64,000 nt of DNA, taken from assembly GCA_913056455.1 (NCBI GenBank), contig CAJXMJ010000001.1, positions 620,001-684,000 on the forward strand, in the 5' to 3' direction. Below are positions 1 through 64,000 of this stretch, piece by piece. This DNA comes from an uncultured Fodinibius sp. (GTDB lineage Bacteria > Bacteroidota > Rhodothermia > Balneolales > Balneolaceae). Below the pieces are notes generated by a model. It searched no databases and had not been told where the DNA came from. It was given only the letters and a program-made list of their open reading frames with translations. The translations under genes were made by a program, and so were the position numbers. How positions within the stretch are numbered: position 1 is the stretch's first letter; every line of letters begins with the position of its first letter.

Positions 1-771
1 GTTGAATAGAATAACTTGTGATTCGGGCAAGTCATCAACAGAAGTTACCTCAGTTCCGGTTTCTATGTCACCACCAAGCGACTCAAAATGCTTTACCATA
101 GCTTTGGTGATAGCATGAGATCCCCCTTTGGGATAGGGCCACCCAACGGTGTGTCCAGATATGCCAAGTACTAATCCAATAGCAGCGGTAGCGGTGGCAT
201 CAAAAGGCATAATGCCATGGGCTGCTAATCCTGCGAAAAGGGCTCGTGTTTGGGTAGATTTAAATCTTTTGGCAAATCTATTGGCTGATTGAAGGGCTTG
301 AAGACCAAATCGAGCCATTAAAAGAGGATGATTCGGTAATAGCGAAAAAGGTCCCAGAAGATCGGATAGCAGACCATCCCATTTATTAAGGAAAGGGGCA
401 ATACTGTGAGCGTAATTGCTCTTATCTTCATCTTTTTGAATGTATGATACTGTTTTATCAAACGATCGAAAAAGGACCCCGGCAGGTTCATCATCCAGGG
501 GATGAGCTACAGGCACTTCGGGTTGAATCCATTCGAGTCCGTAATCTTCAAGCGGCAGACTTTTTAAAAAAGGGGAGGCTTTTGCTAATGGATGGATGGC
601 CGAGCAAACATCGTGATAGAAGCCGGGCTGGGTTAACTCCAGCGTTCGGGTTCCGCCGCCTATGGTATTTTCTTTCTCTAATATTTTAACCGAAAGTCCT
701 TCTTGGGCTAAGCGGATACCCGCGGCTAAACCGTTAGGTCCGGATCCAATGATAATTGCGTCGTATTTCAT
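1..771 (-). CDS. Phytoene desaturase-like FAD-dependent oxidoreductase (3' end outside window)
   Basis: Reading leftward from the ATG at 771, an open frame of 257 codons runs off the left edge, so only the N-terminal half is present. It opens with MKYDAIIIGSGPNGLAAG, the Rossmann GxGxxG dinucleotide site of FAD amine-oxidase/CrtI-like enzymes, followed about 30 residues later by an acidic residue (LEKE) and GGGTRT, as in COG1233 proteins. The Bacteroidota/Balneolota versions are often annotated phytoene desaturase or NAD(P)/FAD-dependent oxidoreductase. The substrate cannot be told from this half; no carotenoid genes are visible beside it. It is divergent from mgtE across a 255-base gap. Family call is confident, function is not. 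Confidence 0.85.
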   Translation of the reverse strand, partial: MKYDAIIIGSGPNGLAAGIRLAQEGLSVKILEKENTIGGGTRTLELTQPGFYHDVCSAIHPLAKASPFLKSLPLEDYGLEWIQPEVPVAHPLDDEPAGVLFRSFDKTVSYIQKDEDKSNYAHSIAPFLNKWDGLLSDLLGPFSLLPNHPLLMARFGLQALQSANRFAKRFKSTQTRALFAGLAAHGIMPFDATATAAIGLVLGISGHTVGWPYPKGGSHAITKAMVKHFESLGGDIETGTEVTSVDDLPESQVILFN

Positions 772-1026
772 GTATGGTAAATACTATTGATCAATAAAAG
801 CAGAAAGAACTTAAAAAATCTTATGATAAACTGAATATTAATGGATAGAAAAACTAATAAATATGAATGTAAGATATCTAAAACCAATTTTGTGATATTC
901 TATAAGCAATTCTTACATTCTGAACGGAATCAATGAGAGCGTAAGTTCCAAATTGGAATCATTTGTTTGGACACTATTTGATTGATAACGGTGCTATTAA
1001 AGTAAAGCTTAGAACTTGACTTCTTT

Positions 1027-2409
1027 ATGATCGTCCATCTGTTAAAACCGGAATTTGAAGAGCTTATTAAAGAAAAGGATTGGGTAGCTCTGAAGGATAT
1101 CCTGAATGATGTTCCTGCCGTTGACGTGGCTGAACTATTGGAAGAGCTGGATGCAGAGATTGCCATTGTAATATTCCGATTGCTTAAGAAGCAGAAGGCG
1201 GCCGATGTCTTTACCTACCTGAGTTCGGGCAAGGGCGTTGAGCTTCTCAATATGTTTACCGCGCAGCAGCTTAGTGAGGTAATGTCGAATTTGGAACCCG
1301 ACGAACGTGTATCACTGATGGAAGAGTTACCGGGTCATCTCACCCAGCGGGTGATGAATTCCATGAATGTGGAAGATCGCAAACAGTCGCAAAAGCTGCT
1401 CGGCTATCCAGAAGAAAGTGTAGGGCGACTGATGACGCCCCGCTATGTCAAGGTGAAAAAGGATTGGACCGTCCAGCGAGCGATGGATCATATTAGAAAG
1501 TTTGGTCACAGCGTAGAAACGGTGAATGTGATCTATGTGGTTGATGCTGATGAACATTTGATTGATGACCTTCGTTTGAATCAGCTTATTTTAGCTGATC
1601 CGGAAGCACCGATTTCATCACTGATGGATGAAAGTTTTGAAGCATTAAGTGCTTTCGATGATCAGGAGGATGCCGTAAAAATGCTCAGTAAGTATGATCG
1701 GGTGGCTATGCCGGTGGTTGACTCTGATGGTATTTTAGTGGGGATTGTGACTATTGATGATGTTATTGATGTTGCCGAAGAGGAGACTACCGAGGATATG
1801 CAGCTGATGGCCGGTATGAGTGCGCTGGATGATTATTATTCAGAGACTTCTATTTTCCAAATGGTCAAGAAGCGTGTGGGTTGGTTGTTTATGCTGTTCA
1901 TGGGGCAGATGCTTACGGTTACGGCCATGGCCAGTTATGAAGATGCGTTGGCTGCTGCAGCGATGCTTTCGTTTTTTATTCCTATGATTATATCCAGCGG
2001 CGGTAACTCGGGTTCACAGGCTGCAACACTTATTATTCGAGCTATTTCTACGGATGATATTAAACTCAATGATTGGTGGATGGTGCTTAAAAGGGAGTTG
2101 CTGTCGGGATTTTTACTGGGAAGCTTTTTGGGAGTGTTAGGATCAGTAGTTATTGCTTCATGGATGATGATGCGGGGTAATGTGTTTTCACTTGAGCTCG
2201 TGTTACAGGCCTTAACGGTTGGTACCAGCTTGGTTGGGGTGGTTGTCTTTGGTAACTTGAGCGGGTCGATGCTGCCATTTGTGATGTCTCACTTTGGGTT
2301 GGATCCGGCGGTAACGTCGGCTCCCTTTGTGGCTACTTTAGTTGACGTGACGGGTATCATTATCTACTTTTCGGTTGCACTGTTATTACTGCAGGGCGTG
2401 TTATTATAA
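1027..2409 (+). CDS. mgtE: Magnesium transporter MgtE
   Basis: 460 residues with the full MgtE layout: a helical N domain (about 1-125), a CBS pair (about 130-250) and a five-helix membrane domain (about 285-460). The pore signatures are GGNSGS at 325-330 and an Asp at 440 in TLVDVTG, which matches the Mg2+-selective Asp of Thermus MgtE. In that family the cytosolic N and CBS domains bind Mg2+ and close the pore when the ion is plentiful. It sits 19 bases before thyA on the same strand, which could mean co-transcription without a shared function. The start ATG has no clear Shine-Dalgarno. I see no recognisable Mg2+ riboswitch upstream. Confidence 0.95.
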   Translation: MIVHLLKPEFEELIKEKDWVALKDILNDVPAVDVAELLEELDAEIAIVIFRLLKKQKAADVFTYLSSGKGVELLNMFTAQQLSEVMSNLEPDERVSLMEELPGHLTQRVMNSMNVEDRKQSQKLLGYPEESVGRLMTPRYVKVKKDWTVQRAMDHIRKFGHSVETVNVIYVVDADEHLIDDLRLNQLILADPEAPISSLMDESFEALSAFDDQEDAVKMLSKYDRVAMPVVDSDGILVGIVTIDDVIDVAEEETTEDMQLMAGMSALDDYYSETSIFQMVKKRVGWLFMLFMGQMLTVTAMASYEDALAAAAMLSFFIPMIISSGGNSGSQAATLIIRAISTDDIKLNDWWMVLKRELLSGFLLGSFLGVLGSVVIASWMMMRGNVFSLELVLQALTVGTSLVGVVVFGNLSGSMLPFVMSHFGLDPAVTSAPFVATLVDVTGIIIYFSVALLLLQGVLL

Positions 2410-2428
2410 TTTTTAAAACAATGGATTT

Positions 2429-3277
2429 ATGAAAGCATATTTGGATCTTGTTCGTAGTGTTCTGGAGAATGGCGTAAAAAAGGAGAATCGTACCGGTATC
2501 GATACGATCTCCAACTTTTCGGAATTTTATAAGGTCGATTTGTCCGAAGGTTTTCCACTGCTTACCACTAAGAAAGTATATTTCCGATCAGTAATTCTTG
2601 AACTATTGTGGTATCTCCGCGGAGAAGATCATATTCGCTGGCTGCGGGATGATAATGACTGTCATATTTGGGATGACTGGGCCGATGAAGATGGTCATGT
2701 GGGACCTATCTACCCCGTTCTGTGGCGACGCTTTCCATATCACGAAGAAGAGGAAATACATTTTGAGGGCGATGCCTCACACATCTGTAAAACAGTATTG
2801 ATTAAGAAGGAATTTGATCAGGTTCAGCGCGCTATTAAAATGCTGAAAGAAAATCCCAACAGTCGAAGAATTGTAGTCAGTGCCTGGCATCCCGGGCTGC
2901 TTGATCAGATGGCACTGCCGCCCTGTCACTTGATGTATATTTTCAATGTTACCGATGGTAAACTTAATTGTCACCTAACGCAACGTTCCGGTGATATTGC
3001 ACTGGGCATTCCGTTTAACCTGGCTTGTTATTCAGCACTTACGATGGCGATAGCCAACGAAGTGGGCTTGGATTACGGAACCTTTGCACATACCATCGTT
3101 GATGCTCATATCTATGAAAATCATGTGGATGGGTTAAAAGAACAGCTGACTCGTGAACCTCGTCCGCTGCCAACCCTTGAAATCGCCGATAAACCGGTTG
3201 ACGATCTTGAGTTCGATGATTTTGAGCTTAAAGGGTACCATCCTCACGATTCTATCAAATTTGAGGTAGCGGTATGA
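2429..3277 (+). CDS. thyA: Thymidylate synthase
   Basis: 282 residues. It methylates dUMP to dTMP with methylene-tetrahydrofolate, leaving dihydrofolate for the next gene. The catalytic Cys is 166 (PPCH). Other conserved parts are RTGIDT at 21-26, LTQRSGD, PFN, and DAHIYENHVDGL, which holds the His and Tyr that contact the dUMP sugar. It differs from the textbook enzyme at the YGKQWR segment, which here reads YPVLWRRFP (95-103), and Cys of QRSCD is Gly. The rest of the site is intact, so it should be active. The stop overlaps the folA start (ATGA), implying translational coupling. Confidence 0.95.
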   Translation: MKAYLDLVRSVLENGVKKENRTGIDTISNFSEFYKVDLSEGFPLLTTKKVYFRSVILELLWYLRGEDHIRWLRDDNDCHIWDDWADEDGHVGPIYPVLWRRFPYHEEEEIHFEGDASHICKTVLIKKEFDQVQRAIKMLKENPNSRRIVVSAWHPGLLDQMALPPCHLMYIFNVTDGKLNCHLTQRSGDIALGIPFNLACYSALTMAIANEVGLDYGTFAHTIVDAHIYENHVDGLKEQLTREPRPLPTLEIADKPVDDLEFDDFELKGYHPHDSIKFEVAV

Positions 3278-3747
3278 CACTGGCTGCCATCGTAGCCCAC
3301 GACCCCAACCTGGTAATAGGAAAAGACGGCGATCTGCCGTGGCATTTTTCTGAAGACCTAAAGTATTTTAAGCGGACAACGATGGGGCATCCGCTTATTA
3401 TGGGGCGGATCGTTTTTGAAGAGCTGGGAGAAAAGCCATTGCCCGGACGCGAAAATATTGTACTCAGTCGATCTCGCAATTACGATCACGTGCCCACTTT
3501 TTCATCATTTGATAATGCTTTAGAATATGTGAAAGATGAAGAGTTAGTATTTCTGATCGGCGGTGGAGAAATCTATCGGCAATTTTTAAATCGCTGTGAT
3601 AAACTTTTTGTCACTGAAATTCATCAGGAATATGAAGGGGATACCTATTTTCCGGAGTATCGTGACGAGATTGGAAGAACGTGGAAAGAGATCAAAAGAG
3701 ACGAGCGCGAAGAATTGTCTTTTGTGATATACGAGCGGATGGAATAA
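3274..3747 (+). CDS. folA: Dihydrofolate reductase
   Basis: 157 residues, the usual bacterial size. It reduces the dihydrofolate made by thymidylate synthase back to tetrahydrofolate with NADPH. Visible marks are IVAHDPNLVIGKDGDLPWHFSEDLKYF near the start (shown here only in part: GDLPWHFSEDLKYFKR), with Asp28 in the position of the catalytic acid, the substrate/cofactor strand PLIMGRIVFEELG, and IGGGEIYRQFL, the glycine-rich NADPH site. It overlaps thyA by four bases, the classic thyA-folA pair. Its stop is only three bases from the stop of the convergent HD gene, and I see no T-rich terminator between them. Confidence 0.95.
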   Translation: MTLAAIVAHDPNLVIGKDGDLPWHFSEDLKYFKRTTMGHPLIMGRIVFEELGEKPLPGRENIVLSRSRNYDHVPTFSSFDNALEYVKDEELVFLIGGGEIYRQFLNRCDKLFVTEIHQEYEGDTYFPEYRDEIGRTWKEIKRDEREELSFVIYERME

Positions 3748-3750
3748 AAT

Positions 3751-5007
3751 TTATATCTCAATCTCTTTGAGATGTACGACATAGGGTTTTACCACGGGTT
3801 CAGTAAGGGCAATGATATTTTTGGTATCAGCAGCCTTTGAGAACTCAATAGCATTGTCCTTCTCTTCTAAGATCCAGATACCTTCATTTTCATACTGATA
3901 AGCTTCGCTATAGCTCTCATCAAAAGAATAGTAATAGCTTGCTGTTTCTTTATCATAGGGCAGTCCTCTTTGTTTAAGAACTTTTTGAGTCTTGGTTACT
4001 ACCTTCTTTTTGATCTGCTTAGTAGGCTTCTTGTCAAGAAAAGTAGTGCGAAAAAGCTTGCGAGACTGAAATCGCTTGCAGAGATTTGCTAACACAGGAT
4101 CTGTGGAATACTGCCAGTATTTGATGCTTTGAAATACATCATTATCATCAAGCTGCAGGTATTTCTGTAACACTTCTCCTTTTATGCCCTTCTTTGCGCT
4201 GGATTTGTTTTCCAAAAAATACTGCAGCGCAGGAGATGCGTGATACAGTTTTTCACCGGCTTTAATTAATTCACGGACCCGGTCAAAAATATGTCGTACC
4301 AGTTTATCGGCACTGAGTACGGTTTTGTGCAGGTATACCTGCATATACATTAGTCGGCGCGCAAGAATATAATTTTCGATGGCATAGATTCCTTTCTTTT
4401 CGATCACAATATTTCCCTTATGAACACGCATCGTCTTGAGGATGCGTTCAATGCCCACAGAGCCCTCATATACATTGGTGAAAGCACTATCTCGTTTTAA
4501 GTAATCAAGCCGATCAATATCCAGCTGTGATGAAATAAGTTGATTCAAAAAAGGTTTTTTAGGGTACTGGTCCGTAAAAATTTTAATGGCAAGATCCAAC
4601 TTGCCATCCATCTCTCGGTTGAGATGACGCATTACTGCAAGCGTCATTTTTTCGTGGTGAAAATCCTCGATCAGATCAAACTCCAGGGTATGCGAAAGGG
4701 GACCGTGTCCCACATCATGAAGCAAGACGGCAATGAGTGTAGCTTCATATTCGGCGGGGCTGATAGTGGTATCTTTTTCACGAAGGTTATTAAGCGTGCG
4801 CTGTGCCAATTCCATGGCACCTAACGCATGCGAGAATCGTGAGTGTTCTGCGGCGGGGAAGACTAAATATCCCAATCCCATTTGCTTAATGCGTCGTAGT
4901 CGTTGCACATACGGGTGATCAACAAGTTCCAAAACCGGACCTTTTGGCACGGTGATAAATCCGTGAATGGGATCGTTGAATATTTTGTACTGTGTGCTTT
5001 TATCCAT
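3751..5007 (-). CDS. HD-domain phosphohydrolase (SAMHD1/YdhJ-like)
   Basis: 418 residues. The metal-binding HD signature is visible as HSRFSHALGA (His60) and LLHDVGHGPLSHTLE (His97, Asp98), followed by SQLDIDRLDYLKRDS, which completes the site in the YdhJ/SAMHD1-like branch of HD proteins. Relatives hydrolyse dNTPs or other nucleotides; the exact substrate here is unknown. The last third (about 300-418) is lysine-rich and variable. It is convergent with thyA-folA, so a role in nucleotide pools is tempting but is only inferred. A thioesterase gene lies 51 bases upstream on the same strand and may share its transcript. Confidence 0.87.
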   Translation of the reverse strand: MDKSTQYKIFNDPIHGFITVPKGPVLELVDHPYVQRLRRIKQMGLGYLVFPAAEHSRFSHALGAMELAQRTLNNLREKDTTISPAEYEATLIAVLLHDVGHGPLSHTLEFDLIEDFHHEKMTLAVMRHLNREMDGKLDLAIKIFTDQYPKKPFLNQLISSQLDIDRLDYLKRDSAFTNVYEGSVGIERILKTMRVHKGNIVIEKKGIYAIENYILARRLMYMQVYLHKTVLSADKLVRHIFDRVRELIKAGEKLYHASPALQYFLENKSSAKKGIKGEVLQKYLQLDDNDVFQSIKYWQYSTDPVLANLCKRFQSRKLFRTTFLDKKPTKQIKKKVVTKTQKVLKQRGLPYDKETASYYYSFDESYSEAYQYENEGIWILEEKDNAIEFSKAADTKNIIALTEPVVKPYVVHLKEIEI

Positions 5008-5058
5008 GGACTTGTCATTTGAAATCTATAATGGACACAAAAGTAAACAGTTGCGGGG

Positions 5059-5505
5059 TCATTCAAAAAGGGAATTTGGAAGCATATATTTTTCAGTATT
5101 GGGGATATCCGGAATTCTTGTCGGTCGCTGACTGGAAAGGTCAAACCACACACCGTGGGCTTCTGCAACGGAAGCCAGTATTTTCTCATCACCGGTATAG
5201 ATAGCCTGGAAGCTGGTGATGCTGGAATTACCGAGCGATTTTATCCCTGATCCAATCAAGATATCGTTTGGATATTCGACGGGACGTGCAAATTCGATTT
5301 CTATGTTGGCCAAGACAAAGCTGTAACCATTTTTTAGTTCACCGGCCAGCTGGTTGACCTCTTGGATAAATTCTATACGGGCTTCTTCGTAGTAGGTGCT
5401 AAAAATTGCATTATTCACATGGTTCAGAGGATCTAAATCTCGGAACCGAATGGGTAGAGTAGTCCAATGGGGGAAAAGTGCTTCGTCGTACTCAGGTCGG
5501 ATCAT
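5059..5505 (-). CDS. Acyl-CoA thioesterase, hot-dog fold (4HBT family)
   Basis: 148 residues, the normal length for a single hot-dog domain. The 4HBT signature is clear near the start: RFRDLDPLNHVNNAIFSTYYEEAR, of which DLDPLNHVNNAIF carries the catalytic Asp of the YbgC/FadM-like group. Such enzymes cleave thioesters of CoA or acyl carrier protein; the chain preference cannot be read from sequence. It starts at an ATG at 5505 and ends 51 bases before the HD gene, probably as the first gene of a two-gene transcript. Confidence 0.88.
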   Translation of the reverse strand: MIRPEYDEALFPHWTTLPIRFRDLDPLNHVNNAIFSTYYEEARIEFIQEVNQLAGELKNGYSFVLANIEIEFARPVEYPNDILIGSGIKSLGNSSITSFQAIYTGDEKILASVAEAHGVWFDLSSQRPTRIPDIPNTEKYMLPNSLFE

Positions 5506-5662
5506 AGTGTTTTTGATGTTTGGGTTTGGCTAAAAAGATCCAATATAAAGAAATATAATAGAAAGGTTGGCTGATTATATCGCGTGTTGATCTTCTTGAG
5601 TGAGCTTTATTTGTTAACAGTATAATCAATTGGCATTTTCGGGGATGCCGATCGGGTAGTAT

Positions 5663-5670
5663 TATTTTTG
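5663..5670 (+). promoter_or_regulatory. Bacteroidetes-type -7 box before the collagen-like lipoprotein gene
   Basis: TATTTTTG matches the TAnnTTTG -7 element exactly and lies 30 bases before the ATG at 5701. No TTG at the ideal spacing is present. If it is real, the in-frame TTG at 5668 lies inside the promoter and cannot be the start codon. Confidence 0.4.
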
Positions 5671-5700
5671 TCCAAAGAGAATACAAGAGAGGCTCTCTGG

Positions 5701-6390
5701 ATGTCAAAAATAAAAGTATCATCAACTATGTGCTTTTCATTCAGATCATCACTTTTCGCTACCTTGTTAATCGCAATTACTATGATATTTGCTTGTGAAG
5801 GACCGCAAGGCCCACAGGGTCCGGCTGGTCCACAGGGTCCAGAAGGTGATCAGGGGCCAAAAGGTGAAGAGGGTAATGCCAATGTTACTTCCGACAGCGT
5901 GACCGTCACCGATTCGGACTGGCAGCGGGGTTGGTTTGACTATCAAACAGGCAACAGTCAAGTGAGCCGTCCGGCTCTGGTTGATACAATTGAGGTTTCG
6001 GCTTTAACGGAATCAATCTATAAGTCGGGAATGGTGATTGTTTATTTTAAAAATGTTGATTCCGACTTTGGGGTATCCAAAGAGTGGATTGAGCTACCCT
6101 TTGAGTTTTTGTCGTTTAATAATGAATTCTATTACAATATGAGATATACTTATCAGGAGGGACAGATCGAACTTTTCTATTTTTTTACTCAGAACAGTGC
6201 TAATAGCTCGACACCAGATCTAAGTAACTTCACAGTTCCGGACTATCGATTCAAATGGGTGGTGGCTTCGAGTGACGCTGCCAGTAAAATGAAAAAAGAT
6301 GATGTAAAGATTTCCAATCATAACGAGGTCATGAATTATCTTGAGCGAGAATTTAATAAAGGTAGTGATTATAAAATTCGTCGTAACTAA
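5701..6390 (+). CDS. Collagen-like repeat lipoprotein, unknown function
   Basis: 229 residues from the ATG at 5701, which has a purine-rich AAGAGAGG about ten bases upstream; an in-frame TTG at 5668 is less likely. A hydrophobic signal segment ends in MIFAC, a usable lipobox. Directly after the Cys come eight Gly-x-y triplets (GPQ, GPQ, GPA, GPQ, GPE, GDQ, GPK, GEE), a short collagen-like stalk, then about 180 residues with no motif I recognise. Short collagen-like lipoproteins of this layout are common in Bacteroidota and Balneolota genomes, with unknown role. I infer an outer-membrane or surface anchor with a stalk. It is monocistronic, with a terminator right behind it. Confidence 0.8.
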   Translation: MSKIKVSSTMCFSFRSSLFATLLIAITMIFACEGPQGPQGPAGPQGPEGDQGPKGEEGNANVTSDSVTVTDSDWQRGWFDYQTGNSQVSRPALVDTIEVSALTESIYKSGMVIVYFKNVDSDFGVSKEWIELPFEFLSFNNEFYYNMRYTYQEGQIELFYFFTQNSANSSTPDLSNFTVPDYRFKWVVASSDAASKMKKDDVKISNHNEVMNYLEREFNKGSDYKIRRN

Positions 6391-6405
6391 ATAATATTGA
6401 AGTGA

Positions 6406-6440
6406 AAGTCGGTGCCTTTTCTGGAGGTACCGGCTTTTTT
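6406..6440 (+). terminator. Rho-independent terminator after the collagen-like lipoprotein
   Basis: Arms AGTCGGTGCC and GGTACCGGCT pair over ten bases with two G-T wobbles around a nine-base loop, followed by six T. Confidence 0.85.
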
Positions 6441-6517
6441 ATTAGAAGGTTAAAAAGTTTACGTTAGATGCGTATATTTTTACTTGTAATTTGAAAACTT
6501 TCACTTGACAAAAAAAT

Positions 6518-7597
6518 ATGTTTAACGAGTCAGAAAAGGATTTTTTAGAAGAATTATTGGTAACGCCAAGTCCCACGGGTTTTGAATCGGCGGGACAGCA
6601 GGTTTGGACCGAATATGTTGATGATTTTGCCGATAGTGTAGAAGCAGATGCCTACGGGTCAGCGTATGCCAAGCTGAATACCAGCTATGATGTTGCTACC
6701 ATCATGTTAGAGGCCCACTGCGATGAAATCGGCATGATTGTACAGCACATAACGGATGACGGCTATATTTTTATTAATAAGCTGGGGGGAAGTGATTCGA
6801 CCATTGCTCGGGCAAAGCGCGTAAATATTCATGCTCGTAATGGTATTGTCTCCGGCGTCACTGGTAATACGGCAATCCACCTGCAGGACAAAAAGAATGG
6901 AGGAGGTGAGCAGCCCAAGTGGAAGGATATATATGTGGATATTGGTGTATCGAGCAAGGAAGAGGCATTAAAGTTGGTACAGGTTGGTGATCCTATTACT
7001 TATGCTGATGAATACGATTATCTGTCTGATGAAATTATTTCGGGCAGAGCATTGGACAACCGCATTGGTGGGTTTATGATTGCCCAGGTGTTGAAAAAGC
7101 TGAATGAGCGTCGTAGCGATTTGAAGGTAAATGTGGTAGCATTGAACTCCGTACAGGAAGAGGTGGGCGGTTACGGGGCACGCATGATGAGTTATCGCAT
7201 TGATCCCGATGCGGCATTGGTAACCGACGTAACACATGCCACCGATACCCCCGGCATTGATCATAAAGAACATGGTTTAGTTAAGCTTGGAAAAGGACCT
7301 TCTATTCAGCACGGTGGGGCTAACCATCCTAAAATCGTGGAGTTTATTGAAGATGTTGCAAGCAAAAACGAAATAGAGCTGCAACACGAAGCTACCAGCG
7401 TGCGGACCGGTACCGATACCGATAGCATTTTCTATCAAAAAACCGGTATTCCAAGTGCACTGATTTCTCTCCCGCTCCGATACATGCATTCTCCGGTGGA
7501 GACAGCTTCATTTCAAGACATTGAAGCACTTATTGAATTGATGACTGAGTCTGTTCTTGACATGGCTCCTGACCAAACATTCCAGGTGCTAAAGTAA
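6518..7597 (+). CDS. M42 family metallo-aminopeptidase
   Basis: 359 residues. All metal and catalytic positions of the M42 (glutamyl aminopeptidase/TET) family are visible: EAHCDEIG (His67, Asp69), GRALDNRIGG (Asp180), VQEEVGGYGA (catalytic Glu214 and Glu215), VTDVTHATDTPG (Asp237) and YMHSPVE (His324). There is no signal peptide, so it should act in the cytosol on peptides, where family members form large self-compartmentalised assemblies. It stands 71 bases before the secreted M1 aminopeptidase, so both stages of peptide breakdown lie side by side. Start ATG lacks a strong Shine-Dalgarno. Confidence 0.93.
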   Translation: MFNESEKDFLEELLVTPSPTGFESAGQQVWTEYVDDFADSVEADAYGSAYAKLNTSYDVATIMLEAHCDEIGMIVQHITDDGYIFINKLGGSDSTIARAKRVNIHARNGIVSGVTGNTAIHLQDKKNGGGEQPKWKDIYVDIGVSSKEEALKLVQVGDPITYADEYDYLSDEIISGRALDNRIGGFMIAQVLKKLNERRSDLKVNVVALNSVQEEVGGYGARMMSYRIDPDAALVTDVTHATDTPGIDHKEHGLVKLGKGPSIQHGGANHPKIVEFIEDVASKNEIELQHEATSVRTGTDTDSIFYQKTGIPSALISLPLRYMHSPVETASFQDIEALIELMTESVLDMAPDQTFQVLK

Positions 7598-7668
7598 ATC
7601 AAAAATGTTATACCAGACTTGCTATAGTCTGAATAGAAATATCATTTATAAATGTAAAATGGCCTAAT

Positions 7669-9645
7669 ATGATAAACATAAAGTCATTATTTGTTCTTTT
7701 TTTGTCTTTGGTACTGGCAACATCATTACAAGCACAAGAACAGACGTCGAATACTGTTCAGGAAGCTTTTCTTCCGTATGAAACCGGAGAAAGCACACTA
7801 TACAGAAGCGCAAGCGGCGAGCCGGGCAAAGCTTATTGGCAAAACTCAGCTGATTATACCATTGATGTCCAGCTTTATCCCAGTGATCATAGAATAGAAA
7901 CATCGATCACTATTGATTATACCAATAACAGTCCGCAGAACTTAACATTTGTATGGCTGCAACTTGATCAGGATCTGTTTGAAAAGGATTCGTGGGGTGC
8001 TAAACTGACACCGCCCGGGGGAGGACGGTTTGGTAATGAAGGATTTGACGGTGGTATTGAGATTGACAAAATTAGGGTTACCCATAATGGAGATACCTAT
8101 AATCCCGAAATACATACAGTTGATACGAATTTAAAGTTGAACCTTAAAGAAGCTCTTGAGGCCGAGGGTGGAAAACTACAAATCAGTTTAGATTATAGTT
8201 TTACTATTCCTGAGGAGGGCTCTGATCGTTTGGGACGTCTTGATACCAAAAATGGGATCATTTATGAAGTTGCCCAGTGGTATCCCCGGATGGCTGTTTA
8301 TGATGATGTCAAGGGATGGAATGTGATGCCATATTTGGGAGCCGGTGAGTTTTATATGGAATACGGGACTTTCAACTATTCAATTTCAGCACCAGCCGAA
8401 TTTGTTGTCGTCGCTTCCGGTGAACTCTTGAATCCGGCGGATGTACTTACCAAAGAACAGCAAAATCGAATGGAGAAGGCTCGGAATAGTGATGATCGGG
8501 TATATATTATCCGGAAAAATGAAGTGGGAAAAGAGGAGTCTCGTCCCGGGGGAAGTGACCGATTAACGTGGAAGTATAAGATGAAAAATACAAGAGATGT
8601 CGCTTGGGCGGCATCAAAAGCGTTTGTCTGGGATGCAGCGCGTATAAATCTGTCCGACGATGACCAAGCAATGGCTATGTCAGTTTATCCCAAAGAAGTT
8701 GCCGGTAATTCGGCTTGGGGTCGTTCAACAGAATACGTGAAAGGATCCATAGAGTTTTACTCCGAATACTTGTCAAAATATCCGTATGCCAACGCAATCA
8801 ATGTGGCCGGTACGGTCGGAGGAATGGAATATCCAGGAATTGTTTTCTGCAGCTGGCAAGCGAAGGGAGCCGGTTTGTGGGGCGTTACTGATCATGAGTT
8901 TGGCCATGAGTGGTTTCCCATGATTGTAGGCTCCAACGAACGCGAACACGCTTGGATGGACGAAGGATTCAATACCTTCATAAACAGTTTAAGTACCGCT
9001 CATTTCAATGATGGAGAGTATCATAATCCTCGAAACGCTCGTTTCCTAAATAATTGGTTTACGAGTAGTAAACATGAGCCCATTATGACGGCTCCCGATC
9101 AAATACAAGATGGGAATTTCGGTCGCGTATCGTATTACAAGCCCGCACTTGGCTTACAAATTTTACGCGAATCGATAATAGGAAAAGAACTTTTTGATGA
9201 AGCCATAAATGCGTATGTCGATCGATGGGCTTATAAACATCCTACTCCGGACGATTTCTTTAACACGATAGAAGATGTATCCGGAAGGGAACTGGATTGG
9301 TTCTGGCGGGGCTGGTTCGAGAAAACATGGACGATGGATCAGGCTGTGGATAAGGTAGCCTATACCAAAGAAGATCCTTCAAAAGGAGTATTTATCCGCA
9401 TCAAAAACAATGGTAAGCTGGTGATGCCGGTGAAGATGGAAGTCACACAGGAAAATGGAAAAACCGAAACGATAGAGCTTCCTGTACATACTTGGCACAG
9501 GGGTGATGAATGGATTGTACAGTACAATTCTACTTCTCCGCTTAAAAAAGTAGTGATTGATCCCAATAAAGAATTCCCGGATGTGAACCCCAAAAATAAT
9601 ATTTGGAAACCGGATTCGGCTGAAGCTAAATCAAAGAAAAAGTAG
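7669..9645 (+). CDS. Secreted M1 family aminopeptidase
   Basis: 658 residues. A signal peptide (hydrophobic 5-20, cleavage near LQAQ) predicts export. The gluzincin zinc site is complete: HEFGH at 409-413, with the third ligand Glu432 in AWMDEGFN. The substrate loop is GGMEYPG (384-390) in place of the classic GAMEN, as in the Bacteroidetes-type M1 branch. N-terminal residues 60-240 form the beta-rich saddle domain; the C-terminal half after about 570 is a short beta domain, without the long helical C-terminal domain of PepN. Probably trims peptides in the periplasm or outside the cell. Ends before a strong terminator. Confidence 0.93.
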
Positions 9646-9675
9646 TAGCATTTGTTAATAGGGCGGTTTAAGTGA

Positions 9676-9709
9676 AAAGGCCTGCATTCATTTATGCAGG
9701 CTTTTTTTA
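9676..9709. terminator. Terminator between the M1 peptidase and sua5
   Basis: GCCTGCAT and ATGCAGGC form an eight-base stem around a six-base loop. Seven T follow on the plus strand and four T on the minus strand, so it can serve both convergent genes. Confidence 0.88.
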
Positions 9710-9763
9710 TTGCATAATTGTTTCTATTTGGGATGAAATATTCCAAAATAGAAGAATCCCAAA

Positions 9764-10696
9764 TTACCCAATCGCTTTAGAAATACGGTTTTCGAGGGCT
9801 TGAACAATCGGATTTTGGAGTTGTTCTTCAGAAAATGGTTCAATAAACACGTATTGTAATTGCTGGTGGTCAGCGTGGCGAAATCGATCGTATAGTTCGT
9901 GGGCCATTTTTTTGAAGTTTCCATCATAATGAATAACACGATTGTTTTTACGAGGAGTAGGCTGGCTGTGCAGTAAGTACAGGGCTTCTTCCACAAAAGT
10001 GGTATCACCGTCACTTATCCATCTGACCTTAGCCTTTGGAGAATAGTGCGAATATTTGGTACCGGGACTTTTAGCTGTTTCATTATTTGAAGGATTGCTA
10101 TCACGAATAACCCCTTTGTCGGTTACCCTTTCAATTTCATCAGCACTTACAGCACCGGGACGGTAAATAGTATAAGGCTTAGAGGTAATATCCAATACCG
10201 TAGATTCAAGTCCGATCTCGGTTTCTCCGGCATCCACAACAGGAAAATCAGTACCAAAATCTTCTTTGACGTGCTCTGCTTTGGTAGGACTAGGCTTACC
10301 CGATGAGTTAGCGCTGGGAGCTACTACCGGTCCGGCCATTGCAATAAGCTGTTGCGAAAGAGGATGTTTGGGCCAGCGCAAGGCTACGGTATCCAGCCCT
10401 GCAGTGATAATATCGAGTACTTCCGGTTTCTTTTTAAAGATAAGCGTAAGAGGACCCGGCCAATAAGCATCCATCAGTTTATGAGCATCATCTGAAACTT
10501 CGGAAGCAAAATCTTCAACCTGTTTCTTATCAGAAATGTGTACGATAAGTGGGTTGTCAGAGGGACGTCCTTTAATTTCGAAGACCTTTTGTATGGCATC
10601 GGGATTTTTAGCATTAGCACCGAGCCCATATACCGTTTCTGTGGGAAAAGCAACCACTTCTCCCGTTTTAAGAAGGTTTATATACCGATCAAGCAA
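9764..10696 (-). CDS. sua5: L-threonylcarbamoyladenylate synthase (Sua5 form)
   Basis: 310 residues. It makes threonylcarbamoyl-AMP from threonine, bicarbonate and ATP for the t6A base of ANN-reading tRNAs. The YrdC domain (about 1-200) shows PTETVYGLG, KGRPSDNPLIVH (the KxR pair) and PSANSSGKPSPT (the SxN motif). Then comes the SPGTKYSHYSPKA linker, which closes over the active site, and a C-terminal Sua5 domain (about 225-310). This marks the long Sua5 type rather than the short TsaC. The start overlaps the mfd stop by eight bases, so it is translated from the mfd transcript. Confidence 0.93.
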   Translation of the reverse strand: MLDRYINLLKTGEVVAFPTETVYGLGANAKNPDAIQKVFEIKGRPSDNPLIVHISDKKQVEDFASEVSDDAHKLMDAYWPGPLTLIFKKKPEVLDIITAGLDTVALRWPKHPLSQQLIAMAGPVVAPSANSSGKPSPTKAEHVKEDFGTDFPVVDAGETEIGLESTVLDITSKPYTIYRPGAVSADEIERVTDKGVIRDSNPSNNETAKSPGTKYSHYSPKAKVRWISDGDTTFVEEALYLLHSQPTPRKNNRVIHYDGNFKKMAHELYDRFRHADHQQLQYVFIEPFSEEQLQNPIVQALENRISKAIG

Positions 10697-13600
10697 GACT
10701 AACCTCTCTTTTTTTGTCGGTTGATGGAGCCAATTCTTTTAAAAATGCTGCAGCTGCTTCCAAGTCTGGAATATCTTGAACAGCGAAGCGTACCCGGTCT
10801 TCTTTCTGGATGACCTGGTATCTGCCTTCGGTTTTTTCCTGCATTTTCTTAAGCAGGTGTTGGAAACGGTCGCCATAAAATTCTTCTCCCAGATCAGAAT
10901 CATGTTTTGGACACTCAAGCCACATACGGTTTGACCGAATACGGACTTTCGTCATAAATAAACGCGATGCATAAAGCTTGACAACTGAAGCGGTAATCAG
11001 ATTTTGTGTGGCTTCGGGAATGGGGCCAAAGCGATCTTTCACTTCCTCTTTCCATTCCTTGATGGTTTCCAGATCTTCAGCGCCGGCCAGTTTTCGATAC
11101 AGGTTCAGCCGTTCTACATTGTCTGATACATAATCATTTTCGAGCAGGGCAGGGAGGTCGAATTCAACCTGTGTTTCCGGCAACTCAACTTCTGTTTCTA
11201 CATCGCTAAACACATCGCTGAATTCTTCTTCCTTGAGTTCTTTGACCGCGTCGTTGAGAATTTTTTGGTACAAATCAAAGCCAAGATCATTGATAAATCC
11301 GCTTTGTTCAGCTCCCAGAATATCACCGGCACCGCGTATATCAAGGTCGCGCATCGCAATATTAAATCCTGATCCCAAGTCAGAAAATTCTTCCAATGCA
11401 AGCAATCGTTTACGGGCGTCATCGGTGAGCGATTTAATGTCTTTGGTAATCAGATAACAAAAAGCCTTTCGGTGTGATCGTCCCACGCGTCCCCGCAGCT
11501 GGTGGAGTTCAGCCAATCCAAACATGTCTGCACGGTTGATGATCATCGTATTGGCATTGGAGATATCGATACCGTTTTCAACAATATTGGTAGAAACAAG
11601 CACATCAAACTTGTGCTCGTAGAAATCTTCAATAATATTTTCCAGCTGTTTAGAGCTCATTTGTCCGTGAGCAAAGCGTACGCGAACGTTGGGCATTATC
11701 TCGCGTACCATATTAGCAATAGACTCTATTGTTTTTACCCTGTTGTGGATGAAGAAAACCTGTCCGCCCCGCGAAACTTCTTGTGAAATCGCATCCTGAA
11801 TAAGCTCTTTGTCAAAGCTGTGAATTTCCGTCTCTACCGGCTGTCGATTAGGCGGGGGCGTATTGATAATACTGAGATCGCGGGCGCCCATCAGCGAAAA
11901 TTGAAGCGTTCTTGGGATAGGTGTAGCTGTAAGGGTAAGTACATCTACGGTAGCGCGATATTCTTTAAGCTTTTCTTTGGTTTTGACGCCGAAACGCTGT
12001 TCTTCATCTACAACCAAAAGACCCAGGTCATCAAATTCTACATCCTTAGAAGTAAGACGGTGCGTACCGATTACAATATCCGCTTTTCCTTCTTTGAGTT
12101 TTTTAAGTGTTTCTCTTTGTTCCTTTCGCGTTCGGAAGCGAGATAGTACCTCTACCGTAACGGGAAAATCTTTCATTCGTTCGGCAAACGTCTTGTAGTG
12201 CTGATCGGCTAAAATTGTAGTAGGCACAAGTACCGCAACTTGTTTATGATCCATTACAGCTTTAAATGCTGCGCGCACGGCGACTTCCGTTTTTCCGAAT
12301 CCAACATCACCGCAAACCAGGCGATCCATGGGGGTGTTGGATTCCATATCCGTTTTTACAGCTTCAATGGCATCACGCTGATCGGGAGTTTCCTCAAACT
12401 CAAACCGAGCTTCCATCTCGGTTTGCCAGGAAGTATCAGCAGAAAAATCAAAAGCATCTTTGGATTTTCGCTTGGCATAAAGTTCAATGAGGTCGCGCGC
12501 TATGTCTTTAACTTTTTCCTTGGTTTGTGCTTTTTTTCGTGCCCAGCGTCCCGACCCCAGCTTGCTGATCCGTGGTTGCGTGCCTTCCTTTCCGGAGTAC
12601 TTCTGGATTTTATGCAGGCTGGTTACATTAACGTAAAGCAGGGAGTTCTCCTTGTACCGCAATACTACGGATTCCTGTTCAACACCCCGTACTTCGATCT
12701 TTTTAAACCCGGCAAACTTTCCGATTCCATAATCGACATGAACAACATAATCCCCGATGTTGAGATCGCGCAGTTCTTTAATGGATATATTGCTGGTATG
12801 ACGCTTGTGGCGGACTTTGGGACGGTGATACCTGTTAAAAATCTGATGATCTGTGTAAACAGCTAAACCCTGTTCGTTGAGGGTAAAACCTTCGTGGATG
12901 GATTGTACCGAGAGATGGTAACGTAGATCTTTGGACGGATCACCGAGAAGTTCTTCAAAACGGTCGCGCTGACCTTCATTATCACACAGGATGTACGTAT
13001 CGAAACTTTTTTTGCTGAGCTGCTCTATGTTTTCACGAAGTAGCTTGATACTCCCGTTAAAATCAGGTTGTGGGCTGGCATCCAAGCGATACGACCATGC
13101 CGGTTCACTTTTTTCTGAAAAGCCTCCCAGCTGAATACGTGCATGATTTTGATACGACTCCTGAAGGTCTTCCAGGTCCACATAAAGTTCTTCGGGCGGT
13201 AAAACTCCTTCTTTGGATTCGAGCTCGTTAAACATTTCAGAAGCTTGCTGGAAACGCTCTTCGATATCGGATTCAATAAGCGAGCGATTTAGCAGTACAA
13301 ATACGGTATCTTCATCAAAATAAGAGAGTACGCCCTGCTTTTGTCCCTTACTTAAACTGGATGCATCGGGTACGAAACGGGCTGCCTCCAAAAATGACAC
13401 AGAACGCTGTGAATCGGGATCAAACTCACGGATGGAATCCACTTCATCCCCAAAAAATTCCAGGCGGATGGGGTATTCGCCTGAGTAGGGATAGACATCA
13501 AGAATTCCGCCACGATGGGCAAATTCTCCGGGCTGATTGACAAATTTTACGGGTTCATACTCTTGGTCAACCAGCTCCTCTTTGAGAGTATCAATTTCTA

Positions 13601-14042
13601 CTGAATCCCCGTTTTTAATTGTCAGTGAAGCATCGGTAAAAACTTCTGGGGCAACAATTTTTTCAAATATAGCCGCTGCAGAAGTCACCAAAACAGCTTT
13701 GGTTTCGGTATTAATTTTTTCGAGTACTTCCGAGCGCTGGACAATAACTGAGCTGTCGGTAATCTGCTGATCATCGTAGGGCTTGTGACCTGTCTCAGGA
13801 AAATAGCTGGCATGCTCAATATCAAGTGATTCAAGATCGCCCTGCATAAATTGTGCAGATTCGGGATCGCCGTGAATAGCAACAACCTTGTCGTACTTTT
13901 GGGACAGTTTGGCAATCAGAAAGGAGGGGGTGGAACCTACAAAATGATTGAGTTGTATCGTGTTACGTTCTTTGACATGAGAATGAAGATCGGGCCACGG
14001 TATTTGTGCCGAAAATGTTTTTAAAACAGACTGTAACGCCAT
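10689..14042 (-). CDS. mfd: Transcription-repair coupling factor
   Basis: 1117 residues, the usual Mfd size. It removes RNA polymerase stalled at DNA lesions and hands the site to UvrA. Order: UvrB-like damage-recognition module (about 1-330), RNA polymerase-interacting Tudor-like domain around DYVVHVDYGIGKFAG (about 440), superfamily 2 translocase with Walker A GDVGFGKTEVA, DEEQ box VVDEEQRFG, TATPIPRTLQ, and the C-terminal helicase half ending in QLRGRVGRSHRKAFCYL, then the TRCF/D7 domain. Only 128 bases, with two hairpins, separate it from batA upstream. Sua5 follows with an eight-base overlap. Confidence 0.96.
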   Translation of the reverse strand: MALQSVLKTFSAQIPWPDLHSHVKERNTIQLNHFVGSTPSFLIAKLSQKYDKVVAIHGDPESAQFMQGDLESLDIEHASYFPETGHKPYDDQQITDSSVIVQRSEVLEKINTETKAVLVTSAAAIFEKIVAPEVFTDASLTIKNGDSVEIDTLKEELVDQEYEPVKFVNQPGEFAHRGGILDVYPYSGEYPIRLEFFGDEVDSIREFDPDSQRSVSFLEAARFVPDASSLSKGQKQGVLSYFDEDTVFVLLNRSLIESDIEERFQQASEMFNELESKEGVLPPEELYVDLEDLQESYQNHARIQLGGFSEKSEPAWSYRLDASPQPDFNGSIKLLRENIEQLSKKSFDTYILCDNEGQRDRFEELLGDPSKDLRYHLSVQSIHEGFTLNEQGLAVYTDHQIFNRYHRPKVRHKRHTSNISIKELRDLNIGDYVVHVDYGIGKFAGFKKIEVRGVEQESVVLRYKENSLLYVNVTSLHKIQKYSGKEGTQPRISKLGSGRWARKKAQTKEKVKDIARDLIELYAKRKSKDAFDFSADTSWQTEMEARFEFEETPDQRDAIEAVKTDMESNTPMDRLVCGDVGFGKTEVAVRAAFKAVMDHKQVAVLVPTTILADQHYKTFAERMKDFPVTVEVLSRFRTRKEQRETLKKLKEGKADIVIGTHRLTSKDVEFDDLGLLVVDEEQRFGVKTKEKLKEYRATVDVLTLTATPIPRTLQFSLMGARDLSIINTPPPNRQPVETEIHSFDKELIQDAISQEVSRGGQVFFIHNRVKTIESIANMVREIMPNVRVRFAHGQMSSKQLENIIEDFYEHKFDVLVSTNIVENGIDISNANTMIINRADMFGLAELHQLRGRVGRSHRKAFCYLITKDIKSLTDDARKRLLALEEFSDLGSGFNIAMRDLDIRGAGDILGAEQSGFINDLGFDLYQKILNDAVKELKEEEFSDVFSDVETEVELPETQVEFDLPALLENDYVSDNVERLNLYRKLAGAEDLETIKEWKEEVKDRFGPIPEATQNLITASVVKLYASRLFMTKVRIRSNRMWLECPKHDSDLGEEFYGDRFQHLLKKMQEKTEGRYQVIQKEDRVRFAVQDIPDLEAAAAFLKELAPSTDKKREVSLA

Positions 14043-14129
14043 AAAAAATTGGATTGGAAAAGAATTCTACTGCTCAGAAATCAAACAACAAAATAATCAT
14101 TAATTAGGTTCTATGGGAATGATAACGCA

Positions 14130-14172
14130 GCTTATTATTCGGTGCAATAATAAGCCAGTTGGCTAGCCAACT
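14130..14172 (-). repeat. Tandem hairpins between batA and mfd
   Basis: Two inverted repeats sit one base apart. GCTTATTATT (14130-14139) pairs perfectly with AATAATAAGC (14146-14155) around a six-base loop, and AGTTGGCTAGCCAACT (14157-14172) is a perfect 16-base palindrome reaching into the batA stop codon. Neither has a following T-run, so they are not standard terminators; RNA stability or a protein site are alternatives. Confidence 0.6.
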
Positions 14173-15163
14173 ACTCGGTAACTTTTCGGAAGATAAACTG
14201 TTCAGAGATAATACTTAGAACAAGAAGCAATATACCCGGGATCAAAAACCGAGGATATAAATCCTGTACATCGGTATAGATAACTTCTTCGATCTCTGTC
14301 TTTTCAAGCTCGTCAATTTGATTATATATATCTTGCAGCTTTTCAGTGTTCGTAGCTCGGAAATAGGATCCGTTGGTCATGTTGGCAATCTGGGTAAGCA
14401 TCTCCTCGTCAATGTTGACCTCCACATTTTGATAGCGATCACCAAAAATTGGATCTTTTACAGGATAGGGGGCTGTCCCGCGCGTGCCGGCACCAATAGT
14501 ATAAATTTTGATATCATAAGAAACAGCAAGATCAGCTGCCGTAACGGGATCAATTTCACCGGCATTATTTTGTCCATCAGTGAGAAGGATGATGACCTTA
14601 CTTTCTGCTTTACTTTCTTTTAGCCTGTTCACTGCTGTGGCAATGCCCATACCAATAGCTGTACCATCTTCCACGACGCCCATCTTTACATCTTCGAGCA
14701 ACCGCTTCAGTAGATCATAATCGAGGGTAGGAGGGACCATCGTGAAGCTTTGACGTGCAAACAGTACCAGGCCTATGCGATCCGAAATACGCTTATCAAT
14801 AAAATCTTCGGCTACGCCTTTGGCTGCCTCTAAGCGATTGGGCTTGAGATCTTCGGCTTTCATCGAGGTAGAAATATCCAGGGTCAGTACGATGTCGATG
14901 CCCTCGGCATTGCGCTCTACTGTAGTGTTCTTGTACTGGGGACGAGCAAGAGCAATGACAATGAGGGTAAAGGCGAAAACCTGTAGTATTGGAGCCGCCC
15001 AAATGCCGTACGATCGCCAGTTTCCGCTTAGATTTTTAAGGTCGGAAGTATTGGAAAACAGCAGGCTGGGATTTTTTTTGCTGCGATGTTTCCATACATG
15101 ATAACCAACAATGGGTATCAGCAATAGTAGTAGCCAAAGTAAATGCGGATTTGCCCAACTCAT
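14171..15163 (-). CDS. batA: BatA-type von Willebrand factor A membrane protein
   Basis: 330 residues. Membrane helices near 7-23 and 56-74, a VWA domain from about 88 to 290, and a last helix near 308-325. The metal-ion site (MIDAS) is intact: DISTS at 96-100 with DxSxS, and TDGQNNAG further on. BatA proteins belong to the Bacteroides aerotolerance (MoxR-associated) cluster, thought to help envelope stress or periplasmic complex maturation; the molecular role is unsettled. It overlaps the upstream BatD/DUF4381-like gene by four bases. Only one VWA gene is present here, where many Bacteroidota have both batA and batB. Confidence 0.88.
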   Translation of the reverse strand: MSWANPHLLWLLLLLIPIVGYHVWKHRSKKNPSLLFSNTSDLKNLSGNWRSYGIWAAPILQVFAFTLIVIALARPQYKNTTVERNAEGIDIVLTLDISTSMKAEDLKPNRLEAAKGVAEDFIDKRISDRIGLVLFARQSFTMVPPTLDYDLLKRLLEDVKMGVVEDGTAIGMGIATAVNRLKESKAESKVIILLTDGQNNAGEIDPVTAADLAVSYDIKIYTIGAGTRGTAPYPVKDPIFGDRYQNVEVNIDEEMLTQIANMTNGSYFRATNTEKLQDIYNQIDELEKTEIEEVIYTDVQDLYPRFLIPGILLLVLSIISEQFIFRKVTE

Positions 15164-16182
15164 GCAGTCACCTTTTTGCTGTTTTCATATTCCTTATAAA
15201 ATTCCTCACGTTGAGCCTCCATTTTAGCCTGATGTTTTCGTCGAAGGTGATCGATTCGTGGACCGTCAATTTGTTTAGCTCGGTCCAGGAAGTTATAAGC
15301 TTTTTGGAGGGCACGCTCGGCCTGTTCGGGCGTAGGGTTGAATTTGGCAAACTTCACCATATCTGCTTCCTGCAGTACAGCGCGTGTATCATCGATAAGA
15401 TCTTGGTCAACCGAGCCATTTCTGAGCATAGTTAAGAGTTCACCACTGGTTGATTCCAGGGCAGGGAGATTGTACAATGACTCATAATACTGCCGGATGG
15501 CATCTCCCAAATCACTATAAAAGTCTTTGTAATCTTCTTGTGTAGATAAGTCTGCATTTTCGAGCTGTTGGATCGATTTTCGAAATTCCTTTAGCGGATT
15601 TTGAAATGGGGTTGGAGTAAACGTGGGGAGCTCTTTTTCTTGCTGTTGCTGCTCTTGCCACTGCAGATAGTATTGATAGCCATAATAGGCAGCAATAGCT
15701 AAGATCAGAAATCCCAATAAGTAAGGCCACCAGGCCTGTGCAAATTCAAATATGGGCTTGAGCGGTCGAAGGGATTCGTCGGTACCGGTCAAGATACTGC
15801 TAAAACCAATGGGTATCGGTTTAGTGTATAAAGTCGTAGTATCCTCCTGTTTAACTAATCGAACGGGAAGTTTTGGGATGAGCGTATCTGCAGTACCAAA
15901 AAATTGAAGCTCGTAGTAAACACTGTCTTTATATTCGGAGAGCTTGAATTGTTTACGGGAACGAATTTCAAAAGTACCATCAAAATGAGAACTATCCGGG
16001 AAAGTTATGTCGTCGTAATTTTGTTTTCTATCAAGGGTAATAGAAAAGTCAAAAGTATCTCCAACTTGCAGGGAATCAACGGTGGAAAACTCTTTCAGAT
16101 TTTGTGACTGCCCGTTAAGGGGAGCAAGAATAAGGAGAAGACAGACAATGGAAAATCCGTTTACAAATCTTTTTATTGCCAC
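15160..16182 (-). CDS. BatD/DUF4381-like membrane protein of the Bat cluster
   Basis: 340 residues. A signal peptide (about 10-26, ending near NGQSQ) leads into a beta-rich periplasmic part (about 30-140), then a membrane helix (about 150-170) and a cytosolic helical tail with QEQQQQEKEL. Residues 200-310 are helical and contain an FYSDLGDAIRQYYE segment like those in DUF4381/BatD proteins that accompany DUF58 and VWA genes. I assign it by layout and neighbours more than by a hard motif. The stop overlaps the start of batA by four bases, so the two are translationally coupled. A -7 box lies about 70 bases upstream. Confidence 0.75.
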   Translation of the reverse strand: MAIKRFVNGFSIVCLLLILAPLNGQSQNLKEFSTVDSLQVGDTFDFSITLDRKQNYDDITFPDSSHFDGTFEIRSRKQFKLSEYKDSVYYELQFFGTADTLIPKLPVRLVKQEDTTTLYTKPIPIGFSSILTGTDESLRPLKPIFEFAQAWWPYLLGFLILAIAAYYGYQYYLQWQEQQQQEKELPTFTPTPFQNPLKEFRKSIQQLENADLSTQEDYKDFYSDLGDAIRQYYESLYNLPALESTSGELLTMLRNGSVDQDLIDDTRAVLQEADMVKFAKFNPTPEQAERALQKAYNFLDRAKQIDGPRIDHLRRKHQAKMEAQREEFYKEYENSKKVTA

Positions 16183-16251
16183 TGAGATAATACGATGGTT
16201 AAAATTTATTTCTTCTGTGATACGATCAACTAAATCTCAATTAACAGGCAC

Positions 16252-16259
16252 CAAAAATA
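16252..16259 (-). promoter_or_regulatory. Bacteroidetes-type -7 box before the Bat genes
   Basis: Read leftward the site is TATTTTTG, an exact TAnnTTTG, 70 bases before the start at 16182. No TTG at ideal spacing is present upstream. Confidence 0.38.
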
Positions 16260-16378
16260 GAAAAAATAGCGCCATTCGGAAAAACTGTATGCCTAAAAGG
16301 CATATACAATATTAACTGTGCATAGATGTTTTGAAAGTGATAACTTAAGACGAATTATTTTTTAACAAATTTGGAGTG

Positions 16379-17668
16379 ATGCGAACGAGCTTTTTTTGGG
16401 GGATACTGTTAATCTTTTTTATGTGGGGATGCATTTCTGATACGGAGGATAATGCTCCTGAACAGCAACAGGAGTCTGTTTCAACAACTGTTGATACCAC
16501 AGCTTCTACTCCGACATTTGATAAATTTGGCATTCCCACAGATAGCGTTGAGGTTCAGGATTATATCGTTAAACGCAACGAAAGCTTATATCTTATACTC
16601 GATAAGTTTGATTTTAGTCCCCAGGAAATATATTCCATAACACAGGAGGCCGGTGATATTATTGATTTTAATCAGATTAAACCGGGACAAAAATATCGAG
16701 CCTATTTATCTGCTGATAGTACGAAGGATGTATCGCATATCCTATTACAGAACAACCCATTAGAATATGTAGTATTAGACTGGCAGCAAGACTCGTTGCA
16801 AATTTATAAGGCTGCGCGACCGCTTACCAGTAAGACCGTTGCAGCTTCTGGGAAGATAGAGAATTCACTATACCAGACGATAAGCTCGCAGGGTGGGAGT
16901 CGTCTGCTGGCAAATAGAATGGCGAATATTTTTGCCTGGCAGATTAACTTTTTTGGATTACGTCCGGGTGATTCGTTCAAAGTGCTTTATGAGAAACACT
17001 TCATAGGGGACAATTATTATGGTATTGGGGATGTGAAAGTTGCTAAGTTTGCCCATCGTGGGGAAACTTATCGAGCATACAAATTCGAGCACGAAGGGAT
17101 CGATGGTTATTTTACTGAGGATGGAGAAAGTGTGCAGAAAGCACTATTGCAAGCCCCGTTCAAGTTTAGCCAGCGGGTTAGCTCAAACTTTTCCCGCAGC
17201 CGGTACCACCCCATATTAAAGAAGAGAGTCCCGCATACCGGTGTTGATTATGCAGCGCCCCCGGGAACTCCTATATTAGCAGTGGGGGATGGAACCGTTA
17301 CGGAAGCTCGTTATCGGGGTGCTAATGGAAATATTGTAAAAATAACTCATAATTCGACCTATCGAACAGCATATTTGCACCTTCGAGGATTTGCAAGAGG
17401 CATCAGACCCGGAGTAAAAGTGGAGCAGGGAGAAGTTATTGGATATGTAGGAAGTACGGGTCGCGCCACGGGACCTCATCTGCATTATTCACTTTATAAA
17501 AATGATCGGCCGGTAAATTCCCGAACGGTTGATTTGCCCTCATCAGAGGCAGTACCTGATAGCCTGATGGATGTTTTTGCGGAGGTAAGAGATAGTTTGG
17601 ATCGTCGGCTGGAAGCAAATATCGATACGACACAAGAGAGTGGGCCTGTTATTACCCAGGTAAAATAA
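16379..17668 (+). CDS. M23 family metallopeptidase, lipoprotein
   Basis: 429 residues from the ATG at 16379; a GTG immediately before it is also possible. A hydrophobic start ending in FMWGC predicts a lipoprotein. Residues about 55-110 (VKRNESLYLILDKFDF) resemble the LysM/OapA-like wall-binding domain seen in DD-endopeptidases. The LytM domain (about 275-390) has intact zinc ligands: HTGVDYAAPPGTP (His and Asp) and GPHLHYSLY (HxH). It probably cuts peptidoglycan cross-links for growth or division. It is divergent from the Bat genes, and its stop directly abuts the stop of the convergent DUF58 gene with no base between. Confidence 0.92.
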   Translation: MRTSFFWGILLIFFMWGCISDTEDNAPEQQQESVSTTVDTTASTPTFDKFGIPTDSVEVQDYIVKRNESLYLILDKFDFSPQEIYSITQEAGDIIDFNQIKPGQKYRAYLSADSTKDVSHILLQNNPLEYVVLDWQQDSLQIYKAARPLTSKTVAASGKIENSLYQTISSQGGSRLLANRMANIFAWQINFFGLRPGDSFKVLYEKHFIGDNYYGIGDVKVAKFAHRGETYRAYKFEHEGIDGYFTEDGESVQKALLQAPFKFSQRVSSNFSRSRYHPILKKRVPHTGVDYAAPPGTPILAVGDGTVTEARYRGANGNIVKITHNSTYRTAYLHLRGFARGIRPGVKVEQGEVIGYVGSTGRATGPHLHYSLYKNDRPVNSRTVDLPSSEAVPDSLMDVFAEVRDSLDRRLEANIDTTQESGPVITQVK

Positions 17669-18544
17669 TCAATAGCGGTGCATTCGTCTGCGGAAAAAGG
17701 TCATGAGCGGTCGAATATATGAGGCATTTGTTTTTAGTTCGATCATATCAATTTTCATCCGTAAAAACTGATCACGGAGTTTGTGTTTGGCTTTCTCTCT
17801 TTTCTTTTGGTACTCCTTGCGAACTTTTTCACTTGACGTATCAACCAACACTTCTTCACCGGTTTCCGCATCTCGCAGCGGCACTAACCCCAGGTCGGGA
17901 AGTTCATCCTCAAATCGGTCATTGATAAAAATATTTACAAGATCATGTTTACGATTCGTGATCTTTAGCTGCTGATTATATTTCTCATCTTGAAAGTCAC
18001 TGGCCAATACAATGATAGCTCGTCGGTTTAATAGACGGTTAACATACGATAATGCCTCACTGATATCGGTGCCGGATCCTTTGGGTTCTGTTGTTAAGAG
18101 TTCGCGGATCAGCCGTAATACGTGCAGCCTTCCTTTTTTCGGCGGGATCACCTTTTCAATTTCATCCGTAAAAAGAATGAGTCCCACTTTATCTCCATTT
18201 TTAATAGCGCTGAAAGCCAGTACTGCACAGATTTCTATCGATAGCTCCATTTTGCTTTGTCCCTGACTGCCAAAGACACCGCTGGGAGAAATATCAACGC
18301 AGAGCATCAGGGTTTGTTCGCGCTCTTCCTCAAATTGCTTGATAAAAGGATCGCCTGTACGTGCTGTGACATTCCAGTCAATCTGCCGGATGTCATCCCC
18401 ATAGGTGTATTCACGGACTTCTGAAAACTCCATTCCCCGTCCCTTGAATGCAGATTGGTATTCCCCGCCAAAGAGATTATTCACCTTTCCCTTAGTACGG
18501 ATTTCAATCTTGCGGACTTTCTGGAGAATTTCTTTTGATATCAT
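17669..18544 (-). CDS. DUF58 domain protein of the Bat/MoxR type
   Basis: 291 residues. The DUF58 signature is plain: GGEYQSAFKGRGMEFSEVREY (key part FKGRGMEFSEVREYTYGDD) followed by IDWNVTARTGDPFIKQFEEER. A VWA-like half follows, with CVDISPS and LASDFQD. In many genomes this gene follows a MoxR AAA ATPase and precedes BatD and BatA; here no moxR lies upstream and the Bat genes are separated by the M23 gene on the other strand. No membrane helix is evident. It probably works as a cytosolic partner of MoxR encoded elsewhere; this is inferred. Confidence 0.9.
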   Translation of the reverse strand: MISKEILQKVRKIEIRTKGKVNNLFGGEYQSAFKGRGMEFSEVREYTYGDDIRQIDWNVTARTGDPFIKQFEEEREQTLMLCVDISPSGVFGSQGQSKMELSIEICAVLAFSAIKNGDKVGLILFTDEIEKVIPPKKGRLHVLRLIRELLTTEPKGSGTDISEALSYVNRLLNRRAIIVLASDFQDEKYNQQLKITNRKHDLVNIFINDRFEDELPDLGLVPLRDAETGEEVLVDTSSEKVRKEYQKKREKAKHKLRDQFLRMKIDMIELKTNASYIRPLMTFFRRRMHRY

Positions 18545-18735
18545 GATAAAAATCTTGGCGTTGCAATAAGTGCAAGGATAGGGGAATTATTATTTATTTA
18601 AAAGTTGATAGTAAGATTATCGAATAGATGGATTCCCATATGGTAACATTTTATTAACAATTCCATAACGGTTTGTTTAGATATAATTATTGTATTGAAA
18701 TATCTAAAAAAGGGAATAGTCAAATGCATTAATAC

Positions 18736-19020
18736 ATGATTATTGGCAGTGAGTTTGGTAAAAAATACCAGCGAATTTTAAGAGAGATTGCCTCTATCTC
18801 ACAAGAGGATACCACAAAAAAAATTCCTGTCAAGAAAATTAACGTTAACCTCGAGTGGGGGCGTACCGAAATAAAGCAGGTGCTGGAGTACCTGCAAGAG
18901 CTTGGTCTAATCAATATAGAGACGATAGGAGGTCCGTTTTTGTATGGACATGTTACGATAACAGAATCAGGGCTTAAAAAGAATAAAAGCTTAAATGATC
19001 AAGAAAGATTTAGGTCATAA
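18736..19020 (+). CDS. Small protein, winged-helix-like, unknown
   Basis: 94 residues from the ATG at 18736. I do not recognise the family. The order helix, VKKINVNLEWGRTEIKQVLEYLQELGLINIET, then a short hairpin and ITESGLKK, is what a winged-helix DNA-binding domain looks like: the LEYLQELGLI helix and the following strand pair resemble the recognition helix and wing, and TESGLKK resembles the end of MarR/PadR-type domains. Not long enough for anything else. It stands alone, 97 bases before ald and divergent from DUF58. A regulator of a neighbour is possible but unproven. Confidence 0.6.
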   Translation: MIIGSEFGKKYQRILREIASISQEDTTKKIPVKKINVNLEWGRTEIKQVLEYLQELGLINIETIGGPFLYGHVTITESGLKKNKSLNDQERFRS

Positions 19021-19062
19021 AAAATTGGTATAGTTGTAGTTAAATTTTTCCCAAAAATTACC

Positions 19063-19070
19063 TACCTTTG
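19063..19070 (+). promoter_or_regulatory. Bacteroidetes-type -7 box before ald
   Basis: TACCTTTG matches TAnnTTTG exactly, 47 bases before the ald ATG. The nearest upstream TTG (19034) is 26 bases away, wider than the usual 19-21. Confidence 0.45.
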
Positions 19071-19117
19071 GCACGGATTTAACTCCGTAGCATACTATTA
19101 ACAAAAATTCTGTATTC

Positions 19118-20230
19118 ATGATTATAGGTGTACCCAAAGAGATTAAAACACATGAAAACCGCGTGGCGTTACTTCCCGGCGGTGTAACGAAAATGAAACG
19201 AAACGGTCACGATGTATTGATCGAAAAAGGAGCCGGACAGGGAAGCGGTTTTAGGGATGAGCAATACAAAGAAGCCGGAGCTGAAATTATGGATGATGTT
19301 GATGAGCTCTGGGAGAAGGCCGAAATGATCATGAAGGTAAAAGAGCCGATCGAAGTTGAGTATGATCGGATGAAGGAAGGTCAAATTATTTTCACCTATT
19401 TCCACTTTGCTGCCAGCCGCGAGCTGACTGAAGCTGTTCAAGAGTCTGGAGCCGTAGCCATTGCCTATGAAACGGTAGAAAATGAAGACGGTTCTTTGCC
19501 GCTTCTTATTCCTATGAGTGAGGTGGCTGGGCGAATGGCATCTCAAGAGGGAGCAAAATATTTGGAAAAGCCCGAAGGAGGACTGGGTATTCTGTTGGGA
19601 GGTATTCCAGGCGTAAAACCAGCTAGTGTACTCGTTATTGGCGGTGGTATCGTAGGCGTTAACGCCGCAAAAATTGCGGCCGGAATGGGGGCCAATACTA
19701 CCATTATGGACATTAGTATGCCACGGCTTCGCCACTTGGATGATATCATGTCGCGTAATGTTGATACCATGTTCTCATCTGAAGCCAATATCCGTAAAAT
19801 GCTTCCCCATGTTGATATGGTGATTGGAGCTGTATTGATACCGGGAGCTAAGGCACCAAGCCTGATCACTCGTGACATGCTGGCCGATATGCAAAAAGGG
19901 TCGGTATTAGTGGATGTAGCCATTGACCAGGGCGGATGTTTTGAGACGTCAAAACCGACTACGCATGATAACCCCATTTATGAAGTTGATGGCGTTGTAC
20001 ACTACTGTGTGGCTAATATGCCCGGTGCTGTTCCCCGTACGTCAACACTGGGATTAACCAATGTTACGCTGCCATATGCAGTTGACATTGCCAACAAAGG
20101 TTGGAAAAAAGCTCTCAAAGATGACAAAGAGCTGCTTAAAGGTCTCAATATTGTTGATGGCGATATCGTCTATAAAGAAGTGGCCGAAGCGTTTAATATG
20201 GATTATACCCCCATCGAAAATGTTTTATAA
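19118..20230 (+). CDS. ald: Alanine dehydrogenase
   Basis: 370 residues, the standard Ald length. It interconverts alanine with pyruvate and ammonium using NAD. Starts MIIGVPKEIKTHENRVALLP as the family does. The pyruvate-binding Lys75 (MKVKEP) and catalytic His96 (TYFHFAAS) are present, and the NAD Rossmann motif is VIGGGIVGVNAAKIAAGMGA around residue 172. The conserved PGAVPRTST segment near 310 is also intact. It stands alone between the small winged-helix ORF and parA, with its own -7 box and a strong terminator, so it looks monocistronic. Confidence 0.96.
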   Translation: MIIGVPKEIKTHENRVALLPGGVTKMKRNGHDVLIEKGAGQGSGFRDEQYKEAGAEIMDDVDELWEKAEMIMKVKEPIEVEYDRMKEGQIIFTYFHFAASRELTEAVQESGAVAIAYETVENEDGSLPLLIPMSEVAGRMASQEGAKYLEKPEGGLGILLGGIPGVKPASVLVIGGGIVGVNAAKIAAGMGANTTIMDISMPRLRHLDDIMSRNVDTMFSSEANIRKMLPHVDMVIGAVLIPGAKAPSLITRDMLADMQKGSVLVDVAIDQGGCFETSKPTTHDNPIYEVDGVVHYCVANMPGAVPRTSTLGLTNVTLPYAVDIANKGWKKALKDDKELLKGLNIVDGDIVYKEVAEAFNMDYTPIENVL

Positions 20231-20251
20231 CATGTATTGATATGTAGAAAC

Positions 20252-20290
20252 AGAGCCGAATATCTGTAAAAAGATGTTCGGCTTTTTTAT
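20252..20290 (+). terminator. Terminator after ald
   Basis: AGCCGAATATCT and AGATGTTCGGCT pair over twelve bases with one wobble, around a six-base loop, followed by six T. Confidence 0.9.
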
Positions 20291-20308
20291 TAGTGGAAGG
20301 ATACATTC

Positions 20309-20326
20309 AGGTTAACCGTGAAACAA
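20309..20326 (+). promoter_or_regulatory. Possible degenerate parS site
   Basis: GGTTAACCGTGAAACA matches 12 of 16 bases of the usual parS (TGTTTCACGTGAAACA). The right half GTGAAACA is perfect and the left half is poor. It lies about 180 bases before parA, where parS sites often occur, but one imperfect site is weak evidence. Confidence 0.3.
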
Positions 20327-20428
20327 TATGTGGAACATATAAAATATTTCTTTAGCTAAGCAGTTGTAAGGTATTGGCATGCAGGTAACTAACTATGTTG
20401 ATATCTTAGTGAACAACTTGTTAATAAG

Positions 20429-20436
20429 TATTTTTG
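20429..20436 (+). promoter_or_regulatory. Bacteroidetes-type -7 box before parA
   Basis: TATTTTTG matches TAnnTTTG exactly, 68 bases before the parA ATG, with no well-spaced TTG upstream. Confidence 0.38.
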
Positions 20437-20504
20437 TTTACCATAAGTCATCCCATTATATTTTTAAATCATTACATCAATAATAGTTGTTATAGATTGT
20501 TTAT

Positions 20505-21305
20505 ATGGGTAAGATAATTTCCATAGCAAACCAAAAAGGCGGCGTTGGTAAAACAACGACGGCTATTAACCTCGCTGCCAGCCTTGCTGCTATCGAACAT
20601 ACTACGCTAATCATTGACATTGACCCGCAAAGTAATACAACCAGTGGGTTAGGGGTTGAAGCGAAGACGGTTTCGCATTCCGTTTATGAAGTGATGGTAG
20701 GAGGGGTTGACGCCTCTGATGCGATCCGGGAAACGGATTTGCCATTTTTGGAATTGATACCTTCGCATATTAATCTCGTCGGTGCCGAAATTGAAATGAT
20801 TGACCGGGATCAGCGGGAGCGTATCCTGGAGAAAGCCATTTCGGGACTTAAGGAGCAATACGATTTTATTATCATCGATTGTCCGCCTTCCCTTGGATTG
20901 CTTACTATCAACGCATTAACGGCATCTGATTCGGTTTTGATTCCGGTGCAATGCGAGTATTTTGCCTTGGAAGGGTTGGGACAGCTATTGAATACGATTA
21001 AAATTGTGCGTCAGCATTTAAATACTGAGCTGGAAATTGAGGGCGTACTGTTAACGATGTATGATACGCGTACACGGCTTTCGGATCAGGTGGCTGATGA
21101 GGTACGGAAATATTTTGATGATCGTGTGTTTGAAGCCATCATTAAACGAAATGTGCGTCTTGCCGAGGCCCCCAGCTTTGGAAAGCCGGCACTGCTTTAT
21201 GATTCTACCAGTGTAGGGGCCAAGAATTATCTGGCATTGGCGCGTGAAATTATCCATCGCAATAAAGAGCTTTTTAAAGACAGTCAGGTATTTGCGAGTA
21301 GTTAA
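20505..21305 (+). CDS. parA: Chromosome-partitioning ATPase ParA/Soj
   Basis: 266 residues. The deviant Walker A motif KGGVGKTT lies at 11-18, Walker A' is DIDPQSN and Walker B is [10 protein letters not shown]. ParA binds DNA nonspecifically as an ATP dimer and is released by ParB at parS, which pulls sister origins apart. The short N terminus with no extra DNA-binding domain marks the chromosomal Soj type rather than plasmid type Ia. parB follows 13 bases later. No dnaA or other origin genes are in the window, though parAB usually sits near oriC. Confidence 0.95.
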
Positions 21306-21318
21306 CAGGTGATGAGTT

Positions 21319-22257
21319 ATGGCATCAAAAAAAGTTTTAGGTCGCGGTTTAGGAGCATTTTTTCCCGAATATGACGAGGAAGGGGAGCAGGCTAAAGGAA
21401 AAAAATCAGGTGAAGAAAAAGAAGGGGATGGATCGCCGTATGTAGAGCCAAAGAAGCGAGTAAATATTGTACTGCATGTCCCGGTTGATAATATTCGTCC
21501 CAATCCACATCAGCCACGAAAAGAATTTAATGAGGATCGCCTGAAGGAACTTTCGGATTCGATTGATGCTCACGGATTGATTCAGCCGATAACGGTGCGT
21601 TACATTGGCGAAAAACGGTTTGAACTTATTAGTGGTGAACGTCGACTGCGGGCAGCAAAGCTGGCCGGCCTGGAGGAAATCCCGTCCTATATTCGCGAAG
21701 TTAATGATGACGATATTATCTCGTATGCGCTTATTGAAAATATTCAGCGTGAGGATTTAAATCCCATTGAAGTGGCGATGGGTTATCAGCGATTAGTGGA
21801 AGAGGCTGGCTATACACAGGCTGAAGTGGCCGAACGAGTTGGAAAAAATCGCTCAACGGTGACCAATATGTTGCGGTTATTGAATTTACCTGCCTTCATT
21901 CAGGCCGGCCTGCGCGATCAAAAGATATCTATGGGACATGCTCGAGCACTTTTGTCTATCGACGATGAGGACGACCAGGAGAAGATTTATAAAAAAATTA
22001 TTGATAAAGGATATTCTGTTCGAAAGACGGAAAAAGTGATCCGAAAGTTAAATAAAGATCAGGAAGACAAATCCAAGTCTAGTGATACCTCAGATAAGGA
22101 GAGTGCTTTTTTAAAAGAAATATCAAATCGATTGCGCAGTACGTTAAGTACCAAGGTCAATATTAAATCCAAAAAGAATGGTGGCGAAATACGTATCGAA
22201 TATTATTCGGATGAGGAACTGGATCGCCTGCTCGATCTTTTCGAATCTATTTCTTAG
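21319..22257 (+). CDS. parB: Chromosome-partitioning protein ParB/Spo0J
   Basis: 312 residues. A basic N terminus (ASKKVLGRGLGAFFP, the ParA-stimulating region) leads into the CTPase/ParB domain with NPHQPRKEF and LISGERRLRAAK, the box that binds CTP. A helix-turn-helix follows around 165-200 (TQAEVAERVGKNRSTVTNMLRLL), which reads parS. The C-terminal part after about 255 is the dimerisation region. It loads at parS, slides and spreads as a CTP clamp. The start ATG at 21319 has AGGTGATGAG upstream. Its end overlaps the DUF5683 gene in another frame. Confidence 0.95.
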   Translation: MASKKVLGRGLGAFFPEYDEEGEQAKGKKSGEEKEGDGSPYVEPKKRVNIVLHVPVDNIRPNPHQPRKEFNEDRLKELSDSIDAHGLIQPITVRYIGEKRFELISGERRLRAAKLAGLEEIPSYIREVNDDDIISYALIENIQREDLNPIEVAMGYQRLVEEAGYTQAEVAERVGKNRSTVTNMLRLLNLPAFIQAGLRDQKISMGHARALLSIDDEDDQEKIYKKIIDKGYSVRKTEKVIRKLNKDQEDKSKSSDTSDKESAFLKEISNRLRSTLSTKVNIKSKKNGGEIRIEYYSDEELDRLLDLFESIS

Positions 22258-22888
22258 CATATCTATTTTTTTGTGTGTCCCAACCTTAGGTCAGTCCCAG
22301 CAATTAAATACATCGCTCCCCTCTTTAAATAAAAATTTTATTACGAATACTGATACATATAATCAGGCGCTAAAATTTGAAAGTGATACGACGAGCAGGG
22401 ATCCCAGTAGAGATCTGCCCGATCCGACGAGCGTACTCTATAAGTCGATGATTATTCCGGGTTGGGGACAAATTGTAAATAAGCAGGCTTGGAAAGTACC
22501 TATTGTTTATGCTACCTTGGGGGGACTGGGATATTACAGTGTGCATTTGACAAAAAAGTATCATGATTATCGTGCGGCGTATTATAATTTAAATCCGGAT
22601 ACTCCCGATGATTTACGATTTGGATCTACCCCTTCGTATATCCCTGAAGGTGCTAACTTGAATGAGGTGCGTGATCTACGCAACAAGTTTAGAAACAATC
22701 GAGATCTTGTTTATGTAGGCATCGTTTTGGCTTACGGTCTTAATATTGTCGATGCTTATGTGTTTGCTCACATGCGGTCGTTTGATGTGTCAAAAGATTT
22801 AAGTATGCGACCGCGTGTGAAACCCGCAGTGATGGCACAGTCTAATATGCCTGGGATTACGTTTTCAATCGATTTAATAACTAAGTAA
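22211..22888 (+). CDS. DUF5683 membrane/envelope protein downstream of parB
   Basis: 225 residues from the ATG at 22211; a start at 22178 is also open, but 22211 begins a clean signal-like segment (WIACSIFSNLFLSISIFL) ending near LGQSQ. The DUF5683 core reads SMIIPGWGQIVNKQAWKVPIVYATLGGLGYYS, of which PGWGQIVNKQAWKVPIVY is the family hallmark. Two hydrophobic stretches (near 95-112 and 170-190) suggest membrane contact. Function unknown. The order parA-parB-DUF5683 is conserved in Bacteroidota. It overlaps parB by 47 bases in another frame, and its stop touches the start of the LOG gene. Confidence 0.82.
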   Translation: MRNWIACSIFSNLFLSISIFLCVPTLGQSQQLNTSLPSLNKNFITNTDTYNQALKFESDTTSRDPSRDLPDPTSVLYKSMIIPGWGQIVNKQAWKVPIVYATLGGLGYYSVHLTKKYHDYRAAYYNLNPDTPDDLRFGSTPSYIPEGANLNEVRDLRNKFRNNRDLVYVGIVLAYGLNIVDAYVFAHMRSFDVSKDLSMRPRVKPAVMAQSNMPGITFSIDLITK

Positions 22889-23602
22889 ATGAGTGTTATG
22901 AGCAGTAAAGATGAATTGAGTAAATTGAAGGTACCGGACAATTTTGGTGATACTCATGAGAGTGATGTCTGGAGTATTTTCAAAATTATGGGCGAATTTG
23001 TGGAGGGCTATGACAAGCTTTTCAAAATTGGTCCCTGTGTTTCTATTTTTGGGTCAGCACGAATGGATGAAGGTGATCGCTATTATGATATGGCCCAGCA
23101 AACCGCAAAGAAAGTCACAGAGAGTGGATTTGGAATTATTACCGGCGGGGGACCCGGAATTATGGAAGCTGCCAATAAAGGCGCCCAAGAGGGAGGGGGT
23201 AAATCAGTGGGCCTCGGAATTACGTTACCCCACGAACAGGGATTGAATCCCTATGTTGATAATGACTATATTATCAATTTTCATTACTTCTTTGCTCGCA
23301 AGGTAATGTTTGTGAAATATGCACAGGGATTTATTGTTTTTCCGGGCGGTTTTGGTACATTGGATGAATTTTTTGAGGCTCTTACCTTAATACAGACTAA
23401 GAAGGTAAATCCATTTCCCATAGTGCTAATAGGATCAGATTATTGGAGTGGGCTGGTTGAATGGATTACTGATACAATGCTTGCTAATGGCACAATATCA
23501 GATGAAGACATTGATTTGTTCCATCTAACCGATGACGAAGAAGAGGCTGTAGAGATTATTTGCGATTTTTATCAGAAACATACGTTGAGCCCAAATTTCT
23601 AA
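22889..23602 (+). CDS. LOG-family nucleotide-binding Rossmann protein (TIGR00730-like)
   Basis: 237 residues. The lysine-decarboxylase-like/LOG signatures are GGGPGIMEAANKGAQE and the active-site PGGFGTLDEFFEALT. Characterised members remove ribose-5-phosphate from cytokinin nucleotides or hydrolyse purine nucleoside monophosphates (YgdH/PpnN type); the shorter size and absence of the extra PpnN domains fit the LOG type. The true substrate in this bacterium is not known. It starts directly at the stop of the DUF5683 gene (TAA then ATG), so it is the last gene of the parAB transcript unless it has its own promoter. Confidence 0.9.
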   Translation: MSVMSSKDELSKLKVPDNFGDTHESDVWSIFKIMGEFVEGYDKLFKIGPCVSIFGSARMDEGDRYYDMAQQTAKKVTESGFGIITGGGPGIMEAANKGAQEGGGKSVGLGITLPHEQGLNPYVDNDYIINFHYFFARKVMFVKYAQGFIVFPGGFGTLDEFFEALTLIQTKKVNPFPIVLIGSDYWSGLVEWITDTMLANGTISDEDIDLFHLTDDEEEAVEIICDFYQKHTLSPNF

Positions 23603-23806
23603 TAGGGTTTAATTTTATTAAAAAAATAGTTATACATTGAAACAAAATTTTATATCTGGGATTAGATAACATGTTACTAATGCCGATAAAAGATCATACT
23701 AAAAAATAAAAACAATAAAATACGCACGATTTAGTTTACTTTGGTATAAACGACTAATTTCATTACAATTGCGTATTTGTAAATTTAACCATAAACCGAA
23801 TAAACA

Positions 23807-24829
23807 ATGAAGTTGTTGAAATCACGCATAACGATATTTTTACTTGGTCTTTTTATCTTTGGGTTAGGCCAAACCGTTGAAGCACAAGACCGCAAGGAGG
23901 CCGTCCAAACGTATAACAGTGCTCGGGAGATGGTTCAAAACGGCGAATATCAGAAGGCCATTGATCAATTTAAAAAAGCGATTGAAGTTGGTAACCAGCT
24001 CGGTCCTCAAGGTCAGGACATTGTCGAACGAGCTAAAGGAAAGCTGCCAGAAGTATATCGACAGATGGCACTGGACGAATATCGTGCTTTTAAACAGAAT
24101 CAAACTCTTGCCAATCTGGATGCGACAATCGATGCGTTTCGTGAAACGAAAGATGTGGCAGAGGAATATGATAATTCGAAAATATCCAATCAGGCAAATG
24201 GCGTAATTAATCAATTGCTGTACAGTAAGTCTATCATCCTGTATAAACAGCAAAATTACCAAGATGCTCTTACAACCCTTGATGAGGTAATTAAGAATGA
24301 CCCCAATTATTCTAAAGCATATTACCAGAAGGGAATAGTTCTTAAGAAGATTGATGGTACAGACTTACAACGTTCAATGGAATTATTTGATCAGGCAATT
24401 GAAGTGGCAAAAAAAACTAATGATAGTCAAATTGCTTCTCGAGCAACGAATGCTGCTCGCGATGAACTTGTATATCGAGGGGCAAAAGCTACAGAAAACA
24501 AAAACTTTTCACGGGCAAAAGAATTATTGAATAGAGCGCTTACGTATGATTCAAGTTCTGCAGATGCCCATTATCGTTTGGCTCAGGCTTATAATAAGAC
24601 TCAAGATTGGCAACAAGCTGTTGACCATTCTAAAGAAGCTCTTGGTCTTGAGACAGGAGGTCGTACGGATAAAGCAAAGATCTATTTTGAGCTTGGTACC
24701 GCATATCAAGGATTGGGCCAAAAAGAAAATGCTTGTGGTGCCTTCAATAATGCCGCATACGGCAACTTTAAATCTCCCGCTGAGCACCAGATGGAATACG
24801 AACTTAAGTGTGAGAATACTACCGGATAA
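23807..24829 (+). CDS. Exported tetratricopeptide-repeat protein
   Basis: 340 residues. A signal peptide (SRITIFLLGLFIFGLG, cleavage near VEAQ) is followed by TPR helices: AREMVQNGEYQKAIDQFKKAIEV near 36-58, NYQDALTTLDEVIKNDPNYSKAYYQKG near 148-174, a degenerate set around 180-240, and DSSSADAHYRLAQAYNKTQDWQQAVDHSKEAL near 246-280. The last repeat contains a Cys. TPR domains bind proteins; the partner is unknown, probably periplasmic or at the outer membrane. It stands alone with 204 bases of AT-rich sequence before it and a strong terminator behind. Confidence 0.85.
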   Translation: MKLLKSRITIFLLGLFIFGLGQTVEAQDRKEAVQTYNSAREMVQNGEYQKAIDQFKKAIEVGNQLGPQGQDIVERAKGKLPEVYRQMALDEYRAFKQNQTLANLDATIDAFRETKDVAEEYDNSKISNQANGVINQLLYSKSIILYKQQNYQDALTTLDEVIKNDPNYSKAYYQKGIVLKKIDGTDLQRSMELFDQAIEVAKKTNDSQIASRATNAARDELVYRGAKATENKNFSRAKELLNRALTYDSSSADAHYRLAQAYNKTQDWQQAVDHSKEALGLETGGRTDKAKIYFELGTAYQGLGQKENACGAFNNAAYGNFKSPAEHQMEYELKCENTTG

Positions 24830-24861
24830 AAAGTAGTAGTCTTATTTAGCTAAACATTTCT

Positions 24862-24890
24862 AAGGCCTCCAATTTTGGAGGCCTTTTTAT
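24862..24890 (+). terminator. Terminator after the TPR protein
   Basis: AAGGCCTCCAA and TTGGAGGCCTT pair perfectly over eleven bases with a two-base TT loop extension, followed by T. Confidence 0.9.
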
Positions 24891-24940
24891 TTTATAGAAC
24901 TTCTCTTTTAAGTAAGCCGAGCATTGACTATTTTCAGCAC

Positions 24941-24948
24941 TAATTTTG
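24941..24948 (+). promoter_or_regulatory. Bacteroidetes-type -7 box before tkt
   Basis: TAATTTTG matches TAnnTTTG exactly, 37 bases before the ATG at 24978. It lies downstream of the alternative TTG start at 24924, supporting the ATG. Confidence 0.42.
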
Positions 24949-24977
24949 GCCCTCAAATAAAACAATATTTTTTTAAA

Positions 24978-26984
24978 ATGAGCTCTAACAAATCCTCACT
25001 TGACGAGCTATGTGTAAATACGATCAGAACCCTTTCTATTGATGCCGTCCAAGCTGCAGAGTCCGGTCATCCGGGCATGCCAATGGGTATGGCAGATGCC
25101 GCTTATGTATTATGGACGAAATTTTTAAAGCACGATCCGGCGAATCCTGAATGGTATAATCGCGATCGATTTGTCTTATCAGCAGGACACGGTTCAATGC
25201 TACTCTATAGTTTGCTTCACCTTACTGGATATGATCTTTCACTTGATGAGCTCAAGGATTTTCGGCAATGGGGCAGTTTAACGCCTGGACACCCTGAGTA
25301 TGGCTTGACACCGGGTGTTGAAACTACTACCGGACCACTGGGACAGGGTTTTGCTACGGGGGTAGGTATGGCCATGGCTGAGAAGCACATGAGTGCTAAG
25401 TTTAATTCGGATGAGCATCAGATTACAAATCATTATACATACGGTATTGTCAGTGACGGTGATTTGATGGAAGGGATATCACAAGAAGCTGCTTCATTGG
25501 CTGGACATCTTAAATTGGGTAAATTGATTTACCTGTATGATGACAATGAAATTTCTATTGATGGAAGTACAGATTTAGCGTTTACTGAGGATGTGCAAAA
25601 GCGTTTTGAAGCTGCTGATTGGCATACGATGAAAATTGACGGACATAACCGAAAAGAAGTGGAAGAAGCTATTAAGGAGGCCCAGAAAGAAAGTGATCGG
25701 CCCTCGTTAATAATTTGTCGAACACATATCGGTTTTGGAAGTCCCAACAAGCAGGATAGTGCTGATTCGCACGGGGCTCCATTGGGGGAAGAAGAAGTCA
25801 GAAAAACCAAGGAAAACCTCAACTGGGATCCGCAAGCAAAATTCCACATCCCCGATGAGGCGTTAACTCATTTTCGTACTGCAATTGAAAAAGGAGCGGC
25901 GTCTTTTCAAGAATGGCAAGATACGGTTGAGCAATACCAGCAGACCAATCCTGAGAATGCTAAAGCGTTCAAGAGTGCAATAAATCGAGATCTCCCTGAT
26001 AATTTTGACGACTTTTTGCCGAATTTTGAAGCTGATGAAAAGGGGATGGCTACTCGTGCATCATCAGGCAAGGTATTACAGTCATTGACTGAAAATGTGC
26101 CGCAGATGATTGGGGGATCAGCGGACTTGACAGGAAGCAACAAAACTTGGATTGATGATGCCGGTATTTTTTCAACGTCTGACTATAGTGGACGAAATAT
26201 CCATTTCGGAGTACGAGAGCATGCTATGGGGGCCGCACTAAACGGCATGGCGCTGCATAAAGGAGTAATTCCATACGGCGGAACCTTTCTCATATTTTCT
26301 GATTATTGCCGTCCGGCGATTCGTATAGCTGCACTATCACATATTCCATCTATATTTGTGTTCACCCACGACAGTATTGGATTGGGAGAAGATGGACCTA
26401 CCCATCAGCCTGTTGAACATTTGGCATCACTGCGTGCAATGCCGAATACCCTGGTACTTCGTCCTGCTGATGCCAACGAGGTGGCCTGGAGTTGGAAAGC
26501 AGCACTGGATAATAAAGGAGGGCCTTCGCTTATTGTTCTTACGCGTCAAAATGTACCAACTTTTGAGCGTACGCAGGATAATGCCGCCGAGAATACTACC
26601 AAGGGTGGATATATTCTTTCGGATTCTGAGAAAGATCAGCCGGATGTCATTTTAATGGGGAGTGGATCAGAGGTGTACCGTGCGATGGAAGCCAAAGAAA
26701 AACTTGCTGCCAAAGATGTTGATGCCCGAGTAGTAAGTATGCCCTCATGGGAGCTTTTTAGAGAGCAGGATCAAGCATATCAGCAAAAAGTACTGCCTAA
26801 TGAGGTTAAAGCGCGGGTCTCCATTGAGGCGGCCGCTACACAAGGTTGGAGAGAGTGGGTTGGTACAGAAGGTACTGTGATTGGTGTTGATCGTTTTGGT
26901 GCATCAGCTCCTTATGAAACTATTTTCCAGGAATACGGCATAACCAGCGATCGAATGGTAGAAGAAGCTCTTAAGCTGCAATAA
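24978..26984 (+). CDS. tkt: Transketolase
   Basis: 668 residues from the ATG at 24978; an upstream in-frame TTG at 24924 lacks family similarity and precedes the likely promoter. It moves two-carbon units between sugar phosphates in the pentose phosphate pathway. Signatures: [32 protein letters not shown], the thiamine-diphosphate site [13 protein letters not shown] region (read [13 protein letters not shown]), [10 protein letters not shown], and the pyrimidine-domain [14 protein letters not shown] with its catalytic Glu. Residues about 1-320, 340-510 and 530-668 are the three standard domains. Monocistronic, ending before a two-way terminator. Confidence 0.95.
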
Positions 26985-27008
26985 TATTTTATTGAACAAC
27001 AGGAATGA

Positions 27009-27046
27009 AGGTGAGCGGTTTGCTTAAAAGTAGACCGCTCACTTTA
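27009..27046. terminator. Two-way terminator between tkt and the SpoIIE phosphatase gene
   Basis: GTGAGCGGT (27011-27019) and ACCGCTCAC (27034-27042) pair perfectly around a 14-base loop, with AAG/CTT flanks that extend the stem and a T-rich tail on the plus side. It lies against the stop of the convergent phosphatase gene. Confidence 0.75.
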
Positions 27047-28195
27047 TTTATTTGCGGTGTGATGGACACAAGTAAACGTCACGTCATCAACTGGTTCTTC
27101 TTTTCCGATAAAGTTTTCGAGTGAAGATTGTATTTTGTGAATAATTGATTTGGAATGAAGTGATCCATACACACTCATGATACCATCGAGACGTTCATCC
27201 CCGTATTCTTCACCCCATTTATTTCTTGATTCGGTAAGCCCATCGGTATAAAAGAGGATACTGTCACCGTTCTTAAAGTGAAATTTCTTTTCCTGTAGAT
27301 AGTGTTCCATATTGGCCGATGTGGTCATGCCAAGGGCAAATCCATCAGAGCGTAAATCAAAAGTTGCATCCCGTTCATTGCTGAATAGGATAGGGGCATT
27401 ATGACCAGCACGAGCAAAGATAAAGTGGTCCTCTTCATTGGGGAAAAAAGCTGCGCAGGCGGTTACAAATGTTTTATCCTTGATATCTGACTTCACATAG
27501 TTATTAAGCTCGAGGAAAAGCTCCTTTGGGGAAGGTTGACTTTTTTCAATAATGAGATGTACCAAAGCTTGCATCCTTACCATATATAAAGCGGCAGAAA
27601 GTCCCTTGCCAGAAACATCAGCAATTACAATATAGGTTCCCTCATCAGTTTCAATGATATCTACATAATCACCGCCCACTTCTTTAGCTGTATTGGCGAA
27701 AGAGGCAATCTCCAAATTATTACGATAGTGCTCGGTATTGGGGAGTAAGCTAAGCTGAATTTCTCGCGCCAGATCTATTTCTCGTTTCACATCAGATTTT
27801 TCCAGCAGCTCAACGAGCAATAGCATTGACATGGAAATAAATGCAAAGGGCAGAAGTAGGTTATAGAAAAATACAAATCCTGTAATTTGCAGGAACCCAA
27901 ATAGATAATGAGATACAAATGAAATAACTGATAACCCAAATACCAATCGACGCGTGGGATTGAGCCGCTGTGTTAACGCCGAAAAAAGTCGCATAATTTT
28001 TAGATGTCCGGGAACAGAGTCCTCCTCAGCCTTATCAATGTCTTCACCGATAGCTTCGGAGTAGAGTTGCTTGAGGCGATCGGTATCCTTATAAAACTCC
28101 TTTCCCATACGTTCACGGGTCATGCCCGAAACGTATTCCTTATAAAAGGATTTCGTATTTTGGAATGCTGACTGTGCTTCGTTTTTTAATCCCAT
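27044..28195 (-). CDS. SpoIIE/RsbU-type PP2C phosphatase, membrane-anchored
   Basis: 383 residues. An N-terminal cytosolic part (1-80) leads into two membrane helices (about 84-102 and 105-128), then a short coiled linker (EIDLAREIQLSLLP, the typical lead-in) and the phosphatase domain. The metal-binding Asp residues are present: KEVGGDYVDII, DVSGKGLSAALYM, YTDGLTESRN and VDDVTF. Relatives dephosphorylate anti-sigma antagonists (STAS proteins) in partner-switching pathways. No anti-sigma kinase or STAS gene is beside it, so its partner is elsewhere. It is divergent from polA and convergent with tkt. Confidence 0.9.
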   Translation of the reverse strand: MGLKNEAQSAFQNTKSFYKEYVSGMTRERMGKEFYKDTDRLKQLYSEAIGEDIDKAEEDSVPGHLKIMRLFSALTQRLNPTRRLVFGLSVISFVSHYLFGFLQITGFVFFYNLLLPFAFISMSMLLLVELLEKSDVKREIDLAREIQLSLLPNTEHYRNNLEIASFANTAKEVGGDYVDIIETDEGTYIVIADVSGKGLSAALYMVRMQALVHLIIEKSQPSPKELFLELNNYVKSDIKDKTFVTACAAFFPNEEDHFIFARAGHNAPILFSNERDATFDLRSDGFALGMTTSANMEHYLQEKKFHFKNGDSILFYTDGLTESRNKWGEEYGDERLDGIMSVYGSLHSKSIIHKIQSSLENFIGKEEPVDDVTFTCVHHTANK

Positions 28196-28324
28196 GAAAG
28201 AGTTTGATCAATTATATGAATGAAGTTGTTATTCGAAAACGACACTAAAAAGTTTTACCTTTTACCGGATTATTTAACAACCGAATAGTAAGAATTTTAA
28301 TGTTCCAAGTTTAAGTAAAAAAGC

Positions 28325-31105
28325 ATGTCTAAAAGCCTCCTGTTTTTATTGGACGGTATGGCGCTGGCCTATCGTTCACATTTCGCCTTTATCAGCAGTA
28401 ATTTACAGAATTCTGAAGGCATTCCCACCGGCCCAATTTTGGGTTTTGCCAATACGCTGGAAAAACTTCTTGAGGAGCATGAACCTACCCACATTGCTGT
28501 TGCATGGGATACAAAGGCTCCCACGTTCAGGCATGAAATGGATGAGGACTATAAGGCAAATCGCCCGCCACAACCCGAGGAGTTAACGATCGGTATCCCC
28601 CTAATTAAAGAAATGATTGAGGGATATGGAATCAAAAATATTGAGCAGGATGGCTATGAGGCAGATGATATTATTGGGACCGTAGCAGATCGTGCGAATG
28701 CTGAAGATGTGGATGTTTTTTTGGTCACCCCCGACAAGGATTTTATGCAGTTGGTACACGATCATATTACCATGTATAAGCCCGATAACCAGAATGGGGG
28801 ATTCAATCTGATAGATCGCGAGGGCGTAAAAGATTACTTCGGTGTCTATCCCGAAGATGTGGTTGATGTGCTGGCTATTCTTGGAGATAAATCCGATAAC
28901 ATCCCGGGGGTAAAAGGAATTGGCAAAAAAGGAGCTCCCAAATTAATTAACAAATACGGATCGCTTGAAGCTGCTATTGAAGACGCGCCAAATATGAGTT
29001 CTAAGCGTCATCGCGAAGGGTTGCAGGAGTATGCCGAAGAAGCACTGCATGCGAAGGAAATGGTCAAAATTAAAACGGATGTACCTGACACCGTTGAGTG
29101 GGAAGATCTGGATTGGCAAGGAGCCAATAATGAAAAGTTGGGTGCTTTTTTTAAACGGATGGAGTTCCGTACGCTCACCAAAAAGTATCTGGGCGAAGAA
29201 ATAGTACGATCGGCAGATAAAAAATCAGACTCGGGAAATGAAAACCAAGGCGACCTTTTTCTGGCTGATGAGGAGATTGAGGAAGAATCACCCCTCGAGA
29301 GCTATGACGAGGATATTGTGACATATGAGTTGGTGGATTCAAAAGACAAGCTGGAAGAACTGGTGGAGAGACTTAGCCAAGAAAATGCTTTCTGTTTTGA
29401 CACCGAGACCGATGGCGTTGATCCGATGGAAAACACCCTGGTTGGAGTTGCTATTTCTGCTACACCCGGAGTGGCCTATTATATTCCTTTGAATGGAGAA
29501 AAGGGATTTGATGAACAAGTGGCGATGGAGATTATGAGTCCTCTCTTTACAAATCCGACAACAAAAAAAATTGCCCATAATTATAAGTTCGACTACATGA
29601 TGCTGCATCGGGCCGGTTTAGAGGTTCAGGGCGAAGTATTTGATACGATGATTGCAGCCTATCTGCTTGATGCAGATCAAAAATTAAAGATGGATACGCT
29701 GGCGGAGGAATACCTTAATTATGAGCCGATTCCTATTACGGATCTTATTGGGAGCGGACGCAAACAAAAGTCAATGGATGAGTTTGATCCGGAAGATATT
29801 CGCGTTTATGCCTGTGAGGATGCTGATATAACTTTGCGGTTATATGAAGTACTAAATGATAAGTTAGCTGAGGATGACCTTGCTGAGATTGCTGATCAGC
29901 TGGAGTTCCCGCTCATCGAAGTGCTGGCTAAGATGGAAATGAACGGTATTTTGCTGGATAAGGAAATGCTTAAGGAGTTATCAACTTCGTTGCGCGATGA
30001 TTTGCTGGAGCTTGAGCAAAAAATATATGATAAAGCAGGTACTGAGTTTAATATCAATTCCCCGAAGCAATTGGGAGAAGTCTTATTTGACAAAATGGGC
30101 TTACCGGCTGGCAAAAAGACTAAGACCGGGCAGTATTCGACGGCAGAGTCAGTACTTAAGAAATTAGCGAAAGATTATGAGATGCCGGACCTTATTTTAG
30201 AATACCGGGCGCTCAGCAAGTTGAAATCAACATATGTGGATGCTCTGCCAAAGTTGATCAATGAAGAGACCGGTCGCATACATACTGATTTCAATCAGCA
30301 TATTGCGGCAACAGGGCGGCTTTCATCATCGAATCCCAACTTGCAAAATATCCCCATTCGCACCAAACGGGGGCGTGAAATTCGAAAAGCATTTATAGCG
30401 GATGACGGCTTCGAGCTGCTATCAGCCGATTATTCCCAGGTTGAACTTCGCGTAATTGCTTCGATGTCTGGGGATGAAAATATGATTCAGGCGTTTAAAA
30501 ATGATGAGGATATTCACTCCAGAACGGCTAAAGAGATTTTTGAGTTGGAATCCCTTGATGATGTTACCTCTGATCACCGTCGAAAAGCCAAAGAGGTAAA
30601 TTTCGGTATTCCTTACGGGGTAAGTGCTTATGGATTAGCCAGTCGCCTGGGAATCAGTAATAATGAAGGGAAAGAAATGATTGATCAGTATTTTGAGCGA
30701 TTCCCGGGAATTTTAGAATACATCAACGAAACCAAAGCTTTTGCCAAAGAGCATGGATACGTAAAAACGCTAATGGGCCGTCGTAGATATATTTCTGACA
30801 TCAATGCGAGTAACTGGAATCGGCGATCATTTGCAGAGCGCACGGCTATAAATATGCCTATACAGGGTACGGCTGCTGATATTATCAAGCAGGCAATGAT
30901 TGATATTCAGGAGTACCTGGAACAGAATGAATTTCAAACCCGGATGTTAGTACAGGTTCATGACGAACTTATTTTTGAAGTGCCGGAAGGAGAAAAAGAA
31001 TCCGTTCCCCAAAAACTGAAAGAGCTGATGGAGTCTGCTTACGAGTTAGCATGTCCTCTAAAAGTAGATATGGGACTTGCTAAAAATTGGCTTAAAGCAC
31101 ACTAA
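28325..31105 (+). CDS. polA: DNA polymerase I
   Basis: 926 residues with all three domains. The 5'-3' exonuclease (1-~290) shows LLDGMALAYRSHFA, GYEADDIIGT and GDKSDNIPGVKGIGKKGA. The 3'-5' exonuclease (~330-520) keeps its metal residues: FCFDTETDG (DxE), NYKFDYMML and YACEDADITLR (YxxxD), so proofreading should be active, unlike in many Gram-positive enzymes. Polymerase motifs A (DYSQVELRVIASMSGD), B (RRKAKEVNFGIPYG) and C (VHDELIFEVP) are intact. It fills gaps in repair and replaces primers. The final stop overlaps the stop of the convergent DUF2914 gene by four bases. Confidence 0.97.
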   Translation: MSKSLLFLLDGMALAYRSHFAFISSNLQNSEGIPTGPILGFANTLEKLLEEHEPTHIAVAWDTKAPTFRHEMDEDYKANRPPQPEELTIGIPLIKEMIEGYGIKNIEQDGYEADDIIGTVADRANAEDVDVFLVTPDKDFMQLVHDHITMYKPDNQNGGFNLIDREGVKDYFGVYPEDVVDVLAILGDKSDNIPGVKGIGKKGAPKLINKYGSLEAAIEDAPNMSSKRHREGLQEYAEEALHAKEMVKIKTDVPDTVEWEDLDWQGANNEKLGAFFKRMEFRTLTKKYLGEEIVRSADKKSDSGNENQGDLFLADEEIEEESPLESYDEDIVTYELVDSKDKLEELVERLSQENAFCFDTETDGVDPMENTLVGVAISATPGVAYYIPLNGEKGFDEQVAMEIMSPLFTNPTTKKIAHNYKFDYMMLHRAGLEVQGEVFDTMIAAYLLDADQKLKMDTLAEEYLNYEPIPITDLIGSGRKQKSMDEFDPEDIRVYACEDADITLRLYEVLNDKLAEDDLAEIADQLEFPLIEVLAKMEMNGILLDKEMLKELSTSLRDDLLELEQKIYDKAGTEFNINSPKQLGEVLFDKMGLPAGKKTKTGQYSTAESVLKKLAKDYEMPDLILEYRALSKLKSTYVDALPKLINEETGRIHTDFNQHIAATGRLSSSNPNLQNIPIRTKRGREIRKAFIADDGFELLSADYSQVELRVIASMSGDENMIQAFKNDEDIHSRTAKEIFELESLDDVTSDHRRKAKEVNFGIPYGVSAYGLASRLGISNNEGKEMIDQYFERFPGILEYINETKAFAKEHGYVKTLMGRRRYISDINASNWNRRSFAERTAINMPIQGTAADIIKQAMIDIQEYLEQNEFQTRMLVQVHDELIFEVPEGEKESVPQKLKELMESAYELACPLKVDMGLAKNWLKAH

Positions 31106-31494
31106 TTTTCTGTAATCACAAAGTTTTTGGTAGCAAGCACATTGCCATTTGGTCCGGTAACCATTACCCTCCAAGAACCGGTCCAGCTCTTAAGTATTTT
31201 TTTGGAGCTCCATGTCCGCCAGTTATTGGCGGCTATCGTTAAATTGACCTGTGCTTTCTCTTCATCTTCATGATACCATTCATGTGTTATTTGGGTAGTA
31301 TCCGATGTGCCTTCAACCTGAGTGAAACAATAAATCGTGCCTACATCAGCAGTAAAGACTGTATCAATACCGGTGGGCTTTCGATCTTCTATAGCTGTGG
31401 CAAAGTCAAATTGTTCAATGTTTATTTCTTGAGCTTGAGTGGTTCCTGCCAATGAAATGAGTAAAAAGAGTAGTACGAATATTTGCGTTTTCAT
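31102..31494 (-). CDS. Exported DUF2914 domain protein
   Basis: 130 residues. A signal peptide (about 3-20, ending TTQAQE) is followed by one DUF2914 domain: a beta-rich stretch with GTIYCFTQVEG, ITHEWYHEDEE, NNWRTWSSKKIL and TGSWRVMVTGPNG, the pattern of Trp/His-rich strands that defines the family. Found as the whole protein or at the end of larger ones, of unknown function. Probably periplasmic. It is monocistronic and its stop overlaps the polA stop. Confidence 0.82.
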   Translation of the reverse strand: MKTQIFVLLFLLISLAGTTQAQEINIEQFDFATAIEDRKPTGIDTVFTADVGTIYCFTQVEGTSDTTQITHEWYHEDEEKAQVNLTIAANNWRTWSSKKILKSWTGSWRVMVTGPNGNVLATKNFVITEN

Positions 31495-31564
31495 AACGTT
31501 ATCTCCCTAATTTTCTTAAAAGACTAAAGAAATATTACCACAATTATTCTAAACACCAACTATT

Positions 31565-32188
31565 TTATTCTTTTAGTTTGAAACGGGGTAGGTGCAGATC
31601 CCATTGGATAGCTGCGAGACGCAAACCTATGACGACAAACATACCCAGAATAATATTAACCGTGGGTTCCAAAGTTCCCAGCTGTAAGAGTAGGTAGACC
31701 GTTGCACCGGCTAATGCCGCCGTAGCATAAATATCACGACGCATAATAAGGGGGATTTCGTTGCTTAAAACATCGCGAATTAACCCTCCTACGGTACCGG
31801 TTATAGCTGCCATTATAACAATAATAACACTATTTGATACGACTTCTTGTGTGATTTGAGCACCCAATACGGTAAATACCGCCAATCCCAAAGCATCAGC
31901 GATGAGCAGGGCTTTTTCGGGTGGTTCATTATATTGGGTATACCAGATCGTAAAGAGGGAGGCAATAATGATAACCAGAAGATAAATGGGATCAGCAATC
32001 CAAAAAATCGGATGACGATCTAAAAGTAGGTCTCGCGTTGTTCCACCACCTACGGCTGTGACGACAGCAATAATGACCACTCCAAGCAGATCAAGACTTT
32101 TACGTCCGGCAGCAAGGGCTCCGGATATTGCAAAAACAGCGACTCCAAATAGATCGAGAATGTAGAGTATATCGATCGGTACTGACAT
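31565..32188 (-). CDS. TRIC/UPF0126 family membrane channel or transporter
   Basis: 207 residues with seven predicted membrane helices in two repeated halves. The family glycine motifs are visible: DLFGVAVFAISGALAAGRKSLDLLG, of which VFAISGALAAGRKSLD is typical, and GGGTTRDLL in the first half, repeated as GLAVFTVLGA and VGGLIRDVLSNEIP in the second. Prokaryotic TRIC proteins conduct cations; some UPF0126 members have been linked to glycine uptake. Which applies here is open. It is preceded by a terminator that ends the outer-membrane gene upstream. Confidence 0.9.
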   Translation of the reverse strand: MSVPIDILYILDLFGVAVFAISGALAAGRKSLDLLGVVIIAVVTAVGGGTTRDLLLDRHPIFWIADPIYLLVIIIASLFTIWYTQYNEPPEKALLIADALGLAVFTVLGAQITQEVVSNSVIIVIMAAITGTVGGLIRDVLSNEIPLIMRRDIYATAALAGATVYLLLQLGTLEPTVNIILGMFVVIGLRLAAIQWDLHLPRFKLKE

Positions 32189-32213
32189 TTTTATGACGTT
32201 CTGAACTTAAATA

Positions 32214-32244
32214 AAAAAGGGAGTTCGGGTGAACTCCCTTTTGC
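32214..32244 (-). terminator. Terminator after the DUF6588-like gene
   Basis: Read leftward, AAAAGGGAGTTC and GAACTCCCTTTT pair over twelve bases around a four-base loop, followed by T. It lies between the outer-membrane gene and TRIC. Confidence 0.88.
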
Positions 32245-32266
32245 TATAAGATTTTGAGCTCGGGAT

Positions 32267-33379
32267 TTATCTAAAGCTAATTCCAACGCCCAGGTTGTAA
32301 CTCGAATAATTCGAGAGGGTATAAGAGCCTGAAATATGGAAAACCGTGAACTTCAGCCTAAATCCGGCAAGTGCTCGTAACCCATTATCACCGTCAATTG
32401 ATACGTCGATGGGTTCGTCTACAGCATCAACAATTAAAGGCTCATTGTTTTGAGGGTCGTTTTGAAAAGCTTCATTAGGCACTACTGTAGGATATGATCC
32501 CGGAGTGGTAATGCTGAACGTGGAGGCCTCGTAACCAACTCCGGCATATACCGAAACAACGGGTAAACTTTTACCAACCAAGGCGTTAATGGTCCATGAA
32601 TCAGTATTCATTTCAACAGTTTGACCTTCCCATTGAGAAGCGTTGTAAGGATTCTCTGTATTATTTGGATCCTGTATAACATCATCGGCAGCTAAATCTA
32701 AATCTGATCCAACTTCCATATTGGTATAGCCAAACATTACGGATAGGTTCACCGGAAGCATCTTGCCACCGGGTAACCACTGATTGATACCGTGTTTAGC
32801 ACCTACACCAAACAGGTTGAAATTACCAAAGTCTCCAATCTCGGTTTTTGGAGTATATCGAAGCATCAGTTCCGTATCTTTGATAATGCCAACCCCTGCT
32901 TTTATCATGGGAGCGGGAACATAGCTAAATCCCGATCCCTCAGGCATATTAAATTCTAAAAGTTTTTGGCGGCTACCATTTATTTCTTCATATGCAGCGA
33001 GCAGCGACCCCGTATCTTCGGCACCGTTAATGGTTGGAGAAATTGGATTATTGCCTTCTAACTCCAACTTCTGAAGTCCAAGTTCATTAACATTAAATGA
33101 TTTGGCCGCATCGGGCACAATGGCCAAACCGGCACTGACTGTTACATCAAAACCAAACTTGCCGTGGGGTTTAGCTGTATTAGTCCACCCGGTATTGAGG
33201 GAAGCACCAAATCCTGATCCAAAAGGTTCAAGGTAAGCACGAGCGAGTGTGTTGGCGTCTTCTCGTCCTGACTGTAAAATGTCGCCTATATCACCTACTT
33301 GGGCTTGTGCTGGGGTTGAGATAAAAGCGAGAAGCCCGCTTAAGAAGAGAATTGTGAGTAATCGGTATCTTAATTTCAT
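32267..33379 (-). CDS. DUF6588-like outer-membrane beta-barrel protein
   Basis: 370 residues from the ATG at 33379, which begins a clean signal peptide (RYRLLTILFLSGLLAFIS, cleavage near PAQAQ); a start 33 bases further up is open but adds a charged stretch. After cleavage comes DANTLARAYLEPFGSGFGASLNTGW, typical of DUF6588 proteins (key part YLEPFGSGFGASLNTGW). The remaining sequence alternates short polar and aromatic strands and ends in YNLGVGISFR, a C-terminal aromatic of barrel proteins. Function unknown. It starts 81 bases after the rsgA stop; the two may share a transcript. A terminator follows it. Confidence 0.8.
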   Translation of the reverse strand: MKLRYRLLTILFLSGLLAFISTPAQAQVGDIGDILQSGREDANTLARAYLEPFGSGFGASLNTGWTNTAKPHGKFGFDVTVSAGLAIVPDAAKSFNVNELGLQKLELEGNNPISPTINGAEDTGSLLAAYEEINGSRQKLLEFNMPEGSGFSYVPAPMIKAGVGIIKDTELMLRYTPKTEIGDFGNFNLFGVGAKHGINQWLPGGKMLPVNLSVMFGYTNMEVGSDLDLAADDVIQDPNNTENPYNASQWEGQTVEMNTDSWTINALVGKSLPVVSVYAGVGYEASTFSITTPGSYPTVVPNEAFQNDPQNNEPLIVDAVDEPIDVSIDGDNGLRALAGFRLKFTVFHISGSYTLSNYSSYNLGVGISFR

Positions 33380-33460
33380 ATCCCTGATATTTAATTTCGA
33401 TTTTTTAACCATCCGTATACTACTGCAATACTAAAGAATTTGAAGATAACTCTCTAATTA

Positions 33461-34390
33461 TTAATCCTCTTGTAGTGATTCGAGGATATTGAGGTAGGAA
33501 TCGTATCTGTCAGCATCGATTTGTCCCTCTTTGAAGGCCTCAATGACTCCGCAGCCCGGTTCGTGAGCGTGGGTGCAGTTGTTAAACTTGCAGTTGCGGC
33601 GCGGCTCTAACATTTCCGGAAAGAAAAGTGAGAGTTCCCACGGTTCGATATTCACCAAGCCAAACTCCTTGATCCCGGGGGTATCCACAATATATCCCCC
33701 AATTTGCAAAGGCAGGAGTTTTGCAAACGTAGTAGTGTGTTTCCCTTTTTCGTTGAAAGTAGAGATATCACCCACTTTACGATCGATATTGGGATCTATG
33801 CTGTTCAATAAACTTGTTTTACCCACGCCAGAGGGACCGATAAATACGGAAGTATCATCTTGAAGCTGTTCTTTAAGACGGTTAAGAGATTCCTTGTTGT
33901 TAATGCTGGTTTTGAGCACGGGATAGCCCAATGAATCATACAGATCGGCAATGGAGTCTATATAAGCTTGAGCATTATCACCAGCCAAATCCATTTTATT
34001 TATGATGATTGAAGCTGGGATTTGATAGGCCTCACAAGTAACCAAAAAGCGATCAAAAAAACCCTGTTTCATGCGCGGCATTTTAACGGATTGTACTACA
34101 TAGGCCCGATCGATATTGGCTGCCAGTATCTGGTGGTCTTCCTGATGATGGGTAGATTGACGGATTATGTAATTTGCGCGGTCTTTTATTTTTTCGATAC
34201 TCCCCGAACCGTCATCATTAATTTCAAACTCAACATAGTCGCCAACAGCGATGGGATTGGTTAATGCGTGATCTTTAAGACGAAAACGACCGGGAAGCCG
34301 ACAGTTTATCGTCTGCATGCCACTGTCCTCATCGTAAGCAACTTTATACCATCGTCCGGTAGACTCTACAATACGTCCTTCTTTGGGCAA
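33461..34390 (-). CDS. rsgA: Ribosome small subunit-dependent GTPase RsgA
   Basis: 309 residues. An OB-fold domain (about 1-70) is followed by a circularly permuted GTPase: NKMD (G4) comes before GPSGVGKTSLLN (G1) and DTPGIKEFGL (G3). The zinc-finger tail reads CKFNNCTHAHEPGCGV, a CxxxxC-H-C arrangement. It checks late 30S maturation and releases factors on GTP hydrolysis. The start ATG at 34390 is followed by PKEGRIVESTGRWYKV, as in the family. It lies between the outer-membrane gene and the lon terminator. Confidence 0.95.
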   Translation of the reverse strand: MPKEGRIVESTGRWYKVAYDEDSGMQTINCRLPGRFRLKDHALTNPIAVGDYVEFEINDDGSGSIEKIKDRANYIIRQSTHHQEDHQILAANIDRAYVVQSVKMPRMKQGFFDRFLVTCEAYQIPASIIINKMDLAGDNAQAYIDSIADLYDSLGYPVLKTSINNKESLNRLKEQLQDDTSVFIGPSGVGKTSLLNSIDPNIDRKVGDISTFNEKGKHTTTFAKLLPLQIGGYIVDTPGIKEFGLVNIEPWELSLFFPEMLEPRRNCKFNNCTHAHEPGCGVIEAFKEGQIDADRYDSYLNILESLQED

Positions 34391-34430
34391 GTTTTACTTC
34401 TTTATTTTGAAATTAATGCATCACTAAAAT

Positions 34431-34466
34431 AAAAAAGTCGCCCCGATAAATCGAGACGACTTTTTT
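34431..34466 (-). terminator. Terminator after lon
   Basis: AAAAAAGTCG (34431-34440) pairs with CGACTTTTTT (34457-34466) over ten bases. The leftward copy ends in six T; the A-run makes it work in both directions. Confidence 0.85.
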
Positions 34467-34483
34467 GTTGATAATGTTAGTTC

Positions 34484-37018
34484 TTACTCCATTACAATTG
34501 TTTCTTCGGTGGAGTCGGTAGATTCAGAATTCTTACCCGTTTTTCTTTTGTAGGATTGGCTTACTTTGAAACGTTTTTGAGGATCTTGTACTACTTCATC
34601 CTCAAGCACGATATCAAGCAGGGGATCCATACGTTCGAGATACTCTACCTTAAGATCGCCGAGCACATCTTCTTCAATTTCAGCGACATCTTTTTCATTC
34701 TTTTGCGGTAACAAGACTTTTTCGATACCAGCACGCTTGGCGGCCAGTACTTTTTCCTTAATGCCACCTACAGGCAGAACAAGTCCGCGCAATGTAATTT
34801 CGCCCGTCATAGCAAGTGTTCCTTTCACTTTGCGCTGGGTAAAGATAGATGCTACAGCTGAGAATATGGAAATACCCGCTGAAGGTCCGTCTTTGGGTAC
34901 AGCTCCTTTGGGAACGTGAATATGCAGATCCCAATATTTGAATGCTTCTTCAGGGATATTCAATTTGTCTGAGTGTGCTCTCAAGTAGGACATCGCCAGC
35001 ATGGCCGACTCTTTCATCACATCGCCCAACTGTCCGGTGATATGGAGCTTACCGGTTCCTTTTGATACACTTGCCTCGATAAATAGAATATCTCCGCCGT
35101 AAGGGGTCCAGGCTAAGCCAGTGGCAACGCCCGGAACTTTAGTGCGTTCAGCAACTTCAGAGAAGTACTTGCGCTTACCAAGATATTCCTGGAGATCATC
35201 CGGTTCAACAACGTGTTCTCCTTCATCGCCTTTGGCAATTTTTGCGGCAACACCGCGGCATACCGATCCAATCTCTCGTTCCAAGGATCTTACGCCTGAT
35301 TCCCGGGTATACTTTTCAATAATTTGTCTAACGGTTTCATCTTTGATTTCTATCTGATCTTCTGTCAACCCATTTTCTTTAATCTGCTTAGGCATCAGAT
35401 GCTCTTTGGCAATCTGTGTTTTTTCCTGCAAGGTATACCCACTGATGTTGATGATCTCCATACGATCGCGCAGCGGAGCCGGAATAGTATCCAGCGAGTT
35501 GGCCGTTGCAATAAACAGGACATTTGACAGGTCATATTCGAGCTCAAGGTAATTATCCGCAAAGCTGTCGTTCTGCTCAGGATCAAGGACCTCAAGCAGG
35601 GCAGAGGTGGGATCACCTCTATAATCAGATCCAACTTTGTCAATTTCATCAAGCATCATAACCGGATTGCTGGTACCGGCTTTCTTCATGGCACGAAGAA
35701 TACGTCCCGGAAGTGCCCCGATGTATGTGCGCCGATGCCCTCGAATCTCAGCCTCGTCGTGAATTCCGCCTAAGCTGAAACGCTCAAATTTGCGGTTTAA
35801 AGCACGCGCAATGGATTTGCCGAGCGATGTTTTACCAACTCCGGGAGGGCCGTAGAAACATAAGATAGGAGCTTTCATATCCTTCTTAAGCTTAAGAACA
35901 GCCAAGTATTCGATAATACGTTTCTTAACCTTGTCTAATCCATAATGATCGTCGTCCAATACATCTTGGGCATTTTCCAAGTCCAGGTTGTCATCAGAAT
36001 ATTTTTCCCAGGGAAGATCTAAAATCCACTCAATATAATTGTGGATGACTCCATGGTTGGGAGAGGAATTGGGCGTGCGCTCGAGGCGCTTAAGTTCCTT
36101 TTCAACGGTTTCTTGTGCTTCTTCTGGTAGATTCTTTTCCTTGGCGCGCTTACGCAGAGATGCAATTTCTTGCTGTTCTCCATCTTCCCCCAAGGCTTCC
36201 TGGATTGCTTTCATCTGCTGACGGAGATAAAAATCTCGCTGTTGCTCGTCAATATCCGATTTAACTTTTGTTCGGATCTCCTCACTTAAATTCAGAACCT
36301 GGAGCTCTTTGTTAAGAAACTCCATGACACGTTCCATCCGCTCGGAAAACTTGCGGATCTCGAGTACTTCCTGTTTGTCTGATGTGGAAACGTTAAGGTT
36401 CGACGAAATAAAGTTCAACAGAAAGTTGGGACTGTTGATATTATTTATGGCAACAGATGCCTCTGATGGAATATTAGGGGAGAGGTTTACAATTTTTTGA
36501 GCAGTCTCTTTAACCGACCGGATAGAGGCATCGAGCTCTACGCCTTCAATATCCATCTCCTGGCGATAGGGTTCAACCGAAGCCCTGAAATAGGGATCTT
36601 TCTGTAAAAATTCTTCAACTTTAAAAGTTGTCTTACCCTGAATGACGATACTTTTGCTGCCATCCGGCATCTTAATCAATTTAAGAATTTGGGCAACGGT
36701 ACCAACCTCATAAAGGTCCTTACCATCGGGATCTTCATCTTCCTCATCTTTTTGGCTGACTACACCGATGGTTTTATCAGATTCATATGCTTCTTTCACC
36801 AATTTAAGAGAGCGATCCCGGCCCACGGTAATGGGGACTACAACACCGGGAAACAGAACGGTGTTTTTTAGTGGTAAAATAGGAAGCTCTTCAGGTACCT
36901 CTGACTGTGTTAATTCCTTTTCTTCCTCTTCGGACATCAGGGGAATAGCCTGTTCAAAATCATCAAATTGATCCTGAATATCTTCAAAATTGGCCATATT
37001 ATCGAAGATGTTATTCAT
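34484..37018 (-). CDS. lon: ATP-dependent protease Lon
   Basis: 844 residues. The substrate-binding N domain begins at LPILPLKNTVLFPG (about 44), a long coiled region follows (about 200-330), then the AAA domain with GPPGVGKT and MLDEID, and the Ser-Lys protease domain with the catalytic Ser in PKDGPSAG and the Lys in VLAAKRAGI. The last forty residues are a polar tail (TGKNSESTDSTEET). It degrades damaged and short-lived regulatory proteins. A well-spaced promoter lies upstream in the gap, and a two-way terminator follows. Confidence 0.97.
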   Translation of the reverse strand: MNNIFDNMANFEDIQDQFDDFEQAIPLMSEEEEKELTQSEVPEELPILPLKNTVLFPGVVVPITVGRDRSLKLVKEAYESDKTIGVVSQKDEEDEDPDGKDLYEVGTVAQILKLIKMPDGSKSIVIQGKTTFKVEEFLQKDPYFRASVEPYRQEMDIEGVELDASIRSVKETAQKIVNLSPNIPSEASVAINNINSPNFLLNFISSNLNVSTSDKQEVLEIRKFSERMERVMEFLNKELQVLNLSEEIRTKVKSDIDEQQRDFYLRQQMKAIQEALGEDGEQQEIASLRKRAKEKNLPEEAQETVEKELKRLERTPNSSPNHGVIHNYIEWILDLPWEKYSDDNLDLENAQDVLDDDHYGLDKVKKRIIEYLAVLKLKKDMKAPILCFYGPPGVGKTSLGKSIARALNRKFERFSLGGIHDEAEIRGHRRTYIGALPGRILRAMKKAGTSNPVMMLDEIDKVGSDYRGDPTSALLEVLDPEQNDSFADNYLELEYDLSNVLFIATANSLDTIPAPLRDRMEIINISGYTLQEKTQIAKEHLMPKQIKENGLTEDQIEIKDETVRQIIEKYTRESGVRSLEREIGSVCRGVAAKIAKGDEGEHVVEPDDLQEYLGKRKYFSEVAERTKVPGVATGLAWTPYGGDILFIEASVSKGTGKLHITGQLGDVMKESAMLAMSYLRAHSDKLNIPEEAFKYWDLHIHVPKGAVPKDGPSAGISIFSAVASIFTQRKVKGTLAMTGEITLRGLVLPVGGIKEKVLAAKRAGIEKVLLPQKNEKDVAEIEEDVLGDLKVEYLERMDPLLDIVLEDEVVQDPQKRFKVSQSYKRKTGKNSESTDSTEETIVME

Positions 37019-37091
37019 ATATGCGGTTATTTAAATCTATATTTTTTTCGTGTTGTATTACATTTATGCAAATAAAGAGCCAACCTTATTC

Positions 37092-37123
37092 AAACTACCA
37101 ATTAGTCATATTTACTGGCAAAA
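37092..37123 (-). promoter_or_regulatory. Promoter of lon
   Basis: Read leftward, TTTTG, 21 bases, then TAGTTTG, one base short of TAnnTTTG. Placement is 74 bases before the lon ATG. Confidence 0.4.
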
Positions 37124-37181
37124 TAGCAACATGAACCTTTAATTGAGAACAACCTTGACAGCTTGACAGAAATACTCTCAA

Positions 37182-38747
37182 TTAGAGATGGAGTTGAATA
37201 CCGGCGAAGGCTCCTCCCACAAATTCCGTAGTAAAGTTGTGAGAGCGGAAAATGATTTGTGTACCTATATTAAAATCCCAATAGCGACTTTCGTAACCTG
37301 TGCCTATTCCAACATGCGCAGGTAACCCTGCTGCCAATCTCGTTCCCATTCGTATGGGGATTTTTCGAATTGGGCGGACTTCCATTCCCAGATGCATGGC
37401 CAGCTTTGTATTTGTCAGGGCTGTATTATTTAATCCGAGAGTGAGGTCCCCCGTAAGTTTAACTGTTTCAAGGTCCAGCATAATCCCACCATTTAATGAC
37501 GCCGGAGTTGGAGTCGAAAATGCTTTATCACTGGGACTTTGAGCTCGTTCAAATGGATTTTTAACTTCTGATACCTCATCAAAATATGTTAGATATTGCC
37601 CGCCGGATCCAATAAACATCGATCCCTTTGGGAATTCCCGACCGATTTGCAGAGTATCACCCGGGGTATCAAAGGAAAGAGGTTGTTCGGTATACCGGAT
37701 CATCCCAATGTCATTGAAAGAGATTGCTATGCGCAGTGATTTACCCACCACTGATTTTTGAGGATCATTCTCGATGAGATTCAGCTCATTGCCAATAGGG
37801 ATGAGGTAGGTAAGCCCAAAATCAAAAGCTGCCCCATAACCGGTAGGGTCAAAATTGAACTTTTTATTTAGATTAGTATTAATGGCAGTTTGTGGATTTC
37901 CAGACGAGAGGTAGTCTCTGGTCATTCGAGTATATTCACCGGAGGATTGATACGAGAAATCAGTCACATACTGGTTTGGGTTGCCATCATTAGTACGTTG
38001 TTTCTGTCCATAATAGGTAGCACTAAAATGGGGTCCCGCTATTATAAATTTGGGAGAAACACCTACATATAGCTTACTCAAGCGTGAAAACAACCCCTTA
38101 ATAAAGGTGAACTCTCTACCGTATCCCAGGGCAATTTCAATATTTTTGGTAATATGCTGGTCCAGAGTAAAGTCCCGTAGTTGTTGGTCATTTTTTTGAA
38201 TATAGTCATCTGAATACCAACCTCTTCCAACTTCAATGCGAGAAGAATAGCGCGCACGGGCTCCAATAGAAAATGTTTCTTCTCCTCGATACCATGAAAT
38301 ACCCCCCAGCATAACATCTGCTCTTGTTTGATGCTGCGAAACTAACCTGCTTCGGGGATAATTTTCATCAATAATTGTTTGACGTTGCGTCGGAGCAATA
38401 TCCACAGCTCCTGACTCATAGGGAAAGTAGCTGTCAGTAAAATTAAAAAACTGGTCATTGGCTACATCAGAGGAAAGAACGGGTTCATATAAAATACCTG
38501 TCTCCCCCAGATTTATATGAATAGTTCCCTGCCGATCGTTGATCGCTAAATTTGCCGGATTCCAGAATAACGCTCCGTTACCGGTCAGGTATGCAGTACC
38601 TCCACTACCCAGAGCAGTATTTTGGGCATTAAGTACAGGCTGTGCCTGTAGGGAAGTAGTAATACTACCAAGCAGAAATAGCAGTATAGTTATAGCTATC
38701 TGGGCAGTATTTCTAAAATTTAAACCGTTAAAAACTAAGTTTTTCAT
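37182..38747 (-). CDS. DUF5723-like outer-membrane beta-barrel protein
   Basis: 521 residues. A signal peptide (about 16-34, cleavage near LQAQ) leads into NAQNTALGSGGTAYLTGNGALFWNPANLA, of which LTGNGALFWNPANLA is the NPA-type start of DUF5723 and PorV/FadL-like barrels. The body has many alternating strands, aromatic and Gly-rich, and ends in FAGIQLHL with an aromatic/hydrophobic C terminus suited to barrel assembly. Function unknown. It begins 31 bases after the uvrD stop, so it is probably the last gene of a uvrD-led transcript, without any obvious functional tie. Confidence 0.78.
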   Translation of the reverse strand: MKNLVFNGLNFRNTAQIAITILLFLLGSITTSLQAQPVLNAQNTALGSGGTAYLTGNGALFWNPANLAINDRQGTIHINLGETGILYEPVLSSDVANDQFFNFTDSYFPYESGAVDIAPTQRQTIIDENYPRSRLVSQHQTRADVMLGGISWYRGEETFSIGARARYSSRIEVGRGWYSDDYIQKNDQQLRDFTLDQHITKNIEIALGYGREFTFIKGLFSRLSKLYVGVSPKFIIAGPHFSATYYGQKQRTNDGNPNQYVTDFSYQSSGEYTRMTRDYLSSGNPQTAINTNLNKKFNFDPTGYGAAFDFGLTYLIPIGNELNLIENDPQKSVVGKSLRIAISFNDIGMIRYTEQPLSFDTPGDTLQIGREFPKGSMFIGSGGQYLTYFDEVSEVKNPFERAQSPSDKAFSTPTPASLNGGIMLDLETVKLTGDLTLGLNNTALTNTKLAMHLGMEVRPIRKIPIRMGTRLAAGLPAHVGIGTGYESRYWDFNIGTQIIFRSHNFTTEFVGGAFAGIQLHL

Positions 38748-38778
38748 CTGCTGAACCTATGGGTCGGTACTAAGCCTG

Positions 38779-41043
38779 TTATCCGACAACCTGCATTTTT
38801 GCTGCACGCAACATCAATGTTTTACGTCCTCGTTCTTTAAAAAATACAACAACTTTGGTTCTTTCACCTTTTCCACTCCGACTTATAATTTTACCCGGTC
38901 CAAAAACATTGTGGACAACCTTGGCACCAACCTGAAAAGGATCCTCATCGGGGTTGTCATAATGGATCTGTGTATGTGTTGAGCGGTTGTTTTTATCATA
39001 GAGTGGTTTTTTCCAATCGTACTCTACTGTTGTGTCGCCGTTATTAGAACTGTTGCCATTTTTGTTTTTAGAAAACCTGTTCTTATCCTGGTCGATAGAC
39101 GATCCCGTTTCCGTTCGTACAATATCGGAACTTACTTCATCAAGAAAGCGCGACCTTGTTTTGCGCTGTTCTTCTCCATATTTATAGCGACTCCGACAGT
39201 GACTAAAATACAGCTCCCTTTCGGCACGGGTAATAGCGACATAAAATAAGCGACGCTCTTCCTCAATATTGACATCCTCGTTATTTCGACTGCCCACGGG
39301 GAAAAGCTCTTCTTCAAGCCCTACAATAAATACTACGGGAAATTCAAGACCCTTGGCTGCGTGTACCGTCATCATAGTAACGGCCGGTTTGTCCTCATCG
39401 TACTTATCGGTGTCCGTAATTAAACTTATCTCTTGGAGAAAAGAGCTGAGTGTGGCGTTTTTGTTATTTTTCTCAAAGTAGGAGATTGCGTTCTGAAGCT
39501 CGAGGATATTTTCTCGCCGTGTCATAGACTTCGGTGAATTTTCCTCTACCAGCGACTTCATGTAGCCGGACTCATCCAGCAGCTGTTTGGTTACCTCAAT
39601 CAAGCTTGTCCCGCTTGCAAGCTCTTGTTTTAAACTGTTGATCATGCGTACAAAATCCTTAACACTGTTTTCGGCCGGTTTATATACATCGGCTTCCTCC
39701 ACATTTTCAAGGATACGCCAGAGTGATTGTCCAGTCTGTCGGGCGCGATTCATCAAATCAGATAGCGATTTTTGTCCGATACCACGTGATGGTTCATTGA
39801 TGATGCGCATCAAGTTCGTGTCGTCATCGGGATTGATGAGCAACGTTAAATAGGCCAGAACGTCCTTAATTTCCTTGCGCTGATAGAACGAGAGCCCACC
39901 CACCAGCTGATACGTAATTCCTTTTCTCCGGAAAGTTTCTTCAAAAACACGACTTTGATAATTCGTTCTATATAGTATGGCAAAGTCGTTGTAGTCATAT
40001 CCCTTGCGCATCTTTAAATCCTGAATGTAGTTCGCCACCCGATTGGCCTCATCCCGCTCGTCATAATTATCGAGCACGGTGATGGTATCTCCCATATCAT
40101 TATCTGTCCACAGCGTTTTCTCGAGCTGCTTACTGTTGTTTTTGATGATAGAATCGGCGGCTTTCAAGATAGCTTTGGTCGATCGATAGTTCTGCTCAAG
40201 CGGAATTTCTACCGCATCTTCGTAATCACTTTTGAAATCCAGGATATTGCTGATATCGGCTCCACGGAACGAGTAAATACTTTGGGCATCATCACCGACC
40301 ACACACAAATTTTCGTATTTGCTGGCCAACATATTCGTAACCTTGTACTGGGCGTGATTGGTATCCTGATACTCATCAATCATGATATATTTGAACCGAT
40401 CCTGGTACTTCTCGAGGACCTCAGGATGCTCATTAAAGAGTTCAATCGGTTTGATGAGCAGGTCGTCAAAATCCATGGCGTTGTTGTGCTTAAGCCGCTC
40501 AACGTAAATCTTATAGATGCGAGCCGTAATATCATCAAGCGTACTGTGGACAAATTTTTCGTTATAGTGGTCCGGATTGATGAGCTCGTTTTTGGCATCA
40601 CTGATACGCCGCTGCAGAATGCGTGGTTTTATCTCTTTGGGGTCGTAGTTATTTTCCCGCAAGATTTGCTTGATGGCATTCTTGGAATCCTCTGTATCAT
40701 AGATAGAATAGTCTGAATTGAATCCTATCTTTTCTGCTTCGTAGCGCAGGATTTTGGAAAAGACAGAGTGAAAAGTTCCCATCCAAAGTCGGCTTGCCTC
40801 ATCACCAATAAGTTGCCCAATCCGTTCCTGCATCTCCTTGGCGGCCTTATTGGTAAAGGTGAGTGCCAGAATCTCGTTGGGTGCAGCCATGTTTTGGTGG
40901 ATCAAATAAGCAATGCGGTAAGTAAGTACACGTGTTTTTCCACTACCGGCCCCGGCTACAATCAATAGGGGACCCTTGCCGTGTCGTACAGCACGTTTTT
41001 GTTGTTCATTTAAGTCGTGTATAAAATCCGGTTCTTTCGGCAT
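38779..41043 (-). CDS. pcrA: UvrD/PcrA-type superfamily 1 DNA helicase
   Basis: 754 residues, normal for this group. Motifs in order: AGAGSGKTRVLTYRIAYLI (Walker A), MIDEYQDTNHAQY (Walker B), VVGDDAQSIYSFRGAD, QNYRST, VHAAKGLEFPVVFIVGLEEELFP (key HAAKGLEFPVVF) and RRLFYVAITRAERELYF. The end is a Tudor-like domain (GAKVVHNVFGPGKIISR), which contacts RNA polymerase in PcrA/UvrD. It unwinds 3'-5' in nucleotide-excision and mismatch repair and backs up RNA polymerase. pcrA and uvrD cannot be told apart here, so the symbol is a choice. It follows valS by 90 bases. Confidence 0.92.
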   Translation of the reverse strand: MPKEPDFIHDLNEQQKRAVRHGKGPLLIVAGAGSGKTRVLTYRIAYLIHQNMAAPNEILALTFTNKAAKEMQERIGQLIGDEASRLWMGTFHSVFSKILRYEAEKIGFNSDYSIYDTEDSKNAIKQILRENNYDPKEIKPRILQRRISDAKNELINPDHYNEKFVHSTLDDITARIYKIYVERLKHNNAMDFDDLLIKPIELFNEHPEVLEKYQDRFKYIMIDEYQDTNHAQYKVTNMLASKYENLCVVGDDAQSIYSFRGADISNILDFKSDYEDAVEIPLEQNYRSTKAILKAADSIIKNNSKQLEKTLWTDNDMGDTITVLDNYDERDEANRVANYIQDLKMRKGYDYNDFAILYRTNYQSRVFEETFRRKGITYQLVGGLSFYQRKEIKDVLAYLTLLINPDDDTNLMRIINEPSRGIGQKSLSDLMNRARQTGQSLWRILENVEEADVYKPAENSVKDFVRMINSLKQELASGTSLIEVTKQLLDESGYMKSLVEENSPKSMTRRENILELQNAISYFEKNNKNATLSSFLQEISLITDTDKYDEDKPAVTMMTVHAAKGLEFPVVFIVGLEEELFPVGSRNNEDVNIEEERRLFYVAITRAERELYFSHCRSRYKYGEEQRKTRSRFLDEVSSDIVRTETGSSIDQDKNRFSKNKNGNSSNNGDTTVEYDWKKPLYDKNNRSTHTQIHYDNPDEDPFQVGAKVVHNVFGPGKIISRSGKGERTKVVVFFKERGRKTLMLRAAKMQVVG

Positions 41044-41133
41044 AAATAGTTTTAAACTTTATAGAATACTGATAAAACAGATAAGGCTCATAATCTAACG
41101 GTGGCTATCAGTAAAAACAGTGTAGTCAGTGTT

Positions 41134-43836
41134 CTATTGATCCAACTCTTCTAAAATTTCGCGCAGTTTTTCGAGATTCGTTTCGGTGTCTTCTTTTTTA
41201 TCTCGCTCTTTCTGAACCACATTTTCGGGAGCATTATTAACGAATCCGTCATTATTTAGCTTTCCTTTGATTGATTTTAAAAATCCCTCCAGGCGATCAA
41301 TTTCTTTTTTGATTCGTTTACGTTCTTTATCCAGATCGATGAGCCCCTCAAGCGGTACAAACAGCTCAGTACCTTCAATAACAGCAGAAGCTGATGTTTC
41401 GGGCTTTTTTAAATCAGCTGATACCTCAAACGTATCAATAGACTGAAGCTTTCGGAAGATCCACTCATTATTGTTCAGTGCACTGGCCATTTCATCATTC
41501 TTAGCCTTAATAAGTAGGTCAATTTCATCATTTGGATTCAGGTTAAATTCGGCCCGTATATTCCGGATGGCAGAAATCATTTTCTGAATGGACTTAAAAA
41601 GATCTCTATCTGATTGGGAAACCAAGCTTTCATCAAACTCTGGCCAAGAGGCAACAATCATAGCTTCATCGGTATCGCGATCGCGGATAAGCTGCCAGAT
41701 TTCTTCCGTGATAAACGGCATAAAGGGGTGCAGAAGCTTCATTAGCTGTTCAAAGAAATTGAATCCGCGCGACAGACGATCTTCAGGAATACTTGTACCC
41801 GGTTCATCAGCTTTAATCAGCTCGATATACCAGTCGCAGAAATCATCCCAAATAAGGGAGTAAATTTTGTGTAACGCCTCATTGATACGGAAATTCTCCA
41901 TATCTTTATTGATGGCTTCGATAGTTTCATGCAAACGGGAGAGCATCCAGCAGTCGATAAGATTATTTTCATCTATTTCGAGTGAATCTGTAAGCTGGGT
42001 TTCCTCGGTACGATTCATTGAGAGGAAGCGGAACGCATTCCAGATCTTATTGGCAAAATTACGTCCCTGCTCGCAAAGTTGTTCTTCAAAAAGAAGGTCG
42101 TTGCCGGCAGGTGATGAGAATAGCATTCCAACGCGCACGCCGTCGGTTCCGTATTCTTCCATAAGCCTGATAGGATCAGGTGAATTACCCAGCGATTTGG
42201 ACATCTTACGACGCTGACTGTCGCGGACGATGCCGGTGTAATAGACATTACTGAATGGCTTTTCGTCCATAAATTCATAACCGGACATAATCATGCGTGC
42301 GACCCAGAAAAACATGATCTCCGGAGCGGTAACTAAGTCCTGTGTGGGATAGTAATACTCTAAATCTTCATTTGGTTCGCCGGTTCGGATAAATTCCGGA
42401 TCGAAGACGGTAATCGGCCATAGCCATGACGAAAACCATGTATCAAGCACGTCTTCATCTTGGCGAATATCATCGGATGTTAATTCGCTATTACCGGATT
42501 TTTGTCGTGCTTTTTTAATAGCTTCTTCTTCTGTTTTAGCAACAACGTAATCGTCTTTGCTGTCACCGTAGTACCAGGCAGGAATGCGCTGTCCCCACCA
42601 AAGCTGACGCGAAATACACCAATCGCGAATATTCTCCATCCAGTGGTTGTATGAATTCTTAAACTTAGACGGATGGAACTCAATATCGTCGTTCATCACG
42701 TTTTCATGGGCCGGTTTGGCCAGTTCATCCATCCTGCAAAACCACTGCAGCGACAAGCGTGGTTCAATGATGGCATCCGTCCGCTCAGAATAACCAATCT
42801 TATTCTGCATTTCCTCGATCTTAACCAGCTGGTCACGTTTTTTTAGATCTTTGATGATCAGGTCCCGGGCATCAAAACGATCTTCACCGATGTAGTGCTC
42901 TGCAGCTTCGCTTAGTGTACCATCAGGATTAAGCATATCGATAGTTTCCAGGTCGTGCTTTTGTCCGATCTCATAGTCATTTTCATCGTGCGCCGGCGTA
43001 ATTTTAAGGCATCCGGTTCCGTATTCCATATCCACGTATTCATCTGCAATAATGGGGACTTCGCGTTCCACGACAGGAATAATTGTTGTTTTACCAATCA
43101 GATCTTGATATCGATCGTCATCGGGATGCACGCAAACGGCTGTATCTGCTAAAATAGTCTCGGGTCGTGTTGTAGCAATCGTAACCCACTCGTCGCTGTC
43201 CTTAATTTCATAGCGAACGTGATAAAGTTTTGAGGTTTCCTCCCGGTGAATAACTTCTTCATCAGAAAGGGCCGTTTGGGCTTCCGGGTCCCAGTTAATC
43301 ATCCGCTTTCCGCGGTAGATATAGCCACGTTCGTAGAGTTCGATGAAACAATCAACGACGGCTTCATACAAATCATCTTCTAGGGTAAATCGCGTGCGCT
43401 CCCAGTCGCAAGAGGCTCCGAGCTTTCGCAGCTGCTGCAGAATGATACCGCCGTGCTCGTCAGTCCAGTCCCAGGCGTGTTCTAAAAATTCATCTCGCGT
43501 GAGGTCCGCCTTGGTGATACCTTCTTTGCGAAGCTTTTGTACGACCTTGGCTTCAGTTGCAATGGAGGCGTGATCCGTCCCCGGAACCCAGCAGGCGTTT
43601 TTGCCCTGCATGCGGGCACGGCGCACCAGCACATCCTGAATGGTATTGTTGAGCATGTGTCCCATATGCAGAACACCCGTGACGTTGGGGGGAGGGATGA
43701 CGACGGTATATGATTCGCGCTCGTCAGGTTCAGAGTGAAAGAAACCGTTATCCTCCCAGAAGCTGTACCATTTGTCTTCAATACTGCCGGGATCAAAATG
43801 TTTTGGGATGTCTTGAGAAGCCGTGGGTTTATCCAA
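41134..43836 (-). CDS. valS: Valyl-tRNA synthetase
   Basis: 900 residues. Class I signatures: PPPNVTGVLHMGHML (the HIGH box read as HMGH) near 48-62 and RRKMSKSLGN (KMSKS) near 543. The editing domain (about 200-400) contains TTRPETILADTAV and GTGCLKITPAHDENDY, which clear mischarged threonine. Residues 625-780 form the anticodon-binding helices, and the last seventy residues are a Lys/Glu-rich coiled coil (LDKERKRIKKEIDRLE), the tRNA-arm typical of ValRS. It charges tRNA-Val. A candidate -7 box lies just upstream, and uvrD follows. Confidence 0.96.
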   Translation of the reverse strand: MDKPTASQDIPKHFDPGSIEDKWYSFWEDNGFFHSEPDERESYTVVIPPPNVTGVLHMGHMLNNTIQDVLVRRARMQGKNACWVPGTDHASIATEAKVVQKLRKEGITKADLTRDEFLEHAWDWTDEHGGIILQQLRKLGASCDWERTRFTLEDDLYEAVVDCFIELYERGYIYRGKRMINWDPEAQTALSDEEVIHREETSKLYHVRYEIKDSDEWVTIATTRPETILADTAVCVHPDDDRYQDLIGKTTIIPVVEREVPIIADEYVDMEYGTGCLKITPAHDENDYEIGQKHDLETIDMLNPDGTLSEAAEHYIGEDRFDARDLIIKDLKKRDQLVKIEEMQNKIGYSERTDAIIEPRLSLQWFCRMDELAKPAHENVMNDDIEFHPSKFKNSYNHWMENIRDWCISRQLWWGQRIPAWYYGDSKDDYVVAKTEEEAIKKARQKSGNSELTSDDIRQDEDVLDTWFSSWLWPITVFDPEFIRTGEPNEDLEYYYPTQDLVTAPEIMFFWVARMIMSGYEFMDEKPFSNVYYTGIVRDSQRRKMSKSLGNSPDPIRLMEEYGTDGVRVGMLFSSPAGNDLLFEEQLCEQGRNFANKIWNAFRFLSMNRTEETQLTDSLEIDENNLIDCWMLSRLHETIEAINKDMENFRINEALHKIYSLIWDDFCDWYIELIKADEPGTSIPEDRLSRGFNFFEQLMKLLHPFMPFITEEIWQLIRDRDTDEAMIVASWPEFDESLVSQSDRDLFKSIQKMISAIRNIRAEFNLNPNDEIDLLIKAKNDEMASALNNNEWIFRKLQSIDTFEVSADLKKPETSASAVIEGTELFVPLEGLIDLDKERKRIKKEIDRLEGFLKSIKGKLNNDGFVNNAPENVVQKERDKKEDTETNLEKLREILEELDQ

Positions 43837-43884
43837 AATTGTGAAAGCTCGTTTTACAGGTTCCGGTTATCGCTAATTTAGTCG

Positions 43885-43892
43885 CAAAGATA
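43885..43892 (-). promoter_or_regulatory. Bacteroidetes-type -7 box before valS
   Basis: Read leftward TATCTTTG, an exact TAnnTTTG, 49 bases before the valS start. No TTG at ideal spacing is seen upstream. Confidence 0.42.
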
Positions 43893-43970
43893 CGAAAAAG
43901 GATAGAAGATGTAGAGTAGGAATTGAGGTTCGGTTTTACCAAAGAAACTAAAGTAGAATAGGAATAAAAA

Positions 43971-43999
43971 AAGCTTCCGCAGCAGAACTACGGAAGCAG
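43971..43999 (-). terminator. Terminator after rsmB
   Basis: Read leftward, GCTTCCG and CGGAAGC pair over seven bases around an eleven-base loop, followed by seven T. Confidence 0.75.
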
Positions 44000-44013
44000 A
44001 GATCAAACTAAAA

Positions 44014-44041
44014 TGTCATCCTGAACTTGTTCAGGATCTTG
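44014..44041. repeat. REP-like palindrome (TCATCCTGAACTTGTTCAGGATCT type)
   Basis: ATCCTGAAC and GTTCAGGAT (44018-44037) pair perfectly over nine bases around TT, inside the rsmB-valS gap and directly after the rsmB stop region. As I recall it, near-identical palindromes of the form TCATCCTGAACTTGTTTCAGGATC occur in many copies between genes in Bacteroidetes genomes. Only this copy is seen in the window. Confidence 0.6.
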
Positions 44042-44050
44042 ATACTTTTC

Positions 44051-45370
44051 TTAACTGGTTCGCTTTAACAATACTCCAAAGTGTCCGTCACAGCCGTGCT
44101 TGTGTGGGAAAGTCTGGTAAGCGAGTCCTCCGTGGACTATAACTTCGTCAGGGACATATCCTTCAACGGATTGCATCTCGAAGTTATCATGTCGATCAAG
44201 GAAGTTCATAACTTGTTCCATGTTTTCTTCCTCTTCGAGGGAGCAGGTACTGTAGACCAGGCGCCCGCCTTTTTTGACCATTTTAGCAGCAGAGTCGAGC
44301 AACTCAGCCTGCAATTGAACAGCATTATCAAGAGAGTCTTGATCGCGACGCCAGCGCAAGTCGGCTCGCTTACTAAGTACTCCTGTTCCGGTACAGGGTG
44401 CATCCAGCAAAACGGCATCTGTTTCGTCAAGTTCTACTTCGGTTGCGTCAGCACGGCGCACACGAATATTTTCGGCGTGATAGGAGAGGGCGCTTTCGGC
44501 CAGCTTATCAAGTCGCTCCGAAGAGATATCAACGGCAAGTATATCGCCTTCGCCATTCATTAAGTCAGACATTAAAATACTTTTAGTGCCGGGCGCTGCA
44601 CAGAGATCATAAACGGATTCTTCTGATTGGGGATCCAAAAGATAGGGAGCAAAACCAGCAGCGATATCCTGTACCTGGCAAAATCCTTTATCCAGCCATC
44701 CCTTTGAAATGAAAGGGGCAACACTATCTACTTTGAAATAGCCCGGCAGCCAATCACTTTCTTCAAATTCGATGCCGTGCTTGGTCATGCGTAATTTAAA
44801 ATTCTCTGTTTTTGTACGCAGATTGTTGGCACGGATATAATAGCTGGGCCGTTTGTTGTTGGCCTGCATCAGTTTAAAGGCTTCGCGTTCGCCAAAACGA
44901 TCAGTCCATCGTTTCACCAGCCATTCGGGATGTGAAAAGGTGGTTGCCACTAATTTTGTACGATCTTCAAAATTGGGCTTGGGAAGATCATCAATATCCC
45001 GCTGCAGATTGCGCAATATTGCATTGGTAAGGTCACCGGTGCGTGAGCCAAGGCTGTACTTTGCTATCTCAACAGACTCGTTGATAGCTGCATAATCGGG
45101 CGTACTGTCCATAAATACCATGTCGTAGACGCCGAGACGCAGAATATTTTTTAAGCTCGACTTCATCTCATCAATTTTTACGTTTGAAAACTGGTCGATA
45201 AGGAAATCGAGGTAGGAGCGACGTCTTAAGATATTTTGCACATACTCGCGTACTTCAGCACGGTCGCGGCTCTCAAGTTTGTTGGCACGGGAATAATCAA
45301 GAACTCCGTTATCTTCAAAATCTATTAGTATTTCTACGCTGATAGAACGAGCTGTTGCTTCGGTATCCAA
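44051..45370 (-). CDS. rsmB: 16S rRNA (cytosine-967 C5)-methyltransferase RsmB
   Basis: 439 residues. A NusB-like RNA-binding domain (about 1-130: DRAEVREYVQNILRRRSYLD) precedes a linker and the SAM-methyltransferase domain. The SAM site is DLCAAPGTKSILM, then VLLDAPCTGTGVLSKRADLRWRRD, of which DAPCTGTGVL holds the first Cys, and YSTCSLEEEEN the catalytic Cys of m5C enzymes. It modifies C967 of 16S rRNA in E. coli numbering. Followed by a terminator and a REP-like palindrome; a strong hairpin and -7 box lie in its leader. Confidence 0.93.
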   Translation of the reverse strand: MDTEATARSISVEILIDFEDNGVLDYSRANKLESRDRAEVREYVQNILRRRSYLDFLIDQFSNVKIDEMKSSLKNILRLGVYDMVFMDSTPDYAAINESVEIAKYSLGSRTGDLTNAILRNLQRDIDDLPKPNFEDRTKLVATTFSHPEWLVKRWTDRFGEREAFKLMQANNKRPSYYIRANNLRTKTENFKLRMTKHGIEFEESDWLPGYFKVDSVAPFISKGWLDKGFCQVQDIAAGFAPYLLDPQSEESVYDLCAAPGTKSILMSDLMNGEGDILAVDISSERLDKLAESALSYHAENIRVRRADATEVELDETDAVLLDAPCTGTGVLSKRADLRWRRDQDSLDNAVQLQAELLDSAAKMVKKGGRLVYSTCSLEEEENMEQVMNFLDRHDNFEMQSVEGYVPDEVIVHGGLAYQTFPHKHGCDGHFGVLLKRTS

Positions 45371-45453
45371 TGCAATATCTGTTTAGAAGTTAAACTTTCC
45401 GGTGATAATCAATCCTAAAATCCAGCAAACCACATCCATCAAGTGTAACAATC

Positions 45454-45490
45454 ATTTTGTTCGCTTTTTATTGTGCAAAGCGAATAAAAT
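45454..45490. repeat. Long near-perfect hairpin upstream of rsmB
   Basis: ATTTTGTTCGCTTT (45454-45467) pairs with AAAGCGAATAAAAT (45477-45490) over fourteen bases with a single G-T wobble, around a nine-base loop. No T-run follows in either direction. It sits about 84 bases before the rsmB start, inside the leader if the -7 box at 45510 is used. Confidence 0.65.
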
Positions 45491-45509
45491 ACGTGGTTTC
45501 GCAGGTTGC

Positions 45510-45517
45510 CAAAAATA
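45510..45517 (-). promoter_or_regulatory. Bacteroidetes-type -7 box before rsmB
   Basis: Read leftward TATTTTTG, an exact TAnnTTTG, 140 bases before the rsmB start, leaving a long leader that contains the 45454-45490 hairpin. No TTG at ideal spacing. Confidence 0.33.
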
Positions 45518-45579
45518 CGATTTTAGCATGGGAGTTGCTAATAGAGAATTGATTATATTGGTCTGATTTTTGGGAGCTC

Positions 45580-46896
45580 CTATTTGGGTTTATTCTGAGC
45601 CCAATAGTAAACCGGAAGGCCAACTGCTAAGATGCCTATGCCCACCATTGCGCCCCATCCGGTAAACATTATGCTTGAGTACAAAAGATATGAGCAACAC
45701 AAAATAAAGAGGATTGGGGTAAGTGGATAAAGCGGCACTTTGAATGTATTATCTGCTGTTTCTTCTTTTTTTCTAAAAAGAAAGAGCGTAATAGTTGTGA
45801 GGAGAATGAATAACCAAAAAACCGGGGCTGTGTAATCGACCATTGTTGATACAGCCTCCTTGGTGAATGCTCCTAAAAAAACGAGTCCAAGACTTATACC
45901 TCCTTGTACCAGTAAGGCGTTTATAGGCGAATTGTAATCGGCGTCCCATCTTCCGATCCATCCCAAAGCACTAAAGTCGCGCCCCAAGGCATAGTTGGTT
46001 CGGGCGCCGGTAATAATCGTTGCATTTGCAGTTGAAAGTGCAGAAATAATAACAATGGTAGCCATGATAAAAGCTCCCTCAGACCCAAAAATGCTGTTAG
46101 TAAGATCTACACCTATTGTTTCTGATGTGCGAAGTTGTTCGAGTCCCAGTACTTGAAGGTACGCACTATTGATGAGTACGTATAGGACGGTAATTACAGC
46201 TAATCCAATGAGCAATACCTTGGACATGTTCCGACGGACATCCTTCAGTTCGGCTGAAAGGTAAACACCTTCGTTCCAACCGCCATAGGTGAGCAGTACA
46301 AAAATCATTGCTGCACCAGCCGAGCTGCTGACTGAGGAGCCGGTTTGAGGCGTGACTTCGCCGCCGGTCATCACTCCAGCAAGTCCGCAGAGCAGTAAAA
46401 TACCGACAATAAGTGCGGTCATTCCATTTTGGGCATTTTTGGCGGGAAGGGTTCCCCAGATATTTAATCCGGTTAACCCGAAAACCGTAATTCCTGCATA
46501 TATTGATGAACTGTATATACCTAAATCATAAATGGTGGATGCATAGTCACCCAGGATAAAAGCGGCTAAGGCAATAGATCCTGTTTGAATAACCGTCATG
46601 CGTCCCCACGAAAACAAAAAGCCTATGGTTGATCCATAGGCTTCGGTAAGAAAGTAGTATTCTCCGCCGGCGTCCGGTTTCTTTGATGCAATTTCAGCAT
46701 AGCAAAGTGCGCCAATGATGGATATGAAACCGCCGGCCACCCAAAAAGCGATATAATGAAGTTCCGATGAGGCGTTTTGGGCAACAATGGAAGGCAGGCG
46801 AAATATGCCGATACCGACCACAATTCCAACAATGACGGCGATTGCACTCAGATTTGAAAAGACTTTAAGCGGTGAACCCGAATCAGATGTGTTCAT
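45580..46896 (-). CDS. APC family amino acid permease
   Basis: 438 residues with about twelve membrane helices. The first helix shows VIVGIVVGIGIFRLPSIVA, where the broken GIGIF is the substrate-binding turn of APC transporters. Other family marks are GALCYAEIASKKPDAGGEYYFLTEAYG and the later FVLLTYGGWNEGVYLSAELKDVRRN, of which GGWNEGVYLSAELKDVRR resembles the LAT/PotE-type branch. It probably carries amino acids with protons or by exchange; the substrate is not predictable. It starts 48 bases after the stop of the exported methyltransferase-like gene, so the two probably share a transcript. Confidence 0.9.
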   Translation of the reverse strand: MNTSDSGSPLKVFSNLSAIAVIVGIVVGIGIFRLPSIVAQNASSELHYIAFWVAGGFISIIGALCYAEIASKKPDAGGEYYFLTEAYGSTIGFLFSWGRMTVIQTGSIALAAFILGDYASTIYDLGIYSSSIYAGITVFGLTGLNIWGTLPAKNAQNGMTALIVGILLLCGLAGVMTGGEVTPQTGSSVSSSAGAAMIFVLLTYGGWNEGVYLSAELKDVRRNMSKVLLIGLAVITVLYVLINSAYLQVLGLEQLRTSETIGVDLTNSIFGSEGAFIMATIVIISALSTANATIITGARTNYALGRDFSALGWIGRWDADYNSPINALLVQGGISLGLVFLGAFTKEAVSTMVDYTAPVFWLFILLTTITLFLFRKKEETADNTFKVPLYPLTPILFILCCSYLLYSSIMFTGWGAMVGIGILAVGLPVYYWAQNKPK

Positions 46897-46944
46897 GCAA
46901 GGAAGCCAAAAACTTTTAATTAGAATACGGAGGAATAAATGAAT

Positions 46945-47793
46945 CTAGTCTTTTGTTGCCGACCATTTAGAAAAACTCTTTTCCTGGCCGTTATGGTGTT
47001 GCATCATACCGTAAACCTTATCTCCCTCAACACGTCCACTAAAAATATAATTTTGATCTCCGCTTGATGCCCGTACGGTCAGCCGCTTTCCTTTTAGTTC
47101 GGCTTTGTGGATATCAAAAAAGGTATCGCTGCCATCGGTAAGTTTAACAGATATTTCCTGAAATCGTTGATTTACGGTCATATTATAGTTATTGCCATTA
47201 TAACTCCATGTCCATGTACCTTCTGTTTGGGCTGGTATCACCCAGTAGTAAATGTCGTGGCTTCTTCCATTATTTTTAACAACTACTTTTTTATCTGCTT
47301 TCCAGCTTCCCATGTCAAAGCTGTGTGAAACAACTTGCGTTCCGGGCTGTAGTTTATTGATCAGTTCGGGTCGCAGTTTTTTATTTACTGAAGGCAATAG
47401 ATACATCGTAATTACGGAAGCTTCGCTAAAGTCGGTATCAAAAATATCTTCTTCCATAAACATTATTTGATCATCAACACCTTCTCTGCGGGCATTTTCT
47501 CGGGCTTCGGCAATGCGTTCGGGATCGAGATCAATGCCATGACCATTGGCACCACGCTTGGCGGCAGCAATCACTATGCGTCCGTCACCGGATCCTAAAT
47601 CTATAACATAATCGCTTGATTTTACGTCGGTAAGATCGAGCATGCGTTCAACTACATTATTGGGAGTAGGTACGTAGGGTACATCCAGATCCTGCCCGGT
47701 AACGTGCGATGCAGAGATGAAAGTTAAACCTACCAATATGGATACTACCAAAGAGTAGTGATATAACGATTTGCCTGATGTTGGCTTTTTCAT
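46945..47793 (-). CDS. Methyltransferase-fold protein with a signal peptide
   Basis: 282 residues. A signal peptide (LYHYSLVVSILVGLTFISASH, hydrophobic 13-28, cleavage near VTGQD) is followed at 65-72 by DLGSGDGR, the SAM-binding loop of class I methyltransferases, with GIDLDPERIAEA as the acidic ribose site. Residues 95-165 complete the Rossmann fold with MFMEEDIFDTDFS. After about 180 there is a beta-rich extra domain of roughly 100 residues (GTWTWSYNGNNYNMTVNQ). SAM is not known in the periplasm, so the export signal and the enzyme fold conflict. Exported forms with this layout exist in Bacteroidota and Proteobacteria; their substrates are not known to me. Confidence 0.8.
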   Translation of the reverse strand: MKKPTSGKSLYHYSLVVSILVGLTFISASHVTGQDLDVPYVPTPNNVVERMLDLTDVKSSDYVIDLGSGDGRIVIAAAKRGANGHGIDLDPERIAEARENARREGVDDQIMFMEEDIFDTDFSEASVITMYLLPSVNKKLRPELINKLQPGTQVVSHSFDMGSWKADKKVVVKNNGRSHDIYYWVIPAQTEGTWTWSYNGNNYNMTVNQRFQEISVKLTDGSDTFFDIHKAELKGKRLTVRASSGDQNYIFSGRVEGDKVYGMMQHHNGQEKSFSKWSATKD

Positions 47794-48033
47794 AATTAGG
47801 TAACTTAAATTTGAATAAAGAAATAGTTATGTAATCTACGATGAAAACTTAAAAATGAAAGCTTTAGTTTTATTTTTAAAGAACTGTCTTTGTAATCAAG
47901 TTGTTCCTGATGGATCAAAAAATTACATTTTTTAATAGTATTGTACAGAAGAGGGGTTCTGTTGGATAATTATGTACAAAAAGTAAGAATAGTCAAAAAG
48001 CTGTAACTAAGCTTATAAAAAAGCGGGAGTGGG

Positions 48034-48444
48034 CTACAATATTACTTTAAGTACCTTAAAAAATTTTTGAGTGTTTTGCTTGTTCTTACCCCAATCAAAA
48101 AGCTGGGTTTCTAATTTACACCTGGAGTGGAAGACAACATGGGTCCCTTGGGTATTCCCCTTCATTTTGATGGTTATATGTTCTCCAAATGATTTCATCG
48201 TCCACGATGTCCGAGCTGTTATATATCCTTCGCGATAGTTTTTCTTCTGTATGGCAAAATCACAGTAATTTAAGGTACCGATAACTGCTCGAAAGACATC
48301 TTTATACCGTTTCTGAATGATCTTTTTATCCTGATATTGAGCTGTTATGGTATTCTGCCAAGTGCCATTTCGTCGATAGATCAACCACATTATAAGAAAG
48401 GTTCCGAGAGCAATTTCGAAACTATAGTTGAATAAAAAGTTCAT
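48034..48444 (-). CDS. Small membrane-anchored conserved-looking hypothetical protein
   Basis: 136 residues. The N terminus is hydrophobic (about 3-22: FLFNYSFEIALGTFLIMWLIY), probably one membrane helix. The rest is a compact alpha/beta domain with RAVIGTLNYCDFAIQKKNYREGYITARTSWTMKSFGEHITIKM (key parts LNYCDFAIQKKN and GYITARTSWTMKSFGE) and FDWGKNKQN near the end. The pattern of a helix, then strands with GxIxA and SxGE, resembles small envelope proteins that look at lipids, but I cannot name the family. Gene spacing suggests it is independent of the histidine kinase behind it. Confidence 0.62.
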   Translation of the reverse strand: MNFLFNYSFEIALGTFLIMWLIYRRNGTWQNTITAQYQDKKIIQKRYKDVFRAVIGTLNYCDFAIQKKNYREGYITARTSWTMKSFGEHITIKMKGNTQGTHVVFHSRCKLETQLFDWGKNKQNTQKFFKVLKVIL

Positions 48445-48546
48445 TCTTTATGTGGTTTGTAATCATGAATGATAGATATAGTAAATAGTTAATGATTAAA
48501 ATAACCACAGGCAATGTATAGAGAGGAGAAAGGAGGATCTTTAATA

Positions 48547-50145
48547 TTAATATTGGAATGCTAAACTGAACGTGGTTCCCTCATCCTGTTCACTATCAAT
48601 AGAGAGGTCAGCTTTAAGCTGTTTGGAAAATTTTTTAATGAGCGTCATTCCCAACGATTTTGTTTTAAGTTTTTCTAGATCTTTCGGTAGTCCTACGCCA
48701 TTATCGCGGATATAAATATTTATTTGGTCATCCTCTACGGTACTTCCGAGCTCAATAAAACCATCAGACTTGCCATCAAAGGCATGCTTATGAGCATTGA
48801 TCAGAATTTCGTTAATCACCAGTCCAAGAGGAATTGATTCTGACATCTCCAGCCGAGCATCTTCCAAACTAAATTTGAGATCTATATCAGTATCTTTGTT
48901 GACAAATGACTGGTGGGTGAGATTGGCGATTCGTTGGATGTATTCTTTCATGCTAATATTGGAGAACGACTCATTTTGATATAGAGCCTCATGAGCCAAC
49001 GCCATCGACTTGATGCGCGAACGTGCAGTTCTGAAGGGGCTGTTATCCTTATTCTTTGAAGAGGTTTGTTCCTGCAATTCCAGCAAAGCACTTACCATGG
49101 CCAAATTATTTTTCACTCTATGATGAATCTCTTTAAGGAGAACTTTTTTCTCGTCTAAAGAGACCTTTAGCTTTTTCTGACTCTCATGGAGCTGACGCGT
49201 TCTGTTTTCGACTTCCGATGTTAGCTGTTGATTCCATCCTCCAATAAGTTTAAAAGCACCATATCCGGTTACTACAATAATACCAATAGATATCCACGAG
49301 ATAATTTCAAAGGATTCAAGAGCATTTACGACATCTATAACGGTAGCTGTTTTCTGTTCTGTCATTACCTCTTGGACTCGTAGTTTACCCAGGTATTTGC
49401 CAGAAAATATAAATAGGGCAAGTGCTCCTGTTATGGATGTTACGGCTCCGGCCACCCATTTTAAGGATAAGCGGGATCGGTCAGGCAGGGTAAATAAACG
49501 ACTCTTTATGCGTTCAATTGTGGGAGTGAATAGCCATAATAAGGGTCCCGTAATAAGGATAGCCTGAATAAAAGAACCACTCCACCAACTTTTCCATATC
49601 ATGAGGGTTTCAGAAGCAGAGAGCTGATGACTGAAACTCCAGATAAATGACCCGAGAGAGCTGCCAATAGAGGCGATAAACATGATGGAGATAAAGAATG
49701 CAATACTTTTCAAGCTTCGTAGGTCATAGGGGATATTAAATCCCTGGTACGCTGTTGCACAAATAGCTACGCCTAAGACAAATGCTATTGCAAAAATGAG
49801 CGCCCAACCCCAAGGCATGTTCGAGTGAAAGGCAATAATGAAAGAACATAAAAAGATGGGGATAAACCCCCACTCAAACCCAAACCAGAAAAAAAGGAGC
49901 AGTCCTAAAATTAGTGCAGGATTAAAAAGGAAAAACTTAATGATATCAGCACGATTGTTAGAAAATGACATCCACTCGCTGGGGAGTAGAGAGATAGTAG
50001 CATATAGCGTGCCGGCAATAGCAATCATCCATATTGCTAATATTCCCCAGACCCGCGTGTCTGTCAAGGAATAACGGGAAAGTAAAATTTCAAATGTTAA
50101 GGGCTTCCAAAGTCTGGAATCGTTTTTCTGATCCTTACCAATCAT
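48547..50145 (-). CDS. MASE1 membrane sensor histidine kinase (HisKA_2 type)
   Basis: 532 residues. The first 310 hold about eight membrane helices with the pattern of a MASE1 sensory domain. A coiled linker (about 313-345) leads to the dimerisation helix with EIHHRVKNNLAMVSALLELQ, the HisKA_2 box with its phospho-accepting His, then a HATPase with EILINAHKHAF (N box), DNGVGLPKDL and GMTLIKKFSKQL. HisKA_2 kinases often pair with single-domain or RpfG-like regulators; none is encoded beside it, so it is an orphan sensor. The signal is unknown. It is divergent from atpD across 364 bases. Confidence 0.9.
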   Translation of the reverse strand: MIGKDQKNDSRLWKPLTFEILLSRYSLTDTRVWGILAIWMIAIAGTLYATISLLPSEWMSFSNNRADIIKFFLFNPALILGLLLFFWFGFEWGFIPIFLCSFIIAFHSNMPWGWALIFAIAFVLGVAICATAYQGFNIPYDLRSLKSIAFFISIMFIASIGSSLGSFIWSFSHQLSASETLMIWKSWWSGSFIQAILITGPLLWLFTPTIERIKSRLFTLPDRSRLSLKWVAGAVTSITGALALFIFSGKYLGKLRVQEVMTEQKTATVIDVVNALESFEIISWISIGIIVVTGYGAFKLIGGWNQQLTSEVENRTRQLHESQKKLKVSLDEKKVLLKEIHHRVKNNLAMVSALLELQEQTSSKNKDNSPFRTARSRIKSMALAHEALYQNESFSNISMKEYIQRIANLTHQSFVNKDTDIDLKFSLEDARLEMSESIPLGLVINEILINAHKHAFDGKSDGFIELGSTVEDDQINIYIRDNGVGLPKDLEKLKTKSLGMTLIKKFSKQLKADLSIDSEQDEGTTFSLAFQY

Positions 50146-52009
<1,864 letters not shown>

Positions 52010-52026
52010 TAAGAGGTATGTAACCA

Positions 52027-52446
52027 ATGAACACTTTTAGTGCTCAAATATTAACTCCGGAAGGATCAATCTTTGATGATGAAGTTACCGGAGTACGAGT
52101 CCCCGGAGAGATGGGGAGTTTTGAAGTTAAGACGCTTCACGCCAACATTATTTCTTCGCTCGAAATCGGAGAAATACTGGTTCGTAAGGCAGCCGGCGGA
52201 GAACAATCATTCTCCGTAACCGGAGGTTTTGTAGAAGTCATCGATAATAAGCTAACGTTATTAGCCGAAGCTGCTGAGCCAGTGGATGAAATCGATGTTG
52301 AGCGAGCAAAACAAGCCAAAGAGCGGGCTGTTGAACGTCTCGAATCTGACGATAAGAAGATCGACAAGGATCGGGCCAGAAAAGCACTGAAACGTGCAGA
52401 AAACCGGATCAAATTATCGGTCGATATCGGGGTTAATACCCAATAG
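52027..52446 (+). CDS. atpC: F1Fo ATP synthase subunit epsilon
   Basis: 139 residues. The N-terminal beta-sandwich begins MNTFSAQILTPEGSIFDDEVTGVRVPGEMGSFEV (key part ILTPEGSIFDDEV), and the C-terminal helical pair is present (ERAKQAKERAVERLESDD). It connects the central stalk to c-ring rotation and can inhibit ATP hydrolysis. It lies 17 bases after atpD and ends before a strong terminator, completing an atpDC mini-operon. Confidence 0.93.
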   Translation: MNTFSAQILTPEGSIFDDEVTGVRVPGEMGSFEVKTLHANIISSLEIGEILVRKAAGGEQSFSVTGGFVEVIDNKLTLLAEAAEPVDEIDVERAKQAKERAVERLESDDKKIDKDRARKALKRAENRIKLSVDIGVNTQ

Positions 52447-52760
52447 TTCTTACCATTTTGATAATTTCTTGAAGGCGATCTCTGTTTAGAGGTCGCCTTT
52501 TTTATTGAATTAAATTAAGGCCTCAGAAATATTTTTTGGCTTATGGTATACAAATGGTGGTAATACTTTAGGATTAAAAGCACAAAAGTTTTTCCTAAAA
52601 AGAACTAAGGCAGATGATCTAAGATTATTGAAATCGTAAGATTGGTTAACCTCCTTAGAAAGATGTGCCGTCTACTACTTAGAAAAATAACCCGAGATAT
52701 TAATTGTCATAAAAAGATCCGGGCCTTCCTTTTTAAATGAGGTCGATCGATAGCAAAATA
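52447..52760. other. Intergenic region between atpC and the PBP1A gene (314 bases)
   Basis: Holds the atpC terminator (52472-52507), then about 240 AT-rich bases between convergent genes. A loose AAAAAG/CTTTTT inverted pair around 52712-52735 could end the leftward operon but is weak. I see no further gene or RNA. Confidence 0.5.
52472..52505 (+). terminator. Terminator after atpC
   Basis: AAGGCGATCTCT (52472-52483) and AGAGGTCGCCTT (52488-52499) pair over twelve bases with one G-T wobble, around a four-base loop, then a six-T tail. Confidence 0.92.
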
Positions 52761-55073
52761 TTACCAATCGATACGCCCGGTACCGGTTTCATTACTTTCG
52801 GCGCTATCAGGGTCTTGAGGCATCACAAATCCGGGAGGGGATTCAAAGGCGTCATAGCTCCAAGGAGCTTTGGGATCCGATGAAGCCAAGTTGATGAACT
52901 TACCGACAATAGGAAGAGCAGAACGCGCTCCCTGACCAATATATGTATCTTGGGGAAAGCGAATCATTCTGTTTTCGCCACCGACCCATGCGCCCATTGT
53001 GATATGCGGCATCATGGCCATAAACCAGTTATCGGCACTATTTTGAGTGGTCCCGGTTTTGCCGGCCACATCTTGGCGAACTCCATAAACATTACGAAGT
53101 CGAACACCTGTTCCGTAATAATCTTCCCCACCGCGAATAACGCCACGCATCATATCCACCATCATATATGCTGTTTCGGGACTAATAACCTCTTGCTGGT
53201 ATTCGGGGTGATATTCTTTAATCACATTGCCTTCTTTGTCTTCAATACGGGTAACAGCAATGGGATCGATGTGGACTCCCTGGTTAGCGTAAGTGGTGTA
53301 TGCGCTCACCATTTCGAGTAGAGAAACTTCTGCCGTCCCAAGGGCAATAGAAGGGTAAGCTGGTGTATTAGACATATCAATCCCGAGATTGGAAGCCATC
53401 TGTTTAATTTTGCGAGCAGCAGGTTCCAACTCTTCTAATTTGTTGGTCCCCGGGGCCCCGGCTAACTCGGGTAAAAGTCGAATGGTAACATTATTTAAGC
53501 TGCGGGCCAGGGCTTGTCGCAGGGGTACCATTTTGGGTCCCGAAGGTACCTCTGGATCTTTGGGCTTCCATGCATCACCCGACCGGTCATAAAACACGCT
53601 GGGATATTTCGAAAATTTGTGATAGGGTTTGTAGCCATTATCAATTGCTACCGTATAGACAAAGGGCTTAAAGGTGGAACCGGCTTGTCTCCGGGATTGA
53701 TATACGTGATCGTACTGTACATTACCATAATCGGAGCCGCCCACCCAGGCTAACACATTTCCGTTATTGGGATCGATACCCACAAATCCGGCTTCGAGAC
53801 GTGTTTTGGCACGTTTTACAGAGTCTACAAAGGCAGAATCAGCCATTAGCGTATCAAAAACCACGGACTCTTGATCTGTATCATACTTCGAAAATGCATT
53901 TTTATATCGATCAGTATCCCGAATGAACTCGCGTAGAAAACTTGGATACTTTTTCCACAGCCTATCCATATATTCGCCGTTTGGGCTGGTCCATTCATCT
54001 TCATAAATAGCTTGCAGGGAATCTAACTTCGTACGGAGTGCCTGTTCTGCATACCGTTGTAATCGAGAATCAATAGTCGTATAAATTGTCAAGCCATCAG
54101 TATTTAAGTCGTAGCCATTTTCTTTAAGCCAGGGATCTACCTGTTGACGTACATACTGACCAAAATACCGATTCTCTTGTCCGGCTTTGGATGGGGGCTG
54201 ATAGTTAAGAACGATTGGTTCTTTCCGTAGTTTATCGTATACCGCATCGCTGATGAATCCCCGTTTATTCAGTAGAAAAAGAACAGTATTACGCCGACTT
54301 TTAGCATTATCGGGATAAAGGCGCGGGTTATATAGATATACCATTTGTAGTGAACCAACCAACGTAGCAGCTTCAGAAATGGTTAGGTCGCTGGCACTCT
54401 TTCCGTAGTGGGTTTGGGCTGCAGACTCTATACCAAAAGCGCTATTGGGAAATTCTACGGTATTAAGATACATCTCAATAATTTCACGCTTGGTATAGTT
54501 GTGCTCGATTTGAACGGCCGTGATCATTTCCCGTAGCTTACGGATAACAGAAAACTCGCGGCCAATTTTTTTATAAAGATTTCGGGCCAGTTGTTGCGTA
54601 AGGGTAGACCCCCCCTGAATACGTCCATTTAATAAGTGCCATGGGATAGCCAGAGTGCGTATCATGTCAATGCCCCAGTGATTGTAGAAACGATGATCTT
54701 CGGTTGCGATTAGGGCATCAACAACGTGGGGAGATATTTTTTCAATGGGAACGTGCGTACGATTTTCGGTATAGTAGCGATCTAATACGACGCCATCACG
54801 GCTTTTTAATTCTGAAGCAACAGCCGTTTGGGGATTTTCAAGTTGATCAATAGAAGGTATTCCCTGGTATAAGTAGAGAGTAAAGCCGGTAGCGGCTAAT
54901 ACGATAATACCTGCAGCTACTCCGGCCCAACGGCGTAATTTTTTTGGAATTCCATTATTATCAGATGATGAACTTTTGCTGTTATCACCGTTGCGTTCTT
55001 GTGCTTTTTGTCGCCGATAATTCGGATCGTTGAAATAACGATCCATATCATTGTCTTGATTTGAATTGCTCAT
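52761..55073 (-). CDS. mrcA: Penicillin-binding protein 1A (bifunctional)
   Basis: 770 residues. A charged cytosolic tail (1-45), a membrane helix (about 50-70), then the GT51 glycosyltransferase with the catalytic Glu125 in ATEDHRFYNHWG and QGGSTLTQQLARNLYK. The transpeptidase (about 430-720) has the SxxK serine in RQAGSTFKPF, SLNN and AGKTGTTQNS (KTG). It polymerises and cross-links peptidoglycan and is a target of beta-lactams. The last fifty residues are acidic and poorly conserved. The start overlaps the lpxH stop by one base, so it is translated from the lpxH transcript. Confidence 0.95.
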   Translation of the reverse strand: MSNSNQDNDMDRYFNDPNYRRQKAQERNGDNSKSSSSDNNGIPKKLRRWAGVAAGIIVLAATGFTLYLYQGIPSIDQLENPQTAVASELKSRDGVVLDRYYTENRTHVPIEKISPHVVDALIATEDHRFYNHWGIDMIRTLAIPWHLLNGRIQGGSTLTQQLARNLYKKIGREFSVIRKLREMITAVQIEHNYTKREIIEMYLNTVEFPNSAFGIESAAQTHYGKSASDLTISEAATLVGSLQMVYLYNPRLYPDNAKSRRNTVLFLLNKRGFISDAVYDKLRKEPIVLNYQPPSKAGQENRYFGQYVRQQVDPWLKENGYDLNTDGLTIYTTIDSRLQRYAEQALRTKLDSLQAIYEDEWTSPNGEYMDRLWKKYPSFLREFIRDTDRYKNAFSKYDTDQESVVFDTLMADSAFVDSVKRAKTRLEAGFVGIDPNNGNVLAWVGGSDYGNVQYDHVYQSRRQAGSTFKPFVYTVAIDNGYKPYHKFSKYPSVFYDRSGDAWKPKDPEVPSGPKMVPLRQALARSLNNVTIRLLPELAGAPGTNKLEELEPAARKIKQMASNLGIDMSNTPAYPSIALGTAEVSLLEMVSAYTTYANQGVHIDPIAVTRIEDKEGNVIKEYHPEYQQEVISPETAYMMVDMMRGVIRGGEDYYGTGVRLRNVYGVRQDVAGKTGTTQNSADNWFMAMMPHITMGAWVGGENRMIRFPQDTYIGQGARSALPIVGKFINLASSDPKAPWSYDAFESPPGFVMPQDPDSAESNETGTGRIDW

Positions 55074-55858
55074 TAATAGCTGCTGGTTTCAAATGGTTGT
55101 AACGTCTGTAACTCTGGCTTCCAATAAACGAGGGAAATGCCATCATTATTATAATAGACCATTGTTCGATGGTTATAAAAGGTACCCAAATTTATATAGG
55201 TTCCGAAAGGGAATTGTTTCCGTCTGGGAATATGATCGTGTCCAGATAAAATGAGATCAACATCAGAATTTTTGAGTTGATACTTGGCCCAGTCATTTAA
55301 TTGTTCTTCTTTTCTGGTTTCCCAATCCATTTTTCGTGTAATCCTAGAAAAGTATTTCATAATGGTATTTCCAGTTCGAGGTGGAAATATTGTTTGAAAT
55401 AACCTCACAAATAATCGACTGCGTAAAAGCTGGTGCATCAAAGGCCGCTTCAGGTTATATTTAGGATCATTGAGGCCGTCTCCGTGCAGTGTTAAAATTT
55501 CTTTGTCATCAGTATTGAATTGGTATTGTTCGTGGATGAGATAAAATCCCCTTTCTTTCAAATGATTACGAGTCCAGTTATCATGGTTCCCGGTAATATA
55601 AAGAGTGGGGCCCAACTCTTTATTAAAGCTCTCAAATCGGTCGAGTAATTTTCTTCCAAGATTGGGAACAAAACCTGGGTATTCCATCCAGTAATCAAAA
55701 AGATCTCCCAGCACAGCCAGGTGAATATCATTCCGCTGACAATAATTGATAAGTTGTATGAGCTCAGATTCAATCCGTTCGTTTTTGTTATCCGAAAATC
55801 CACCCAGGTGGACATCAGAAATAAATAAGAGGGGCGGTTGCAGGACGGGAGAATCCAT
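55073..55858 (-). CDS. lpxH: UDP-2,3-diacylglucosamine diphosphatase LpxH
   Basis: 261 residues. The calcineurin-fold metal motifs are present: SDVHLGG (DxH), LGDLFDYWME (GDxxD), TGNHDNW, LTLHGDGLND and LILSGHDHIPRR. It cleaves UDP-2,3-diacylglucosamine to lipid X in lipid A synthesis, working at the inner face of the membrane. The family has close phosphatase relatives, so the symbol is probable rather than certain. It lies 15 bases after the polyprenyl synthase gene and overlaps the PBP1A gene by one base, giving an envelope-building operon. Confidence 0.85.
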   Translation of the reverse strand: MDSPVLQPPLLFISDVHLGGFSDNKNERIESELIQLINYCQRNDIHLAVLGDLFDYWMEYPGFVPNLGRKLLDRFESFNKELGPTLYITGNHDNWTRNHLKERGFYLIHEQYQFNTDDKEILTLHGDGLNDPKYNLKRPLMHQLLRSRLFVRLFQTIFPPRTGNTIMKYFSRITRKMDWETRKEEQLNDWAKYQLKNSDVDLILSGHDHIPRRKQFPFGTYINLGTFYNHRTMVYYNNDGISLVYWKPELQTLQPFETSSY

Positions 55859-55873
55859 TGTTAAATGAAGCGA

Positions 55874-56893
55874 TTATTTCTTCCGCTCAATGATAAATGT
55901 AATCAGATCTTCAAAAGATGTTCTTTCCGGTGATTCGGGAAGTGTAGAAAGTTCATCAAGTGCGCGCTGAGCATACTCATTCATAATGGAACGGGCATAG
56001 GTTATCCCTCCTTTGTCGTGCACGAAACGCACGATTTCTTCAATCTCATCATTACTTTTTTTACGCTTTCTCATAAGATGACGCATATGAATGGTCTCGA
56101 AAAATGAGGCATTATCAAGGGCTTTGATAAAAGGGAGCGTTACCTTGCGCTCTTGGATATCATTTCGTTTGGGCTTACCAATATCATCAACACCGTAATC
56201 AAACAGGTCATCTCGAATTTGAAACGCAATGCCCGTATTCATGCCGATATCATTCATTTTCTGATGAATGGCCGGGTCGTCGGAGGTAGACACTGCTCCA
56301 CACTCACAACAGGCTGCAATAAGACTGGCTGTTTTTTCAGAGATTACTTTAAAGTAATATTCTTCGTCCATATTGAAGAGACGGGCTGCCTTAAACTGTC
56401 GCAACTCACCTTCACTCATCTTTTTTACGGCATCAGAAAGTACTTTTAACAGCTTGAACTCTTCATAATCCAAAGCTGTTAGCAACCCTTTTGAGAGCAG
56501 GTAATCCCCTAAAAGAACACTAGCCTTATTTTTCCAGACCTTGTTGATACTTAGAAATCCGCGTCGAACTTCTGCATCGTCTACAACATCATCGTGGATG
56601 AGCGTAGCAGTATGAAGCAGTTCAATCATAGTAGCAGCCACATAGCTACGTTCGTTCACATCTCCGAAAAGTCTGGCCGACATAAATACGAGCGTGGGAC
56701 GAATTTCCTTACCTTTTTGGCGCAACAGATATTGAACAATTTTATCAAGAAGAAATACATCGGTGCGGAGCTCTTTTTTATAAAAGCTTCGAAACTCAGA
56801 CAAACTTTCTGATACGGGACTTGTGATCTGCTTTAGCGTTTTTTTGTCCGTCCGTTTAAATTTGGTGACTTCTTTTAGTTCAGTGTCAATCAT
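55874..56893 (-). CDS. Polyprenyl diphosphate synthase (long-chain)
   Basis: 339 residues. Both Asp-rich motifs are intact: LIHDDVVDDAEVRRG (first) and FQIRDDLFDYG (second), with GKEIRPTLVF early on. It condenses isopentenyl diphosphate onto an allylic chain. The chain-length clue before the first motif is a small residue pattern (AATMIELLHTATLIHDD), which fits long products such as octaprenyl, used for quinone side chains; undecaprenyl is made by another fold. First gene of a three-gene operon with lpxH and PBP1A, divergent from pgi. Confidence 0.9.
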   Translation of the reverse strand: MIDTELKEVTKFKRTDKKTLKQITSPVSESLSEFRSFYKKELRTDVFLLDKIVQYLLRQKGKEIRPTLVFMSARLFGDVNERSYVAATMIELLHTATLIHDDVVDDAEVRRGFLSINKVWKNKASVLLGDYLLSKGLLTALDYEEFKLLKVLSDAVKKMSEGELRQFKAARLFNMDEEYYFKVISEKTASLIAACCECGAVSTSDDPAIHQKMNDIGMNTGIAFQIRDDLFDYGVDDIGKPKRNDIQERKVTLPFIKALDNASFFETIHMRHLMRKRKKSNDEIEEIVRFVHDKGGITYARSIMNEYAQRALDELSTLPESPERTSFEDLITFIIERKK

Positions 56894-57180
56894 TTACCTA
56901 CGTAGAGGGCTTAAAAATTGTTCAAAAGATGTTGATTTATAATGCCTTAAGGCTTGTAACGAATTAGACCTAATATAGCTGTCTAGGATGAGCATCTCCA
57001 CATTCAATTTCAGGTAAAATTAATTCAGAAAATAGCTAAGTTTAGGCTGTTGGTGAAAAATGTGATAATAGAATAATAACTTGAATTTTAGTAATTAAAC
57101 AGGTTTTATACTCCATCAAATTTTTTAGGTTAGTCCAATCGGTTAACGCGCACTGAATAGATCTATCAAACCAGTAAGCA

Positions 57181-58470
57181 ATGATTAAAATTAATACCAG
57201 TCGAGCCAAACAGTTTTTGGCTGAGGATGAATTCCGTCAGGCTTATCAGCAGGCTGAAGATGCATATGAAACGGTTAAAAGGGGTAGTGGTGAAGGATCT
57301 GAATGGTTGGGATGGCGAGATTTACTTGCGGATCCTAATGATGCTATTCTCGAACAAATAGATAGTTTGGCGGCCAATATCCGTGAGCAGGCTGATGTCT
57401 TTATCGTATGCGGAATAGGGGGATCATATTTAGGGTCTCGCGCTGTTATTGAGGCATTACAACCTTTTTTTGATAATGACGGGCCGGAGATCATTTTTGC
57501 CGGACACCATATGAGCGGCAAATATTTAAAAGATCTGATTGACTATTTGGATAAACCCAATGAGGAGGGTGAGCAAAAGAGCATATTTTTAAATGTTATC
57601 TCAAAATCGGGAACTACCCTTGAGACCGCTCTTTCTTTTCGTGTGCTTCGGAAGTGGATAACAGAAAAGTTTCCAGAAGATGTTGACGACCGAATCATTT
57701 GTACCACAAGCAAAGAGGGAGGGGCACTCAATGAACTGATTAACAAACACGGATTTAAAAAATTTATTATTCCTGATGATGTAGGTGGTCGGTTTTCTGT
57801 ATTGACGCCGGTGGGGCTATTTCCAATTGCAGTAGCCGGTATAGATATCAGGACGCTATTTTATGAGGCGGTTTCAAAATATGAGGAACTGGAAGAAGAT
57901 CCGGGGCAAGTTCTTGACTATGCAGCTACAAAATTTGCACTTTTCAATAATGGAAAATCCTTAGATGTATTGACGACCTTTGAACCTCAATTAGAGGCAC
58001 TGGGAGGATGGCTACAGCAGCTGTTGGGCGAAAGTGAGGGTAAACAAGGTAAGGGAATGTTCCCTGCAACGGCTATTTATTCAACGGATCTGCATAGCAT
58101 TGGACAGTTTATTCAGCAGGGGACTCGTAACATGATGGAAACCTTCATCACCATTGAGTCAGCTGAGGAAAATATCACCATAGAAGAGTTGTCCGGAAAT
58201 CACGATGGCCTTAATTATTTATCGGGACAAACATTTCATGAGATAAATAAGCAAGCGTTTAAGGGAACCTTGCAGGCACATACTGATGGATCGGTTCCCA
58301 GTATTGTGATTTCGCTCGATGAATTAAATGCACAACATATTGGTGAATTCATTTATTTTTATGAACTGTTGACGGCTGTTTATTGCTATTGCTTGGGGGT
58401 CAATCCGTTTGACCAGCCAGGTGTAGAAGACTACAAAAGAGAAATGTATCAACTGTTGGGAAAACATTAG
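57181..58470 (+). CDS. pgi: Glucose-6-phosphate isomerase
   Basis: 429 residues, the shorter Bacillus-type PGI rather than the 550-residue E. coli type. Signatures: FIVCGIGGSYLGSRAVIEAL, of which GIGGSYLGSRA is the phosphate loop, NVISKSGTTLETALSFR, DDVGGRFSVLTPVGLFP and an active-site Glu in QFIQQGTRNMMETF. The catalytic His lies in the later INKQAFKGTLQAH region. It interconverts glucose-6-phosphate and fructose-6-phosphate. The dNK gene follows after three bases, which suggests one transcript. Confidence 0.95.
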   Translation: MIKINTSRAKQFLAEDEFRQAYQQAEDAYETVKRGSGEGSEWLGWRDLLADPNDAILEQIDSLAANIREQADVFIVCGIGGSYLGSRAVIEALQPFFDNDGPEIIFAGHHMSGKYLKDLIDYLDKPNEEGEQKSIFLNVISKSGTTLETALSFRVLRKWITEKFPEDVDDRIICTTSKEGGALNELINKHGFKKFIIPDDVGGRFSVLTPVGLFPIAVAGIDIRTLFYEAVSKYEELEEDPGQVLDYAATKFALFNNGKSLDVLTTFEPQLEALGGWLQQLLGESEGKQGKGMFPATAIYSTDLHSIGQFIQQGTRNMMETFITIESAEENITIEELSGNHDGLNYLSGQTFHEINKQAFKGTLQAHTDGSVPSIVISLDELNAQHIGEFIYFYELLTAVYCYCLGVNPFDQPGVEDYKREMYQLLGKH

Positions 58471-58473
58471 GGT

Positions 58474-59139
58474 ATGACGGAGAATATTACTGAACAACTT
58501 GACGAAGCAGAAGAAGATAACCTTAAATTTATTTCTATTGCCGGCAATATTGGTGCGGGTAAATCCTCGCTTACAGGATTGCTGGCAAAGCATTTTGGAT
58601 GGGAGCCCTTTTACGAATCGGTGGATGATAATCCATACCTGTCTGATTTTTATGAAGATATGCGCCGCTGGAGCTTTAACTTACAGATATACTTTTTATC
58701 CAGTCGGTTCCGTCATCAGAAGCAGATGATTGAGCGAGAGGGTCGATTTGTACAAGACCGTACGATCTACGAAGATGTTGAGATCTTTGCCAAGAACCTG
58801 CACGAGATGGGATTAATGAGTGATCGTGACTTTGAGAATTATGAAGCCCTTTTTCAGGAGATGACAAACTACCTTCAAGAACCCAACTTACTTATTTATA
58901 TTCGCGCGCAAGTTCCCACCCTTGTCCAGCAAATACAGCAGCGGGGAAGGGATTATGAAAACACTATTCGTATAGAATACCTTGAACGTTTAAATAGGCT
59001 ATATGAAGATTGGATTCAGCGTTATCCCCATGAGAAGCTTATTATTGATACTGACGACTTGGATTTTGTAAATAATAAAGAGGATTTAGGACGTATTATT
59101 GAACTCGTTGAGCAAAGGTTATTTGGGTTGTTTAATTGA
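58474..59139 (+). CDS. Deoxynucleoside kinase
   Basis: 221 residues. P-loop GNIGAGKSS (24-32), then the deoxynucleoside-binding ESVDDNPYL, a catalytic DRT box (VQDRTIYEDVEIFA), and the RGRDYE lid. The family makes deoxynucleoside monophosphates from dA, dG or dC; bacteria often carry two related copies with different specificity, and only one is here. It starts three bases after pgi and ends just before the DUF177 promoter. With thyA, folA and the HD protein it adds to the nucleotide-pool set in this window, although far apart on the map. Confidence 0.92.
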   Translation: MTENITEQLDEAEEDNLKFISIAGNIGAGKSSLTGLLAKHFGWEPFYESVDDNPYLSDFYEDMRRWSFNLQIYFLSSRFRHQKQMIEREGRFVQDRTIYEDVEIFAKNLHEMGLMSDRDFENYEALFQEMTNYLQEPNLLIYIRAQVPTLVQQIQQRGRDYENTIRIEYLERLNRLYEDWIQRYPHEKLIIDTDDLDFVNNKEDLGRIIELVEQRLFGLFN

Positions 59140-59170
59140 TTGCAGGTAAATCCAAATATTCATATTTTTG
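59140..59170 (+). promoter_or_regulatory. Promoter of the DUF177-rpmF-plsX-fab operon
   Basis: TTG at 59140-59142, 20 bases, then TATTTTTG at 59163-59170, an exact -7 box at the spacing expected for the group. The start would lie about ten bases later, so the mRNA leader is very short. Best promoter match in the window. Confidence 0.5.
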
Positions 59171-59185
59171 GGAACTATTACGGAT

Positions 59186-59698
59186 ATGTCAAAACTTGAA
59201 TTTAACATAGTAGAAATACCCGACGGCGAAAGTCGGCGCACGGTTGAGTTAACCGAAGATGATCTGGACTTGTCGCCCTACACATTTCAGGGCGGGATGG
59301 TTGATCTTCTTTTTTACCGTACGCTACATTTCATCAGGGTAAATTTTCATGTGGATTCGGATGTCGAAATTGTATGCGATCGATCGCTCGAACCGTACAT
59401 CCAGCCCATTGAATCAGACTATGAAGTAGTATTCAAGGTTGATGTTCAGGAAGAAAAGGAAGATGAGAATGGTGCTGTTCGAAGGTTTAACTTCTCCAGC
59501 AATACCCTGAGCATTGAAGATGAGGTCCGTGATACAATATTTTTAAATGTCCCAATAAAGAAACTGCATCCAAAGTTTCTTGATGAAGAAGGGAGGCCAA
59601 AAGAGTTTGAAACAAAGTCTTTCGGAGACACTAAAGAAGATACAGACGCCGAGGTGGTAGATCCCCGGTGGGAAAAATTGAAAGAACTTAAGAATTAA
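59186..59698 (+). CDS. yceD: DUF177/YceD family protein
   Basis: 170 residues from the ATG at 59186; an upstream TTG at 59168 lies in the promoter and is not likely. It has the usual DUF177 beginning LEFNIVEIPDGESRRTVE and the later Cys of VEIVCDRSLEPYIQP (CDRxL), followed by an acidic stretch ending with VVDPRWEKLKELK, the PRW(E)KL box typical of the family. YceD is linked to 23S rRNA maturation in plants and E. coli; the biochemical step is not known. It always precedes rpmF, as here, 21 bases later. Confidence 0.93.
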   Translation: MSKLEFNIVEIPDGESRRTVELTEDDLDLSPYTFQGGMVDLLFYRTLHFIRVNFHVDSDVEIVCDRSLEPYIQPIESDYEVVFKVDVQEEKEDENGAVRRFNFSSNTLSIEDEVRDTIFLNVPIKKLHPKFLDEEGRPKEFETKSFGDTKEDTDAEVVDPRWEKLKELKN

Positions 59699-59719
59699 CA
59701 GAAATATCATTATTAGCTA

Positions 59720-59899
59720 ATGGCACATCCAAAACGTCAACATTCGAAGTCACGAACCAACAAGCGTCGCTCACATCATAAAATAGGGGAGCCAACCCTG
59801 GCTGAATGCGATAATTGTGGTGCACTGCATCGTTATCATCATATCTGTAAAGAGTGCGGCCATTATCGCGGTCGGCAGATACTCGATGTAAACAAGTAA
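59720..59899 (+). CDS. rpmF: Ribosomal protein bL32
   Basis: 59 residues, too short for many gene callers. It reads MAHPKRQHSKSRTNKRRSHH at the start, the basic rRNA-binding tail of bL32, and has a four-Cys zinc ribbon: ECDNCG (Cys30 and Cys33) and CKECGH (Cys43 and Cys46). This is the zinc-binding (C+) version rather than the Cys-free paralogue. Large-subunit protein near the exit tunnel. Canonical place between DUF177 and plsX, with a 21-base gap on each side. Confidence 0.96.
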   Translation: MAHPKRQHSKSRTNKRRSHHKIGEPTLAECDNCGALHRYHHICKECGHYRGRQILDVNK

Positions 59900-59920
59900 T
59901 TTTATCCTAATCTCTTATTC

Positions 59921-60904
59921 ATGATCATTGCTGTAGATGCCGTAGGGGGCGACTACTATCCAAAAAGTCCGGTAGAAGGATCGATACAGGCTATTAAAGA
60001 AGATCCCAATCTAACGGTTGTTCTTGTTGGACCGGAAGACGTGATAAATGATGAACTTGGTAATCATGACTACGATCCAGAACGATTGGTAGTTCAGCAT
60101 GCACCCGAGATTATTGGAATGGATGAATCGCCTGCTCAAGCTGTAAAAACTAAGCAGAATTCATCTATTGTTACGGGTGTGGGAATGCATAAAAAAGGAA
60201 AGTGCAATGCATTTCTTAGTGCCGGAAATACGGGTGCCTTACTTGCTGCTTCTACCTTTCTGTTAGGAAAACTGGAGGGTGTTAGTCGACCTACGATAGC
60301 AGCTATTTACCCAACGATTAAAGGTCCTCGATTAGTGATGGATGCGGGAGCAAACCTGGAAGTACGTCCATCTATGTTTGTTGAATTTGCGAAGATGGGT
60401 CGTGTATTTGCTGAAGAGATTATGGATGTGGATGATCCACAGGTTGGTTTGCTTAATGTAGGTGAAGAAGAAGAAAAGGGGACCGAAAATCTTAAAAGTG
60501 CACATGACGAACTACAGTCACTGCCAAACTTTATTGGAAATGTAGAAGGCGGTGATATATTCAGCGGAAAGGCAGATGTCTTCTTATGTGATGGTTTGAT
60601 AGGAAATATTGTTCTTAAGTTTGGAGAATCTATACCTGACGCGCTGGAATTGTTCGTTAAAAAAGGAATTAAAGATTTAGGGCTTGGAGCTGAAGAAGCA
60701 AAGTTAGTTAGCAAAGTTTTAAAAACATCACTTGCAGAGTTTGATCCCGATAAAGTAGGTGGTGTTCCATTCTTAGGCGTTAATGGATTAACCATGGTAG
60801 GGCATGGAAGTAGTTCTCCGTTAGCGATCAAAAATATGATATTGAGTGCCGCAAAGTGTGTGGACCACAATATCAACGAAAAAATTGTAGCATCTCTTAA
60901 ATAA
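59921..60904 (+). CDS. plsX: Phosphate acyltransferase PlsX
   Basis: 327 residues, the typical size. It turns acyl-ACP plus phosphate into acyl-phosphate, the first step of phospholipid synthesis in most bacteria. Signatures: MIIAVDAVGGDYYPKSPVEG (the usual DxxGGD start), FLSAGNTGALLAAS, VMDAGAN and the glycine-rich VGHGSSSPLAIKN at the end. No membrane helix, consistent with a peripheral enzyme. It stands 21 bases after rpmF and 13 before fabH, so lipid and ribosome production share a transcript. Confidence 0.95.
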   Translation: MIIAVDAVGGDYYPKSPVEGSIQAIKEDPNLTVVLVGPEDVINDELGNHDYDPERLVVQHAPEIIGMDESPAQAVKTKQNSSIVTGVGMHKKGKCNAFLSAGNTGALLAASTFLLGKLEGVSRPTIAAIYPTIKGPRLVMDAGANLEVRPSMFVEFAKMGRVFAEEIMDVDDPQVGLLNVGEEEEKGTENLKSAHDELQSLPNFIGNVEGGDIFSGKADVFLCDGLIGNIVLKFGESIPDALELFVKKGIKDLGLGAEEAKLVSKVLKTSLAEFDPDKVGGVPFLGVNGLTMVGHGSSSPLAIKNMILSAAKCVDHNINEKIVASLK

Positions 60905-60917
60905 ATAATTCCCATAC

Positions 60918-61913
60918 ATGGCGGAAGCAACACAAGCAGCAATAACAGCAGTAGGACATTATCTGCCCGAGAATCGGCTGACCAATGCCGATCTTGAAGA
61001 AATGGTAGAGACAAATGATGAATGGATACGAACCAGAACCGGTATTGAGGAGCGGCGTATCCTTAAGGATGATGATAAAGCTACCGCCTTTATGGGTGCT
61101 GAGGCAGCCAAAGAAGCACTCGAACAGCGGGGTATTTCTGCTGAAGAGATTGATACGATTATTTTAGCAACCGTTACGCCCGATTATCTTTTTCCTGCTA
61201 CAGCTTGTTTAGTTCAAAATGAGATTGGTGCCAGCAATGCCTATGCTTTTGATCTATCTGCTGCATGCTCTGGCTTTTTGTATGCTCTTACAACCGGAGC
61301 TAATTTTATTGAATCAGGTCGGGCTGAAAAGGTCTTGGTAATTGGCGCTGATAAAATGAGTTCAATTATTGATTATACCGACCGTTCTACCTGTATTTTG
61401 TTTGGTGACGGAGCGGGGGCTGTATTGCTTGAAGCCTCAGAAGATGAAACAGGGATAATTGATTATATTCACCGATCTGAAGGAGATACAAACTTATCCC
61501 TGTATCAGCCAGCCGGTGGTAGTTTGAATCCTGCCAGTGAACAAACAGTGGCCGATAGGTTGCATTACGCCAAACAAGATGGACGTACCGTGTTTAAGAA
61601 AGCGACGGTAGGCATGGCTGATGTCTCAGAAGAAATTATGGAAAAGAATAATCTTACGGCTGATGATGTTGCATGGTTGGTCCCGCATCAGGCTAATTTG
61701 CGTATTATTGATGCTACAGCCAATCGAATGGGGCTGGACAGCGACAAAGTGATGGTTAATATTGATAAATATGGAAATACCACAGCTGCAACTATACCAC
61801 TTTGTTTGTATGATTGGAAAGATAAATTAGAACATGGAGATAATTTGATCCTGGCCGCTTTTGGCGGAGGTTATACTTGGGGATCAATCTATCTAAAATG
61901 GGGGTGGAAATAA
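60918..61913 (+). CDS. fabH: Beta-ketoacyl-ACP synthase III
   Basis: 331 residues. It starts fatty acid synthesis by joining acetyl-CoA (or a branched primer) to malonyl-ACP. The catalytic triad is Cys117 ([10 protein letters not shown]), His257 (VPHQANLR) and Asn287 (YGNTTAAT). Other family marks are [15 protein letters not shown] and GDGAGAVLL. There is a small insertion around 180-215 ([13 protein letters not shown]) as seen in relatives. Branched-chain primer use cannot be judged from these motifs. Follows plsX by 13 bases; fabD starts three bases after its stop. Confidence 0.96.
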
Positions 61914-61916
61914 GTT

Positions 61917-62804
61917 ATGAGTACTGCGTATTTATTTCCTGGACAGGGATCACAATCTGTTGGAATGGGCAAATCTCATTATGATGATAATGAAGAGTTT
62001 GAATCCTATGTAAATCGAGCGAATGATGTTCTCGGTTTTGATCTGAAACAGATCATGTTTGAAGGTCCTGAGGAAAAACTTAAACAAACAGAATTTACTC
62101 AGCCTGCCATCTTTTTACATTCTATAGCATTGTATAATACACTGGATGCAACCCCTGATATGGTAGCAGGACACAGCTTAGGTGAATTTTCAGCACTTGT
62201 TGCCTGTAGAGCAGTTTCTTTTGAAGATGCTCTGAAAATTGTACGTCGGCGCGGTGAGCTGATGCAAGAGGCTGGTGAAAATAATCCTGGTACCATGGCG
62301 GCGGTAATAGGAATGGGCGATGAAGTTGTTGAACAAATTTGTGAGCAAGTAACAAAGGAAGTAGGAAAAGAAGTGATTGCGGCAAATTACAATTGCCCGG
62401 GACAATTGGTAATTTCAGGGGATGAAGAAGCGATTGATAAAGCGGTAGCATTATTGAAAGAGGAGGGCTGCCGATTAGCAAAGAAGCTTCCTGTGAGTGG
62501 AGCATTTCACTCTTCGCTGATGCAACCGGCCTATGATGGACTTAAGGAAAGTTTGGAAACGCTGGAGATCTCTAAACCGGATTGTCCAATATACAGCAAT
62601 TATACTGCGGAGCCGACAACAGATCCCGAAGAAATACGATCGAATGTTTTGAATCAGTTACTGAATCCCGTACGCTGGACACAAACGCTCCAGAACATGC
62701 ATGAGAATGGTGCTGACTCCTTTGTCGAAGTAGGACCCGGCAAGGTGTTGCAGGGTCTTGTGAAGCGAACCCTGGACGATGTGGAAATAAATGGTTATCA
62801 ATAA
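61917..62804 (+). CDS. fabD: Malonyl-CoA:ACP transacylase
   Basis: 295 residues. It moves malonyl from CoA to acyl carrier protein. The catalytic Ser87 lies in GHSLGEFSAL, and the His198 in SGAFHSSLM; LFPGQGSQSVGMG at the start is the family nucleophile-side loop. The ferredoxin-like subdomain (about 130-195) is present. Stops and starts in this operon lie within a few bases, and fabG follows after 15 bases. Confidence 0.96.
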   Translation: MSTAYLFPGQGSQSVGMGKSHYDDNEEFESYVNRANDVLGFDLKQIMFEGPEEKLKQTEFTQPAIFLHSIALYNTLDATPDMVAGHSLGEFSALVACRAVSFEDALKIVRRRGELMQEAGENNPGTMAAVIGMGDEVVEQICEQVTKEVGKEVIAANYNCPGQLVISGDEEAIDKAVALLKEEGCRLAKKLPVSGAFHSSLMQPAYDGLKESLETLEISKPDCPIYSNYTAEPTTDPEEIRSNVLNQLLNPVRWTQTLQNMHENGADSFVEVGPGKVLQGLVKRTLDDVEINGYQ

Positions 62805-62819
62805 AATTATTACTTAAAG

Positions 62820-63569
62820 ATGAGTTTATCACTTAAAGGAAAGACAGCATTAGTAACAGGTGGGAGCCGCGGAATTGGTCGATCTATTGCGTTGACATTG
62901 GCAGATTTTGGAGCTGATGTAGCAATTACTTTTGCCAGCTCTGTTGATGCGGCAAATGAAGTAAAAAAAGAAATTGAAGCCAAAGGCTGTAAGGCAAAAG
63001 CTATTCAGGCTGATGCTGTTAAACTTGAAAAGGCTGAAGAAGTAATTTCAGAACTAACAGATGACTGGGAAAAGTTGGATATTCTGGTCAATAATGCAGG
63101 TATCACTCGTGATAATCTGATTCTTCGAATGAGTGAAGAACAGTGGGATCAGGTAATTGATACCAACCTAAAAAGTATTTTTAATTACAGCAAAGCCGCT
63201 GCTAAGCCGATGATGCGCAATCGTGGCGGTTCTATCATTAATATTAGTTCCATCGTAGGACTTTCCGGTAATGCGGGGCAAAGTAATTACGCTGCTTCAA
63301 AAGCAGGAATTATTGGTTTTACAAAATCGTATGCGAAAGAATTTGCTTCCAGAAATATTCGGGCAAATGTTGTAGCCCCCGGATATATTACTACGGAAAT
63401 GACTGATGAACTGGATGAAGATATTCTTGAAGCAATCAAAGAAGAAACACCTATGGCACGTGCCGGTGATGCTGAGGAGGTCGCGAATGCAGTATTATTT
63501 TTAGCTTCAGACCTCAGTTCTTACATTACCGGGGAAACTGTTAAAGTTGATGGTGGAATGGGCATGTAA
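62820..63569 (+). CDS. fabG: 3-oxoacyl-ACP reductase
   Basis: 249 residues. NADPH-dependent reduction of the beta-keto group in each elongation round. The short-chain dehydrogenase motifs are TGGSRGIG (cofactor), NNAG and the catalytic set Ser144, Tyr157, Lys161 (SNYAASKAG), and the C-terminal ITGETVKVDGGMGM is typical of FabG. It is followed by a 146-base gap holding hairpins, larger than the other gaps in this operon, before acpP. Confidence 0.96.
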   Translation: MSLSLKGKTALVTGGSRGIGRSIALTLADFGADVAITFASSVDAANEVKKEIEAKGCKAKAIQADAVKLEKAEEVISELTDDWEKLDILVNNAGITRDNLILRMSEEQWDQVIDTNLKSIFNYSKAAAKPMMRNRGGSIINISSIVGLSGNAGQSNYAASKAGIIGFTKSYAKEFASRNIRANVVAPGYITTEMTDELDEDILEAIKEETPMARAGDAEEVANAVLFLASDLSSYITGETVKVDGGMGM

Positions 63570-63600
63570 CCCATTTTTTGTTAATCAAAATTATAGCTGA

Positions 63601-63624
63601 ATACACTTTTTACATAAAGTGTAT
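63601..63624 (+). repeat. Hairpin between fabG and acpP
   Basis: ATACACTTT (63601-63609) pairs perfectly with AAAGTGTAT (63616-63624) around a six-base loop and is followed by TTTATA. A weaker GCCCA/TGGGC hairpin (63650-63672) with a short T-run lies downstream. Could be a leaky terminator or RNA-processing site setting the acpP level. Confidence 0.55.
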
Positions 63625-63715
63625 TTTATAAATTTAAATTGTATTTTCAGCCCATGCTTAACGAAAGTGGGCAGTTTTCATTAAAATTAACCCGAACATA
63701 AGTTAAATTACCGTT

Positions 63716-63955
63716 ATGTCTCAAGACGTTGAATCAAAAGTAAAATCAATTATCGTTGATAAATTAGGTGTCGATGAATCAGAAGTTACGCACGAAGCGA
63801 ACTTCACTAACGATTTAGGTGCTGATTCATTGGATACTGTTGAACTCATTATGGAGTTCGAAAAAGAATTTGATATCAGTATTCCTGATGAAGATGCAGA
63901 AAACATTGCTACAGTAGGTAATGCTGTAGAATATCTTCAGGAGAAAGTAAGCTAA
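63716..63955 (+). CDS. acpP: Acyl carrier protein
   Basis: 79 residues, strongly acidic, four-helix ACP. The phosphopantetheine attachment Ser38 lies in [18 protein letters not shown], of which [12 protein letters not shown] is invariant in the family. It carries growing acyl chains between the enzymes encoded around it. It is set apart from fabG by a hairpin-containing gap and followed 26 bases later by fabF. Confidence 0.97.
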
Positions 63956-63981
63956 CATTCTCAAGCGCTAAATTTTTTAGC

Positions 63982-64000
63982 ATGTCTAATCGCAGAGTTG
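63982..64000 (+). CDS. fabF: Start of the 3-oxoacyl-ACP synthase II gene (truncated at window edge)
   Basis: Only six codons, MSNRRV, are inside the window. The short basic start (N-R-R-V) and the position directly after acpP match fabF, which follows acpP in most bacteria with this operon, but the identity rests on place and not on motif. Confidence 0.6.

Follow-up and report, generated by a model that had tools for sequence, protein, structure and literature searches.

An uncultured Fodinibius sp. carries, in the 64,000-nucleotide stretch of DNA analysed here (the window), a gene for what we propose is an exported SAM methyltransferase of the aKMT type, charged outside the cytosol by a LAT-type permease that exchanges SAM for SAH, and probably methylating protein. 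Our confidence in this complete reading comes close to even but stops short of it. The aKMT-type enzyme would cross the inner membrane and act either within the periplasm or at the cell surface. The LAT-type exchanger would send SAM out of the cytosol and take SAH back, so that the exported enzyme would be charged with SAM outside and the SAH by-product recycled inside. The methyl acceptor would probably be a side chain of a protein, with lysine suggested by the relation to aKMT, and an avidin-like barrel at the C-terminus may help choose or hold the target. The SAM/SAH cargo of the permease, the protein acceptor, and the role of the barrel are the parts of the proposal that we infer.

Enzymes of the aKMT type are already known as a family; what is new is an exported form with a permease partner. 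SAM chemistry in bacteria is treated as cytosolic, and the periplasm is not known to contain SAM. If the proposal is true, some bacteria methylate molecules beyond the inner membrane, with a transporter delivering SAM there; a candidate bacterial SAM exporter is named, and hundreds of vaguely annotated genes gain a purpose. In those portions of the open-licence literature on periplasmic or extracytoplasmic methyltransferases and on SAM transport that were available, no exported aKMT-type enzyme or enzyme-permease pair was recognised.

The locus

An earlier note, made from the letters of the window, had described a methyltransferase with a signal, a SAM loop, and an extra C-terminal domain, and this observation was confirmed for a 282-residue minus-strand ORF (Table 1). 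The same note had suggested a transcript shared with an APC permease. The permease ORF begins 48 bp past the enzyme stop on the same strand, and the scan listed no terminator-like site in the 48-bp gap. The methyltransferase was present as a single copy in the source genome (search at E up to 1e-5). The closest named record was from an uncultured Aliifodinibius (L024, 86% identical), followed by Fodinibius halophilus (L025, 59%).

Table 1. Features of the enzyme-permease locus, with positions in the window.
Feature	Positions	Strand	Evidence
Exported class I methyltransferase (predicted), 282 aa	46945..47793	minus	ATG-start ORF and homologues
Signal peptide (predicted), residues 1-33, likely cleavage before Q34	47695..47793	minus	Alignment, hydrophobic-core test with controls, model
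aKMT-like methyltransferase domain, residues 38-187	47233..47682	minus	NF041081 E 2.5e-39; PDB 5bxy, 5fa8, 5jwj
SAM-binding loop DLGSGDGR, residues 65-72	47578..47601	minus	Invariant in 77/77 aligned rows, rows partly loop-selected
Second SAM motif GIDLDP, residues 86-91, acidic residue 88	47521..47538	minus	D/E at 88 in 77/77 rows
C-terminal eight-stranded avidin-like barrel (predicted), residues 188-282	46948..47232	minus	AlphaFold2; VIA-align Z 12.9, rmsd 1.8 over 92 residues
Enzyme-permease gap, 48 bp, terminator-like site not listed by scan	46897..46944	minus	
Partner LAT-type APC permease (putative), 438 aa	45580..46896	minus	PF13520 1.5e-40; BasC 4e-47, LAT1; co-occurrence

Several other features of the region were recorded. 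An Rfam search over 47000-48600 returned nothing at gathering scores. An ORF at 48034-48444 encoded 136 aa, began with a segment resembling a membrane span, and matched no Pfam family; among 103 loci it was found only in its own locus and in the nearest relative (L002, copy L024), at 77% identity. Genes for F1 ATP synthase are located nearby at 50510-52446, and atpD was present in 11 of the 103 loci (two of these being second copies). Mitochondrial FAM173B methylates the c subunit of ATP synthase, according to an excerpt of PMC9006661; a functional link with the nearby F1 genes is not claimed.

Export of the enzyme

The N-terminus of the protein (MKK...SLVVSILVGLTFISASHVTG, continuing as QDLDVPYVPTP from Q34) is a signal peptide by composition. 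In an alignment of the protein with 20 close relatives (alignment A1, 21 rows), the first 33 residues drift, the hydrophobic core persists, and Q34, which follows a small residue, is invariant. The predicted structure has a helix at residues 11-26, at lower confidence. A hydrophobic signal core was found before the domain in 104 of 115 homologues, the window protein included, by a home-made rule rather than by SignalP (ten uncharged residues with a mean hydropathy of at least 2.0); the median length of the stretch tested was 42 residues, and the longest was 73. When the same rule was applied to 29 cytosolic controls, none had a core within the first 45 or 60 residues and one (lon) had a core within the first 75, the controls being window ORFs read by eye as cytosolic, of which RsmB alone was checked against Pfam. 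Dropped before the count of 115 were L018 and L023 (incomplete), L024, L025, L038, and L041 (copies), and L080 (contig end). Eight of the 11 failures scored 1.44-1.99 against the cut-off of 2.0, and the remaining 3 (L100, L113, and L128) had a start codon set too far downstream. The clear signal peptide claimed in the earlier note is thus upheld by the core, the cleavage-site residue, and the homologues.

Mean identity over 77 diverse rows was 18% for the signal region, compared to 58% for the methyltransferase domain and 31% for the barrel (the two domain averages being taken over 2926 pairs). The letters of the signal region drift and its character stays. Clear lipoprotein signals end the core in 6 homologues (L052, L078, L125, L126, L129, and L130). 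Such signals occur in Salinibacter-like, alphaproteobacterial, and betaproteobacterial homologues, and one was also read by eye in a Leptolyngbya (cyanobacterial) protein; 4 of the 10 lipobox matches (L034, L054, L062, and L073) look like chance, in or near the core, and were not counted as clear. Lipoprotein signals are processed on the outer face of the inner membrane, outside the cytoplasm. By the positive-inside rule, the positively charged flank of such a segment stays inside and the rest lies outside. Lysines precede the core, so the enzyme would be outside even if the signal were uncleaved.

The earlier note had also considered that the protein might be anchored by its signal and work in the cytosol. 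The N-terminal segment would then be an uncleaved anchor holding the methyltransferase at the cytosolic face, as human FAM173 proteins probably are on the matrix side. Excerpts of PMC9006661 do describe a noncleaved N-terminal region, a putative membrane anchor, in FAM173 proteins, and the N-terminal segment of one homologue (L093) resembles a plain membrane anchor. This arrangement is nonetheless disfavoured by the lysines ahead of the core, which put the rest of the protein outside, by the lipoprotein signals in Salinibacter-like, alpha- and betaproteobacterial, and one cyanobacterial homologue, and by the retention of Q34 after a small residue; we regard it as highly improbable. Still further down the scale, and scarcely credible to us, is an enzyme that is folded and loaded with SAM in the cytosol, exported by Tat, and spent in a single methyl transfer. 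Twin arginines before the core matched a loose pattern in 7 of 115 homologues, but the other 108 were not flagged, among them the window protein, in which a twin arginine before the core is absent. One turnover per exported protein would moreover be costly, and the permease would be left unexplained. Taken together, comparison of sequences and structures gives good support to export as a trait of the family.

Methyltransferase domain and its SAM pocket

The best curated match of the METHYLTRANSFERASE domain was NF041081, an archaeal protein-lysine methyltransferase (E 2.5e-39, 134.6 bits); because this score is below the model cut-off of 200, the domain is homologous to the model rather than an equivalog of it, and the match does not establish lysine specificity. 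Membership in the class I SAM-dependent methyltransferases was found with PF13847 (47.7 bits, cut-off 27), the fold and the SAM residues being present. The best PDB sequences were 5bxy from Salinibacter (7.9e-49) and 5fa8 and 5jwj, both aKMT of Sulfolobus. The predicted structure had a mean pLDDT of 93.2. By Foldseek, it superposed on 5bxy with a TMt of 0.94 and 54% identity, and on aKMT with TMt of 0.92 (SAM complex) and 0.91 (SAH complex) at 41-44% identity.

The loop DLGSGDGR was invariant in all rows of a diverse alignment (A2, 77 rows), as was the acidic character of position 88 (D or E); some A2 rows had been fetched by a pattern containing the loop, so that its invariance there is partly by construction. 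The loop was also invariant in the 21 rows of A1, which were gathered by whole-protein search. The intact SAM loop read in the earlier note is present, as is the acidic GIDLDP strand, and loss of the loop in close homologues, which that note would have taken as a refutation, was not seen in the 21 rows. Position 38 of the aKMT4 chain corresponds in the alignment to G69 of the window protein, and a G38R mutant of aKMT4 is inactive in the account excerpted from PMC4639711; the equivalence to G69 assumes that the chain is numbered from the native Met.

The title of the crystal structure 5bxy names it an SAH complex. Its chain matches residues 50-206 of an ORF of 206 aa in locus L116, and in the alignment as printed the two differ only at the first aligned residue. 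The residues ahead of the matching part contain a signal peptide, so the protein crystallised with SAH appears to be an exported member of the family, its chain lacking the signal. In the genome concerned (G220), the enzyme and permease matches are 224 bp apart.

These results bear on a further option of the earlier note, a ligand other than SAM. If the exported domain had lost catalysis and bound something else, the want of any known periplasmic SAM would cease to be a difficulty. The SAM loop is invariant and the acidic beta2 residue is kept (in 77 rows partly selected by the loop, and in 21 rows that were not), and there is a crystal structure with SAH of a relative that is exported and linked to a permease. 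A non-SAM ligand is disfavoured by these findings, and we consider it very improbable. That the methyltransferase domain is of the aKMT type with an intact SAM pocket is well supported by sequence and structure comparison.

As a separate observation, the mad2 model of PADLOC matched the methyltransferase domain (E 1.8e-18), which raises the possibility of a domain like that of aKMT in the MADS defence protein; two other methyltransferase models matched more weakly. Comparison of the PADLOC defence models with the partner permease matched nothing.

The C-terminal barrel

The extra beta-rich domain that the earlier note had placed at the C-terminus was predicted to be a 95-residue, eight-stranded barrel. 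Its pLDDT was 97-98 by blocks in the whole model, and the barrel folded alone again gave eight strands with a mean pLDDT of 95.7 (AlphaFold2). Avidins were the best matches by VIA-align (Z 12.9, rmsd 1.8, 92 of 96 residues), the fold being that of the eight-stranded avidin barrel, although sequence identity did not exceed 15% in the avidin rows displayed. When Foldseek was given the barrel by itself, a fatty-acid-binding protein ranked first (E 2.7e-3) and avidin-family entries came lower in the list; the avidin assignment rests on VIA-align, which only re-ranks the list from Foldseek.

A profile search for the barrel in 6 genomes gave 33 matches, all 33 coinciding with or abutting methyltransferase-family matches. 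Free-standing barrels were thereby rejected for these genomes, since every match belonged with a methyltransferase gene. The barrel was absent from the homologues read from Salinibacter-like genomes, from two other phylum-sample genomes, and from two cyanobacteria. It is an accessory part and the faster-diverging of the two domains, which would fit a role in target choice.

Linkage of enzyme and permease across genomes

Co-occurrence was assessed with Fisher p values, which treat genomes as independent though they are not, and with bit cut-offs for a close orthologue that were chosen after the lists had been seen. The family sample of 92 genomes had the enzyme in 23 and a close permease orthologue (at least 540 bits; the next paralogue reached 224) in 17, all 17 with an adjacent enzyme (p 7e-14). 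The enzyme was present in 18 of the 345 genomes of the phylum sample, and the permease (E up to 1e-70) in 15, again with an adjacent enzyme in every case (p 1e-23); the phylum and family samples overlap, 9 of these 15 permease genomes being in both and 6 being new. Among 199 genomes of the Pseudomonas group, the enzyme was found in 6 and a close orthologue (at least 700 bits) in the same 6, adjacent to it (p 1e-11). As read from sequence, adjacency across phyla is a stronger argument than the p values.

The permease was nearby in 51 of the 80 named genome_contigs loci, at 40% identity or more (L077 being an 83-residue piece at a contig end), and these 51 include Bacteroidetes and alpha-, beta-, and gammaproteobacteria. 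Nine of the 29 loci without a permease hold less than 2 kb downstream (L037, L039, L042, L055, L063, L067, L076, L092, and L102); in array loci the permease is up to 4.8 kb from the enzyme, so further permease-less loci may end too early. The 15 genomes behind the chosen loci had 13 permease genes in 11 genomes, each adjoining an enzyme gene. The permease precedes the enzyme in the 6 new genomes of the phylum sample and in two plasmid loci. G397 and G399 each have two separate pairs in opposite gene order, the second pair of each genome again starting with the permease. The gene order is reversed in some lineages, yet the linkage is kept. In a quick tree of 107 methyltransferase domains, adjacency to a permease changed at least 8 times among the 92 rows that carried a label; 48 of the 104 inner branches were weakly supported, and the tree carries no weight in the argument.

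Clustering of 729 ORFs around the 80 loci produced three large clusters, with the enzyme represented in 66 loci, the permease in 42, and ORFs on the opposite strand in 33. The last are taken as antisense shadows of enzyme genes, and the next-largest neighbour cluster covered 8 loci. Ten smaller clusters were considered as other conserved neighbours and one protein from each was compared with Pfam; seven matched families judged unrelated and three matched none. In two permease-less Balneolaceae loci (L038 at 6152-11743 and L041 at 6923-11623), genes for large proteins belonging to a single cluster come after the enzyme; FG-GAP and ASPIC repeats were found in the one compared with Pfam, and these proteins are possible exported targets. 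At least 582 family loci were found in one scan, and one scan of viral contigs found no relative. Sequence and structure comparison supports well a conserved two-gene partnership of the enzyme with a LAT-type permease.

Arrays, plasmids, and genomes without a permease

A single permease can accompany as many as seven methyltransferase genes in tandem. One genome (G401, L065) has 16 enzyme genes and 1 permease, with seven of the enzyme genes on one contig stretch that ends in the permease. Two others (G407, L048, and G408, L046) have nine enzyme genes and one permease each, and a fourth (G410, L079) has 14 enzyme genes, with a permease search at E up to 1e-60 finding nothing. Many of the paralogues in these four genomes stand in tandem. 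Enzyme arrays occur in betaproteobacterial genomes, and five Salinibacter-like genomes contain three to seven enzymes each, 4 of the 5 with one permease. One permease with many diverged enzymes makes a shared cofactor a likelier cargo than one substrate.

Five plasmid records also matched, and the permease adjoins the enzyme in 3 of the 4 regions viewed. In the pairs on Agrobacterium salinitolerans pDG3-1g (L144, typed conjugative) and Leptolyngbya boryana p1 (L147), the permease is first and the two genes overlap by 17 bp or stand 17 bp apart. The five records annotate the enzyme as 'methyltransferase domain-containing protein', 'class I SAM-dependent methyltransferase', or 'hypothetical protein', and the neighbour is annotated 'amino acid permease' in 3 of the 4 regions viewed.

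The enzyme was found without a close permease in 6 of 23 family-sample, 3 of 18 phylum-sample, and 4 of 15 chosen-locus genomes, the last 4 having been picked partly because no permease was near and one of them holding 14 enzyme copies. The permease is therefore not indispensable. In these genomes, either SAM reaches the outside otherwise or another carrier serves.

The permease and its likely cargo

The partner is an APC permease by PF13520 (139.8 bits, cut-off 27), and its closest solved relatives are BasC (164.5 bits, phmmer E 4e-47) and LAT1 (about 145 bits). It scored 170.6 bits with the curated L-type model TIGR00911, below the cut-off of 701.8. Scores this far below the NCBIfam transporter cut-offs do not allow a substrate to be assigned, and an ordinary amino acid fits as well. 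As the conserved neighbour of the enzyme, the permease is the likely supplier of SAM. We propose SAM/SAH exchange because there are many enzymes per permease, because the permease belongs to an exchanger family, and because SAM and SAH are alpha-amino acids. The excerpted text of PMC6472337 describes LATs as transporters that obligatorily exchange amino acids. Among the mechanisms considered, delivery of SAM by the permease leads, although it is unproven.

Permeases linked to an enzyme were compared with unlinked ones at the amino-acid-site residues of BasC, as taken from excerpts of PMC6472337. G28 and G30 of the TM1 loop and Tyr239, which aligns with BasC Tyr236, were kept in 66 of 66 linked permeases. 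A comparison of the 66 linked permeases with 13 unlinked ones singled out T203 and F360 as specificity positions; T203 aligns with BasC Ala200 in the binding site, which is suggestive only. Leu replaces BasC Phe199 in 57 of the 66 linked permeases and also in 8 unlinked ones of the Pseudomonas group, and this position is therefore uninformative on substrate size. All 8 unlinked Pseudomonas-group permeases that were read (e.g., L131) have TTDIL instead of GxGIF in the TM1 loop, which would fit a switch of substrate. No single branch parted the 66 linked from the 13 unlinked permeases in a quick tree. Against the window permease, the best unlinked score was 288 bits and the lowest linked scores were 299 (a protein cut by a contig end) and 304.

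Another scenario is that the enzyme is an exported SAM methyltransferase whose permease carries the acceptor or the methylated product, with SAM arriving by another route or by leakage. LAT-type permeases do move ordinary amino acids, and the lineages that have the enzyme and no close permease indicate that SAM apparently gets outside without one. Related permeases also exist without the enzyme: at E up to 1e-60, a permease match was found in 23 of the 199 Pseudomonas-group genomes, and 17 of the 23 had no enzyme match, these unlinked permeases (G472 and 16 others) scoring 288-307 bits at 40-42% identity. However, a substrate transporter would be expected to diversify, and three genomes have one permease for 9-16 diverged enzymes. 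Close permease orthologues, moreover, were never without an enzyme in the three samples, two of which overlap. We judge a permease for acceptor or product unlikely, while giving it appreciable weight.

The earlier note had left three explanations side by side for a SAM-binding enzyme with an export signal. SAM supplied outside is the best supported of them, and cytosolic anchoring and a non-SAM ligand are both disfavoured. With the permease read as a SAM/SAH exchanger, a broader picture would be one of widespread periplasmic methylation, in which arrays of up to seven enzymes, served by one dedicated exchanger, act on envelope or extracellular protein targets. This broader picture is tentative, and we place it somewhat on the doubtful side of even.

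Comparison with known systems

The avidin and streptavidin likeness of the predicted barrel would be one of fold only, given the low identity in the rows shown. BasC and LAT1, the nearest solved relatives of the permease, are obligatory exchangers, whereas the permease itself falls below the cut-offs of the named subfamilies. The enzyme has the domain fold, the glycine-rich SAM loop, and the VPYVPTP start of aKMT (aKMT4 of Sulfolobus; NF041081; PDB 5fa8, 5fad, and 5jwj), but the aKMT chains have 161-172 residues and no C-terminal barrel. VPYVPTP begins at residue 7 in the matched aKMT chains, which leaves no room for an export signal. The substrates named for aKMT4 in the excerpt of PMC4639711 are nucleic-acid-related proteins in vitro. 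The closest solved structure, 5bxy of Salinibacter ruber, was deposited with SAH as an 'RNA methyltransferase', and its gene in G220 is beside the same type of permease; it differs in lacking the barrel, in having the permease upstream, and in a chain without the signal peptide of the genomic ORF.

Methylation of surface proteins is known from another kind of enzyme. Rickettsia PKMT1/2 and Acinetobacter KmtA methylate lysines of outer-membrane or surface proteins (PMC11784438, in excerpt). These are of the Rickettsia PKMT kind, and the excerpted description gives them no signal peptide or partner permease. The nearest parallel to the proposed pair as a whole is mitochondrial. FAM173A and FAM173B (ANT-KMT and ATPSc-KMT) are lysine methyltransferases that resemble aKMT and have a hydrophobic region at the N-terminus, according to an excerpt of PMC9006661, and mitochondria import SAM by SAM/SAH exchange through SLC25A26 (PMC9239748, likewise in excerpt). 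The FAM173 enzymes differ in that their N-terminus is a noncleaved mitochondrial targeting region, their SAM comes by an SLC25 carrier rather than a LAT-type permease, and their substrates are inner-membrane proteins.
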